Shown: in pieces, positions 1-64,000 of the stretch | Layout of the letters: the number at the start of each line of letters is the position of its first letter | How positions within the stretch are numbered: the first letter of the stretch is position 1 | NCBI RefSeq assembly: GCF_026151205.1 | Contig: NC_087079.1 | Span: 14,570,445-14,634,444, forward strand | DNA: 64,000 nucleotides | DNA from: Bolinopsis microptera | Lineage: Eukaryota; Ctenophora; Tentaculata; Lobata; Bolinopsidae | Direction: 5' to 3' | Translations under genes and position numbers: made by a program | The notes under the pieces: generated by a model | Database searches by the model: none | Told to the model about the DNA's origin: nothing | What the model saw: only the letters and a program-made list of their open reading frames with translations

Positions 1-2597
1 CCTTCGAATCAGCATGAAAGAAGAATTTCACCTCACGGCCCACGGGTGAAATGTTTCTTAAAGGCATAAAAACATAAGCCCAAGCTGAAAAGGAAGCACC
101 AGGATACAGTAAATCAACAATTTTCTTAAGAAAATGGCACATATTTTATCAATTAGCATGAAGCTACACACGGTGAGGCACTAAAGGTAGAGGAGCTCAT
201 ACAACTCCCAACCTTGCTGCGCTCTGCAACGTACGGAGGTGCCAAATTGTAGCAACAGCACTGGTGTTCACAGGTGCTAATATCCGGTGTGTTGCTAGGG
301 GGCGGGCAGTAGTGAAAAGTAGGCATATTTTCCATTGTTAGATTGAAACAATCAAGATATTTCTAGTATAATCAGTATGCCCAAATATTGACAACTATGA
401 TAGAAACAATATTGTAAAAGTGAGAATATTGTAAAAGCTACAAAGTGAAAACTGAGATAACCAGGTGACAAGTTGAATGTTGTTGGGCAAAATAGACTGC
501 GACTAATTTGAATATCATTAGCGAACTAAGACAATTGAAACACATTACATATCTTTACACAGTACACACCCCCTCATGACACAGCCAATATTATTATTAA
601 TCATTATATTCCAACTTTTAAGCTTACAGCATTTTCAAGCTACTGCACAAAACCGCGACAACAATCCTTTTCCATCCACGCGCCTACCCCAGGTTAGTAC
701 GAGATATGCGACCTAATATTATTATAACTAACATGGATTATCCAAATTAGACGAATTAGTGCTCAATTACTTCACTCGACGTGCTGGCATAGCCCATGTA
801 ATTCTGAGTTAGCGTACTTATTTGGTTATAATATGCACTATAAATATATATCTAATTTTGTAATAATGTGCTCTTTAACTTATTTATCGTGTAATTATCT
901 CCAAAAGCACAAAACAAAAATACAAGCACATTCAAATTATCGGTGGAATTTACTTGTGTTATTATTTTTGTTAAAATGTTAAGACGAGATAGATTAACAA
1001 GCAGAAATACGTTAAATTCTAATTCGCGACACAAAGCACAAAGATATTACAAGTATTAACTAAGGCACTGTAAATTCTTTAAATAACGAATTCCTGAAAT
1101 TGCAATGTTCATTATTTCTGGGAGGAGGACATTTCTTTGGTAAGGTACTGACGGCCGCCAGTTAGCTAGAGTTAAGATGGGGTATGATGGGGTTGCTCTC
1201 ACCCCTAACATAACTTACTCCGTTCCTACTTTTAAACGTCGTTAGTACCGGGCAATTACCAGACAAAAACATATGAGATAAACTATAACGGTATCAAAAC
1301 ACTAACGGTAAACTAGCTAAAATACTCAAACACCTTTCAAACATGGCCCAGGCTTTTTATAACGGCCGCGACTTATTGCTATTAAGGGTGGATTTAAATA
1401 ACTGAGGAAATAATTAACATTTAACTAGCATATAATTATAATCGAGGAAACATTACAAATATATTATATATAATAGAGTTATATATTATATATAATATAC
1501 AAAGTTACAATATATCCTAGGTTAAAATACGATTCTCACTCCGTTGAACACGCAGAGCAGAGTACAAACATCCGTTGCAGCTCGATCATCTAATTAACAT
1601 GAGATACGAAACTCTTTTAGTGTGTGTATAAGAAGTGTGTTGGAACTTAAGACTATCTTTAGGTATAATACGAATTACCCGTCTCAGCAATATCCTGCTA
1701 ACTTAGACAAATCTAGTCGTAACAATGCCGTAACACGTACAATCTGAAACTGATTAGAAATGAGTCATTTCTGACTCAAATGACCTCAAATTCTCCCCAA
1801 AATGGTGCTCGATATTTTCAAGATCGCTAACAATATCTTCTACAGAAAGTCTTATATCTCTGGTTGTAACCAAGGAATGTGATTCAAGTTCCATGTGGAA
1901 TCTAACACATGGTATTCAACTGTCTAGAATCATTGCAATAACACTCGTACATTGTATGTATTCGACACTGACATTTGAGATTCCAAAATCTAGATGTTTT
2001 CAATGTATATTACAGCTACCCGCATCAAATTTTCAACTTTCTACAATTTGGAGGTCTAAATTTAATCTCAAGAACCCAGCTGGCGCTGCGATTCACAGCT
2101 CCTCAATTTTGATTTAAACAGCGCGGATTAAGCCACGTATACTTGACAGAGATTACTGTTTAAATCAATCAGTGATTAGCAAGACACTAATTTAATTGGG
2201 CCAGAGTTTGTGGCACCTGTTGGACCTGCTAAACCTGCTAAAAGTACAATCTTACTATCTGAATACGGCACTGTGTTTCTTAATTCTTTGTTCAGGAAGC
2301 TTTGAGAAGTATATATATTTTACTCAACTTCTCTGTTTTGCGAATATTGAAGTTAACTCACACCATAAGGCAGTGTAAGTTTGTCAATACATTATTAGTT
2401 ATTACTGTGGTACGCTCTATTTGCACTTATCCGTAACACCTGAAGACAAATTAAAATTCTTTAGAACGAATAAAAAGTTGCAGACTTACCTGTTTCTTGA
2501 TGTTACTGATGACAGAAATAAAAGGAAATCTGAACAATTGTTGATGTTTAGATTTTATCAGTTTTAGCACTGATCAGATTGTGAGGATGCTTGTACC

Positions 2598-2638
2598 GCT
2601 ATTCAGTCTCTGTTTACAGTAAACAGAGGCTGAATAGC
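2598..2638. repeat. 41-bp near-perfect palindrome
   Basis: Two 20-bp arms around a single central base, starting GCTATTCAG and ending CTGAATAGC, with one mismatched pair. It could form a cruciform or be a remnant of a small foldback element. It sits about 430 bp upstream of the PDI start codon. Confidence 0.7.
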
Positions 2639-2927
2639 TGTAAAAGCAGTGTTTTCTATTAACCAAACTGCTAACTTTACAGAGAAGTTTGAGTCCTCAT
2701 AGAACTACAATTTTAGTAGAAATTTTTGTTAACAGTTTCAAGTGAAGGTATAATGAATATATTACAATCCCATTCTGGTTACAGTGCTGGCTTGATCATT
2801 GGTATTTAAATGTTACTACACGTCTATTATACGTGGTGCATTTCGGTTGTTTGGTGAGCAGTAGATAAGCTACGGTGGCCCGGTGGCCTGCCATAAGTCT
2901 GTAAACTTGTTTGTTCCTTTCTCGTTT

Positions 2928-3012
2928 GAATCCTTGAATCTTTGAATCCTTGAATCTTTGAATCCTTGAATCTTTGAATCCTTGAATATTTTAATCTTTC
3001 AATTTTTGAATA
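2928..3012. repeat. Short tandem repeat, about 16-bp unit
   Basis: Alternating TTTGAATC and CTTGAATC octamers repeat about four to five times and then decay. The array ends about 50 bp before the PDI ATG, so it lies in the core promoter or 5' untranslated region. Confidence 0.75.
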
Positions 3013-3064
3013 TGAGATCACTTCTCCAGTCTTCTAACTTCACCTATAGCTTCTCAGGGGCAAC

Positions 3065-6000
3065 ATGTATCGGATAGTATTGTGTCTGCTCCTTGTTACT
3101 CATGTTATTCTGGGAGCTGAAGAGAAAGACCTGGGTCTAGACCAAGAATGGACAATTACGGACGAAAACCTGGATAAAACCGTGAATGAAGTGCCAAACT
3201 TTATCGTCTTCGTGTGTGAGTATAACTTTCACAGAAATGCCCTCACTTATACTTCATACTACCGCAAATTGAAAATCACAAACAGTTTTTTTCCATATTC
3301 CTGAGTTTATAAAAACAGGTTTACTAGAGGTTAAATATGATTAAGTTATATGATATAAGTTATAACATAAGTTATAATATAAGTTATATAAGTTATAACA
3401 TAAGACCCCTTAAAGTAGCCAGAACACGAATTATAAAAAATACTGTCCCCTCAGATGTGGACTGGTGCGGACATTGCAAAAGCTTTGCTCCAACTTGGAA
3501 GAAAATTGCGGAGAATCTGAACAACAGTCCAGACTCCAAAACGAAAGGTAAAGATCAACACTTGTCAATAAAACTCTCTCTCTCTTCCCAGCTGGAGAGT
3601 ATTTCTAAGGTTTCAACTTTTGGAGGAGAACGTTTTGACTAGCAAATCTGACAAGTCCAGCCTGACTTTTAAACAGGCTGCATGTTTGCAGTTGTTACTT
3701 TAACTACATTTAAACACCCATCAACAACTTCTGTACACTTTACTCTACTTTATGTAAGAAGGAATATGGAAAGCAATTTTAAGTTTGCCTTTTTTTGAGT
3801 GTTTATCTGTAACTAAGGTTTCAATTCAGTCCGTCTGAAAGTGGATAATGAGTTTTGTCTAACAGCAAAGTAATAACATTCCAATAGCACACCCTAAAAA
3901 TGCTAACTAACATAACTAAACCATAGCTTAACTCCATCACGTACAGTTTTCAGCGCTAACGTAGAAAAGAATAAGCAGATTCACAACAGTAAAGGAGTGA
4001 CCAGTTTCCCTACAATATTCTTCGTACGGAAGGGAGAGTGGAAGCAGTACGCTTCAATGAGAACAGAGGAGAAGGTTCTGGAGTTTGTTAAGTGAGTAGT
4101 GGGTATTAGAGCGGGCTATTAGCACTTTTAAAAGAGGACTGTGTACTAACAGACGTAGAGGACTGTAACAGTTAAAATACGTTTGTGGAGGTCGAGTACC
4201 TGATTGTTAACTTTGAATGCTATTTTATCGGCTTTATCCGTTTTTGCTCCCATTTTATGAAAATGAGAGTTGAAATATCAATCCATAGAACCGTCACAAT
4301 TCATTGCTGACTGGAAAATATGTGTGGGAAGATGTCTATAAATATTATCAATACCTAGAAAACATGAAGAAGATGCAACAATAGTGATAAATCCTGATGA
4401 ACTTGAGGAATTCCTGTCAGGTAAGTGTACATATTTCATTCAATTCTAGTACCTCAAATTCTCCATATCTTAAATATCTCAATATCTCCTGCATATGTTA
4501 AACATGTTACATATCTCAACGATTTGAAGAATCAAACAATTTCACAATTCTAGTATCTGCTGTATCCGTGGTCGGGAAATTCTCATCGGGAAAGGAAGTT
4601 GAGGATTTTGATAAACTGGCCTGGGAAATGGAACTTCCCGCGGCTGCAATACTCTTGGATAACACCCAATTAGATGGAATTACTGTTCATTCTAACGTAA
4701 GAACAAATATTTGCGAGTCTTTATTATGTTGGAGCCATTCTTGTGCTCATTTACTATGCCAAGTTTCCAAGAGGATAAATTGATAGGCCAATTCAAAAAT
4801 GTGTATATCTGAAATGTTGAATCAAATACTGACTCATGGTTTTCTCTATTCAGCTGGAAGGTAAGCCCTACAGGGTTACACACAGGGATCTAACAGACTG
4901 GGAGGGAGTAAAAGAGTTCATAGCACGTGCTAGACGCCCCCTCGTTATACCTTTTAATATTGACAACCATAAAATGGTAGGTTCTTTGATAACCCTAAGA
5001 ACCTTATTTGGACAATCAAATTAAAACTAATCCTCGAAGTATCAACGAAAGAAATGCTATTCGATAAAAAATAATCATAAATCCATTTCAGGTATTCCAG
5101 TTAAAAAGCATATCTACCTCAGTTTTACTTTTCCATGACAAAGATGACGGGTATGAGCAAAGACTCGACATAATGGGTAAGAAAATTTGAAAGGGAGCTG
5201 AATTGAATATTGTGGTTTTTGGCACAGTGGCATAAAGTTTTTTACAGTTTTACCACTCATTTGGCATTAAACCCATTTTATATACTAAACCACATCGTAT
5301 ATCCTCAGGCAAGGCATCTAGGACATACAGAGAGAAATGTAACTTTGTTGAGATGGAGATGAGTGATGAATATGTTATGAGATTTGCAGATTTCTTCAAG
5401 ATCAAAGCGGAAGAACTGCCAATTGTTCACATTTTAGACACGGATAAGGAAAAGAACACTAAAGGACAGATGTCAAGCACTAAGGATCTTTCAGAGAAAG
5501 GTAAGCACAAAAACATAAACCAGGCCAAAAACATGAAAACTTAAAATATGGCATCTTCGAGAAAAGCTTCTAAAATGTTTAATTTACTTAACAAATCTTT
5601 AAAAATCTTAACAATAACAAATCTTAACAAATGATCTCCAGGTATAGCTCAGCTAATAGAGGACTACATGGTTGGAGAAAGTAAGATGTCAACCCCAGCA
5701 CAGCCTGGACAGGCTCAGGAAGGAGAGGACAAGCTACCAGAGGACTGGGACACTAGACCTGTCAAATACCTCACAAGTGAGTAACATGGGTAGCATACTT
5801 AGAGATTCAAGTTATCAATGACCAACTTCAAACTAACTCGATTAGACGATTGGAAGATGAGACTATAAACTTAGAAGAAATGCTACCAAACGGCAATGCT
5901 GTACACACTACACAGAGATAAGAATATCAACTTAGACAAGGATTGTTTTGATTAAGAGTTGAAAATCTTCCCAGGTACAAACTACCCGGATTACGTCCTT

Positions 6001-6659
6001 AACCCAGATAAGGATGTGTTTGTGATGATTTACCGGGATTCTTGTCCTCACTGTGAGACCTTCAAACCAACATGGGAGGAGTTGGCTAAAAAGTAAGTCC
6101 AACAACGATAAAAACGATTTTATTTGGAGTTATGTTATTTGATATAATTTTTTCCCAAGAATTTTGTATTTCTAAGACAACTATGAGTAAACTTCCTTTG
6201 AACTGACCACTGAATGATATAATCCTCTAAGGTATGAGACACACGAAACAGTAAAAATAGCGCACATGAAAAGTCAGCATGTGAAGAACGTGACTGGTCT
6301 AGAGGTTAAGAAAGTACCTACCTTGCTTTTTTACCCCAGAGGGGTACCAGATGTCACTCAAGTAAGTTAAAGTTTGCTTATTATTGTTGAAATTTAAAGA
6401 ATCTTATTCTCAACATTCTCAATCCGTTCAAGCAGTAAAGGGCCGAAAGAAATTGTGTTTAATTTAGGTGACATTTATTATTATTTATTATTTAATAATG
6501 CAACATCGGACTGCACAATGTTCTGTCGCGGTTATGAAAATCAACATCAATTTTCAGGGTCTCGAATATGAAAGAGAAGGGCGATCACTTGAAGACCTTG
6601 AAAATTACCTTAAAGAGGCTGTATTCACAGATGAAGATAGTAATAAAGATGAACTTTAG
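3065..6659 (+). CDS. Protein disulfide isomerase, ER-retained (KDEL), 12 exons
   Basis: Exons: 3065-3215, 3455-3547, 3947-4091, 4359-4420, 4554-4696, 4854-4976, 5092-5176, 5309-5500, 5642-5776, 5975-6092, 6232-6361, 6558-6659. They join in frame to 492 residues, the usual PDI length. The product should catalyse disulfide formation and isomerisation in the ER lumen. It begins with a signal peptide (MYRIVLCLLLVTHVILGA). The first thioredoxin domain has the classic WCGHC site (Cys55/Cys58) and a cis-proline in SFPTIFF. Two middle domains without cysteine pairs follow (b and b'). The last thioredoxin domain carries CPHC (about 400-403) with VPTLLFYP, and the protein ends KDEL. All splice sites are GT..AG. 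The oddity is Pro in place of Gly in the second active site. Family assignment is firm; the exact paralogue (P4HB, PDIA3 or other) is not decided. Confidence 0.93.
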
Positions 6660-6716
6660 GTACAATTGCAGTAAATTTTAATTTCATCTGAAATCATGTT
6701 AGCATATACATATATA

Positions 6717-7483
6717 CAGGGTGGGCCAAAAGTCAGTACCCATATGTTGGCCTTTATAGCTCAGTCACTGAGTGCCCAATTTAAATACTTCTTTCTGGTA
6801 TGACTTAGTACCACCACTGGTTCGAAGAATTTGTCAACTCGAAAAATATTCGCGTTCATTTTTTTCAAATGGAGGTTCATTTTCACATTTATTTGATGGT
6901 TTGGATAGTCGGATCAAGCTAAATGTTATTGAATTGTGTTTGGATTTTCGAATTACGTTTGTCCTGAAAGAATTAGAACTGTAGCTTCTCAGATGACCGA
7001 GATATAAAGCATAACGAGTTTATTCATTACGTGTGATCAGGTGATTGGTTTACCTAATCACGTGATAATGTGACCCCGTTAACTACCCCGTTAAACATTA
7101 TGGGAATTGTTAAGGGTGCCCAATTAAGGTGTCGTGTCACGGTGTCACATAATCATCCAGTCAATTTTGTTAACGAGATACAGAAAATGCTTAATAACTT
7201 CGTTATTTCTAATCCTTTTTGCCTCATGTTTTCAGATCATATGCAACATTTGAAAATCTACCGTCTCTGAAAAAATTAGGCGTTCAGCATGTTCAGAGAA
7301 AACAATATAGGTGTTTTAATATTGAATGGGCGTGGTCTAAAATATTCGAATTTTCAAATTTTGACGACGGAATCCTCGAACCAGTAAATACAGTATGCCA
7401 TCTGCAAAGCAACAGCTCTCAAATATAAAACACGGCGGAGCTATTAAGGCCAACGTATGGGTACTGACTTTTGGCCCACCCTG
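6717..7483. mobile_element. Mariner-type MITE, 767 bp
   Basis: The ends are inverted repeats of about 46 bp that start CAGGGTGGGCCAAAAGTCAG, with about two mismatches. They are flanked by TA on both sides (6715-6716 and 7484-7485), the target duplication of the Tc1/mariner group. The interior shows no transposase, so it is non-autonomous. It lies 60 bp past the PDI stop codon and could touch the PDI 3' end. Confidence 0.88.
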
Positions 7484-8195
7484 TATATATTTTATTTTGC
7501 CTCAAGGGTCTAATACTCTAATATTTAAAATAATTTCTCTTGGTCGTATTAACGTCAACGAAGAGTCTTTATTGAAATTTGCCTCCCTAAGTGATTCAGT
7601 TTGTAATCTAACTCCACCTCTGACCTATTTGACGGCCACTTATATTTTTCATAATCGCACCGGATTTTTTTCGATTTCCCCCTCCTGGCTAAATGAAACT
7701 TGTGAGGGGACAGGGAGCGCGATTATAAACTAATCGCATTGTTTTGAGAACAACCGAAAACATAGTTGGTACGATTACAAAACTAATCGCACTTTTCAGA
7801 AAGTCTGAATATCGTGTTCCGTAATTTGCTGCCCATACGCTTACATAGGTTTACATTAGTTGCACAAGCGTAATGATATAGCTCAATAATATAGTGCCAA
7901 TAAAGAGCCACGTTTGAGTCACAAGAACGAATCATCTTGAGAGATACAGGCCACGTGCCAAGGCGTATTCGCTGCTCTGAGACCCTATGAGGCTTGCTGT
8001 GAGCAGCCGCTGTTTTTTCTTTTGTTACGGGCCCGATATGGCCGAACTCAACAAAGAGCTCCACACTGGGACTACGAGAGCGTGTTGATGGTTATACGTA
8101 TTCCTATTTACTGCTCTGAGGCCCTATAAGGCTCAGTGTGACCAGCCGCTGTTTATTGCTGTTGTTTATTGCCGTGTTGTGGTTTATTTAACATA
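7484..8195. other. Spacer, nothing recognised
   Basis: AT-rich DNA between two transposons. A phrase resembling GCTCTGAG(A/G)CCCTAT(A/G)AGGCT occurs at about 7973 and again at about 8112, so it is partly internally repeated and probably repeat-derived. I see no coding region. Confidence 0.4.
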
Positions 8196-9623
8196 CCTTA
8201 TCGGACCTTATTTGGACGGACATTAAATGAACGGACATAATTATGAACGGACATTAATATAAACGCTAGAAGGCATTCAAAACCATCAAAAATCCGAATT
8301 TTTTCATTTCTTTTGACGTTTTTTTATACCAGCAAATGATCTTTAAATCCATTTTTTATACGATAGCATATAATATAAGCATCTCAATACTCAACACTCA
8401 ATATATTACATTGCAGCAGCCGACCGCAATACAGAACAGTTTTAAGTTCAACGTACAATTTTTATTTTTACATTTTATTGTTACGAAAACCTACTATATT
8501 TATTGTTTCTAAAACCAACTATTTATTGTTACTAACACCTTTTACAACGGTAACTTAATCTCAATACTCAACAATATATTAACACTCAATATATTACATT
8601 ACAGCAGCCGACCGCAGTATAGAACCTTTTTAAGCTCAAAAAATTATTATCAAATTTACTTACTTAGTTTTATCATTTGTTGCTACTATAAACTACTACT
8701 AGCGGGTTCAAAGGGCAATAGACGGCGCGGAACTTATTGAAATTTTGATCTTAGAAAAATATTTTATTACTCTTCTATTATGTTGTCCTTTCAATAAAGT
8801 TGTACTATTAATATAAGCATGAACAACTTTTTCTTTTCTGTAAATATCAGTGTACTAAATTGTGTGAGTCCTATATAATAATGTTTCTTCATGGTACTCC
8901 TAGCGAAAATTACCCGCGTGAACCGAGCGTCCGAGCGTACCCACTTTTGAAAGGTAATTAAAATAGAGTATTCACATACCTTATCTATATAACAACGTCG
9001 GACAATGTCCTTGGCAACACGATTTACCATAATATCTAGAGGCTGGAACAAGTTTGTCATGTTGGCGTGGACTAGCTCATGAACTATGTTGTTGAGTGCC
9101 ATAATTTCGTTAAATTTTTCCGTCCCTTGAAGTGACCCTTGAAAACATCATATACTAGAAAAGTTTTCTGTGCCTCCGGCAGACCAAGGAGAACCTTTTC
9201 GTCGTTAACATACGGCACTATGATGTTCTCGATAAAACGTATTGTTGTAGATTCATTTGCCCAATGTTTCTCGTTAAAAATAAACTTAAAGTCTTTCGAA
9301 AAGAAATGTAGATTAAGATATTGATCATGCCATAATGTGATATTTACAATTTAGATCGTTAAAATTTTACAATAACTACTACTAGTTTTCATTGATATGA
9401 ATAATATATATTAATCTAATGATAGCTATTGAAATTGACTGAAATTAAAAGTTGTCATATACCGGACAAAAAGTTCGAAATGGAAAAATTTTCGAAAAAA
9501 ATTCAACGGACTTTAACTTGGACGGACATTAAATGAAAGGACTTTATTTGAACGGACATTAAGATGAACGCTAGGGCCTCCAGCGTTCAAGTAATACGTC
9601 CGTCCAAATAAGGTCCGATAAGG
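8196..9623 (-). mobile_element. Pogo/Tigger-like transposon remnant, 1428 bp
   Basis: The ends carry an inverted repeat of about 26 bp starting CCTTATCGGACCTTATTTGG, flanked by TA (8194-8195 and 9624-9625). On the minus strand, between about 9330 and 8960, two frames give pieces of a DDE transposase of the pogo/Tigger type. The first reads HWANESTTIRFIENIIVPYV ... LPEAQKTFLVYDVFKG. The second reads NMTNLFQPLDIMVNRVAKD, the usual segment near the last catalytic residue. A frame break near 9105 separates the pieces and the N-terminal DNA-binding part is missing, so it is dead. Subterminal GGACATTAA motifs repeat several times at each end. Confidence 0.8.
8960..9330 (-). pseudogene. Broken DDE transposase fragment (pogo/Tigger-like)
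   Basis: Residual coding frames of the transposon at 8196-9623. The HWxNE...IVPYV block, the FDVFKG-like block and the LFQPLD block are in the order expected for a pogo-like transposase. The frame changes between the second and third blocks. There is no start codon or complete catalytic domain. Confidence 0.7.
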
Positions 9624-9933
9624 TAGTTATTTAACATAGTTATCATAGTTGTAGCTCATTATATCATAATATATGCGATTACCGTACAAATGAGATACCG
9701 AACATTTCCCATCAAGAGCACCGAAGGCGCGACCGGTAATCATTTCCGATATTTCATTCTTTATGAAGGAGCTTGTTAAACATCGCGTAATCTGATACCG
9801 AACTTTATTAAACAGCTGTTCTAACCACGAGAGAAGAAATGCAGTTATTCATTAAGTTAGAATACGTTATAATTTTGCAGCTGTTCAACTTGTCTACCTA
9901 ATCAAATAAACCTGTTCATTTAAAGCTCAAGTA

Positions 9934-10398
9934 ATGTTCCTAGCCGTGTTGATTGTCATACTTGTAAGCATTCAAGTGGTTGGAGCAAACACCAGCACTG
10001 TTGATACCTCAACCATAAAGGAAGATGAGATTATAAACTTGGATGAAACACTCCCAAAAGCCGATGTAGTACATGAAGATAAGAAGAACATGCTTGTAAC
10101 CGAAAATACAGGACCCGAGGATGAAACGATAGATTTAAAGGAAGAAATGCTCATAAAAACAAAATACCATGATAATAACGAACATTTCGAATTCGATGAA
10201 TATGGATATTTCGATGAACATGGACATTTCGATGAACATGAACATTTCGATGAATATGAACATTTCGATAGACATGGACATTTTGATGAATATGAGGACG
10301 ACTTCGCCTTCGAATACATGGAACCCGATGAGTTTATGGGAGAATATGATGACATGTCATTTAATCATCATGGATATGAGGACCACGAAGAACTCTAA
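9934..10398 (+). CDS. Secreted or ER-lumen acidic His/Asp/Glu repeat protein ending HEEL
   Basis: Single exon, 154 residues. It begins with a clear signal peptide (MFLAVLIVILVSIQVVGA). A Thr/Asp/Glu/Lys-rich stretch follows to about residue 85. Then come about five hexapeptide repeats with the pattern (E)(H/Y)(G/E)(H/Y)FD, encoded by an 18-bp repeat at about 10190-10295, and an acidic tail. The last residues are DHEEL, so the protein ends in HEEL, a K/HDEL-like retrieval signal. I know no family for it. The composition suggests low-affinity, high-capacity Ca2+ or Zn2+ binding in the ER lumen, which is inference only. It lies between a PDI gene and a PDI-like gene on the same strand, both with ER retrieval signals. 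It has no cysteines. Confidence 0.8.
   Translation: MFLAVLIVILVSIQVVGANTSTVDTSTIKEDEIINLDETLPKADVVHEDKKNMLVTENTGPEDETIDLKEEMLIKTKYHDNNEHFEFDEYGYFDEHGHFDEHEHFDEYEHFDRHGHFDEYEDDFAFEYMEPDEFMGEYDDMSFNHHGYEDHEEL
10190..10295 (+). repeat. 18-bp coding tandem repeat in the HEEL protein
   Basis: Units close to CATTTCGATGAACATGGA encode H-F-D-E-H/Y-G/E hexapeptides, about five to six imperfect copies. Differences between copies are mostly single bases. Confidence 0.75.
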
Positions 10399-10869
10399 TG
10401 AGCTGTAGTACCAGGAAGAGAAACGGCTGAAGATGTAACTGTACTTTTGTGCTCAAATATTTCCTAGTAGCAAATGTCAAATATCAATGATTGATGACTA
10501 CAGGGATTATATCTATTTATAAGTTGTTCTGAATTAAACCATATCCTTTGAATTAATAATCCTTATGTTAGTAAAGTTAAGTAAATAATTGTGTTATGTG
10601 TTTTTGTTATCTATATCTGTGGAGGGATTTTATTTATTATCTAATATTCATTATCTAATATTTATTATAAAGTCTGCATTATTTTTTGTGTTCGTTAACT
10701 TAAAGTGAATGGAAGAATTCGAGAATTATTGAAGAATTCAAAAAAATCTTGTGAGTCAAACTAGAAATTTCCTGCGTTGGATTAAACATATAAAACAACA
10801 TACGGTGAATAAAGTACAGTACGAAAAATAGAAAAAAATAAATAATTATCCGAACACTATTCCTCTAGA
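10399..10869. other. 3' region of the HEEL gene and spacer
   Basis: AT-rich, no open frame of note. It should contain the 3' untranslated region of the HEEL gene and the promoter of the next gene. I see no clear AATAAA; GAATTAAA-like and GAATTAATAA-like words occur near 10533-10555. Confidence 0.4.
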
Positions 10870-13800
10870 ATGTTTTATGCATCAGTTACGATACATTTCA
10901 TCCTTTTCGTGGCAGTAGCCTCACAACACTACGATTACGACCAACCCTCCGCTCTATTAACAGATGTCACTGATAACACCGTTACGGATCTCATCAACTC
11001 AGCACAATATTTCTTACTCGATTTTTGTGAGTATTACCGCGTGTTTACTGGTATTAGTTTATAGCCATATAGACGACAACGTCAACGAGTTCAAAATTCA
11101 TGATCATATATTTAAAATATAGGCGTCTCTTGTATTCAACAATCCAATACTTCAGATATGTCCAGGAAAGACATGATGATACCAATGGACCCCACCCACG
11201 CAGCGTGCAGTTTCACAGTAGCAGAGAAACTAAAGCACATGTCTCAACTAAAGTTTGGTAAAATAGAAACTAAAAATAATGCTGTGATAAGTGATGAGAT
11301 AGGGATTAAAGCTTCACCGCATGCATCCAAAGTGCTCTTTAAAGATGGGAAGGTTATAGATATTATCAACGCAGGTAAGTGAGAGGCAATAACATTTAAT
11401 TAACAATTAACATTTAACAATTGAACAATGATTTTAGGGATAATATCCGGTAGTAGAGACTATGTAGGACAAGTGAAACTAATGTTTAGGAACAAACACG
11501 AGTTTTCAGTGTGCTACACCTTCATCAGGCTCAAATTATTTGTTATATAGTAGTGTTGAAAGTATTAAAACAATTGAAGACGCCCGGAATGTTGGCATTA
11601 ATATCTGAATTTAAAGTTCTGAAAACCTTAAGTTTGAAGCGGCATACAAACAACAATAAGTTAAACTTGCACAGGTATGAGAGATCTGTACCAACCGAAA
11701 ATGTTGGAGAACTGGATAGTGAAACGGGTCTCAGGTCCAATTTCTGATGCAGAGGTAAGAGTTCAGTTAAACTTGACGGTCAACGACTGTCGGGCTATTT
11801 ATAAACAAGTAACTTATTTGATCAGTCTAATATATCCTGTTACACAAATCGCTAAATTAATCAAATGTACAAGATATTTGGCGTACACTCAACAGATGAT
11901 GAGTCTCTAACAATTACATAATGACTTTCAAAATTAACAAACAGTCAACACTGCAACATTACACCCTCCAAGTCCAAATACAGAAATAAGACCCGCCAAA
12001 ATGAAGGTTAAACGGCTGCGCTAAAAGTAAAAATCACCCTGAAATCCACGCTATAACCCCAACACCACCAATCAGGTCCCGGCTCTCTCAAGCGAAGAAT
12101 CAGTAGTCCTGACCCTCACCAGTACTCCCTCCCCTCTCCTAGCAGCTGCTTCTCTAAAACTCACTAGAATAATGTTCCACCACCAGTCCGGAGAGGTGGA
12201 GTACCAAGGAAGGGTGTTGTTGGAGGGCGGCACCTACGTTATCAGGAACGTGAGTTGAGGGTTATTTGTATCACCTTATTGAGGCCTGTTACTGTCACCT
12301 TGTTACTGTTATAGTTACCTATCACCTTATTGAGGCTAACTCAAGGATATGATTTATTCCAACATTTATAATCCGAGAAGAGATTAGATCCGTTAAGATT
12401 GTGATCGAAAAAACTCGTATCTGAAAAAATCTAATTAATAAATAAGAATTAAGTAAAACAGATAGTGATATTAAACAAAGTTGGCTAGACCTCTAGGGGT
12501 CTTGAAGAAAACTTAAACATCACAAGGTACTTTAAATGTTATTAATAAATGTTATAAAAGCTATCGAAACATTGTACAGGGTCGCCCAAAATTAATTACA
12601 TGTTGAGTGAAGCCTCCAAATGGCCGCCCCTCTAGTGGGTGGGCTATAATAACTAATAAGGCTACGTGTGTTAAATACAGTCCGCATGTATTGTAGAACA
12701 CACACCCTCATGTTATTGAAACACAACTGAAACACAGTAGTTTTTAGGAGAAACCAGTGTGGAGTCAGTGGATCTGGCTGGATCAGAGGAGGAGGTGGTG
12801 GCAAGGATACGAGCCCTAACACACCCCACAATACAGCACGTCGCAACCAGGGTAACTATATAACTATATAGTATAGAACTATATGACTATATAGTATAGA
12901 ACTATATAACTATATTAGTAACCCCGTACTCCGTTCTTGTTGACAAGTAAAAACTGATAAATTACGCTGTGTGACGTCAGTGGAAGAGAGGCGGTAGCAC
13001 GTGGTGTGGGTTGTAGTAGTAGTCGGAGGGAGGCAGTACAAGATATGCAGCTGGTTTCTTTATTTTGATCTTGAGGGGCTACGGGGGGTATTTAACATTG
13101 CAATGTTTTATGGGGGATGAATTATGTTAATTATGTTAAATGTTAGAGACGGTCAAGCTAATGAACTGGTAACATATTTGGCAACAATTCTTTTAGAGTT
13201 AGATGATTTAATGTTGCGTACCGTCTTCACAGTGAAAGTGGATTGTGCAGCTTCCAGAGCTCCAATATTAAGCGTCTAGTCCGGAGTAACCACCGCGGAT
13301 GCTGATAATTATTAATTACCTCAAAGAAATAAGTCCACCGTGTCACATTTATAAATAATTCCGGGCAGGTTTTCACAGAGATTTACTACAACGAACAGTG
13401 GATGTTGGGTCTCCTGGTCCAGGGAGCTGTGTCTGATCACAAGGCTATATTTGATATGTTTATATCTACTCTGGAGGGACTGAAAGAGATGCTCCCCGAC
13501 CCTGCGGTAAACACTAAGTCTTGTTCAAAACATTCAATAAATAGTAAACGTTTGCGAATTACTGAGGAAAAACTGTTTCAATTGACGTGATCGCACATGG
13601 AAAATGAAATTTCTAGGACAGTGAAAACTTTAAAAGTCATTGGTCGTATCCCATCATTAAGATAAATATTTCCAGGAGTTAAGGGGAGTGTACTTGTTAA
13701 ACAACAAAAAGGAGAAAACAGAGGGTGAGGAATTCGACATGGAAGGAGATCGCAATGACAGACTATTGAAACATCTGGATATTGATGACAATAAACGAGG

Positions 13801-16115
13801 CGGACCCACCGTGTTTTTGGTAAACTATCGCAGAAATTAAATCATCGATTTAATTCTCTAATTTATAAAAAGGAGCGTCATAAAATTGGACTTAAACATC
13901 GTTTATATATTACGTAAACCAAAATGCTTTTACTAAAATATTTTCTGGATCATAGCAGCATAGCTATTACTCTATTAGTATTAAATTATTATGCGTAAAT
14001 TGTAAAGTGGCTTACGGAAGAGGGACTAGGGAGGCCGGGAGGTGGTTCAAAATTTAAAAATCTGGCTAACCTAATTTGTGAACGATTCCTTAGTTAAGTT
14101 TAACAATTGGACCGTTATTCAGAAGCATACTTTTAATTTATTAAAGTAAAAATCGCGCAGTTCAAAAGCAACGGAATTTCAAGTGGAGCTGAACCGATAA
14201 AAGCCACCATGAAAACAGAGCTGACAGAACACAACATAAAAACATTCTTCTTTGAACAAGTTCAGAAGAAGCTCCTTGAAGAAACCACGGCGAAGAAACG
14301 CAAAGCGACCAAACGATCTGAGACGATACCTCCAAATTGGAGAGGTAAGAGAGTCGAGGACCGAGGCTTGGATGAAACTATTCAACTGTCTGCATTCCAA
14401 CGTCCAATGAGTTGTTTTGTAGGACTTCTCACACAAAATAGCTGCCATTTTTGAAGTGACGTGGGTCATCTTTTATGTGCTACCATAAAGGGAGTGTAGC
14501 AGTGGAGTGTAAGGGTTGCAGCTTAAGTTACTGTAGCTTTGGGTTGCAGTGTTAGTTACTGTAGCAAGTGGGGGCTCCCACTCAGGCCACCGCGCAGACA
14601 CAAATTCCTATTTGTTTGGTTAATTAACGGTAAAAGTGTATCAATGCTAATCTTAGCATTATTAATTTGTAGTAATCGTGGTAACTGGAACTGCCGTTAC
14701 CAATCAGGCTGGTCTGTTATGATAAATATAATCTTCAATCTTGATCAAGCACACCGGATTCGCATTTGTGCAGTGTGCAGATGTGCAGTCCCAAGCAAGC
14801 CCGATGACAGTTTACAAACGAGCTGCAGACATATAATTATAACTAGCAATTCTCCTCAGCTAAAAAGATCAAGCACATTGTACGGGAAACGCTGGAGGAA
14901 TGGGTATCTGGAAGTAAAGCAGCAGTTCTTATCCTGATCTGTCATGAGACTGTATCAAGCACGCTTACTAAACAGTTCTTATCGATAGCAAAGGTAACAA
15001 ACTAAGAGAGTAACAGAAAGTATGATTAGTAAAAGGTCAGGTCTGAACGGGAAACATATTTTACATAGCAATATGGAAACATTTGTCTTTAACTTGATTA
15101 TAGTTGCATAGTTAAGTCAGATGAAACCTAATTTAGATATTATCTTCCCATTCTCCGGAATATTAGATTTAGTCATGGGTTAGATACCCGTTAGAGATAC
15201 CCAGCTAACTTCAGTAATCGATCTGACTGATTTGACCAAATCACTTGCTACATATTAAAGTCACTATTGTGACGGTACATTGGAACTAGACAGAAACAAA
15301 GTGTGAAGGGCATGAACAGAACCCCTCGGTTTCAGTTATTGTTTAACACTGCCGTACAGCAAGGACATTCGCCGGGTTCTCCAAGGATGGGCACAATTAT
15401 CATCATTCATCAAGATCGAAGACGCTTTTTGTAGAACGGAAAAAATTGTTTCTTCTAAAGAATGAGATACAAATATAATCAAATAATTGAAATATCACCC
15501 TATTACTCATATTTGTGACGTACGTTTAATAAAATTCCAGACTTGATGTGATTTAATAGATCCGATTGGACAGTCGACCTGACAAATTCAGGAAAACGTC
15601 AAAACACACCACGAACAATAATAAATATCCCAGATAGAGAAGAAGTACGCGGGCGAGGTCGAGTTTGGTAAGCTTCACACAGGACTTAACGAGCTGGATA
15701 TAACTTTACCCAACAAGGGGGTTGTTAGGGTCAAGAGGGAGAGTGATGGTCAGGTGAGACACCTAAATCTAAGTTCACTTCTCGTGTAATTATGGAATAC
15801 TCAATGGGTCTGAATTGTTCATTTGGAAAATTAGAAGAAACAGAGAATTACATTATCGATCATCAAAGGATGGGCCAACGAAAAGCCGCTTAAGCAAGGG
15901 TCCTTTAGAGCTTTAGGTCACAAAACTAAATCTTCGATAACTCTGACCGTTATGATAATATTGTGACAGCAATCCAACGATTAAATACGCTGATTAACTT
16001 TAAGTTTAATTCTTACCTGTATTTTCAGATATCAGCAGAGGTCCTCAGCAGAACGATAGACAGCAACCAGCTTGCTAACTTCATCTCTTCTGTTCTTCAG
16101 AAGGAGGAACTGTAG
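10870..16115 (+). CDS. PDI-like protein lacking active-site cysteines, ER-retained (KEEL), 9 exons
   Basis: Exons: 10870-11026, 11156-11374, 11675-11754, 12076-12249, about 12765-12851, 13369-13506, 13676-13819, 15634-15753, 16029-16115. They give about 401 residues in frame. It has a signal peptide (MFYASVTIHFILFVAVAS). The first domain keeps the thioredoxin outline: LLDFY at 49-53, a cis-Pro-like SPH, and VLFKDGKV. Where an active PDI has APWCGHC this protein has MSRKD, so no CXXC remains. A second and third thioredoxin-like domain follow (LENWIVKRVSGP; VFTEIYYNEQWMLGLLVQG). The end is KEEL, an ER retrieval signal. The a-b-b' layout and size recall ERp44, but without its CRFS cysteine. It is likely a chaperone or scaffold without redox activity. 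The start of exon 5 is uncertain; the other junctions keep phase. Intron 7 is 1.8 kb. Confidence 0.8.
12576..12610. repeat. Possible solo mariner terminal repeat
   Basis: TACAGGGTCGCCCAAAATTA resembles the outer end of mariner-type elements (compare CAGGGTGGGCCAAAAGTCAG at 6717). I did not find a matching inverted partner nearby, so this is at most a decayed end inside an intron of the KEEL gene. Confidence 0.35.
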
Positions 16116-16795
16116 GGTAGACAGTCCTTAGGAGAAATTAGCAAGTCTTCCTATCTTCGTATCGGTTGTACGTGACATCGTTGTTCCTATAAGTTGAATT
16201 ATATATAAGTGAGTTATATAAGTAAATGGGTTGGTTTATAGGAAAAGGATATTTTTATTAATTTATGGTTGGTATTTAAGTTTTTTTATTGATGATCTTC
16301 TGATAAGGTTAATATTGAAGTAATCACAGTTAGTTTTTACCGTTTTATTTTAACGATTGATATTGATATCTTCAATACGGCCGGTGTCTATTGCACTTGC
16401 AGAATCATCTTAATTTCAATTTGAAATTTATCGCCATAGATCTGCTGCTATGTACTGCAAAGTTCATCTATATATAACGTATCATAATTCCTCTGCCCAA
16501 AACAAACTAATGCTCTTCACGTACACCTCCAGACCGCTTTACTTGTCACCACTTCATATTAAAACTGGTACTTCCCTACTTTGATTACTTCTTACTTTCC
16601 CCAACTTCCTTTAACCATTTACCCCACTATATAAAGCAAATGCATCATCAGATAAAACTGAATTAATCGCCCTAGCATCTAGTTTATGAACATTATAGCC
16701 CGGGGTACCCAGGTAACGCGATCTAGCATCTAGGCTGTCTCAGTCTTGCAACACACCTCTTATATTCTCCCAAGATATTTGCCCCTATCTAACTT
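16116..16795. other. 3' region of the KEEL gene, no other gene seen
   Basis: AT-rich sequence with no supported exon. It should hold the 3' untranslated region of the preceding gene and ends at the target site of the poly-G element. Confidence 0.4.
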
Positions 16796-17500
16796 GGGGG
16801 GGGGGGGGGGGGGGGGGGGCCAACCATATTAAAGTATATTAAAATGTAGGATTTTCCCCGATTTTGACCCGGGGATATACTTTAATATACTTTAATATAC
16901 TTTAATATACTTTAATATATCCCTATCTCCTTGGAGGCCTACATCAAAAATTGTTGCCCAAAATAAGCTTGAAATGCAATTCTTAATCGATTCCAAAAAG
17001 TTCTTGAAAAATATTGAAAACTGATGGAGTTATTTCAATTTTAATGAAGTCATTTTGGCTAGTATTCCGAACCGAGATATTATGTGCAATTTTCCCAATT
17101 TTGTTCATGGAGGTCTTTTTACTTAGTATCCACTATATTCAACAAACACTGAGTTACATCTTTCACATAGAGTTAGTATCATTAAAAAATATTGAAATTT
17201 TATCGAATTTGGGCAAAAGCGAATTTGGGCAAAAGCGTATGCCCAAATATGGGCATATTTTTTAAAGCTCATAGCTCAGCCAATTTTTGACCAATCTGGA
17301 TGGAAATTCATGTACTAGTCCTAAAACAGGCTTATCTTGCGAATCTGAGTGAAAAATATAGTTCATCATGTAAATCTTAACGAAGAATATAAATCTTCTA
17401 ATTGTAGGTATATTAAAGTATATTAAAATGTAGGATTTTTTCCGATTTTGACCCGCGGGGATATACTTTAATATACTTTAATATGGTTGGCCCCCCCCCC
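16796..17500. mobile_element. 705-bp inverted-repeat element with poly-G/poly-C ends
   Basis: It starts with 24 G and ends with 10 C. Inside these, CCAACCATATTAAAGTATAT is present at both ends in inverted orientation (about 26 bp). The element is flanked by an exact 6-bp direct repeat, TAACTT (16790-16795 and 17501-17506), which fits a target-site duplication. Each end also has its own inverted block that contains ATGTAGGATTTT and iterated TATACTTTAA. A small open frame inside (17014-17265) has no recognisable domain. I cannot place it in a known transposon superfamily. Confidence 0.8.
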
Positions 17501-17506
17501 TAACTT

Positions 17507-19091
17507 ATATCTCGTGAATATTGTGACTGTATTTTTACCAAAATGTCCTCAAAGTGGATCCTAATAGTAATATCCTGCACAAAATTGAACCGATCTATAA
17601 ATAAATATACAATTCAGACCTCTATTATTTACTCCCTGTCGGGGTACAATTATCAAATATCTGTTTGTAAATCCGAGAATGTTACAAATACAAATGTCAG
17701 CGTATAATAGATTTATAATGGGAGGGAAGAATATGCCGTTTTGACAAGCATGAGTAGAACTTCAACTAGAATTAGAAACCATTTGGACGTTGCTCGGACA
17801 GTCAGGAGACAGGATGAAGTACTTCTTATAATTCTTTCCGAGAATTATATCCCCGAAAAGTCGTGAACACTGGTAACCGATAATTTCCCGAAAGGGTTGC
17901 CAGCGTATAATCAGGACAGACTGCGAGTCACCTCAGACTGGCTGGCGGGAAGTTTCAAAACAAATAACAGTTGCGCACTACATATATATTACACACTATA
18001 TAAATATTGTATCGTAATCAGGACAGCGTATTATCAGCAATAACTGTTGCGACATGTTTTAAGGATTTGAATTCGCTAATTTCAGATTTATGTGCAGGTT
18101 GATGTAATGGCGGTGAGGGTACCACTACCAACGTTGAAGAAGCGTGTATTAAATAAAGGTATGAGAAAAGTGCGTTTTCTACGTTAGATTAAGAATGCAG
18201 CATTATATTTCTGGAAGTGGAAGAAAGTTGTTGACCATGATGGTTTAAATGGGCAGCGGTCAAGCAAGTAATCTAATAGTAATACTGGGTATTTCAAGAA
18301 TAATTTCTGGGCCACATTTAATTAATTGTCACAGTAGCGGTTGTTTAAAGTCTTGGGATTGGTTTCATGTTTGTCACAACTATAGCTGTCCGTTAATTTC
18401 ATTCGTTTGAAGTTTTTTAAATCTAAAATTTTGAGATAAATCAAGCTGCCCAGATTGTTTTGGAAATTTTCAACTTTAATAATGATAATAATCATATGTT
18501 GATTATCAATTAATTAATCGTATTTTAATTAAGAATAAATATTCCTTTCGTTATCTGTAAAAAATATGCCCTATCCTGAAATATAAGATAACAATTCTTG
18601 AGATAAAAGATTTTATCACACTAAGGCCGTCTAATAACATTAACGGCCTACAACCTAAAAATACACACAAAATCAAGAATACTAGATAGTATTAACTAAT
18701 AACTAGTAAGAAAAGGTAGTGATCAGCAAAAATACTAATATTTACCATTTTCTTACACATCAACATATTTTAACGAAAATAATTTAAATAAAATATAAAC
18801 CACAGAAATTATATTATTATTGAGATCTTATCATTATTTCTTATTTTGGTCGCGGGTCTAAGACCGAAATAAGACCAAATCACTGGTAAAACGTTATTAT
18901 GTTTACTGGAATCATAAATTGATACTTTATCAAAAGTTACGACTTACGTTTGACCCCAGTTGCTAACATATAATGTTAGAATAAAATACAACGTTAACTG
19001 TTATAAAACAATTTGATCAAACAAACTTAAATATAGAAAAATACACGGAGACAGGAGATGATGATTTGAGGAATGAGTAAAATCGAAGAGT
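17507..19091. other. Spacer between converging genes, nothing recognised
   Basis: AT-rich with no supported exon. It lies between the 3' ends of the KEEL gene (+) and the KH/Pro-rich gene (-). Confidence 0.4.
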
Positions 19092-22000
19092 TTATTTTCC
19101 GAACAAGCTGGTGAAGACGATAGGTTTGATTTCATCGTCATCCAAGGAAAGTGAGACTAAGGTACCCCGCTTGATCTGGTTCACTTCAGGACCTGGAATT
19201 GGTAAAACTGTTTAATTAACTTATTTATTTACACGTTAAAAACAACGGCACGTTAACCTTTTCACAAATTTCAGCTTTTAATTCGTCTGACCACGTTTGA
19301 GAAACTGTCTGACAACAACTTTCAACATTAACTTATATATTAGTAAGATATATAGTTTGATATTATAATTTAACCGTATTTTACCTAGCTCTGTCTCGAA
19401 TGTGCTTGAAATCTCCTTTAATACTTTATCCTTCTTAACTCTTCTCCATGTAGTAATAAGACCAGTGGCAATATCAACCTGTTTAAACATGAATTTACAA
19501 AATTTCAGTGCAGAATAATCAACTGACAGTTAAATTGTAGAGTCAATTAAATTGTATATTCAATTAAATTGTAGATTCAATTAAATTGTAGATTCAATGT
19601 AATTAAATTAATTGATTATATTTTGAACTTACGGGTGTGGGAGGAGCGATGGTGAGGACCACAACATTAAACTGTTCGTACTGTTCCGCTAACACACTGA
19701 GGAACTCCTTGGTGTCCATAGCTTTATGTACTGTGTTTATTACTAGGAGTTTCAGGGCGGAGCAGGATTCAGATGTCAGGAACTTCTCACATCTGTCAAC
19801 CAGCTCCAGGTCCTCCGTACCTGGCGTTGTCATGGTTAATGGTTATGTGGTGGTTATGACGTGGTTATGACGTGGTTATGACGTGGTAATGACGTGGTTA
19901 TGACGTGTTTATGACGTGGCTTGTTTGATATTGACGGGTGATATTTGACTTTGTTCGATATTGACAACACAATCTCGTTAAATCACCTGTTATGGATAAC
20001 AGTCATTTTTCAGGAATCGGGATATAAAGTGATAAAGTGTCACAATCAGTGTAATACGTTTGTTTTGACAATCTCGTTAAGCTATGACGTTTCAAACTGT
20101 AAAATTAGTCTTTCAGGATAGTTTGATATGCGTTGAATTCCTACTCTTTGCACTGTCTATTGTCATAAATTCCATATAAAAAACAGATATATGATAATAT
20201 ATCTATATATATTATATATGATATAGAAAACGTACCTGTTATAGTCTTGAACTGGTAGAAGTCCACATCACTGTGGGATGACACACTCTTTAACTCAGGT
20301 GACACCACCATAACAGGGAGCTCCATCTTGACCCACACCTCCACTATCTGCTTAATGATAGAGTTCTTGGCAGCGGCGTCACCTCCGTGGACTAGAATGT
20401 AACTTGGTTGTGCAGCGTTTACATTCAGGAATGTGGAGTCACCTGGTCAGAGAAGTAACTGTTGAAACTTGAAAAGATTAGAGACAAGGTTTGAGACAAA
20501 AACTTGTTAACAAATATGTAGCCGGATATAGCGGCAATTCTGAAGAGATTCATACCTAATACATTTAAAAAGTCAAACTAAGACCGTAAACGAACCTGAA
20601 ATGCCGATGCTACAAGGAGTTCTCCGTGAGGAAGTAAAGAAGGTCGTATAATGCTCCTCTTCCTCTTCCTCCTTCTCCTCTTCCTCCTCATGATCTGCCG
20701 ACTCAGAAGAAGACAAATTCAACTTAGTAAAGGTCTCATCCAATTTGTCCTCCTTCATTCTAGGCGAACTAGCAGCATCACTGGAGACGGACAGATTATC
20801 AACCAGAACGCCAGAAGATCGCCCTGATAACTCGGACTCTGACTTACTGCAAACTACATAATCTGATCCTGACGAGTGTTCCGATCTAGGAGTGTTCTGA
20901 ATCGACTCCAGACCCGGAGGAGCTTTAGAAACGGAAGATGTCTGGTCGACTGACTTTGATGTTTGGAGAGGGAGTTGGGGTATTGTTGAAGCTCCGGATG
21001 AGGAGTTTTCAATTGTATCAGATTCTGAGGGTGGTGTGACGGTCTCAGACTCAGGCTGTGTCGGATTGGTTTCTGGAGATGATGCTGGTTCCCAGACTGG
21101 GTTACTGAGCGGTACTAAAGGTTCAACCACTTTATCCGGGTCAGCAACAACCACTTTATCCGGATCAGCGGGCTGAGATGCTTCGCTTTCTGGTAGTTTC
21201 GTATTTTCGGATATATTATCTGTTTCCGAAGGATCTATATTTAAAACTGGAAGAGAATTTTGATCCGAATTCCGATGGTTTGTAATATTCGGAGTTTCTT
21301 GAGTTTGTGGAACGGTCTCACTACGAGATACTTTGTTTTCAGTAACAGTAGGGTTAGTTTCAACAACATCAGAGATCGGAACTGCTTGATCTGAAGCTAG
21401 GACATCCACTTGATCAGATTTTGCAGGAGGGCTATACAACATATCTTCGAAGTTTGAGTATGAATCTGATGTCTGCTGAGAATCAGGGTTCAGAGACGGT
21501 GTGGATACAAGTTTTGGATAAGAATCGCTGATATCTGGATGTTGTGCGATAGGAGCGCGCATCGGCGGGGGTACATAAGCTCCTTGGGGCGCGTTCACTT
21601 CTGGTACAGAGTATGACGCAGCTGTTTGCTGAGAATCATGGTTCAGAGATGGTGGCGATACAAGTTTTGGATAAGAATCACTGATATCTAGATGTTGTGC
21701 GATAGGAGCGCGCATTGGCGGGGGTACATAAGCTCCTTGGGGTGCGCTCACTACAGGTGCAGAAGACTGGGACACTGGAGCAAGAGATGTTACCGCAGTT
21801 ACTGACGGACTCTTAGTCGACATTACAGGTGCTGTTGTGGGTGTCCTTGAAAGATCAGATACAATGGAAGCTTGAGGAGGAGTCATGGCATCAGGGGTCA
21901 TAGCCCCAGGGACCATGGGTGAAGTAGAAACAGGAGGAGTGCTGTGGCGAGGGTCGACAAACTGGGCCGATGATGGAGGCATTTGTTGTTTGGGAAGGTT

Positions 22001-25000
22001 GAGCGTGACATTTATTGTCTTTTTACCGCTTGGGAGCTGACGTACTTCAGTCAGGAATATCCTGAAATTGAATTATCATTTTACAAAGATGATTGTAGTG
22101 TTCAGTATTTCTGTATTTATCAATTCAAAACAAGAATTGCGCCCGTTGTTTCGTTTTGGCGGACGCTAGATTTCCATTTCAGATTAACTATCAATTTAAG
22201 TATAACTATAAGCTCCAATCAGCTCACTTCAATCTTCATGATAATAATATTGATCAATTATGCATCAAATACGGGAAACACTTGAAATTCAGTTCAATTG
22301 CCGTAGAACTTAACTTGTATCTGTAATTCAAGAAATTATCAGCAAAGGTAAACTATACTCGTGTACACATCAATACACTACGCGTGCCACGTACAAATTG
22401 GGTGTATTACCTAATAGTAATATTATACATTACATGCATCATATACACAGTCGCGCCGCGCATTCATAGATCACAGGCTATCTATACATCACATCTCCGC
22501 AAGCAATCCTCGCGCGCGCCCAACTTTTTCGTTGCATGGTAACGAACGAACACACGACATATTTAAACCCACCTATCTCGTTCTCCAAAATCCACGTTTT
22601 TCTGCAAAAACCTCCATTCGTAACCTTTCACTATCGCCTTTTTTCAAAAGGGTGAAAAGGAAAAAATTATCATCTGATGAAATATGAAATGCCAATCATA
22701 TTATTCATACCTCGGTCTAGTTTTCAGACACTTGTAAAATTCCTTGGTGAGGTTCGCAGTGTTGACTTGAGTTACCTAAAAATAGTTGTTTTTAAGTCAG
22801 AAGCTCAGGAAATTGTATGTCTAACGAGATTTTTCAATTGGGCAGTATTGACTGTCATACTGCATACAGGAAATTCAGTAATTCGACTGAAATCAACATA
22901 TCAAAGTTTCTAATCAGCTACTTACAGAGAACTCTTTCATGAACTTTTTAACAAGGTCAGTAATTGGAATTGAAGCTACAAGTCCACCAGATATCTCCTC
23001 TCGAACCACATTGTAGATCCAGTGTTCTGGTGATCCAGGCTGCAAATCTGGTTGAGTAAAGTAAAAAGTAAAGTAAAATTTATGTCATCACATCATCACA
23101 CATGTCTACAAAATATCATCGCATTATGAGAGAAATTTTAAAATTCTTATCAATCATATTTATCAAACGAATAATGAATGTGAGTCTGGTCAGTTGCAGT
23201 GGTCATGGCATAAATTATCAGGAAATGGCGATACCCTCAGCATACCAACAGGATAGTAATAGATTTAATTTATGATAGAAATGTAACTTTTGTTTTGATA
23301 GATATAAAACACGATCTAAAATAGTTAATATCAACAAAAACGCCTGTACCTGGAATGTCAACAGGTATTCTTTTAAGAATATCCCAGTTGAACCCATTTG
23401 GAGCCTGAAGACTGGCAGTGTCATACAAGGACGACGAGAGGTTCTGGTTAGAGCCATGATTATACGAAGCAGGTGACCCATTTACAGTCGTAAGAGGTGA
23501 GGCTACTCCTGATTTCTGAGGACTGGCTGATGCGTGTGGTGCTGCTGGCGGGCTACTCCTTGCTGCTGAGTCAGGGTCAGAATTCGGCGGTCTTGTGGCA
23601 GTGGAGGGGCCACTAACCGGCGGTCTTGTGGCAGTGGAGGGGCCACTTACCGGCGGTCTTGTGGCAGTGGAGGGGCCACTTACCGGCGGTCTTGTGGCAG
23701 TGGAGGGGCCACTTACCGGCGGTCTTGTGGCAGTGGAGGGGCCACTTACCGGCGGTCTTGTGGCAGTGGAGGGGCCACTTACCGGCAGTCTTGTGGCAGT
23801 GGAGGGGCCACCTACTGGCGGTCTTGTGGCAGTGGAGGTGCCACCTACCGGCAGTCTAGTAGTGGGAATATATTCCATATTTGGTGGTCTTGTACCCGGA
23901 ATTGTGCTGTTAGGTGATCGAGTAGAATGAGCGGGCTCCTCTTTTGGCGATCGAGTCACAGGAGCAGAGTAAGGTGGTCTTATGGCCTGACTAGAGTTCG
24001 TAGTGGGTGGAATTGCTGATGGTATCGAGTTTGAAGGAGGCAGCGGATCAGCTTTAGGTTGACGTGGGCTGGGCTGAAGCATGTCCTCGAATGATGCAAC
24101 AGGGCGAACGTTCGGGAAGTTTGGAGGTATTGTAGAAGGTGGGATGCTTGAATTTGGCGGTCGAGTCCTGGATGGTGGTCGTAAATTAGGTTGACGTATA
24201 ATTGAAGGATTGGCTTGTAATCCACTGGAAGGCGAGGTAGTGTTAATAGATGAATTGATTGTAGAGAATGGGGGCACGTAGTCCGGATAGTTACTGTTAG
24301 GGGGACGAGTCGATGGAGCTGACCAACTATCATTAGGAACCGAGGAAGAAACGGGCGTAGGAGTGCTCGCTGTGGGCATTTCCTCAGGTTTTTCGGAGGA
24401 CACTGATTCAGCGTCAGAGTATCCTGGAGGTGGACCGGAAATACGTGATACCGTGCTTATCAAGCTGTGTTGGTGACGCTTAGCAGCAGGGTTGTAACCG
24501 CTATCAATTGCCTCCAACTCTGCTGAAGTATCAAAACTAATAGACACAGGAGTTGATACGGGCGGAGCAACCGGTTCAGTAGAAATTGAGTCTGATGTTT
24601 CTTCGGGGGGTCGGAGCGAGTCTAGTTCAGAAGAGAGCCGCCCTGGAGAAGTTTCTGGAGACGTTTCTTTCTGAAATGGGAGTTTTAAATAAGGAACTAA
24701 GCTAAATTATAAAGAAATTTCACCTTTTAAATATCAAATGCGTCCAAACGATCTATGTTTCATATCTTACTTTGGTAGAGGCATATTGGTTTCCTATAGC
24801 AGATCGTATTCCGTCGAGAACGTTCTTGTGGATTTGCCCGATTATATTGACGGGTCCAGTGACTGATATGTTGTCATTTTCGTACGGAGAAAAGTTAATA
24901 CTTGAACCAGGAAACTCTGAAATGGTTTTTTCAAAGTTTAAACTATCATCCAGCAAAAACATTAAGGTGATTTTACATTCATCTTATCGTCATCGTTATT

Positions 25001-28000
25001 TTGACAAGCTTATGCACAAACCGTGAATGAGCTTCTCCACAATTTCTCTGTTTCGATAAGCGAATCCATTCTCTTGAGGAGTCATAGATATCAACTTGGT
25101 AATGACTTGCAGAGGGAAAGTTGGTATGCTTGATGAAGGAGCCGGTGATGAAGGTGGCCTCGTGGTATTTGGAGGTCGAGTTGAGGGTTTTATTGAATTT
25201 TCCCTTGGCTTTGCAGACTGATTTCCGTTAGTATTACCATCCATTGAAGCAACTTGAGCCATCGTCCTGACCGGCGAAGGTGATTTTACGGACGGTGGTT
25301 TGGCCTGAAACGAGTGCGGTCAAGTAACAGTATTAAAGACAGCAACAAAAAGCAGTAAAATTAAAATGAAAATCAGTTTGGGTTTAATGCTGTTACGTTA
25401 CCCATACAGTCAAAAAGGATAATCATAATATTTAAATTTATGCACATGGAAGCAAGATAAAACGTTACCAGCCGAAAACTAATGTAAATGAAAATCAAGG
25501 TGACGAAGACATAAAGAATTGACTAATGTATGAGAGGTTACAAGTGGATGCTTTGACACACACTTCAAACCTGTTCCACATAAACCTTATCATGGAGGAT
25601 TATCATCTCTTGGATTTTATTTTTAGCTGCTTTCACATCAACCACTTTACCACTCAAGATCAAATCTGCGCCCTGTTGGATCAGCTCCAACTCAGGATAA
25701 CCTGAATAATTCGACATTTTACAACGAAAAACTATAAATTATTCAATCAAAATAACTATAATTTATAAAAATCAACACTGACTTAATCCTAACGGAGCCG
25801 TTTGATTTTACCTTTGATGACGCTGTAAACAAGGTAAAGATTCCTCCTAGCAAGGTCTAGCTGCCGTTCTGATAAGTTGTTGAGAGGGGATTGGAACGGT
25901 TTCTCCGGCGTGGTAACACCCTATTTTTAAATATCGTAAAATTGGTGTAAACAGTTCAAACGCACAGAAAAATTGTTGAGCTAATATAAATTAAGTTCAA
26001 GACAGATAAGAATTTTTTCTAAATAGGAGATAAGATAATCATACATCATGATGACAGGAGTTTCACAATCAGTTTGCTTGCAATGATTTATTTGATAGCG
26101 AACAACATGGACAAATACATGAAAGAATGTGCGGTGACATCATTAGGTTTTATATTCCAACCTGGTCATGACGAGCCCATAATTTTGTCCATGTTGCGCA
26201 CTATAAATTACAACACTTTTTTAAAGATAAATATACCTTACAGTGCTTGTCCAAACATAGTAGAGGAAGAAATACGAAATCATAGAGCAACAACACAAAC
26301 AAGCACATTAGCCGAATTATGGCAAAGTTTATTTCAACTTCAATCCCACGCGGAGTCATGGCAGTACAAAAATCAGTTATTACTATTAATTAATGATCAC
26401 AATCACCACTCAGTAATTCTCATTTGTGGCTTTGAAACTCACGAACGCAAAGAGCATTAAGTATAGAGCTGAATGAAGAAAATTCCAGAGGAAAAGCAAA
26501 TGCCTGATCACGCGTTCCTAGGTTCAAATAAAATACAGTGCTCACTGCTCCTTCATAAGAAATGTTGTTACTAAATGAACCACGTTTTTATGAGATCATA
26601 AAAGTTTGACAAAATCAATGTTTCTTTACGTTCAATAATTTCAAAGTCAACTTGGCCACAATTACAGCTAAGAAAATTAAAGAAACATGGCAATCATGAC
26701 AGGACGTCTTTCAACAATCGATTCCCAAACACGAACAACTAACGAACGAGATTTACCTTGCCGACGGAGAACTTGGAAGGTCCAACAATTTCTTTTGTCT
26801 CAAACTTGATGGTTTCCAGTGATCTTTCTTCCCCAAACTTCTCGAGGAGAGTGTATACTTTCGCCGGTAGTGGCTCACCACTTTGGAATATCAGCTAAGG
26901 AGAGAATAATATTGTGAGGATTATAAATAAACTACAATTGTCACAATTTAATATTATAGCTTAATAATCTCTGTAAGTTAGCCAGATAATCGATTATTTC
27001 TAAGTGATAGTTAAATCAATTATGTGCATAGTTGGATAATAATTACATAAACAAAATGGAAGTGGATTCAGGGGTGAGCCACGTGTCTTGAAGAACGTTT
27101 AAAGAAGGAGTTTATATCATAATTGTATCACCTACAATTAACATACAAAACAGGGTGCTTTCAGAAGCGAATACAAATTAACAATCCATTACGGCACATT
27201 AAACGATTTGTTTCTGCAATTCAATGATTTATGTTTGGAACGATTGCAAGAAGAAAGCTAAAAATAAATCTCAGTGAGAGATTTTCTACAAAACACAAAG
27301 AACAACAAAAGCAATCTTTTGACGCAAGTTCCAGCTTGAGCTAACATCACGTGACTTGAACCAATATCACGTGACTTGCACCTTCAATGTACAATGTACA
27401 CTAAAAAAGGTGCACAACTTGATCAGACTACACTGAAATACTTTGCATATCATGCAATTAACAGCAAGAACTGCAAAAACAGCAAGAACTGCAGCGTTGA
27501 AGTGAGATAACACGTAAGCTAAATATTGGAGCTCACAACATCACAAGAGATTAACAAGATACAGCAATACCCCGATTTACCGCGGAGTTTGGGAGAAAGG
27601 AAAAAGCCGCGGTAAATCGGGGCGCGGTAAATCGGTTTAACCATAACAACTTGACAAGAGATAATTCAGCTGGGCTGGCAGTGGGAATGGTTTATTGGCC
27701 ATCGGACTAACAAAAGGGAACATAGGTATTTCAAGTCCTGAGGGCATTTATAAACTTAATGTAGTTATGGTAACTGGGAGCAGGACTCTAGAGCGGGGGA
27801 CTGTAGAGCGGACTTGGTTGGAAGTAGGAGCGGAGTCAAATCGCCAGGGCCGGAACTCCCCTACATGTACACTGTACAGGACCCATACTATGAGGACTCT
27901 AGATCGATACCCATAGATCGATACCCACAGCGGTTAGAAATTTGAGAGTGGACTGTAGAGCGGACTTGGTCGGAAGATTAATATCAGATTAGATACAACT

Positions 28001-28704
28001 CCTACAGCCATGGTAACTAGGTCGCGTTATATTTCACGCCCAGACAATCGATGTTAATTGTTAATTAAGGTAATATTATTATAGTAATGCATGACGACCC
28101 GATCAGTAATATTATAACTCCCAATCATCGAAGGACTACCACCACTACAATAAATCCATTGCATTATACGGTATACATTGTACAGTGTACATGAATGTGC
28201 TCCTCTCTCTATTTCCTGCTTGATAATAACTACTCCAATCTTATCGTTCCATGATACTAGTGTACTGATTGGGGACATGGCGATAAAAGTCTTATCTCCG
28301 GAGTTAGGTGGGCAAACTTTAAACTTAGCAAAGGAATAATCACTCGACACTCGACACTCTCCAAATTGAAAACTATTTCCATACTTTTTGTGGTGGACGT
28401 TCAACTCTTGATAACCAATCACAAGATTTAAAAAACGTTAATTCTAAACTCACATAAACCTGAACAAATCGCATTTACCTTACTCGGGAATATTATAACC
28501 GGGATAAAGTGGTGGGTTTTGGAAGATTCCGCCATATTTTTCCCGGTCAAAAATTTTACCAGTCATAAAAAACCCAGCCGACTCAGATTATGGGGTTCCA
28601 AGGAGGCGGTGATCATCATATTTTACCTGAAGTCTCATATGTGCTAGAGAAGACTTTTGAAGCAGTGCATGGAGGGCTGTAACTTTATTGGCGGTTGCTA
28701 CCAT
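19092..28704 (-). CDS. Large KH-like, winged-helix-like, Ser/Pro-rich RNA-binding-type protein, 14 exons
   Basis: Exons on the minus strand: 28704-28627, 26894-26757, 25920-25812, 25701-25571, 25304-25022, 24982-24771, 24670-23350, 23047-22926, 22775-22711, 22061-20596, 20442-20236, 19820-19633, 19478-19385, 19192-19092. All phases match, giving 1504 residues. Residues 73-152 and 247-317 look KH-like (ISVTGPVNIIGQIHKNVLDG). Residues 318-757 and 835-1308 are disordered, rich in Ser/Pro/Thr, with an 11-residue repeat. Residues 758-835 (WIYNVVREEISGGLVASIPI) resemble an OST-HTH/LOTUS winged helix. The last 195 residues (YILVHGGDAAAKN; LKLLVINTVHKAMDTKEFL) resemble a polynucleotide-kinase P-loop fold with its Walker A lost. 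The product is probably an RNA-granule or germline-type scaffold. No named orthologue is recognised. The first exon lies inside a transposon-like element and is the least certain. Confidence 0.8.
19854..19919. repeat. 11-bp tandem repeat with TGACGTGG in each unit
   Basis: Six units of TTATGACGTGG-type sequence: five carry a perfect TGACGTGG (from 19857, 19868, 19879, 19890 and 19912) and one carries TGACGTGT. TGACGTGG is the consensus of the unfolded-protein-response element bound by ATF6/XBP1. The array lies in the intron just upstream of exon 12 of the KH/Pro-rich gene. Confidence 0.8.
21480..21770 (-). repeat. Internal coding duplication of about 50 residues
   Basis: Within exon 10 of the KH/Pro-rich gene two adjacent segments share APQGAYVPPPMRAPIAQH, DISDSYPKLVS and DSQQT with few changes. 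It looks like a recent tandem duplication of about 140-150 bp inside a disordered region. Confidence 0.85.
23055..23125 (-). mobile_element. Very short 3' tail of a CR1/L2-like LINE
   Basis: The sequence (TAAAG)n-type repeat, then TTATGTCATCACATCATCAC and ACATGTCTACAAAATATCA, matches the 3' end of the element at 53030-53760 almost base for base. It is a severely 5'-truncated insertion directly upstream of exon 8 of the KH/Pro-rich gene. Confidence 0.65.
23590..23862 (-). repeat. 33-bp coding minisatellite, about eight copies
   Basis: On the minus strand it encodes repeated ATRPPVSGPST (11 residues) at about residues 586-677 of the KH/Pro-rich protein. Central copies are almost identical and edge copies carry V-G-G or L-P variants. 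It is probably length-variable between individuals. Confidence 0.92.
27570..27622. repeat. Hairpin with Tigger-like terminal sequence
   Basis: CCCCGATTTACCGCGG (27570-27585) and its exact reverse complement (27607-27622) form 16-bp arms around a 21-base loop. A further partial copy, CGCGGTAAATCGG, follows immediately. The word is like the end of pogo/Tigger-type MITEs. It lies in intron 1 of the KH/Pro-rich gene. Confidence 0.7.
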
Positions 28705-29547
28705 AATTTCGTTATAAAAATCACAATTTGGTTATAGAAATCAGATTTCAGGGTGGACCGTGATTCTCACTTCTCTTGCCCATGAATCAGTGAATCGTAG
28801 AGAAGAAAACAATTTATATATGTTATAGAAGAAAACGAAAATAATAATAATATTATATAATATATATTATTTAAATAATAATGTCTCTAAAGATTGATCG
28901 CTTCTCGTGTGCAGTGTGTAGACTAAAGAAAGAGGGAGTTTTTCCCGTTAAAGTAACTTGTGGCCACATCCCGCTAGAAGTGAGTAAACTGTGCCACTAT
29001 TTCATGGTCCACGGTAGATTGATTACAGGAGCAGTTGAAGATGCAAAGCCAAGAAGTTCCCCAATACCAAGCGGTGGGCAGGAAATTAAGCTCCGGCTGA
29101 CCTTCAGAGCAGTAGCCCCATTAGCGGACAAAATGAAAGTCTTGTTAAGACAACAATACAACTTCGAATTTGACGGTCAGCAGCTCAGGGGGATATCAAT
29201 AATGATAATGGCGGGGACATTAGCGATAATGAGAATGAGAATACGCTTTAATGAAGATTTGACTTATTATTGCTTAGATTTATTTTCCTTCAAATAGACG
29301 TGTCTTTTTTTTTCTATTTCTGAGTAATATCAATAACTGTAAATTGAAATAACTTCTTTAACAAGTAACAAAAACAGAAATTTCGGTTGAAAATTTGTTG
29401 ACCTCTGAAAAAAAAACTTGAAAGGTCGGCCACCGGTAAATACATGACCGGGATAATTTGGCGGGTTTTGGGAAAGTCCGCCATATTTTTCCCGGTCATT
29501 AATTTTCCCAGTCATAAATTAACCCGCTATAATATTCCCGAGTAAGG
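28478..29547. mobile_element. 1070-bp composite inverted-repeat element carrying gene sequences
   Basis: The outermost 20 bp, CCTTACTCGGGAATATTATA, recur exactly inverted at the right end, with TA on both flanks (28476-28477 and 29548-29549). Just inside each end is a body of about 70 bp containing a hairpin (ACCGGGATAA ... TTTTTCCCGGT). The two bodies are in direct orientation, so each resembles one MITE lacking its inner terminus. The interior contains the first exon of the KH/Pro-rich gene (28704-28627, minus) and an ORF at 28881-29297 (plus). Confidence 0.75.
28881..29297 (+). CDS. Small ORF with half RING-like and ubiquitin-like segments
   Basis: Open frame of 138 codons from an ATG. 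The start reads SCAVCRLKKEGVFPVKVTCG followed by H, which looks like the first half of a RING or B-box zinc finger. The second half (IKLRLTF ... LADKMKVLLRQQYN-FEFDGQQLRG) resembles a SUMO/ubiquitin-like fold. After a G run near 29189 a different frame gives an acidic Asn/Asp/Glu tail, so a one-base indel may have shortened or altered the end. A good donor (GTGAGT) after TGTGGCCACATCCCGCTAGA suggests it could be spliced. It is divergent from the KH/Pro-rich gene, with 176 bp between the start codons, and lies inside an inverted-repeat element. It may be a captured gene fragment. Function unknown. Confidence 0.4.
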   Translation: MSLKIDRFSCAVCRLKKEGVFPVKVTCGHIPLEVSKLCHYFMVHGRLITGAVEDAKPRSSPIPSGGQEIKLRLTFRAVAPLADKMKVLLRQQYNFEFDGQQLRGISIMIMAGTLAIMRMRIRFNEDLTYYCLDLFSFK

Positions 29548-29900
29548 TATACAACAGCGAAAGCAACCGAAAAATAAATTACGAGTTAGAGCTATTTTAA
29601 TGGTATTGATGTTAAAAGTAAGGTTATAAGTATACTAATTAGGAGCATATCCGTAGACCCAGGGAATGAAGCAGGTTAGTTCAACGGAACGAGTACAATG
29701 ACGATTAGAAAGGTGATACTAGTGCTACAGCCACTAATTCATGAGCAGTTCCCACGGCAATAAGGGGCTAGTACCGGACAACTGTTCAACCTAATTTGGA
29801 CTTTTCCTTGACAGGGTAGCTTCAAGCTTGGGAAAATTATCATAAACCCAATCAGTTAACTTTGAAACGCTACCAGGTTGTCAGGATCGCGGGAACGAGG
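29548..29900. other. Spacer, nothing recognised
   Basis: No supported exon or RNA. It leads into a tandem array. Confidence 0.4.
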
Positions 29901-29908
29901 TTCCACCG

Positions 29909-30415
29909 GTCAAAGACTGATCTCCACGGTCAAGGTATACAAGAGCAGGTCTTGATTATGTACTTCTGGCATATCTGATCTCCACGGTCAAGGTATACAA
30001 GAGCAGGTCTTGATTGTGTACTTCTGGAATATCGAATCTCCACGGTCAAGGTGTACAAGAGCAGGTCTTGATTATGTACTTCTGGCATATCTGATCTCCA
30101 CGGTCAAGGTATACATGAGCAGGACATCTCTTGATTGTGTACTTCTGCCATATCTGATCTCCACGGTCAAGGTATACAATGAGCACGACATCTCTTGATT
30201 GTGTACTTCTGGCATATCTGATCTACACGGTCAAGGTATACATGAGCACGACATCTCTTGATTGTGTACTTCTGGCATATCTGATCTCCACGGTCAAGGT
30301 ATACATGAGCACGACATCTCTTGATTGTGTATTTTCTGGCAAATCTGATCTCCACGGTCAAGGTATACATGAGCACGACATCTCTTGATTGTGTACTTCT
30401 GGCATAGGTAGAAGT
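29909..30415. repeat. Tandem array, 53-65-bp unit, about eight copies
   Basis: Each unit contains ATCTCCACGGTCAAGGTATA, then GAGCA(G/C) with or without GACATCTC, then TTGATTGTGTACTTCTGGCA. Early units are shorter because they lack the ACATCTC part; later units are longer and almost identical. No coding function is apparent. Confidence 0.9.
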
Positions 30416-31298
30416 AGTTAGGGTATGCTGATCCTTTCTCCGGGTATAAACGAAACCGACTGCGTCCAAAGGGAGTTTCAAGAGCTCCTATCTTTTGCTG
30501 AAGACAACCATGATTCGATACTTTGATCACCATCTCTCTTCCTTATGTATTGATCAAAGCATCAAAGCTGTATAATAAGCTAATAAGCGGACATAGATCT
30601 CGCAAGCATGAGCTTGAGCATTTTAATACTGCAGAGAGGGACGGCTCTCAGGAGACAAAGTGGAACGAGGCTAATAACTGGTGAAAACTAAATGAAAATA
30701 ATTGGCGGTCTCGGTCTCGGTACTTATTGGCCTTTTACTAAGAATTTTATTAAGAATACCGATTATAAATCACAAGGGTGAAGCCTAAGTAGGCACTGAT
30801 AATAAATGAGCAATTCTAAAGCAATTTTTTGTTCACCCTCAGTACCAACACAATAATGGTACAAACACAACCGAACACCAAATTAACAATAAAACTGAGT
30901 CTAAACGGAGATTTGCAAACATCACCACCCCTTAATAAAACAGAACAATTCCGGTCATATTTCACACACTTCAAGAACTTACTGTGATTCTCCACAAAAC
31001 ATTATCTCAAGAGGGTGATATTGTAAATTGTAAAATTATAAACTTAAACAAACTATCAGGTTCCACCCCAAGGTCAAGGGGACAACAGCTGCCACTTTAC
31101 AGAACTATACATGTTGTAGTTCTGTAAAACTGTAGTATAAATGCAGACCGCAGGGGAAAGAATATTTAGCGTTTAAAACAGGTGTATTGCAGACTTGCAG
31201 AGACGATCACGTGATTTAAATGGGATTTTAATAACCGCAGTACAAATGTGAGTCATGACCATCAGTTACCCACAACCTCATCGACCAGGATGAAAATT
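30416..31298. other. Spacer, nothing recognised
   Basis: AT-rich sequence downstream of the KH/DEAD-like gene (minus strand), probably including its 3' untranslated region. No exon or repeat of note. Confidence 0.4.
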
Positions 31299-34200
31299 TC
31301 ACGTAAGTAGCTGTGTCGTGTGGAATCTTAATATCAATACTGTGCCCACAAATCGCTGGTAATACGGTAGGAGGCCAATATGAGGTTCAACAAATTGAAA
31401 AAGGTAGTGCAGAAAGGAAAATATCAGACATTTTATTATTAATCATAAGTGTAGAAAAGAAAACATCAAAAATCTTAGTATTAATTAAGCGCATCTAAAA
31501 CGTTTATGGTTTTGCCAACTGTGCTGAAAACCCAATTACCAGCACACAGGATTATTAGTCCGTAGGACGGGAATAACACTAGTAAACAAAAACAAACTGG
31601 AACAAAACAATATAAATTTACTATGTAAATCCTTCATCCTTGGCCTGATCCTTGCTGAACCTAAACAAACAAACTAACCTTAGTATTAGAGTCAATGACA
31701 AGGTTCTTGAAGTATTCTCCCTGAATGATCTTGTAACCGAAGGAACCAACAGTAAGTGACAGATCAGTGTAGACCAGTACTTTAGCTTTACCTCCCGCTA
31801 TACTCTGAAACGGTAGGAACACACCATGAAGTCTCAAGTAATACTGTTTAATAACGTTATTTGGAGATAATTTGATAATTTGTGCTGTAATCTGTAGAGC
31901 TGGTACTGGTGGGGTGCGATGCATGGTGCCCATTATTGATGCTTAAAGTTTGTGGAGCAGGTTTACGGTTGTGAAAAAGTGATTATTAAACAATTAGCAA
32001 GTGCGAGACATTGTGCTTATTGCCAATTTGAGCTGAAACTCTTGCACAAGATAATCTCTATTATGTAATATGAGGCAGTGAAACTAGCGGGCTGCGAATT
32101 GCGATAAATGGGGACTTGGCACCACATGGCAACATAAAAGTATATTGACTCTGTAGTCTGTTACATCAGTTCCTCAAATTTGTTATGAACTAAATATAGT
32201 AACACAGGTTCTGTGGTGGATTTATATAAATTGAAAAAGCTAAAAGATGTTTCTGCTGTAAATACCTGGGTTTCCAGAGCGTTCTTGATAAGTTGAGGGG
32301 TGGATAGAACAATGTGAGGAATTTCTGGGAACGTAGTCATAGTATCCAGTAGTCCTTCTGATATCAACTAATATAATTGGGTTGTGTTAATAACAATTGT
32401 GTCTTACCTGGAACACAAGCCAATATGAAGCTTGATCGAGAATCGAGTCTGTAAGAAGTTAACGCCACAGTCTGAGCTGAGCGAATTGAGGAATTCTCTC
32501 CTTTTTTAAATCCATGAAGAGCTGTTGATACAAAAACATACCGGAATTTTAACAGTGAGTGCCCGGATAATAGCGAGGGTGGATGGAATAAGAAGCTTAT
32601 CTCGAAGTAAAACAAATCCTTGTGTTTGTCTTAGGTTTAAGTTGACTTGTTGTAGGACCGCTATAAGCAGTGCACTGCACACATCTTCACCGAGGTCTGC
32701 TTCAACAAGTACTTTCTGGCCTGGAGTGAGATAAATTTAACTTTTTAACCAACATAAATGTGAAATATCAAATTTCGTCATGAGTTATTGAAGTAATTTA
32801 GTAAGTAAAATGTTTGGTAAACAGTAAGTAATATTTCAAGTAATCAAGCTCTCACGTGACAAGAGGAGTGGTAGAAGAGCTCTGTGTACAGTTGAGGGTT
32901 TCTCCAAACCAAACTGGTGTATACCCTCCACCAGAGTGGACTTTAAGTCCATCTCCTCGTACAACTCAACCTGGTAGTTAAAAGTTACAGGTTGGGAAAC
33001 AGGGCGAAGAATAACAGTTAATCATAATGTATCGAGCACTGAGCCGGTACAATCCCTACCTTATCATTACGAAGGTTAATGAAACATGAACAAACAAAAA
33101 ACGTTTCCATCCTTGGGGTATTTCTTAATTCACCTGCTTTTTTATTACCATGTTATTGCACAATTTCTGCTGGTTACTACAAAGTTGAGACGATTGTGAT
33201 GCAAGTACTAACCGGTTTGCTAATTTTGGAGTCCTTAGCATCCATAGGTTCCTCCTTTTCTTCGTGGTCAAACCAATTAAGTTTAACTGGTTTATCTGAT
33301 TTCTTATCAGTACTCGAGTTTCCTGCTTTCTTATCAGGTCTGCGCGTGGTTGAAAACTTGTCAACATTTAATCAATAACCATAAAGTATCAGAATGGACA
33401 TTGGACAATAGCCATAAAGATACAGAATGGACAATAGTAATCGCACAATTGTTCTACAATTTAAGAGCATCGAATCTGAGAAGTCCAATCAATTCAACAT
33501 TACAATAGAGTTGGAACAGGGAATCAGTTATAAGAAACAGTTTGTGTTACCGAACGTTCTCTTTAGCGGGAGAATCAGGTGGTTTCGGAGGGTAAAACGG
33601 AACATCAGGTGACTTTTGAGGTGGTGAGGTTTCAACCTTGCCCTTGGAGGTTCCCGGAGGAGAAGGTTGGAGGGGCTGGAGTGGGGTGAATCGTGCAGAA
33701 TATTCTGGGTCAACCTTGTTAGAAAGTAGGGTTAGCTTCAAAGCATGGCTTACTAATAATATAGAATTAGGAAGCCTATTTAGAAGCCATAATAATGTCA
33801 AGCCTTTAAAATTTGAAATCAACAACAAGACCGTACGCCGTGAAGGACGTTAGCATATTTTAAATAAATTCCCTGAGTTTTATAAATTTGAAATGATGCC
33901 AAGTGCCAATGCAACGCACATACCGCCGCACATACAGGCAGTTTTGAGAGGACTTCCCTGTCGGTTTGCTCAACATTTTGTAACTTTCCGGATATTGTGA
34001 GTATATCAGTCCCACTACGCTTTACGGATGGGAACCGTAACGAAACATGATTCTCTGAAATTGTAAACTATGTCAGCACTAGACAGTGTATGAGTATCAT
34101 ATCAACTTCAATGTTATTATAGTATGTTAATTGTGTTAGTTCCTTTAATATGTTTAACTGTGTGCCTTGGTAGGTAAAAGATAACGAATCGATGAACTTT

Positions 34201-36300
34201 GGATTGGAAGAACCAATAAGAAGACTTACTGAGGGCTATCTTTAGAAGTTCCTGCTGGTTGGCATGAATCCAAGTGTTACACTTGCTCCCCACTGATAGT
34301 GGTCTTGTAACCGGTGTGTCAGGAGTTTTTCCAGATCCAATCTGTCTTTTCTTGTTGTTCTTAGAGATCATGTCCGACGCGAAATCTGCGAGGGATTCCC
34401 GGAGGTACTCGGCTACCGTCTTAACGTTAGCGGATATTTTACCTGCAGATCATTTCATGAGCACATAATATGGACTCGGAAGTCGGAGTAGAAGGGTTTT
34501 TTATATGGCGTCAATTTTGTGATCAAACTTTGAACTTTGGGCGCATTTTACTTTGATTTCTTTTAAATCTTCTAATTTATCTGGAGGGTTGTGTGGTGGA
34601 TATTGCGATAACGAGAGAGAGCAATTTATTATTTCTGTGACCACTTAATTATTTTTGACATTATTAACTATTAAGTGAGTTGAACACGAAGATTTGTTAG
34701 AGAATACTATGAGAAGATGTTCAAGTATACGGGTACGTGTTAACTGTTCGAGTACACCGGTATATAATAAAGTATCTGGTCAAAACCTGGCACAACTTTG
34801 CGAGTTTAGAAGGTTTGAGATGTTATTTGTGCTCCCGCCTCCCTAGGGTCTCTACTTCAAAAAAAATTGGGTGGATAATTTGTTATGTGTGTTTAAACTT
34901 GTTAGTTCAGCCTTGGGGAACCACACCTATATTTCATATTAGGCGCGTACGTGAGAAATTTTTATCTCAGCTTCTGAAGGCCGAAGATACTTAGTATTGG
35001 GCTTAAAATTACCGCAATATGTAAGTCTATAATAGCACTATTAAGGTGCTGAAGCTACCCGGGACTCACTTTAGGATAAAAATGAGAAAAACTGATATTT
35101 ACTGAAATACAAACAAACAAACAAAAAAACTACCCTAGCAGCTAGGTTAAGTCAAGGTAAGCACATCGATGTATGAACGTTTACTCGACACAGTGTCCTT
35201 TGTGAGGTCATTCTGGGCTAGAATCGTTTGATTTTGGGTGCCCACTTTTATCAGTAGTTCAATCCTGGCCTAGGTGGTAAAAGTTATAAATTGCCCTCAG
35301 TCGCAAATATATGATTTGTCTATCCATCTCCGCTCCTGAAGAATGTATGACCTTCAAGATAACCACAACAGCAGAATGGCCATATTTACATACAAGCTAT
35401 GAAGCAGTATGGGGTCTATATTGCATATTTTTTGGGATATTTATGTTTAAAATATGATTTTCAAAGATATATTGGGCTTAAAAAAACATTAACAATACAA
35501 CAATTACAAACGTTCAACACTGCCGCATTTATGTAATTTCACATCTCCTGAGCTACTGCACCTCTCAAGCTACTTAAATCTGAAGTTTGATGCATCAATA
35601 CCGTCTACCAGCACCATCAGCTCATCTTAGAAATCACAAGCAACCCGCCGGGCAACTACATCTAGCAAAGTTCATTTAACTTTTAAGTACCCGTTGACTA
35701 TAATATATGCCCACTTTTATGTCAGTACAACCACAACTAGCAAAGTCCAGCTGAAGCTACTAACAGTTACCTCCAGCCATATCCTATTTTTACTTTTCCC
35801 TCCAATTCTAGCTTAGTACAAAAGTACTAATTGTGTATTGGAAGAAAATATGACCCACCACCCAACGTCACGTACGATTCTTGCAATGTGCGTTTTCATT
35901 TTATTCCAACTCGTTTCTAGTTCTGCTCATACAGATGTATATTTTTGTCTAAATTCTTGCTAAGGGGCATCCAGTCAGTACTCTCAGTGACCAGTAAATT
36001 CCACGCCTCCACAGTCGCTTGTTATCTGACAGCGAATCTTCAAGACCCGTTCATGTGAGATTTTGTGCAACACAGAGAGTCATAACGGCTACCATTTATG
36101 CTTTATTTATGAGCAGAGGGTCCCTGCTATATTATGGTAAGCAAACCCGTTGCTAACTCCCCTTAGGTCAAGGATTGAAACAAAGGCTATTATGCCATTA
36201 CGAACTTTGGACATTAAATCCTCGGTTACGTATCGACGCCACGAACTTATGAGAGCTTGCTGCTGGATCTTGGGCGTTACTTCTAAGGCAATTTGTACAT

Positions 36301-36342
<42 letters not shown>

Positions 36343-37090
36343 GGGTGACATGTCCGCATATGTCCGTCTATGTCCTATCCTTTTTGTAGTCTATGAGACA
36401 AACGGACGTGTTTTTGGGACATTAGCGGACATTAAAGGACATTAAAGGACGAACATTATGAGAATTTGTTGCACAAGATTTGGACACAATATTTTCGGCT
36501 CATAATGATCATGACAGCATGAAACATGAAAAAAAGTCGTTTCCAGAAAAACTTTTTACTTAGAAAATGTTCGGTCATTCTCGATACGTACCTCTGAAGG
36601 CAGGGCTCCCGCTTCCGAGCTCACATTGCAAAGGGGAGGCCTGCCTACCGGGATCGCATTACAAGAGGGAACCCTCGAGTCCAAAAATCGTATTATATCA
36701 AAGGGTAGGTTCGGACTTCGAAAATCGAACAAATATTTTGGCTCATAAGTCATAATGATCAGGGTATCATGAATCGTGAACAAAATTACTTTCCAGAAAA
36801 ACTTTGAAAAAATGTTGACTTAGAAAATTTTCGGTCCGAGTCATATCCTTCGATTATAGAAGTCCGCACTTACCCCTCGATACACAATTTTGGACTCAAG
36901 GCTTCCCCCTGGTAATGCGATCTCGGAAGGCAGGCCTCTCCTTCGCAACAAAAGCTCGGAATCGGGAGCTCTCGATACGGGAGGTACGTATCGAGAATGA
37001 CTCGGACCGAAAATTTTTAGTTTTTCTGAAAACCACGTTTCTCCACATTTCATGCTACCCTGTTCATTATTAGCCGAAAATATTTTTTCG

Positions 37091-37130
<40 letters not shown>

Positions 37131-40100
37131 TTGCTTCCTACACCTGCACCCCTGACTTGATCCTGAACTTTATATAACTAATACTTCGCAACTTATTCCC
37201 TCTTCTACCAGCATTGTGCTTGTTCATTCGTCAAGCCTCTCTGGCTCAACCGAATGTGAAGAGAGTCACGTAAAAATTAATCTCAATTTTCCAAAACCCG
37301 GTTCCGGTTTTAAGTTGAAATTATTTTCTATAATTTGTTTCATTATCTAGAGAAGGAAACGAAATGTCAACGATACTGGACACTGTCAAACCAATGAAGA
37401 TTCTACTTATCAGCCTATTCCTGCTTATAGGATATTGTGGTGCCCTCCCTGCCCTTGAGCGAGGTTAGTAGATCTCCAATCTCATTGATCCATTAGCACC
37501 CCAAACTCCACCTCCGTCCTCCGTAGGTATAGTACTTGGAAAAAGGTAGTCCCTTCTCAAATCCCTCCATAGAGTATTGGGGTGTAAAATTTCTCACACG
37601 CGCACAATTTCTACTGTATGCTATAGTATATAGTATATACTCGAACAAGTAAATCAGGTTCCTATACTTTATTCATTTCAGGGTGGATCAATATTCCACA
37701 GAAGGACTACACGAAGTACCCGATGGAGCTACACCAAACCCTTGAATTCAAAACTGCCGGTCACAATGATACTGGACGCATCGTACACATCTTCAACTTC
37801 ACTGGAGAATCCTCTACAAAAACGAGACTTGGGATAAAGCTATCGGACCCGGACACAAACAAGTGGAGCTACGTCATAACTGAATGTATGCCTGATAATT
37901 TCAATAGCCAGTTCCTGAACAGTGTTCCGGATGAGGAGGTAAAAGTTTGGAAAGTCAAGCTCTCCTACACCCATCTCAGGATCCTTTGCAACGGAGTGGA
38001 AGTCCTGGATTTCAACTACGCTACTGATACACAGCCTGATTTTCCGGAATGCAACGAGGCATGGTCGAGGAAATTGGAATATTTTACCTTTTTTCAGGAG
38101 TATTGGAGTTTACTCCAGATGAAATATCTTAAAACCAGTAAGTATAATTACATGAAGCGCGCACATGCGGCCATGCCATTTGTGATAACAGACTGGGTCC
38201 TATCGAACATGTCGTTCCTAACGCGCAGTGACTGCCAATCCCGCGAAAATAAACTTGTTTATTGGCCCTCTTAACTCAGATATCGTGTACAACCTTAAAA
38301 TCTTGGAGACCAGACACAATAGTCATGCATATAATGATTTTGATTTAACTATGCCAAATTCAGTATAATAACATAATAATAATGAATATTTTTGCAAGTT
38401 GATAGGTTGAATTTACCTTTGACAACAACTCGTTGTTTGTTGGGTTCCACTTTGAGGATCAGACCAGGGTATCTCTCAGTAAAACTCCCTAGCATCGTCA
38501 ATGATTCCTGGGAGTTGTTTAACCAATCAGATACGTGTTTTTAGACTCCTAATAATTTCAATACATATAACCCAGAAACTGGAACTACATACCAAATCAT
38601 AATACTTACCCTATAAACGCGAACTAAAAAGCCTTATTTTTTAAATAAGAGATAAAAAGGAGAAAATGTAATACACAGGGGGGGGGGTCAGTATACATAC
38701 GTTGGGTCTTATAACGTAGACATGCTTCATATTTGAGACCTGTAACTTTGCAGATTGTATACTGGAATACTGGAACTTCTCATTCGAGGAGTCCCTCGCT
38801 AAAATTTGAAAATTCGATTTTTAGAAGCCACACCCAACCAACATTAGATTGCTCATACTCGTGTTTGCGAACATGCTAGAAACTCCATTTTAACATATTA
38901 TTGTGATATTCACTTCACATCATATTGTTTTACTATGGTATTGGTATCTGCCAAAACCAATATGGCTCATGTAAGGGGCCTGGAAATTGTGTCCCATTCG
39001 GCCCTACATCCCAAGTTGACTTTCGGCCTCCACTCCTTAAAAACTTACCTTAGTGGAGGCAAATGGTCAACAAGTAGCGATGTTAGAGTTAAGTGTGCTC
39101 AAATCCTGGCCTCCTTTCACACCATAGGAGGACTCTCGTATTGTGAGTTGAATTCCGAAGGGGGCACCATTGGGGGGGGGGGGGGGGCACCATTGGTTTT
39201 GACAGGTTGCATATTTAAAAATACAATTTTTTTAAAACATATTGTGATAGGTCATTATATGTGGAATATGATTTGAAAATATTATGCGAAACAGATTTAA
39301 ATTGGACAGTACGGTCTAACGTATACAATTTCATGTTTAAAAAACTTTCTTGTCACCATACCGGTCTGAAAAATAACGAATAGCACGGAAAAAACTTGTG
39401 AATGAAATAAAGGAGAGCGTTATTTTATCAGAAATATCAAAGTCTGGGTTGCTCAAGATCAAGTCCATAATGATAAACTCTCATAATAGACTCTATGTTT
39501 ATTTTAGATATTTGTGTGTAGACTGTAGAAGGAATTTTTAACTGATGATTTGATTTGAAACTTTTACAAAATAGCAAGTATACAAATGTACAGCAATTCG
39601 AACAAACATATAAAATGGGCCGAAATGTATAAATGCTAAAAAGCGTGGGTCAGTGAAACAAGTACAGAGGACAACTTTCAGAACAAGAGTTTTTGGCCGC
39701 CCAAAGTCTCAATAACATCACCTCCACCTAGTAATATAATAACCAGTTATGCCAAGATCTGTACTGATAAAGGGTTATTGTGTGTAATTTTATGCGTGTT
39801 TTCTGTTTAGTGTTGTCAATTAGATAGTCAGGTACGAAAGTAAGTAATTAAGGCTTAGTTAAGGTAGATATTTATTCTTAATAAATATGGTATTTTTATA
39901 TGATATTTATATTTTAAGCTATGACCACCTTTCTAGTCATAACAATCATGCTTAGCTTGCCTTAGTCACAGCAATGGTTCAACTCATAGTTGCACCTATG
40001 TAATTACTATAGCCAGTTTACTGGTCATCTGGTGTTTTGGTGTCCCTTATTTTGTTTCCACTTGGTCATGTGTCAAGGCATTTTTATGGGTTTTCCGGCG

Positions 40101-42666
40101 AATTTTAATTTTATTTCTGATAAAATGATGTACATTTTTGTAACAATTTAAAAGTTTATTGATTAAAAAAATAGGGTACTCAGACACTGAAATAAGCCCC
40201 CAATAGAGTACTCAGACACTGAAATAAGCCCCCAATAGAGTACTCAGACACTGAAATAAGCCCCCAATAGAGTACTCAGACACTGAAATAAGCCCCAATA
40301 GAGTACTCAGACACTGAAATAAGCCCCAAATAGAGTACTCAGACACTGAAATAAGCCCCAAATAGAGTACTCAGACACTGAAATAAGCCCCCAATAGAGT
40401 ACTCAGACACTGAAATAAGCCCCCAATAGAGTACTCGGACACTGAAATAAGCCCCAAATAGGATACTCAGACACTGAAATAAGCCCCAACAGTTGTATAC
40501 TGACTTTTGAAAATGAGGATAAAAGGAAGCTGCCAAAATATGTACGAACTTTCTTTGCACCCAGATGTCTATGACAAACCTTTTTGGTGACGTATTTCTC
40601 GAGAATGTCAGTGCTGTACGTGACAATCTCGACAACTTCCTGACAGTTCTGCTTTACGTCCCTCTTTCGAGCTTCGTTCTTCTCTTCGTTATTCTCGTCA
40701 ACGAGTTTTAATACTTCCTTGATTGCGAGATCATTCTGCGTCTTAGTACCTGGTAGCGAGCTTTTTTAGAGTCTGAACACAGAAAATCGTATAATATAAA
40801 CAAAGTTCTATATATCTATTATGTGCACATTCCTTAGGCTGCGTGTTTTGAATTCAATCTATAATAACAAATCTACAACTACTTAAAATGATAAATTTCT
40901 CACCAGTAGACGTGAATCCAGTGAGGCCGTTCTTCATTTTGCCAAGTGAGATTTTAGCGCCGCTCACTTCCTCGATGTGCTTTAGAGTACGACCCTCTGA
41001 TCCGTTCATAACGTTGAAGTACTCTGAGCTCAGAGGAATGATCTCGGTTACCACCGGATCTACCTTCACTTCACCTGATGTATAGAGAGTTTGTCTCGCG
41101 GGAATGTGGCCTGTTTTGTTCTAATAATCGAGCCATAGTTGGCGAATATTTTTGAAACTTCTGATTGTTATTTTCGTATATCTTATGACAAAAAAACTTT
41201 TAATTATAACAATTATTCGAAGTCTTCATATTACGTGACGTGAACGTAAATAACGAAATAAAAAGTAAAGTCTACTTGCAGGCGTTCCACAACTAGGGTC
41301 CCCAAGTAAGTTACCTGATGTTGAACCTTTTGCGGAGGCAACATCAGCCCAGTTTAGGGGGGTAGTGGAGTTGGAGCCACTGTTCACACGGAGGCGCTGC
41401 ACCTTGGAGGATGTATCCTAAAGCTCGTTAGAAAACTATTATGTGCATTATATTGAGGTTCTCAACTCTTAAACCAGCTATAGCAAGCTGTCTAACTTTC
41501 GATTGACTAAACTGGACAGTTACATGTTTAGAAAAACATATTTTTTTTCCAAAATAAGCTAATTCTCAGTGATCAACAAATACCTCGATCTCACAATCTT
41601 TTGCCACCTTCTTAACAATCTTTATCAACTGACTCTGCGCTTTGTCTAAGGTCAGCGTGCTCTGTACCAAATTCTTGGGTCTCGGCTCCTTCACTATCTC
41701 GTTATACAACCACAACCAGCTAATGTTTACAGAAGGGAAGTAGTCTACTAGAACTTGATTTATAATACGGTCGTATATTATCTCCTTTCCTTTGCCTTTC
41801 TTTATAACAAAGTCGAGAAGTGCGTGCATTTGGATGTTGTAGGAGTTTATCTTTTCATGGATTATTGTCTGAAATTAGTTGAATATTTGTGAGGCACATC
41901 ATTAGACTTAGCAGTAAGCTATATTAAGGAGTTTAAGTAAGGAGTACACTTGCATCCAAAGATAAATTCAATAGGACTTACAGGAAATATCAGTAATTCC
42001 AAGGAAGGGGTTGTACCTGGAGGCAGTATGAGCTGACGAAGTGAGCTGAGTTGGTTTCAGTCATCTTAGATGTAAACTTTTTGAAATCCGGCCATCTCGA
42101 GGCTATGGGTGCGCCAAATAAGTAAGCCATGAAAAGGAAGTATGATCTGGCTTTGTGTGCATGTCTGGAAAGGTGGAGAAAATAATCAGAAAGGGAATGA
42201 AGTCTTAAAACTAGATCTACAAAACGGTTCAACTAAGCTAAGGGTCAGTAAATACTTACTGCAGGTTCAAACTTTTATTTAAAACTGAATTCCACAATTG
42301 CAATATTGATGATTGTCTTAGAAAAGAATGATACGATTGCTATTATAGCTCAAACCTGGAAAATGTAAACGTTTTATTGGTTTGATCATAGTCTACGAGA
42401 GGAATTTCAGACACAGCTTGAATAAACTTTTTCAATACTAGCGACTCCGCCGACCGATCTTGCTGGAAAATTAAATTGTAACCATTAAGTCAAATAATTT
42501 CATGTATTTGAAAGACATGGATTAGCTGAGCACATTATTCTTCGCCAAGATTAAACGACAAACGTACTTTTTTAACGAGCCTGAAAAGTTCCTCATCACC
42601 AAGAGAGCCACCAGGCGCTTGTATTATCCTCTTCAAAGCATTAGTCTTTACTTTACTGTTCGCCAT
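31299..42666 (-). CDS. KH-domain protein fused to a degenerate eIF4A/DEAD-box-like region, 18 exons
   Basis: Exons on the minus strand: 42666-42568, 42462-42356, 42164-42017, 41868-41584, 41417-41315, 41074-40904, 40749-40580, 38507-38417, 34442-34230, 34054-33936, 33714-33551, 33339-33213, 32970-32856, 32720-32542, about 32495-32408, 32357-32266, 31891-31679, 31355-31299. They join in phase to 846 residues. An alpha-helical N-terminus precedes a KH-like domain with GSEG at about 257-330, then further KH-like segments (VVVKGKISANVKTVAEYLRE; ILTISGKLQNVEQTDREVL). After a Pro/Lys linker, residues 600-846 follow eIF4A: a Q-motif-like MDLKSTLVEGIHQFGLEKPS, then GEDVC where Walker A should be, STPQL for the TPGR motif, and KVLVYTDL near motif V. 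No DEAD box was found. It is probably a non-catalytic RNA-binding helicase relative. The 46-base intron before exon 15 is suspiciously short. Confidence 0.7.
34443..37363. other. Large intron of the KH/DEAD-like gene (part), mostly unannotated
   Basis: AT-rich intronic DNA. Apart from the foldback element at 36303-37130 I see no exon or recognisable repeat family here. Confidence 0.45.
36303..37130. mobile_element. 828-bp foldback element bounded by 39 G and 39 C
   Basis: It begins with a run of 39 G (36303-36341) and ends with a run of 39 C (37092-37130). Inside, about 36545-36725 is the imperfect reverse complement of about 36845-37030; shared words include TTCTCGATACGTACCTC and GAGGCCTGCCT. 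The left part also has iterated GGACATTAAA. I saw no clear target duplication. There is no coding region. Confidence 0.75.
37364..38274 (+). CDS. Secreted protein of unknown family, nested in an intron
   Basis: Exon 1 is 37364-37463 and exon 2 starts at 37682. Read to the first stop at 38274 it has 230 residues. A signal peptide follows either start: the internal ATG at 37394 gives MKILLISLFLLIGYCGALP directly. The rest looks like a beta-rich domain with LEFKTAGHNDTGRIVHIFNF, LGIKLSDPDTNKWSY, VWKVKLSYTHLRILCNGVEV and a CNEAW..KLEYFTF end. I have the impression of an unnamed secreted invertebrate domain but recognise no family. A strong donor at 38138 (GTAAGT) means exon 2 may end at 38137 and the tail to 38274 may be intronic; AATAAA near 38247 fits an end here. 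The whole gene lies in an intron of the KH/DEAD-like gene, on the opposite strand. Confidence 0.65.
38675..39190. mobile_element. Possible decayed mariner-type remnant with poly-G runs
   Basis: CAGGG, a G run (38678-38687), then TCAGTATACATACGTTGG recalls the terminal repeat of the MITE at 6717-7483. A frame at 38935-39160 contains LHSLKTYLSGGKWSTSSDVR, which faintly resembles the end of mariner transposases. A second poly-G run (39172-39187) sits between two copies of GGGCACCATTGG. Weak evidence. Confidence 0.35.
39191..40165. other. Intronic DNA, nothing recognised
   Basis: Part of the intron between exons 7 and 8 of the KH/DEAD-like gene. No exon, repeat family or RNA gene recognised. Confidence 0.4.
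40170..40495. repeat. 31/32-bp tandem array, about ten copies
   Basis: The unit contains AGTACTCAGACACTGAAATA and then AGCCCCCAATAG or AGCCCCAAATAG. It lies in the intron next to exon 7 of the KH/DEAD-like gene, ending about 85 bp from the exon. Copies differ by one or two bases. Confidence 0.92.
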
Positions 42667-43212
42667 ACGGCACTGGACTTTATAGGTACATGCTTTTTCT
42701 AGATGATATTAAAGCGTTAACAATTAACATTCCCACTAACGTCTTCAATTATGTATCCTACTACATAACTTTCAGTGTAACACAAGAAGAAAATTAAACA
42801 TATTGCCAACTACCAAATCGTTGTGGGATATGTTTGTGAATGCAATTCTATATGACACAAATAAGGATCTGACCCTCGGGGTACAGGTAAGATATCCACA
42901 ATAGCGTTTAAAATATCTATGAATCAATGACATCAAAAATCCTCTCAAATCAAAACACCTTGTTGATTAAAACAGCTCATATTATAATTTAAAACAGCTC
43001 TAAAATCAAAAGTTTCTTAGATCAACAGTCAAAGCACCTGTTAAATTTAAACACCTCAAATATCAAAACACCTCGTAGGTTTCACCCCAAGTTAAAGCTG
43101 TCAAATATAATACTGAATAACTTAAAAATAAAAAGTGGTATAACAAATAGTATAAATGAAAAGGTAATAAGTTAGAGACCTAAATAACTTGTGTACTATG
43201 TTTGTACAGATG
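42667..43212. other. Spacer between the KH/DEAD-like gene and BDP1
   Basis: 546 bp between the start codon of one minus-strand gene and the stop codon of the next. It should contain the promoter of the KH/DEAD-like gene and the BDP1 3' end. Around 42955-43080 a loosely repeated 'ATCAAAACACCTC' phrase occurs several times. Confidence 0.45.
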
Positions 43213-46200
43213 CTACAATACGAGTTTTCGGTCCAAACTTTCATCTCGGACCAAAATCATATCTTCAATAACTAACGGCCGTGATTGCCTTTTACGTGCA
43301 GGCTTCTTTTTACTGTCAGGGGAATAATCATCGTCAGAATCGGATAAAACACTGGCTTTTCGGCTTTGCGATTTTCTCTTTAAATCGTTCAAACGTGCCA
43401 TTTTAGTAGCAAGAGTTTCTTTCTTGGAAACTCGTTTAACAGGCTTTGGTTTTGGTTTGGGGGGCAAAGGCTCTTCTTTTTCCAATAACTCGTCGTCTAA
43501 TCTCATAGAGTAACTCAGTGCCATGTCAATCTTAGCGAGTCTGGTCTTTTCTTCGCGTTTGAATTTTCGTTTCAACTGATCTCGAGTGTACTCTGGCATT
43601 ATCTTTTCCATCAGATCAAAGTCAGTTCCAACTTTTCTCAAAGCTAAATAAAACCTGCTATTCTCCTTCTCGGTCCACTGAACAGATTTACGTTGTTTTC
43701 TTCTGGAATATGAATTGATGGAGACTTTATGATCCTCGTATTTACCGTACGATATCTCGGCGTCATCTTCCTCCACCGTTTCCTGGATTTCTCCAGTTTC
43801 AGACTTCATCTTAACTTCCAGACTTGTTTCGTTAACTACGATCTTACCAGTTACTGCGTCAACTTGAACCTCGATCGGGGGCAACTCCTCCTCATCTATG
43901 TCGTTTTCAGTGAGGTTTTCTCCGTTGGCTTTCGCTTCTTCAATAAGTTGCTGGATTCGGTCTTTCCGTGTTTGTTCTTTAGCTATGTTCATTTCTTTAT
44001 CTCGCTTCTCTTTTTCTTGAATTTCTTTCCATACTCTGAAAATATTCATTGAAAATTACGGTTCATTAAAAGCGTGTGGACTCTCGAGGCCGTTGAGATC
44101 GATATAAAAAGGGGTTCCGAACGCAGGTGGAGAATAACAGAAAGAACTTACTTGGTGAGCGGATTATCTGGATCTTTGGGGGTTCGTAGTTTGATAATAT
44201 CAGAAATTGTCATAACTGATTTATCGATGTGTACTGGATGCTGAAAGAAGAAAATTTAGTCCCCAAGGCAGTGATTTTCGCATCCAGCTTCTTAGAGGTG
44301 ATATGACACAGACTGGCCCGACATTAGCGTCTATTAATTGGCGATGTTAACGTCTATTTAGTACAGTCAGTTATGCACATTTATCTGCACGGTTTGATAG
44401 AGTTTTTTCCTGAAGCACAGGCCTTCATTAAGGTATAAATAACTCAATTTCACTCGGAGACAACTTTTTTAGCTTGGGCATAATCCTACAGGACGCTTTG
44501 AAGTTGAGTCACCGAATCGCGACTGACCCGCACTTAAAATGTGCCTAACTCGGCTTCTAATTGACCAATTGAAATGAGTGAACACGTCAAAATGACCGGA
44601 ATGATCACATTAATAGGGGCGAATCAAGGTTTTAAGGTCCCAAACCCTTTGGTTTTTGAGTTATAAGACAAAAACAGTGTAGCGAAGCCAAAAAATCAGG
44701 ATTTTGAAACTTTATTTATCGAGGGTTTTAGAAGATCATCAACCCCACCAAAATGACCGGAATGAGCATATTAGTGTAGGCGAATGAAGGTTTCAAGGGC
44801 CTAAACCCTTTATTTTTTGAGTTATACACTTAAAACTCTGACGCGAAATCACAAAATTTGCCGTGATAAGTATCTTTAAGGATAATAATTAAGTCTGTTA
44901 ATATATAACCTCCTTGTATCGATACAGATCAAAATATGTTGTTAAGATGATCTTGAAAAAACGTTGTTAGAATGATCTTTAACAGGATCAAGCCTGCTAT
45001 GGAAGAGATCCTAATAATCGATCAGAATGGATTCAGGGAGAGTAAATCAACCACTGTCAAGGATCTGACAGCGGTAATCGTCTTCATTGAAAACCGTATA
45101 CATATATATTAACCTTGTATGTGATACAGATCAAACATTGTTATCATATATATCCTGAAACTAAGTCTACTAAATGATGGAAACATTATTGTAAATTTTT
45201 TTAAACAATTATGATAACTATTATGATAAGATTTCTTCGACTATATCAGGCTTTCAAATCAAATTTATGGTTTACCCTTCTCACAGGATTGTGTGTAATA
45301 ACAAAATTCTGATCATTTAACCATTCCGGTATGCACTCCTCATAACGTGCAATGATAGGCTGCTTTTTGATAAAGGAAACTCTCCCAAATTACTAGGTGA
45401 AAATCCGAAAACAAACTTCATTTACTGACAAGACATCAGTTTGCCCTATTAACTTTTAACCCAATTCCTATTGAAAGGTATTAAATACGTAGTGAAGTGA
45501 TTGTGACTCACTAGACTGTTTCTGCTCATGCTGGGAGAGAAAAATACCAAGACTTTATTCTTGGATCAAAAGAGGTCATTCAGACTAAAAAAGCCTTAAA
45601 AGGAACAATCTTATGATCATGAGAAAGTGGTAAGAAGCTGCGTTGAGGTCATCATTGGATATAAAGAATAGCCTAGCATAACTAACTTAAATCAGACCAG
45701 TCACCAGCATGTGACGTTAGAAGTGAAGCGAGACAGTTCTTCTTTCATAAATTCACGAACATTCCAAAATGTTTGGTCGACAGAGAAGGAGGTTCTTACC
45801 ACAATGATAAGACTCTTCTTTTGAAAGTCGATGCTCCTGACTCAACCCAAGTGCCTCGGCCTCATTGAGTATTGTCAAAAGCTGATAGCCAAGTCGTTGA
45901 TGTTTCTGTTGTTTTGAGAAATAAACTGCAGTCATCAAGACTACGGAATAAACCATTGATTTAGCAGAGCACGTACTTACTACTCAGCCGCCAGGAAGAA
46001 AAGCTTTCTTTTAACGAGCAAGGAGGCTGGATATCGTTTCTGACACCTATCTGCACTCTGCAGCATTAAGAACAGAACTCGTGAGGCAAGTGGTATAGAA
46101 GGTACAGTCAATTTTAATGAAGAAGACCATATGCCAGAGATATCGAAAATAAATGAACAAAACTAATCGAAATCCTGCCAATCCTTTATATTTTTGGCAA

Positions 46201-49200
46201 GATGTCAGCCTCATTCTCTGCTCAGCTATCTTATCAGATGCTCTAATGGAGTGTTCATACACTTCGCTAGTCTGCCGCTCTGACCAGTTGCAGTCTATGT
46301 TAAGTGCCATCCTCATTATTATCGTATAACATCCATCTATACGCTTTACGAGTCTATGTTTCAGAGCCATATACATTATACACTATACAGAGTAAAAGGA
46401 TGAACTCGACTGTAGTCAGGAAGAGAGATCTCTATGCATACCGGATCTCCATTTGATTTTCATATGGTGGCATGCCGTCCATGCTTTAGATTTTTTAACT
46501 TCAAAGTCTTTCTCAGACCTCTTCATTCTACTAAACAGGTTTTCAAAGTCCTTTAATTTTTCTGGACAGTCTTCTCACTTGCAGCCAAAAGTGTCAGATA
46601 TAGTGACAATCTTTAATGTCTGCATCAGTGACCTTTAGAATTTACAGCCGGATGGTGTCAGCTTCTTCTACGTTGTAGGGTAAATTATTATTTCTGACTG
46701 CCCAGGGCAACTCCTAACCATAATAAGGAATGTTTCAGTCAGACCATCCTCTGTTATTACACGAGCATACATCCTCTGTATCAGGCTCAAAATCCTCTTG
46801 GGATTGCCACATGCCACAAGAATCTTCATAAGGAGTTCAAGGTGGACGCTGTCAAATGCCTTCTTTAAACCAACAAAGACCATATTACCGCTGTGAGATC
46901 GAAATACCCTCCTTAGACAAAGAATATGGCTGGTCATGGTGATTGATCTACTCTCCCTGAATCCATTCTGATCGATTCTTAGGATCTCTTCCATAGCAAA
47001 GACTATATTACCGCTGTCAGATCCTTATCACCTGCACCCTCAAATACTCAAATACCCTCCTTAGTCAAAGAATATGGCTGGTAGTTGATTTATTCTCCCT
47101 GAATCTATTCTGATCGATTATTAGGATCTCTTCCAAAGCAGGCTTGATCCTGTTAAAGATCATTCTAACGACTTTTTTTTCAAGACCATCCTAACAACAT
47201 ATTTTGATCTGTATCAACACAAGGCCAAGGAGGTTATATATTAACATTATATAGATGTATACATAATTGTATATGTTTTTATTCTGTGCTGGCTTATGAC
47301 AATACATCAAATTCTACCTGTTTATTAAATGTTTAGAGTCGTTATTTTCAATCCTGATAAGGTCAAACTACAAATAATGTGTTATGTTACAGACTTAATT
47401 ATTATTCTTAAAGATACTTATCGCGGCAAATTTTGTGATTTCGCGGCAGAGTTTTTAGTGTATAACTCAAAAAATAAAGGGTTTAGGACCTTGAAACCTT
47501 CATTCGCCTACACTAATGTGCTCATTCCGGTCATTTTGGTGGGGTTGATGATCTTCTGAAACCCTCGATAGGTGAAGTTTCAAAGTCCTGATTTTTTGGC
47601 TTCGCTACACTGTTTTTGTCTTATAACTCAAAAACTAAAGGGTTTGGGACCTTAAAACCTTGATTCGCCCCTATTAATGTGATCATTCCGGTCATTTTGA
47701 CGTGTTCACTCATTTCAATTGGTCAATTAGAAGCCGAGTTAGGCACATTTTAAGTGCGGGTCAGTCGCGATTCGGTGACTCAACTTCAAAGCGTCCTGTA
47801 GGATTATGCCCAAGCTAAAAAAGTTGTCTCCGAGTGAAATTGAGTTATTTATACCTTAATGAAGGCCTGTCCTTCAGGAAAAAACTCTCTCAAACCGTGC
47901 AGATATTCTACAGCTTTCGTGCATAACTGACTGTACTAATTAATTGTCGATGTTCACAGGATTGAGGCGATTTCTTGTGGAACACGAGGACATGCATAAA
48001 TAGCGTGGCCTACTCATTTCACAATTGCGCGCAAAATAAACTGTCGTGCGCTAATTGCTAACATATTGCAAAATTTTACAAAAAACTAGCTATAGCACAA
48101 ATAATTCTTCGGTTGACTGTCATCTTTAGTGAGGTGTCCAGTGACCCCTCTGTGCATGGGGAGATCAGAGCACCATGCCACGCGACGCACTCATTTCAAG
48201 TAGGTAGGAACAATGAAATCACCACCACTTAATACATCAATAACGCAGTGTGTGGCTAAATTACGAGAAAATCTGGCGAAATGAGAGAAACACAGCTGCA
48301 TTTAATCAATTCGTGCTACTGCTTCATTTTAGATAGGCATGTGAAAACTAGAACAATTTGCACCGAACGGCAAAATTCCGTAAAATAGTCAGAATCAAAC
48401 AACCGATTATGGATCCTGTACAATGGTCTAGAACCTTCTTCCGACTGTCACTTAGTAATCATAAAAAATGAGAAACTTCTCTCGTTACTGTAAGCTCATA
48501 TCAGACTAATATAATAGTATATACTATATTCTATATGTTACTAGAATAGACATTGTAGTAGTAGTAGTATATGTTGTTAGAACTTTAGAATAATTGGTAT
48601 AACTTACCACTTTCCGTTGTTTACTCTGGGAACCGTATCCACTGTCCGAACCTTGATAACTTGCAACTGAAATACATGGAAATTTCAACGTTCTATTCTC
48701 AAGTTAATTCTTAATAAAACATTAGAAATTTCAAATACGATATGAAAAAAAAAAACCTGCACTCTGCAAGGAGGCCACAATTAATACTCTCTCATAAGTC
48801 TGGCCCCGGTAAAAAACTTTGCAAGTCTAAGATAACCTGACTGAGCATCACTATCATTGTATTCGGACCCGGAGCTATCCTTATCATTAGTTGTAGAGAT
48901 AGTTTCCAATCTGTCTGGAGTGGGAATCTCTTCTCTTGCCTCCTCTTTCTTCGCTTCTGGTATTATTTCTTCTTCGCTTGTTTGGTCTGGTTCTTTGAAC
49001 AACACCTGTTCGTCACTGTTGATAATGTAGTGTTATTGTGGAGTTGTTTACGACCGGTCTTATTTCCGTGTATACCTCATTGCTTGTTTGTGGCTATTAT
49101 TTACTGTTGTTATACCATAATAATACTTGGGGGTCCTCACTGGTTCTCCCTATCATGAGGTTAATACCTCAGTTAATACCACATTCGATAACACTTAAAT

Positions 49201-50556
49201 TATGTGAACAGCATCTGTTATTCCATAGAAGGCCTGATCACGATGACGTGTGCAGCAGATACAAAGGTTACAAGATACTCAGCGATACGTAAATTTAACA
49301 GAAACGGTATTAAAAGTGTCTCATTGTATAAAAGACTGGTCACCTTTGGTTATCAACATTCAACCGGATTCAACGCAATCAACGTCAAGCTATCACAATA
49401 ACAGCTCTATAGTACAACTCACAGCTCATGCTTTTTAGGTGATATCTCCACATCAGTAAAGGTAGGGATGTAGTGAGGAGAGAGAGGACGGCGGGGAGAG
49501 AAGGGAGTTGTGGGAGTTTTACGGGGTGAAGCGTGGTATAACCCAGGTGAGGTGGGGATCTGTTTGGAGGGTGAGACAAGTCCTACTATGATGGGGGAGG
49601 CGGGGATTTTAAACGCAGAGAACTGAAATATAAGTTTAGTTATTGTGGATAGCAAGTGATTGGCATTGGAAATTCATTACAAATTAGCACTTGAGCTGAT
49701 ATGAAGTGTTACTTAACCATGAGACGTAGACTGGGAAGATAATTATGATTATAATTGGTGAAGGTGAGTGACCTCAGTCCTCACCTGTGAGGGAAGTAGA
49801 GTAGTGTTACCGGTCGTTCTGATGTCTAGAGGAATAATTGTATAATTAGATATACAGGGGTCAAATTACTGCTTTTAAATTTTTTAATAAAATCAAATGA
49901 TTATTTTATATTTTTTAAAAGTAGCTCAGAAAATCAAATATTCTATGGTCTTGTTTCAATTTTGAAAATAAAATTTCAAGTACAAAAGTACTCTGATGAT
50001 CCAGGCAGTAGAACAGGCAACTTCGTCTGTAATTTGAAAGACATTAATGAGAATTCTAAATGAGTATATATCGTAGGTAATCTATGATTGTAACTGATCA
50101 ATAACAATCGATTTTACAGCCTATTTTAACTAAGGTAGAATTATGATATTAATAAACTTTCTCAAACATTGCATTGTTAACATGGCTAAGAGAGTCAAAC
50201 TTATAATACACAAGCATCAAACAGCTCAGGTTTTAGTTATCTTGAAATAAGCTTCCACCAATAACACCTCTAATAACTCTATTTACTTCATATCATCACC
50301 ATTTAATTTTACTTTTTAGGAACGTAAACTATCTCACACTCATTGAGCAAGCATCATTTTATAACTAGATCAATATTCAATACAATCATTACTTACTATT
50401 GAATGGCAACCTCTTTTGAGATTCAAATTCCGAGAAGGAATTTGATCTGGATCTTTCTCGGTCTTCAGAAGTAGAATTTGTCCGAGATCTTGCAACTTTG
50501 GTTGCTGGTCGGAACTTGCCCTTCAACAAAGGCATCTTTCCTTCAGTAGGTTCTTG
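43213..50556 (-). CDS. BDP1: BDP1, TFIIIB subunit B'' (RNA polymerase III initiation factor)
   Basis: Exons on the minus strand: 50556-50397 (ATG at 50535), 49825-49785, 49622-49423, 49015-48837, 48666-48608, 44240-44152, 44035-43213. They give about 509 residues in phase. The product is the third subunit of TFIIIB, which helps open promoters for Pol III at tRNA and 5S genes. The key evidence is a SANT/Myb domain at about 352-409: SVQWTEKENSRFYLALRKVG, then TDFDLMEKIMPEYTRDQLKR and KFKREEKTRLAKID, matching the TDFSLI...IKNKFKREE signature of BDP1. Before it come MTISDIIKLRTPKDPDNPLT and a charged coiled-coil. The N-terminus is Ser/Arg-rich and the C-terminus has Lys/Arg-rich nuclear signals. 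It is near yeast size and far shorter than the vertebrate protein. The donor after 48837 (GTTATC) is weak. The start exon could extend upstream. Confidence 0.9.
44361..47936. mobile_element. 3.6-kb long-inverted-repeat element in a BDP1 intron
   Basis: The arms, about 700 bp each (44361-45075 and about 47090-47936), are reverse complements at high identity, starting GTACAGTCAGTTATGCAC, with TA on each flank (44359-44360 and 47937-47938). Shared words include TTCCGGTCATTTTG, GTTGATGATCTTCT and GGCACATTTTAAGTGCGG. The inner part of each arm carries the same piece of a reverse transcriptase gene (GATCGATCAGAATGGATTCA region). The 2-kb centre holds more of that LINE on the minus strand. It is either a foldback transposon that took up LINE sequence or an inverted duplication. 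Confidence 0.85.
45700..47000 (-). pseudogene. Reverse transcriptase fragments of a degraded LINE
   Basis: Minus-strand frames include RIDQNGFRESRSITMTSHIL and FVGLKKAFDSVHLELLMKIL (46994-46740), the finger/palm region of a LINE reverse transcriptase. Further on, KHRLVKRIDGCYTIIMRMAL (46376-46200) is typical of the region after the thumb. There are several stops and frame changes; no intact domain. Confidence 0.75.
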
Positions 50557-51289
50557 CTATGAATTGGATTTTAAGTCAAAATTTAGAATGGACTATCATA
50601 CAGTTACTTCGCCATAATAGATGATTTCAGCAATGATCAAAAAGGATAAATTTAAAAAAACGATGGTGCATGTTCCCGATTGACGATGCTTAACGGAATA
50701 ATAACTTTGTCTGAAGAGAAAGTCAAAATCACATTAAATGGACTTTACAACGATTTCTTTGTCTTAGAAGCTGTTACTGGTAAACAAAACTAATTCACAG
50801 CACACGAATGTGCCTTCCTATTAACAAAGATTTAATTAGGAGTTAGTTTTGCTTCCTGTATCATACACTGATCATGTTTCAGTCACTTAACTCCATCATA
50901 CCAATTAAGTAAGTCTGCAATTAGATAAAGAAGTTGCTGAATGTAATTAGAAATATTACAAATTCTGGTATAAAATACAAACTTATAAACCAAAGTACAC
51001 AGTACATACAGAATACCGATAAAGCTACATATCTTTATAAATTGTTATAATAAAAGAAATATTTTCAATAAAAAAGCTATGTAAAGGTACACAGAAAGGT
51101 ACACAGAAACTAATCAAGAATCATTATTTCCTGAAATCAATATTTCTGTAATAAAGTATCACATTAAACATATTACAGAGCACATCACAGACACTCATCT
51201 CTAAATATGAATTACCTTTAAACTATAAATATAGTCTGGAAGTACATAAATGCTAAGCATTCAAAGTTTTGAATATTCTCATCAACAAC
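50557..51289. other. Region between AS3MT 3' end and BDP1 first exon
   Basis: AT-rich with no recognised exon. It probably holds the AS3MT 3' untranslated region and the BDP1 promoter or a 5' non-coding exon. Confidence 0.4.
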
Positions 51290-52399
51290 CTAACAACCTT
51301 TGGTCTTTTGGCAACATTTGACCTGTTGTCCACTCTCTACTTTTTTCTTTATAACATCAAAGGGGTTTTCCAGACAATTCCATCCATTACAGCTATCACT
51401 GCTGACATCATTATTATCAACGTTAAACTCAAACTCCTCTGCATATCTAGAGGACAGCAATATATTGATTTTTTCGATTGGAACAGAAGTTTCCACTCCT
51501 TTGAGCAGGGTCAGCACGTGGTCAAAATTGAACAAATCTTCGTGATGTAAAATTTCACCTTTGTATGTTACCAAACCAACCCCACCCTGACATGTTGGAT
51601 CATCAGCTCTAGGCAGGGGTGTCAGAGGTTTAAATAGGCGATATGTGGCAGAACAATATTTGGCATCCCCTAGCATTTGCTTGAAATCTTCTCGAACAAT
51701 TTTAATAGGAGAGCAAGACACTAGACAAGGTGTTGAGTAACCGATTTTGTTGGCTATTTCATGAAGCTGTTTCCAGTGTAAGGACCCAGCAAACCCTTCT
51801 CCCCACAAAGTCTTATTCCCTTTCACAATGTCTGATTGATGAGTGTCTGTATACATGTCAGAAAAATATAGTTCACCTCCTGGCTTCAGCACACTGAATG
51901 CTGCAGATAAGACAGCTTCCTTGTCTGGGCACAAGTTTACAACACAATTGGAGATGATGATGTCGAAATAATCTTTTTCTAATCCAGCGCTCTGAAGATC
52001 TTCAACGTATCCTTCTACAAATTTGACATTGGGTTTGTCAAACCCAAACTTTTCCTGGTGATACTGTATGTAGGTGTTAGCAACATCAACTTGATCTCCA
52101 ATCATATCGATTCCAACAACTTTTCCATCAATTCCAGCTAGTTTTGATACAGCAAAACAATCACGACCACTACCAGAGCCCAGATCTAGAATGTTTGCTC
52201 CATTCACTCTTGGTGGTATGCAAAGTCCACATCCGTAATATTTAGCAGACACATCAGAGTGCACCTCAGAGATAGCTTTGCAAACATATTTGTTATCAAT
52301 TAAGTCTTTCTTGTAGCAAACTTGGCTTTTAAGATCATCTCTTGATTTCAGGACTGTTCCATAATATTCTTTAACATTCTCCAAAATAGAGTCAGCCAT
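51290..52399 (-). CDS. AS3MT: Arsenite methyltransferase, intronless
   Basis: Single exon of 369 residues, the usual length. The enzyme transfers methyl groups from S-adenosylmethionine to glutathione-bound arsenite in the cytosol. The SAM motif is ILDLGSGSGRDCFAVSKLAG (about 70-89), followed by VVGIDMIGDQVDVA. Expected arsenic-binding cysteines are present at Cys28, Cys57 (YYGCGL) and Cys152 (SNCVVNL). The position equivalent to human Cys206 is Gly202 (LWGEGFAG instead of LWGEC), while Cys225 and Cys229 lie nearby. The C-terminal extension ends with extra cysteines (KCCQKTKGC). The frame is intact and the start codon is preceded by TTTTCAGTTAGA, so a 5' non-coding exon is possible. Neighbouring genes have many introns, so a retrocopy origin is worth testing. 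Confidence 0.95.
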   Translation of the reverse strand: MADSILENVKEYYGTVLKSRDDLKSQVCYKKDLIDNKYVCKAISEVHSDVSAKYYGCGLCIPPRVNGANILDLGSGSGRDCFAVSKLAGIDGKVVGIDMIGDQVDVANTYIQYHQEKFGFDKPNVKFVEGYVEDLQSAGLEKDYFDIIISNCVVNLCPDKEAVLSAAFSVLKPGGELYFSDMYTDTHQSDIVKGNKTLWGEGFAGSLHWKQLHEIANKIGYSTPCLVSCSPIKIVREDFKQMLGDAKYCSATYRLFKPLTPLPRADDPTCQGGVGLVTYKGEILHHEDLFNFDHVLTLLKGVETSVPIEKINILLSSRYAEEFEFNVDNNDVSSDSCNGWNCLENPFDVIKKKVESGQQVKCCQKTKGC

Positions 52400-53029
52400 T
52401 CTAACTGAAAATAGCTAACTATTACATTGATGGAAATCTGATAGTAACTCAGAGGCGGCTCGTGGGAGGTGGCTGGCAGTTTTGTTGGGTTTCCAATCGA
52501 CGGACTGGGGAGGGGAGGGGGTGGGGGGACTTGGGGCCGGCCCAAGCTCTCTCCAAACTACCAATTGCATTACACACAGGGCCTCATGTATGTAATGTGT
52601 CACACTTCACAGGCGACAGCAAACAAAAACAAAAACTTATGATATGGGTGAAACAAGACACCACGCGTGTACGATCTCAGCCGCGCAGTATCATAACAGT
52701 CGATAGTTCAAATTGCAAGGTGACCTGGACAAGCAAATCATATAGATTACCTGTAGTGGGATGCGCTTGATGTGCTTTGTACTGTTTACAATTAACTATG
52801 TGTTAAAACTGCATGGCTTAGTTGTCCAAACGTAGGATTGGACGACCAACAACACAAAATTTCACAAAGATCATTTGTGCGCTTTCATTCGAACGTTTGA
52901 GTGAATAAAGAGCTTTATATTGCGATAAGATATTTCCGAAAACTATAACTAATCACTATTTCTATTTTTAAGCATCAGCCACCAGATGGGTGTCCACGGA
53001 CGCCTGGACGACCTCAATAGCCGCCGCTG
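52400..53029. other. AS3MT upstream region with G-quadruplex motif
   Basis: A GC-rich patch at about 52440-52580 stands out from AT-rich surroundings and contains a G-quadruplex-type run (listed separately). It is probably the AS3MT promoter. No exon recognised. Confidence 0.5.
52507..52536 (+). promoter_or_regulatory. G-quadruplex-type sequence upstream of AS3MT
   Basis: Five G tracts of four to six bases are separated by one to four bases, beginning GGGGAGGGGAGGGGG. It lies about 110-140 bp upstream of the AS3MT start codon, with the G-rich strand opposite to the coding strand. Confidence 0.6.
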
Positions 53030-53760
53030 TAAAGTAAAGTAAAGTAAAAATTATGACATAACATCATCACACATGTCTACAAAGTATCAAATCACTATAT
53101 GGAAAAATGTAAATATCTTACCACCAAAATTAATAAATTATTAACTACAACTTTATTAAAAAAATTTCAAATAAATTCAAAAAGCATCCCCAAAAGATAA
53201 CCCTATTCATACTTTCCAGTGGAATAAAGATTTACAAATCGCTTTTTTGCCACAAAAGGGTGGAAATAAAGATAATCATTATGCTTCTCTTTATTACTAA
53301 CATAGCTAGGTCCTTCAATTCTCCCTAACACTTCGTATGAAACATTCCAAAAATGTGAATCATTAGAAATATCCTTAGAAATCATATATTTCTTAAACCC
53401 TTCTAATTTAGTCTTAAAACTTAAAACAGTCACAGAGTTCTTAACATCTGGAGGGAGTTTGTTCCAGTAAGGAATAACTGTCTCTGGAAGAAATGAACTT
53501 TGGAGATTCCTAATCTTTGCCATACTCTAACAACATCTGTTGGATGATACAAGATTAAGACCAGATCTGCTCACTTTGAACAAATCTGAGCCGTAATCGA
53601 TCAAACCATTAATAACCTTAAAAACTTCAATAAGGTCACCATGTATTCGCCGCTCTGCCAGCGTTGTCAAATTGAGAATTTCCAGTCTACGGCTGTAAGG
53701 AACTGGCTAGGAATACCTAAAATATTAATTCTTCAGAGATACAAATAATTCAATCGATAG
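53030..53760 (-). mobile_element. 3' part of a CR1/L2-like LINE
   Basis: On the minus strand the C-terminal end of a LINE polyprotein can be read: RRLEILNLTTLAERRIHGDL, IEVFKVINGLIDYGSDLF, then a stop, then SFLPETVIPYWNKLPPDVKN. It ends in a 3' region with ACATGTGTGATGATGTTATG and a (TTTAC)n tail at 53030-53045. The element is heavily 5'-truncated and carries at least one stop codon. Confidence 0.8.
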
Positions 53761-54426
53761 TATAAACAGAGGATTTCGGTAGAGGTCATTTGTCATTATC
53801 CAAGTATAAGGTAAGACACTTTCAACACTATGCAAATCAATTAATAGCGGTTATTAAATTGCATTAATTTCAAATAAGAATACATGCTCAAGCCGCGCAC
53901 GCACGTATTATTGTATACTTTTTGCTTTCTAATAAATATCGTGTCAATGTGTACGTCTAAATGTTCATGTTTTCATGTGTAAACCGAATCCAATTGAGAT
54001 TAGTGACAAGGATAAGGACCCAAGTGCCTACAGTACGGCTTTTTTGGACCCCTGTGGACCACTACTCTTGAAATCGCTCTACAACTATTGAACATTTATA
54101 ACTGTTATATAATATATAACGTCATTTGACAATTATTATCATTAAGAATTAATCTACAATCTAACTGTCTTGCTGAGGGGGAGGAGTAAACGCTTCACAA
54201 ACTAAAATACTTACAACATGTAACAAAATTAGTGAAACAAATTAGTGAAACAAATTAAAAATTTCATCCTTTATTTTACAATCATAATATAACAATATTT
54301 ATAAGCCTCCGTTTTGAAAGTTTTAAATTTTAATATATTCACATTTCTATTTAAAATTCAATTTAATGTATAAGTCAATAATTGGCCGCCAAAGCCGCGC
54401 ATTCTTGAAAACAGGATTAAATTGTT
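53761..54426. other. Spacer, nothing recognised
   Basis: AT-rich DNA between two LINE insertions. No supported feature. Confidence 0.4.
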
Positions 54427-54438
54427 TATGATTATACG

Positions 54439-56549
54439 TTTATATATTGAGTAAATGTGCCGTCCAGGTGGTTGGTAAAGTGCCCCCGGGGAAGCCTCAT
54501 CAGTACAGCGACGATCCAACTGTCGTTAAACTTTCAGCAGAGAGAAAGTCCCTTCAGCAAGAATGTAGTCTCACAGGGATAAGCGACAGGAGTGACCTCA
54601 GAAAAAGAATCAACCATCTCAAACGTACCATCAAAAAGAGGTTGAAATCCATCAATGAGGCCACTGCTAACGCCCTAGTAGATGTCATCAACAACACCGA
54701 CAGCTGCAGAAGCATGTTTGAAGCGAATAGAACTTTGGCCCAGTGTAGGATGAAGAAAGACGGAGTGACTGTCCACGATGCAGACGGGAACACCTTAGGT
54801 TCTGACTCATTAAAAGCAGAAGCTATTAAAGAATACTTTAATAATGAGTTCAATGACAAAGATGAACCCCACCTCCCAGCATTCATAGACCCTCCTGGAA
54901 GCCTCCTCTGTCCCATAACACCTGAAGAAGTTGGCCGCGCTGTTATGAAGCTGAAATCCGGTAGAGCGTGTGGCCCTGACGGCTGACGGTATACCTAATG
55001 AGCTAATGAAAGCTGCTGGATATCCCCTCCACTGTGAGTTAGCTAGGATCTATAATCTCTCCTTTGAGACCAACACATACATCCCAGCTATTGGAGAAGG
55101 TATCCTGACACCCCTTCAGAAGCCAGGAAAACCCCTGAGGTCCGATAAAGTCTATCCGGCCCCTCACATTGCTAAATGGAACTAGAAAAGTCCTATCCCT
55201 CGTAGCCTTGAACAGAATCAATTACCACGTTGATATGTACACTGGACCTTGGCAGGCGGCATACAAGCAGGGTCGCAGTTGTGCTGACCTGGTATGGTCT
55301 CAGAGAATGTTGACATCAGTGGTTACCAGGCGCGAGTTTGAGTATAGTAAAATCAACATTGACATGACCGCTGCGTTTAATACTATCCGCAGACAGACCA
55401 TCATCAACCTCCTCATTGATGCAGGATGCTCTAGAGACGACATTCGCCTAGTTCAGTACCTCCTCTCAAATACAAAGCTCAAGGTGACGGTCAACAGATC
55501 CGAGTCTGGTGAATTTGTGATTAATATTGGCGCTTACCAGGGAGACAGTCTGGCAGGTAAAGTGTTTACATTGACCCTTGCCGGTGCCCTGAATCACATC
55601 AGAGCCGTGATCAGTGTCACGATTCCTAGACCGAACCCCCCAGTCTCTGATAGAGGCCTCCCGTTAGAGTCCGCCTATGCTGACGATGCTGAGCTTCTGA
55701 GTGAAGATGGTCAGAGCCTGGTGAAGATACTAGAGATTGCCAGTGATATACTAAAGGATTGGAGTCTCTTTGTTAACGAATCAAAGACGGTGTTTACAAG
55801 AGTGTATTTGGCAGATACAGATGCTTTAGATGCCCATGGCAATAAAATTAGAGGAGATGAAGAGTGGCGAGAGTCAGTGCTATTAGGATCAAAGCTCTGT
55901 TCAGAAAGAGATATTGTCAACAGACGCAACAAAGCCAATGTTGCCTTCTACACCTACAAGAAAGTCTGGTTGAATAGTTCTGTTCAGATCAGTGAGAGTA
56001 GAAAGCTGAAGCTGTACGAAGCTCTTGTCACTTCAGTGTTGTTGTATAACTGTAGCAGCTGGGCTGCTCCTGAAACCGTAATGGCATCTGTCGACGTTCT
56101 TCAAAGGAAGCATCTGAGACAGATAATCAACACCTATTGGCCTACGGTTATCAGTAACGAGAACTTATATAAGAGATGTAATGTCAGTCCCCTTACTGAA
56201 AGGATCAAGAAAGCACGATGGAAGATGCTTGGGCACGTTCTCAGAAGCGGTGATGACACTCCCGCCTTCTTATCTTTCAGATTTGCATGTTTAGGATGTT
56301 TTGACTACAAAGGAAGGAGGGGCAGACCTCGTTCAAATTTATTTGATTTATTATTAAAAGACATTATGACAAAACAAATTATTATGATTGTAAATAAAAG
56401 ATTTAGTTTAAGTAATTTCAACGATTTAGTGTACAAAGCTCATGATAGACGTCTTTGGAGAAGTTAAGGGTGAGTCGAGACTACTCGGCCACTCGATTTT
56501 ATGATTTAATTTCTATTATCTTGTGTTTGCTGTATATAGTTGATTAATA
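54439..56549 (+). mobile_element. 5'-truncated LINE with 11-bp target duplication
   Basis: The element is bounded by ATGATTATACG on both sides (54428-54438 and 56550-56560), an exact target-site duplication. It keeps the linker region, reverse transcriptase and C-terminal domain of an endonuclease-type LINE; the endonuclease itself is missing. The clade is not certain (I/Nimb- or RTE-like by appearance). Confidence 0.88.
54447..56467 (+). pseudogene. LINE reverse transcriptase, frame-broken
   Basis: Three frames follow one another. 54447-54986 covers the pre-RT region and ends at KSGRACGPDG. About 54985-55170 continues the finger motif (GIPNELMKAAGY). About 55170-56467 has the palm: FNTIRRQ, GAYQGDSLAG, the catalytic SAYADDAELLSE, then the thumb and a C-terminal region with KKARWKMLGHVLRSGDD. 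The first break is a 7-bp tandem duplication (CTGACGG twice) near 54978. The second is a one-base shift near 55165-55175. The catalytic YADD is intact, so the insertion is fairly young, but it cannot make a full protein. Confidence 0.88.
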
Positions 56550-56560
56550 ATGATTATACG

Positions 56561-56919
56561 ACAAATAGAAATAAATTTAAAACTATCCGTGGTTTTTTTG
56601 AAATAAATTATAATCTTACCTAAATCCAAAGCCAGCTTTGTAAAATTTACTATTAGATCATAATATATCGTCAGTTCAATTTAAAACTGTTCTCAGTTTT
56701 ATCAAGCTAATGGACGTTTCTAAGCAATTGCTTGAAGTTATTGCTACAGAATTATTGTTTTCGCGCATTACGTAGAATTTACTAGTGTGTAATACTGGTT
56801 AACACTGGGTGTACACTGAGTGTAAGTCGCTAAGTTTCATATACGTGCCGTTGAATATTTCCAATTTTGAGTGTATCGTGAGCGTGTTTTACAGTGCAAT
56901 TGTTCGGTACTAGTGTGTT

Positions 56920-56956
<37 letters not shown>

Positions 56957-57036
56957 TCTGTGGAGTATGGTGTGTGGACTGTGGTAAATAATGTGTTTTG
57001 TTGGAGTGCAGTGGTTGCATGTGTGAGGAAAGATAA
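56561..57036. other. Spacer with a (TA)n microsatellite
   Basis: AT-rich with a (TA)n repeat at about 56924-56955. No gene recognised. Confidence 0.5.
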
Positions 57037-57039
57037 GTG

Positions 57040-57470
57040 GTTATTTTAGTAACTCACATTAATCAAAACTTGAGCTCATTTGTGGCAAAATTAAGCTCAC
57101 ACCAATCAAGTGTATCATGCTTGAATTGCAATTCTTGTAAAGCAATTTTCAATGTATTCTTAAACCCGTTTGTCGGAGTATTAAAACTTATCTTACTTGA
57201 TATTTGTCGACAGCTGTTCCACATGTAGGATGATTGGTAGATGAATTGTGAGGATGGTTGTGATGTGATGAAATAATCCTCTCGTCGTGGTGACCTGTTA
57301 AATGATGAGTACAGTGATAATATGGTTCCTCTAACTTATTAATTTTGAATAGTTCTAAGAGACAAGTGTACTTATACAGGTTGTGAAAAGTTAACAATTT
57401 CTGATTCTTAAACAAGGGCTTAGAGTGTTCTTTTTTGTAAAAGTCCACACCTAGTCTTTGCTCACCAAAT
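57040..57470 (-). mobile_element. Possible C-terminal LINE fragment
   Basis: Minus-strand frames give KPLFKNQKLLTFHNLYKYTC, then after a frame change TPTNGFKNTLKIALQEL. This looks like the end of a CR1/L2-type LINE polyprotein, where LFK..K.L...D.YK and SFK..LK motifs occur. Low similarity by eye. Confidence 0.45.
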
Positions 57471-58075
57471 GCTCACAACGTATGACAAAAAAAAATTTAA
57501 AGTCAAAATAACCATTTCACATAAGTGGTTTTATATTTATCATAATAAAATAACTTGTGATAAATTAATTTTTGTAGCTTTATAACCTACCAGGACGCGC
57601 GCCGAGTTAGACTCTTTGGAACAAATATTTTACGAGTATCACCCGTTAAATTAATTTACACTCACAAATGTACAAAATACACACCATTTTTACCTAGTGC
57701 AACACTGGTTCCGCAATGAGTGGCTGATCGAAAAAGTTTGGTTTGCATTCACCAACTACAGTGCTTAGTGTACAGCGTACATGAAAAGATAACTTACTGA
57801 ATCTTTTAATACTAAATACATATTACCAATTACATACAACTATAAATCATAATTCTTTTCCTTTTAATAATCACGGCTTGACCATTTAATTATACAATTA
57901 CATTGTAATTGAGACAATCGAAATTCATAATTCATCGTCATAAAATATAATTAATAATATTCGATTAACAAATCAATTTTATTCTTCTCCGACGCTACTG
58001 CACAACAAACACTGCGCATGCTCACCGTCAACGACGGTAAATCATTAATATATAAATCATTAATATATAACACAA
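57471..58075. other. Spacer, nothing recognised
   Basis: AT-rich, no supported feature. Confidence 0.4.
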
Positions 58076-58084
58076 GTAATAATG

Positions 58085-58203
58085 TTGACCATTGTTAATG
58101 ATCCGGCGCGCGCTACTTCTTAGCCATCGGGCCAGTGCTAACATTTCGAGAAGAAAGCGGCGCGCGCTACTTCGAAGAAATTTAGACGAGTAACATCCGT
58201 CAA
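58085..58203. mobile_element. Small GC-rich MITE, copy A (119 bp)
   Basis: It begins TTGACCATTG and ends CATCCGTCAA (short inverted TTGAC/GTCAA). The flanking 9-bp repeats GTAATAATG and GTAATAGTG differ at one base. It contains two copies of GGCGCGCGCTACTTC. It is inserted in a LINE reverse transcriptase fragment. Confidence 0.85.
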
Positions 58204-58212
58204 GTAATAGTG

Positions 58213-58780
58213 ATCCTAGCACTGATCCTTGGGGAACATCAGACCAGGCATATTTCCATTTGAAGTCTCTCCTTCCATACAAACTTTTGTAGTTGCTAGT
58301 TTTATCAGAAGCAAAGTCTGTGATTTCATTTAAAACACGTCCAGTTATCGCCAAATTCTCCAGCTTGTTAATTTGACCATTGTTAATGATCTGGCCCGGC
58401 GCGCGCTACTCCGTAGCACTTGCCATCGGGCCAACATTTCGAGAAGAAAGCGGCGCGCGCTACTTCGAAGAAATTTAGACGAGTAACATCCGTCAACTTG
58501 TTAATCAATAATGGGGAACAAAATCTATAGCTTTACTGAAGTCAAAATGAAATAAGTCAACAGGGGCACCTTAATCTATTAAATCAAAAATAGTGTCTAA
58601 TGTAACTAAAAGATGCGACAAGCAAAAAACCTTGTTTCCGTTGGTGTTTCTGAATGAGGTCCTCTAAAAATTCTAAAACATGTGATCGAACAAACTGTTC
58701 ACATACTTTACAAATGTTACATATAAATCAGACAATATTGAAGATTTAGATTTAAATATTGAGCCCTATGGCTAGAGAAT
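58213..58780 (-). pseudogene. CR1-like LINE reverse transcriptase fragment interrupted by two MITEs
   Basis: Minus-strand frames read FSKAIDFVPHY with the preceding APVDLFHFD (about 58580-58510), then VLNEITDFASDKTSNYKSLY and VPQGSVLGSLLL (58340-58205). These are palm motifs A and B of a CR1-type reverse transcriptase. Two copies of a small MITE split the reading. Confidence 0.75.
58373..58496. mobile_element. Small GC-rich MITE, copy B (124 bp)
   Basis: Same family as the element at 58085-58203, in the same orientation. It is flanked by an exact 9-bp repeat, CTTGTTAAT (58364-58372 and 58497-58505). A 9-bp duplication fits MULE-like transposition, but the family is not identified. Confidence 0.88.
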
Positions 58781-59008
58781 ACTTTCTTTGATATTTTGGA
58801 CAGTTTTTAATATTGGTAATGTTAATGAATTGTAATTGATTGATATGTAATATTTAGGCCCGTGGCCAGTTTTCACACAATCTGCAAACTTGAAAACCCC
58901 TTTGCCTGGGTTGAGAGTAAAATCCTGTGCAAGGTCACGTAAAGAGAATTGGAGACTATGCCGAACTTTATGGTAGACTCAATTCCCTACATGCTCGAAT
59001 GTAGCCAG
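58781..59008. other. Spacer between LINE fragment and MITE
   Basis: Short stretch with no recognised feature. Confidence 0.35.
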
Positions 59009-59010
59009 TA

Positions 59011-60097
59011 TACTGCCGTTCCCTGAGAAAAGGCAGTAAGTCACATCGATGTCATTTTGAGAAAATTGGACGAACGTGTTTGTCGTTTTTTAGGTAATTT
59101 TATTGGTATAAACGGGGTAAATTTTGACCTCTATGTGTAAATAAATTATTGTCATATGTCCTAAACATGCTTAAAAGCATAAATTCACCAACACTAATCT
59201 ATAAAAACCATTTTTCTCCAGAATAACTGAACTATTTTCCCATCCGCATTGGACTTACTGCCTTTTCTGAGGGAATTGCGGACTTACTGCTTTTTATCAG
59301 GATCGATTTCAACCGATTCCTCCCTAGAAAGGCAGTAAGTCCATTTTTCTTCAGATAAAGTCAACACAAAAAATACAAAATTTCTTTATTTTTGATCATA
59401 TCCTAGTGTAATATAATTATGTGGGCCTCCTGTGCATTGCAAGTGTGTAATATTGACGAAAAATGGATAATTTCTCGCTCAAAATGCCTATAGCTTCTTA
59501 AATATCGAATATTTTGGAATGATTTTTACAGCATCGTATTCAGCTTGGTCAGACACATTAATTTGGGAAAAAAATTTGAACATACAATATTTAAAGCATC
59601 AAATTTTTCAAAAAATGTTTCAATAATTCACACAAGAGGGGACCCTTGTGTTCAGGTTCAAAAATTTTGAAAATAATATTTCTTTAAATTTTGAATTATT
59701 AGTACCAAAATTGTTTGCTTGCTGAGCTGATTACGACCACATAAAAATTATTTCGATATAACTAAAACTGTGGAAGTTATAGGCCAAAAACTATAAAAAC
59801 TGCAAATAAATCTGGACTAACTGCCTTTTCTCAGGGAAAAAGTTCTCTCACGGAAAAAGTTCCCTCAGAGAAGGCTGTACAAATGGACTTACTGCCTTTT
59901 CTCAGGGAAGGTTTTGGGATAACGTGCTAAATTGTCAAGTTTTGTGTGACTTACTGCCTTTCGTGACAGCTAAAACAGGATTTTTATAACGCGATTCATA
60001 GCTTAAGTTGTAGAGAATCTTCTCCTGAAAATTTTGGTACCAATATCTCAAGATTTCGAAAAATGGACTTACTGCCTTCTCTCAGGGAACGGCAGTA
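59011..60097. mobile_element. 1087-bp TA-flanked MITE with an iterated motif
   Basis: The terminal inverted repeats are about 32 bp with one mismatch, starting TACTGCCGTTCCCTGAGA. TA lies on both flanks (59009-59010 and 60098-60099). The subterminal motif GACTTACTGCCTTTTCTC plus AGGGA recurs inside at least six more times in both orientations: about 59251, 59281, 59321 (inverted), 59818, 59885 and 59950. No open frame of note. Confidence 0.88.
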
Positions 60098-60259
60098 TAG
60101 TTGCTGAATATAATAGGCGAACTTTTCTGTTGAAGATAAAGCTGTCTAGTGTCTATGACATATGACTCTCCACATACTTCCAGACACTACACTCCAAAAT
60201 CAGACAATTTTTTCAAGAGACATTTTTTCCAAACAATAATAATAATAATAATCACCCTT
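60098..60259. repeat. Short spacer ending in an (AAT)n microsatellite
   Basis: The (AAT)n run at about 60233-60252 directly precedes the coding part of the R4/Dong-like LINE. Confidence 0.7.
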
Positions 60260-60261
60260 CA

Positions 60262-63150
60262 GTGATAGAAACCAAGCCCCTGAGACATGTGAACAGAAAG
60301 AAGCTTATGGAGGAAACATCTCTCATCAACTCATGTATAGCAGAGATTCCTACTTCTTCAATCACTGAAACCAACACTCTATTGCTTGCAGGAGCACATT
60401 TAGTCAGCGAAAGACTTGGTGAAAAACCTGCAAATAAGAATGCAGAGAAGCGGAAAACTCCGCTATGGAAAAGAAGAATCGAAGATAAGATTACCCAGGT
60501 GAGGAAAGACATCTCTTATCTTGAGGAGAAGAAGAAAGGTATTACCCTTAAACAAACAAGAATTGCGCCGGAAAAAATACTAGAAGGGCTCAACAGACGT
60601 CACCCCCTGTTGAAGAAAAAGGGTATATCATGCATCATTGAGGAGCTCAAGCAACGTCTTCGTGCAAAAGCAGCTAAGATAAAGAGATTTAATAAAAGAT
60701 GCGAACGATACCACCAGAACAAGTTGTTTGGAAACAACCAGAGGCAGTTCTACAGAAACCTTCAAACAAACCCTGAAGAACAGGATATCTCCCACCCTGA
60801 GGCTGACAAGGATTCTTGTTTGAAGTTCTGGAAGAACATATGGGAGCAGCCGGTTGAACATAACAGTGATGCTGAATGGTTACCGGATGTCAGAACAGCA
60901 CTAGCCTCAGCAGATGAACAGCGACAGTTTCTTATAACTAACACCCTGGTTGCAGATAGAGTGAAGAAAATGACCAATTGGTCCTCTCCTGGTACAGACG
61001 GACTGCATGCTTATTGGATAAAGCACTTTAAAGAACTCCACAATAGGATTGCAGATCAACTTATGAATTGCCTAACCAACGCTGATATCCCTGACTGGAT
61101 GACATTGGGACGCACGTACCTGCTCATAAAGGACCACTCCAAAGGACCCATCCCAGGCAATTTCAGACCTATTACATGCTTATCAGCTATGTGGAAACTG
61201 TTCACTGGTCTAATCTCAGATTCCATATACAACCATTTAGACCAGCAAAAACTCCTCCCCCCTGAGCAGAAAGGGTGCAAGAAGAAGAGCAGAGGATGTA
61301 AAGAACAGTTAATGATAGACAAACTCATCCTGAAGAACTGTAAACGAAGGAAGCGGAACCTGAACATGACGTTTATAGACTACAAGAAGGCGTATGATAG
61401 CGTCCCACACTCTTGGATTCTGTCTTGTTTGACCATGTGTGGTATCTCTTCATCCATCATAGATCTGTTTGAAGCCTCCTTCAAACAATCGTATGTTAAC
61501 CTGATGCTTGGTAAAGTTTCCCTTGGGAGAATTAAAATTAATAGAGGTCTATTCCAAGGAGACTCAGTATCACCTATTCACTTTATCATGAGTCTTATAC
61601 CCCTGTCCATTCTTTTGAATAAGCATGACATAGGATACTCTCTGGAGAAGGGAGGTCGACCGAAAGTGTCACATAGGCTATACATGGACGACCTCAAGTT
61701 GTATGCCGAGAGTGAAGATGAAATGCAAACACTGGTTAATACCACAGCAGAGTTCAGCAGTGACATAAAAATGGAATTCGGGCTAGAGAAATGTGCCGTG
61801 GTGAAGGTGAAGAAGGGAGCAAGAGCCGTTTTTGAAGGCATCTCCCTACCCACAGGTGAACAGATCCATGAGTTGGAGGACGAGGGCTATAAGTATCTGG
61901 GAATACTAGAAGCCAATGATATACTGCACAAAGAGATGAAAGCACTGGTTACAAAAGAGTATATCAGAAGAGTTAGAAAGGTTTTAAAATCACAGCTTCA
62001 TGGCAGGAATAGTATACAAGCAATTAACACCTGGGCTGTACCTGTGATAAGATATGGAGCTGGAATTCTCTCATGGAATGCTGGAGAGACCAAAGCCTTA
62101 GATGTCAAGACCCGGAAACTGATGAGAATAAATGGAGCTCACCATCCCCAAGGAGATGTTGACCGGTTATACGTTAGCCGTCAACTGGGTGGCCGTGGGC
62201 TACATAGTATAGAGGAAGTCGTAAAGAGAGAGGAGAATGCACTCACCACTTATGTGGTGAGAAGTAGAGACCCAGAACTAATTGCTCTGAAGGACTACTT
62301 TGTCAAAGACAAGATACTCTTGGGTGAAGAGATAGAGAAAGATATCGACCGAACACAACGCGAGGAAATCCGCAAGGAGAAGTGGACTGCTAAAGTGATG
62401 CACGGACAGTTCCCAAGGCAGATGATGGGTATAGCGGACCCGTTAACCTCTTGGAACTGGCTCACTCAACAAGACTTGAAGAAGGAGACAGAAGGATTGT
62501 TGATAGCAGCCCAAGACCAAGCACTTAGGACTAATTATGTGAAGCACAGGATTGACAAAACACCTGGCTCTTCTCCCCTCTGCAGACTCTGCAGAAATCA
62601 TTACGAGACAATAGACCACATACTGAATGGGTGCCCAAAACTTTCACAGACAGAATATAAGTGTCGGCATGACAAAGTAGCTGCCGCATTGCACTGGAGT
62701 CTGTGCAAGGAATACGGCTTCCCACGCAGTAAAAGGTGGTACGAACACCGGGCAGAGAAGGTGCTGGAAAACGAAAAAGTCAAGATATTGTGGGACTTCC
62801 ATGTCCAGTCGGACCACGTTATCGAACACTGCAGACCGGATCTCCTCCTGGTAGACAAGGTAACCAACGCAGCAACCATCATTGACGTTGCAGTCCCAGG
62901 AGATACCCGGATCCTGGATAGAGAACAAGAAAAGATACTGAAATATCAAGACCTAAAAAGAGAAATTAAGAAGAACTGGAATTTACGAAAGGTCACAATC
63001 GTCCCTGTGGTGATAGGCGCATTAGGAACTATCACCATTAACTTTCGTAAACACCTCGACGCAGTCCACTGCAATCTGAGCATATCTAATCTCCAGAAGA
63101 CAGCTCTGCTTGGATCAGCCAGAATTCTCAGGATGGTCTTAGACATATGA
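60262..63150 (+). CDS. R4/Dong-like LINE polyprotein: reverse transcriptase plus restriction-like endonuclease, uninterrupted frame
   Basis: Open frame of 962 codons with no stop or frameshift; the first in-frame ATG is at 60307. A basic Lys/Arg-rich N-terminal region is followed by the reverse transcriptase: WSSPGTDGLHAYWIKH, NFRPITCLSAMWKL, FIDYKKAYDSVPHSW, RGLFQGDSVSP and the catalytic YMDD at about residues 474-477. KLMRINGAHHPQGDVDRLYV and GGRGLHSIEE are typical of R4/Dong-type elements. A CCHC zinc finger (CRLCRN...HILNGC, about 774-791) and a restriction-like endonuclease with RPDLLLVDK...IIDVAVP (about 859-880) complete it. The frame begins right after an AAT repeat, which fits the insertion preference of Dong elements for TAA repeats. 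It probably encodes a working or recently working retrotransposon. The true 5' end is not identified. Confidence 0.9.
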   Translation: MIETKPLRHVNRKKLMEETSLINSCIAEIPTSSITETNTLLLAGAHLVSERLGEKPANKNAEKRKTPLWKRRIEDKITQVRKDISYLEEKKKGITLKQTRIAPEKILEGLNRRHPLLKKKGISCIIEELKQRLRAKAAKIKRFNKRCERYHQNKLFGNNQRQFYRNLQTNPEEQDISHPEADKDSCLKFWKNIWEQPVEHNSDAEWLPDVRTALASADEQRQFLITNTLVADRVKKMTNWSSPGTDGLHAYWIKHFKELHNRIADQLMNCLTNADIPDWMTLGRTYLLIKDHSKGPIPGNFRPITCLSAMWKLFTGLISDSIYNHLDQQKLLPPEQKGCKKKSRGCKEQLMIDKLILKNCKRRKRNLNMTFIDYKKAYDSVPHSWILSCLTMCGISSSIIDLFEASFKQSYVNLMLGKVSLGRIKINRGLFQGDSVSPIHFIMSLIPLSILLNKHDIGYSLEKGGRPKVSHRLYMDDLKLYAESEDEMQTLVNTTAEFSSDIKMEFGLEKCAVVKVKKGARAVFEGISLPTGEQIHELEDEGYKYLGILEANDILHKEMKALVTKEYIRRVRKVLKSQLHGRNSIQAINTWAVPVIRYGAGILSWNAGETKALDVKTRKLMRINGAHHPQGDVDRLYVSRQLGGRGLHSIEEVVKREENALTTYVVRSRDPELIALKDYFVKDKILLGEEIEKDIDRTQREEIRKEKWTAKVMHGQFPRQMMGIADPLTSWNWLTQQDLKKETEGLLIAAQDQALRTNYVKHRIDKTPGSSPLCRLCRNHYETIDHILNGCPKLSQTEYKCRHDKVAAALHWSLCKEYGFPRSKRWYEHRAEKVLENEKVKILWDFHVQSDHVIEHCRPDLLLVDKVTNAATIIDVAVPGDTRILDREQEKILKYQDLKREIKKNWNLRKVTIVPVVIGALGTITINFRKHLDAVHCNLSISNLQKTALLGSARILRMVLDI

Positions 63151-64000
63151 TATTATTGAGAGTATAATACACTGTAGATACTCTATATTTAGTTTATTCT
63201 TCACTGGATACTGTAATAAACACTCTTTACCTGGTCCTCTTATATCTCTTCCCTTGCTATGCAAGCCCTGTCTCTTGTTTATACAATTTTTAACCCGTAT
63301 ATTGGGTAGACTGTGTATTTGTTATGTATTTTATATTAAATACAGTTTTGTGTACAAGTAATTATTGTTATTTACTGGACTAAGGGGTACACCCCTGCAG
63401 ATTTCGTCGATTTCAGGTGCCGTCGGCACCATAAAAATTAAAAGCAAACATAAATTTTTTCCCCTAAAATCGAACGCTTTCTGCGCAAAAAATTGACCTC
63501 AACAGAAAAAATTAAACATGGCTTCAAATCCAAATTTGAACCAGAGATTTTTCACTTCCTCTCGATAAACTTAATTTTCAACCGAAAATAAAGTCTCAAA
63601 GGGGTAAATTACTCAGGTCAGGATTGTAGGCAATGATTATGCCAAACCATACATTTTTGTAAATTCATTAAACTTTCAATTTAGCCTAAAACACCCTATT
63701 TCGCAAAATTTTTCGGGGGGCTGCGCCCCCCTAGCCCCCGACAATGTGGTCCGCCCCTTACCTGGACCCCGCTGGAGGCCGCGCCCCCAGACCCCTGCCA
63801 CAGCTTGCAGCTCCTGGCTACGTGCCTGAGCAAAATATAGGTTAAGGGCTTTTCAGATGATTTGGCTCCTCAACAGATACCGACGTACATAACGGTCAAT
63901 ATGTAGTTTAGGTTTACCTGGCCCGTAGGTTACGAATGTGCCCGAGGAGGAAAAAAAAGCAAACTTAAGAAAATTTCTCGGGAACTTAAAAGTTCACCTC
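63151..64000. other. 3' region of the LINE and repeat-like DNA with a GC-rich hairpin
   Basis: The LINE 3' untranslated region probably ends within the first 100-250 bp (AATAAA near 63213). From about 63385 the sequence differs in character, and at about 63712-63745 GGGGGGCTGCGCCCCCCTAG forms a strong hairpin followed by more GC-rich sequence. This is common in DNA transposons, but I cannot name the family. No gene recognised. Confidence 0.45.

Follow-up and report, generated by a model that had tools for sequence, protein, structure and literature searches.

Three neighbouring genes with retrieval-type tails

The DNA comes from a lobate ctenophore, probably Bolinopsis microptera. A glutamate-receptor fragment of the genome has ML032222a iGluR as its best match (129.8 bits, next other protein 88.0), and ML numbers denote Mnemiopsis genes; another receptor reading frame did not discriminate among PDB entries. 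The window, the whole 64 kb stretch of DNA analysed here, contains three consecutive genes on the plus strand, g1 (3065-6659), g2 (9934-10398) and g3 (10870-16115). Their products end in KDEL, HEEL and KEEL, respectively. In our splice models all introns of g1 and g3 are GT-AG. g1 encodes 503 residues in 13 exons (3065-3215, 3455-3547, 3830-3869, 3954-4091, 4359-4420, 4554-4696, 4854-4976, 5092-5176, 5309-5500, 5642-5776, 5975-6092, 6232-6361 and 6558-6659). g2 is a single-exon open reading frame of 154 residues. g3 encodes 515 residues in 11 exons (10870-11026, 11156-11374, 11675-11754, 12076-12249, 12741-12851, 13369-13506, 13676-13819, 14161-14344, 14860-14993, 15634-15753 and 16029-16115). 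Each product carries a hydrophobic N-terminal stretch, with maximal Kyte-Doolittle values over nine residues of 3.3 in g1, 3.9 in g2 and 2.8 in g3. The sequence-only reading had described three plus-strand neighbours that each pair a leader with one of these tails, and the splice models, the hydrophobicity and a six-frame scan agree with it.

The scan searched the window in six frames for [KRHQ][DEST]EL followed by a stop. Exactly three such ends were found, those of g1 (6645-6656), g2 (10384-10395) and g3 (16101-16112), and no further one. A wider count covered the window and 20 loci, with 199,086 bases and 18,387 stops; one of these loci (L001) overlaps the window and another (L002) is located inside a third (L004). 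[KRH][DE]EL precedes 9 of the 18,387 stops. The nine are the trio, the HEEL of g2 counted again in L001, four ends from as many thioredoxin-domain loci, and one further hit. These counts bear out the earlier claim that three such tails in a row are unlikely to arise by chance, and the retrieval-type ends of the trio are not chance. However, tails on two PDI genes are expected, and comparable ends are present at 6 of the 13 other thioredoxin-domain loci examined. The HEEL of g2 is the sole independent surprise. What is unusual at the locus is the derivative of PDIA1 that we read as redox-dead (g3) and the orphan (g2). A larger ER gene cluster was also considered. It was rejected, since the window contains no additional tails and PF00085 is not among the matches listed for the 10 kb upstream (exon-wise search, E up to 0.01).

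All three products have the two features of KDEL-type cargo, a leader and a C-terminal KDEL-type tetrapeptide. A KDEL receptor is encoded in the same genome (PF00810, three matches, contig C6:7796107-7798153). In an account of human FKBPs, HDEL or HEEL is named as the canonical retrieval signal (PMC8248988). Judged by these signals, the products of g1, g2 and g3 are predicted to reside in the ER.

The outer genes and their relation to PDIA1

The canonical PDIA1 of this genome is found on another contig (C6:6238498-6244257). It has 491 residues and two CGHC motifs, ends in HDEL, and scores 507.7 bits against PDB entry 8eoj and 502.4 bits against TIGR01130. The product of g1 resembles PDIA1/P4HB in its leader, retrieval tail, two CXXC motifs and, by sequence match, four-domain layout. 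Pfam Thioredoxin matches it in two stretches (E 9.2e-30), and it passes TIGR01126 pdi_dom (115.5 bits, cut-off 107.2). Its local score against the canonical PDIA1 corresponds to a z of 67.6. Its best PDB match is the protein disulfide-isomerase chain 8eoj (E 1.5e-40), but at 142.6 bits it is far below the genome's own PDIA1. With TIGR01130 ER_PDI_fam the match spans residues 30-494 and reaches 186.8 bits, below the cut-off of 344.25. Differences are also seen at the active sites. The a domain contains CGHC (3466-3477), whereas the a' domain contains CPHC (6043-6054) in the context SCPHC. In the alignment the glutamate of the PDIA1 sequence VEFYAPWCGHC is replaced by F and M in the two domains. 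We read g1 as a divergent PDIA1-type relative rather than a canonical member of the ER PDI family. With two CXXC centers it probably retains disulfide exchange, and replacement of the glutamate that precedes each active site probably alters its kinetics.

The relation of g3 to PDIA1 is more distant. No Pfam thioredoxin match is found in either version of the gene model, TIGR01130 does not match, and a PDB sequence search gave nothing better than E 0.3. Thioredoxin models align at the a position (E 1.3e-4) and the a' position (E 0.0033), both far below the curated cut-offs. Direct comparison with PDIA1 gives a local score of 98 (z 11.6), whereas 300 shuffles averaged 39.0 (sd 5.1) and scored at most 58. 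The alignment covers the a, b, b' and a' regions. In hhalign, g3 aligns to a PDI profile over 349 columns with E 2e-5 and a probability of 77%; one unrelated control gave E 0.85. Several PDIA1 intron positions are retained in g3. In two of three MAFFT alignments four introns agree in phase and column (PDIA1 introns 1, 2, 4 and 8), and in the third alignment two agree (1 and 4). When the g3 introns were placed at random, the observed sharing was reached in 0, 0 and 3 trials out of 2000. Homologous genes were in view when the final exon 4 donor and the acceptors at 11156 and 12741 were chosen, and the agreement at intron 4 is therefore not independent. Taken at the level of sequence comparison, g3 is homologous to PDIA1. 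The earlier description of both outer genes as PDI-related is thus supported, for g1 by Pfam, PDB and TIGR01126, and for g3 by similarity to PDIA1, the profile and the introns rather than by Pfam.

The splice model of g3 determines whether it contains a CXXC motif. The favored 515-residue product has none, and its sole cysteines are residues 70 and 430. An alternative acceptor at 11123 also keeps the frame open and would restore a CVSC motif. The acceptor at 11156 is preferred because it gives FY where PDIA1 and g1 have an intron-split Tyr. At the exon 4/5 junction the first model broke the downstream frames. A donor at 12253, tried next, was dropped again for the GTGAGT donor at 12249 of the first model, now with the acceptor at 12741. 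This pair was selected after comparison with PDIA1, and with it the exon measures 111 bases as in PDIA1. The revision concerned splice sites only, and no base was changed. Since the favored model has no CXXC, we read g3 as a redox-dead PDI, a derived relative of PDIA1 and not an enzyme. This sets it apart from PDIA1/P4HB.

The sequence evidence supports a locus with two linked outer PDI relatives and a middle acidic gene, all with ER-retrieval-type signals. It is best explained, with reasonable though far from complete confidence, by two fast-diverged PDIA1 relatives flanking an orphan acidic lumenal protein, a neighborhood that probably arose by local gene birth. PDIA1-type copies would have moved or been duplicated to the locus, a g2-like sequence would have been copied locally, and transposon-like elements would have inserted between g1 and g2.

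The strongest competing explanation is that g1 and g3 are direct tandem duplicates that diverged extremely, with g2 born between them. The two genes are adjacent, on the same strand and both PDIA1-like. Intron 1 of each interrupts one shared Tyr codon (T|AT), and their fourth introns coincide in place. In one of three alignments intron 7 of g1 also coincides with intron 5 of g3, in a column where PDIA1 has no intron; this coincidence raised our estimate for tandem duplication slightly. In the other two alignments, however, no intron is specific to g1 and g3. The remaining shared introns are also present in PDIA1 on C6, which indicates that they are ancestral. Direct similarity between g1 and g3 is weak, with a local score of 56 (z 2.8) where the best of 300 shuffles reached 67. 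By sequence each is closer to PDIA1 on C6 (z 67.6 and 11.6, respectively) than to the other. The earlier suggestion that one PDI gene arose from the other by tandem duplication is therefore not demonstrated, and we regard such an origin as possible but clearly less probable than the favored explanation. A different linkage is known for PDI genes. PDI and RhoGDI are reported to be linked in vertebrates, with the pair unlinked in ctenophores (PMC5722932). It was rejected here, since all three RhoGDI matches fall outside the window, at about 3.49 Mb on C6, where PDIA1 is 2.7 Mb away.

The acidic middle gene and its surroundings

The g2 product has a leader, is acidic and His-rich, and contains 46 acidic and 13 histidine residues in 136. 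Its second part (10180-10395) is an acidic half rich in His, Phe and Tyr, with hexapeptide repeats of the HFDEHE/HFDEYE type leading to the HEEL. Pfam gave no match. Composition and the Pfam result agree with the earlier view of the middle gene as acidic and unrelated to PDI. Structure prediction without an alignment gave a mean pLDDT of 44, and the model suggests a probably disordered chain. A weak splice acceptor precedes the g2 ATG, unlike those of g1 and g3 (judged by eye).

A degenerate g2-like fragment is located in intron 10 of g1 (5790-5918, plus strand). At the DNA level 5852-5905 matches 10020-10073 with 79.6% identity over 54 bases (E 4e-6). With tblastn the fragment is 36% identical over 44 residues, with E 3e-4 for the non-repeat g2 query and 0.002 for whole g2, and its translation is colinear with g2 residues 8-51. 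Elsewhere in the genome no relatives of g2 were found apart from low-complexity or weak matches. A candidate paralog on contig C5 was judged low complexity, as the match sits in a YVHFDK-type tandem repeat in a minus-strand frame. A second candidate on C5 was dropped as weak (E 0.2).

g2 might instead be a chance open reading frame over an 18-base tandem repeat and not encode a protein. About half of g2 is repeat-like, it is without a Pfam relative, and its matches in the genome are low-complexity or weak. Codon usage, scored with a model trained on g1 and g3, argues for coding. The in-frame score is +0.28 and the scores of the other five frames are negative; for the non-repeat part alone the values are 0.273 and at most -0.097. 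The leader peptide and the HEEL are located exactly at opposite ends of the reading frame, and the fragment in the g1 intron resembles the non-repeat part of g2. We consider a chance reading frame unlikely. g2 is without a homolog that would prove its status as a gene, and this was counted against the favored explanation of the locus.

Acidic lumenal calcium buffers include calsequestrin, the calreticulin tail and the histidine-rich calcium-binding protein (HRC). g2 is likewise very acidic and presumably lumenal, and is His-rich as is HRC. It differs from these proteins in having no detectable homology or predicted fold, and its cation binding is putative. Its composition fits a cation buffer, and the simplest role for g2 in the lumen would be to buffer calcium or some other cation. 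Calsequestrins appear in the PDI-family table of PMC3500226.

Two transposon-like elements are located between g1 and g2. The first (6710-7490) has 53-bp terminal inverted repeats with arms that are 96% complementary. The second (8194-9625) has 28-bp terminal inverted repeats with fully (100%) complementary arms. No transposase match was found in the open reading frames tested of either element.

Possible joint expression and comparison with known PDI-family proteins

The trio could also be a functional ER module, co-expressed in one secretory cell type or from a polycistron resolved by spliced leaders. Its products would cooperate, g1 as an oxidoreductase, g3 as a redox-dead chaperone and g2 as a cation buffer. 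All three genes are on the same strand, the g2 stop is only 471 bases from the g3 ATG, and three retrieval tails occur in a row. Good splice acceptors immediately precede the start codons of g1 and g3 (judged by eye), and trans-spliced leaders are described as common in ctenophores (PMC8527503). However, an acceptor-like AG near the ATG is also present in PDIA1 on C6 and in a methyltransferase gene in the window, so such acceptors are no peculiarity of the trio. Between g1 and g2 lie 3.3 kb that contain the two transposon-like elements. Operons in ctenophores are described as not reported as of PMC7986045. A leader-like motif has 38 matches in the genome with at most two mismatches, compared with 14 for the reversed control, and 12 of the 38 are in one tandem array. 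The few promoter motifs scanned include no common element. We therefore regard a cooperating module as improbable. The fuller version is somewhat more doubtful still: a ctenophore-specific, jointly expressed ER module, perhaps one spliced-leader-resolved transcript, that combines g1 with altered kinetics, dead g3 and buffering g2 and serves a specialized secretory cell, for example a gland cell or a colloblast. If it were true, a redox-dead PDI would have evolved independently here, in parallel with mammalian PDILT.

Few UPR-type motifs occur around the trio. Upstream of g1 there is a single ACGTGG (2831) and a single CCACGT (2133), and none is found in the 471 bases before g3. UPR promoter elements for the trio were rejected. 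The only ERSE pattern in the window (11182) is inside the coding sequence of g3, in exon 2. Six TGACGTG motifs form a run at 19857-19918, in an apparent intron of a minus-strand gene.

That g3 is a decaying pseudogene is the least likely alternative: both active sites are lost in the favored model and identity to PDIA1 is low (22.7%), but 515 codons remain open across 11 exons with GT-AG introns and the KEEL is intact. If the gene models hold, ctenophores have a full-length derivative of PDIA1 of their own that is catalytically dead and ends in KEEL, and beside it another divergent PDI and an acidic orphan directed to the ER. Redox loss on a retained PDI scaffold would then have happened far from vertebrates too, and the genes would provide a marker set for specialized secretory cells of comb jellies. 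The fact that the genes are clustered gains importance only if they prove to be co-expressed or conserved in order. Among the titles and opening parts of abstracts considered, no publication described a redox-dead PDI of ctenophores or a cluster of PDI genes in them.

Without both CXXC centers, g3 could act only without redox chemistry. By analogy with what is thought for PDILT and ERp27, it would most likely be a client-binding chaperone or adaptor. PDILT is described as a PDI-type protein that ends in KEEL, has non-classical active sites and neither oxidizes nor reduces disulfides (PMC3500226, PMC8026947). g3 likewise has non-classical a and a' sites and a KEEL end, and is predicted from its sequence to be redox-inactive. 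The two differ in that PDILT is reported to have SKQS and SKKC motifs and to be testis-specific and heavily glycosylated (PMC3500226), whereas g3 contains no N-glycosylation sequon. Their resemblance may be convergent. ERp27 is listed as an ER member of the PDI family that, like g3, has no CXXC (PMC3500226). It is composed of b and b' domains only, whereas g3 aligns to the a, b, b' and a' regions of PDIA1.

Three linked genes and their C-terminal tails

The genome searched comprises 264.65 Mb in 232 contigs, and the window corresponds to C8:14570445-14634444. For a glutamate-receptor fragment encoded in this genome, the top PDB hit is the Mnemiopsis iGluR ML032222a (129.8 bits, against 88.0 for the next other protein). 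Three consecutive genes lie on its plus strand. g1 (3065-6659) has 13 exons with GT-AG introns and encodes 503 residues ending in KDEL. g2 (9934-10398) is a single exon encoding 154 residues ending in HEEL. g3 (10870-16115) has 11 exons, again with GT-AG introns, and encodes 515 residues ending in KEEL. A strongly hydrophobic N-terminal stretch is present in all three products. A six-frame scan of the window finds [KRHQ][DEST]EL followed by a stop three times, once in each gene, confirming the sequence-only reading on both leaders and tails. Among 18,387 stops in the window and 20 comparison loci, only nine follow [KRH][DE]EL, so by frequency the three tails are real signals. Besides g1, g2 and g3, the nine comprise a second count of g2 (in L001), two ends in L012 and a single end apiece in L005, L010 and L015. 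One of the L012 ends is a REEL whose surrounding stretch is interrupted by stops, probably a chance match.

Such tails are normal for PDI-family proteins; the human ones include KDEL, KEEL and RDEL among others (PMC8026947). Genome-wide, PF00085 gives 62 exon-wise matches, two of them within g1. We inspected 13 PF00085 regions (L005 and L009-L020; a full gene model was built for PDIA1 alone). Retrieval-type tails (HDEL, REEL, KDEL, KSEL, HSEL, RDEL) follow the last domain in open frame in six regions; L018 has a short, doubtful match, and the remaining six have no such tail after the last domain. The tails of g1 and g3 are thus as expected of any PDI pair, and the independent part of the observation is the g2 tail. 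The proposal of an ER folding and calcium or metal-handling cluster is partly supported: it holds as far as ER-directed products and the linkage of the three genes, and is conjectural as to a functional cluster and metal handling. KDEL-receptor matches are located on C6. One thioredoxin-domain gene was found twice with near-equal scores, at C7:11090108-11092400 and, in opposite orientation, at C123:17189-19481; either the gene was recently duplicated or a haplotype contig was left in the assembly.

Relationship of g1 and g3 to PDIA1

Pfam detects Thioredoxin in two stretches of g1, whose top hit in the PDB is 8eoj, a protein disulfide-isomerase chain (142.6 bits). The canonical PDIA1 is located on another contig (C6:6238498-6244257; 491 residues, two CGHC motifs, C-terminal HDEL) and matches 8eoj with 507.7 bits, indicating that g1 is a diverged paralog. 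g1 scores above the cut-off of the PDI domain model and below that of the whole-family model TIGR01130. It conserves CGHC and CPHC, and each domain also retains the proline found in PDIA1's GYPT and GFPT. In the alignment, PDIA1's VEFYAPWCGHC contains a glutamate for which g1 has F and M in its two domains. This buried glutamate helps proton transfer at the PDI active site. It is therefore plausible that g1 turns over more slowly or forms mixed disulfides that last longer. An imperfect 61-base palindrome (88.5%) is found about 420 bases upstream of g1 (2588-2648).

g3 looks like a PDIA1-derived protein that would be catalytically (redox) dead, and we consider this our most useful result. Against the PDIA1 of the same genome its local score is 98, compared to a mean of 39.0 (sd 5.1, maximum 58) in 300 shuffles. 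A two-sequence PDI profile matches g3 over 349 columns (E 2e-5, probability 77%); the control, one unrelated methyltransferase, gave E 0.85. NCBIfam thioredoxin models hit the first domain at E 1.3e-4 and the last, only weakly, at E 0.0033; neither hit comes near its curated cut-off. Pfam thioredoxin does not match g3 in either splice model, and a PDB sequence search returned thioredoxins, ERp44 and PDIA6, all at E 0.3 or worse.

Intron positions also point to PDIA1. In two of three MAFFT alignments, PDIA1 introns 1, 2, 4 and 8 share column and phase with g3 introns; in the third only introns 1 and 4 coincide. When g3 introns were placed at random with phases kept, the observed counts were attained in 0, 0 and 3 of 2000 trials. 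None of the three alignments puts PDIA1 intron 6 more than two columns from g3 intron 7, and PDIA1 intron 5 coincides only after gaps are shifted by eye. Homologs were in view when three g3 splice sites were picked (acceptors 11156 and 12741, and the exon 4 donor finally used), so the intron 4 agreement is not independent evidence.

The favored g3 model, with acceptor 11156, contains two cysteines and no CXXC, whereas the competing acceptor 11123 would create a CVSC motif. Because of this acceptor and the non-independent splice choices, we slightly lowered our confidence in the main explanation, which we still judge reasonably probable. Mammals have comparable proteins in PDILT and ERp27. PDILT, like g3, ends in KEEL, and its motifs are described as non-classical and without redox activity (PMC3500226).

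A PDI tandem duplication had also been suggested. Each PDI is nearer to PDIA1 (similarity z of 67.6 for g1 and 11.6 for g3) than to the other (2.8). One intron absent from PDIA1 (g1 intron 7, g3 intron 5) is shared in one of three alignments. With such divergence, g1 and g3 may or may not have a common origin.

g2 and a g2-like fragment in g1

From residue 19, g2 contains 46 acidic residues and 13 histidines among 136, with a pI of 4.2 and no cysteine. Its codon score, from a model trained on g1 and g3, is positive in its own frame only, the non-repeat part included. A single-sequence AlphaFold prediction without alignment has a mean pLDDT of 44 and is confident only in the leader helix, weak evidence that g2 may be disordered. 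Pfam has no match to g2.

The genome search found no convincing g2 relative other than a fragment in g1 intron 10, which shares 79.6% identity with g2 over 54 bases (E 4e-6); the translation of 5790-5918 aligns colinearly with residues 8-51 of g2. The g2-like frame is open from 5781 and may be an alternative last exon of g1. Since no Met precedes the match and codon scores are below zero in all three frames, the likeliest reading of the fragment is a partial copy that has decayed.

Neighborhood of the three genes

Two transposon-like elements with inverted ends (6710-7490 and 8194-9625) separate g1 from g2; three ORFs from this interval have no transposase match. g2 and g3 are 471 bases apart. 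Good splice acceptors, judged by eye, are located immediately 5' of the g1 and g3 ATGs, and acceptor-like AGs are also near the ATGs of PDIA1 and the window's methyltransferase gene. These agree with trans-spliced leaders, described as widespread among ctenophores (PMC8527503). A polycistron is possible but unsupported; according to PMC7986045, no operons had been reported from ctenophores. Eight copies of TAAACTATTTAATTTGAGGT are found over six contigs (C1, C2, C4, C6, C10, C12), making it a candidate for the end of a spliced-leader RNA gene in Bolinopsis microptera. A similar motif forms a tandem array with a period of about 513 bases at C8:7889748-7895419.

An element of about 700 bases (16785-17500) has inverted ends (16810-16843 against 17467-17500, 100%) that start with long G and C runs and contain TATACTTTAATA repeats. 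Six TGACGTG copies form an 11-base tandem array (19857-19918), apparently inside an intron of a minus-strand gene at about 19100-20440; the copies resemble the UPR element TGACGTGG. Two plus-strand reverse-transcriptase ORFs (PF00078; 55139-56467, and 60166-63150 with 994 open codons) are probably non-LTR retrotransposons. The single-exon methyltransferase ORF (51290-52414, minus strand, about 374 residues, Pfam Methyltransf_31) resembles arsenite methyltransferase.
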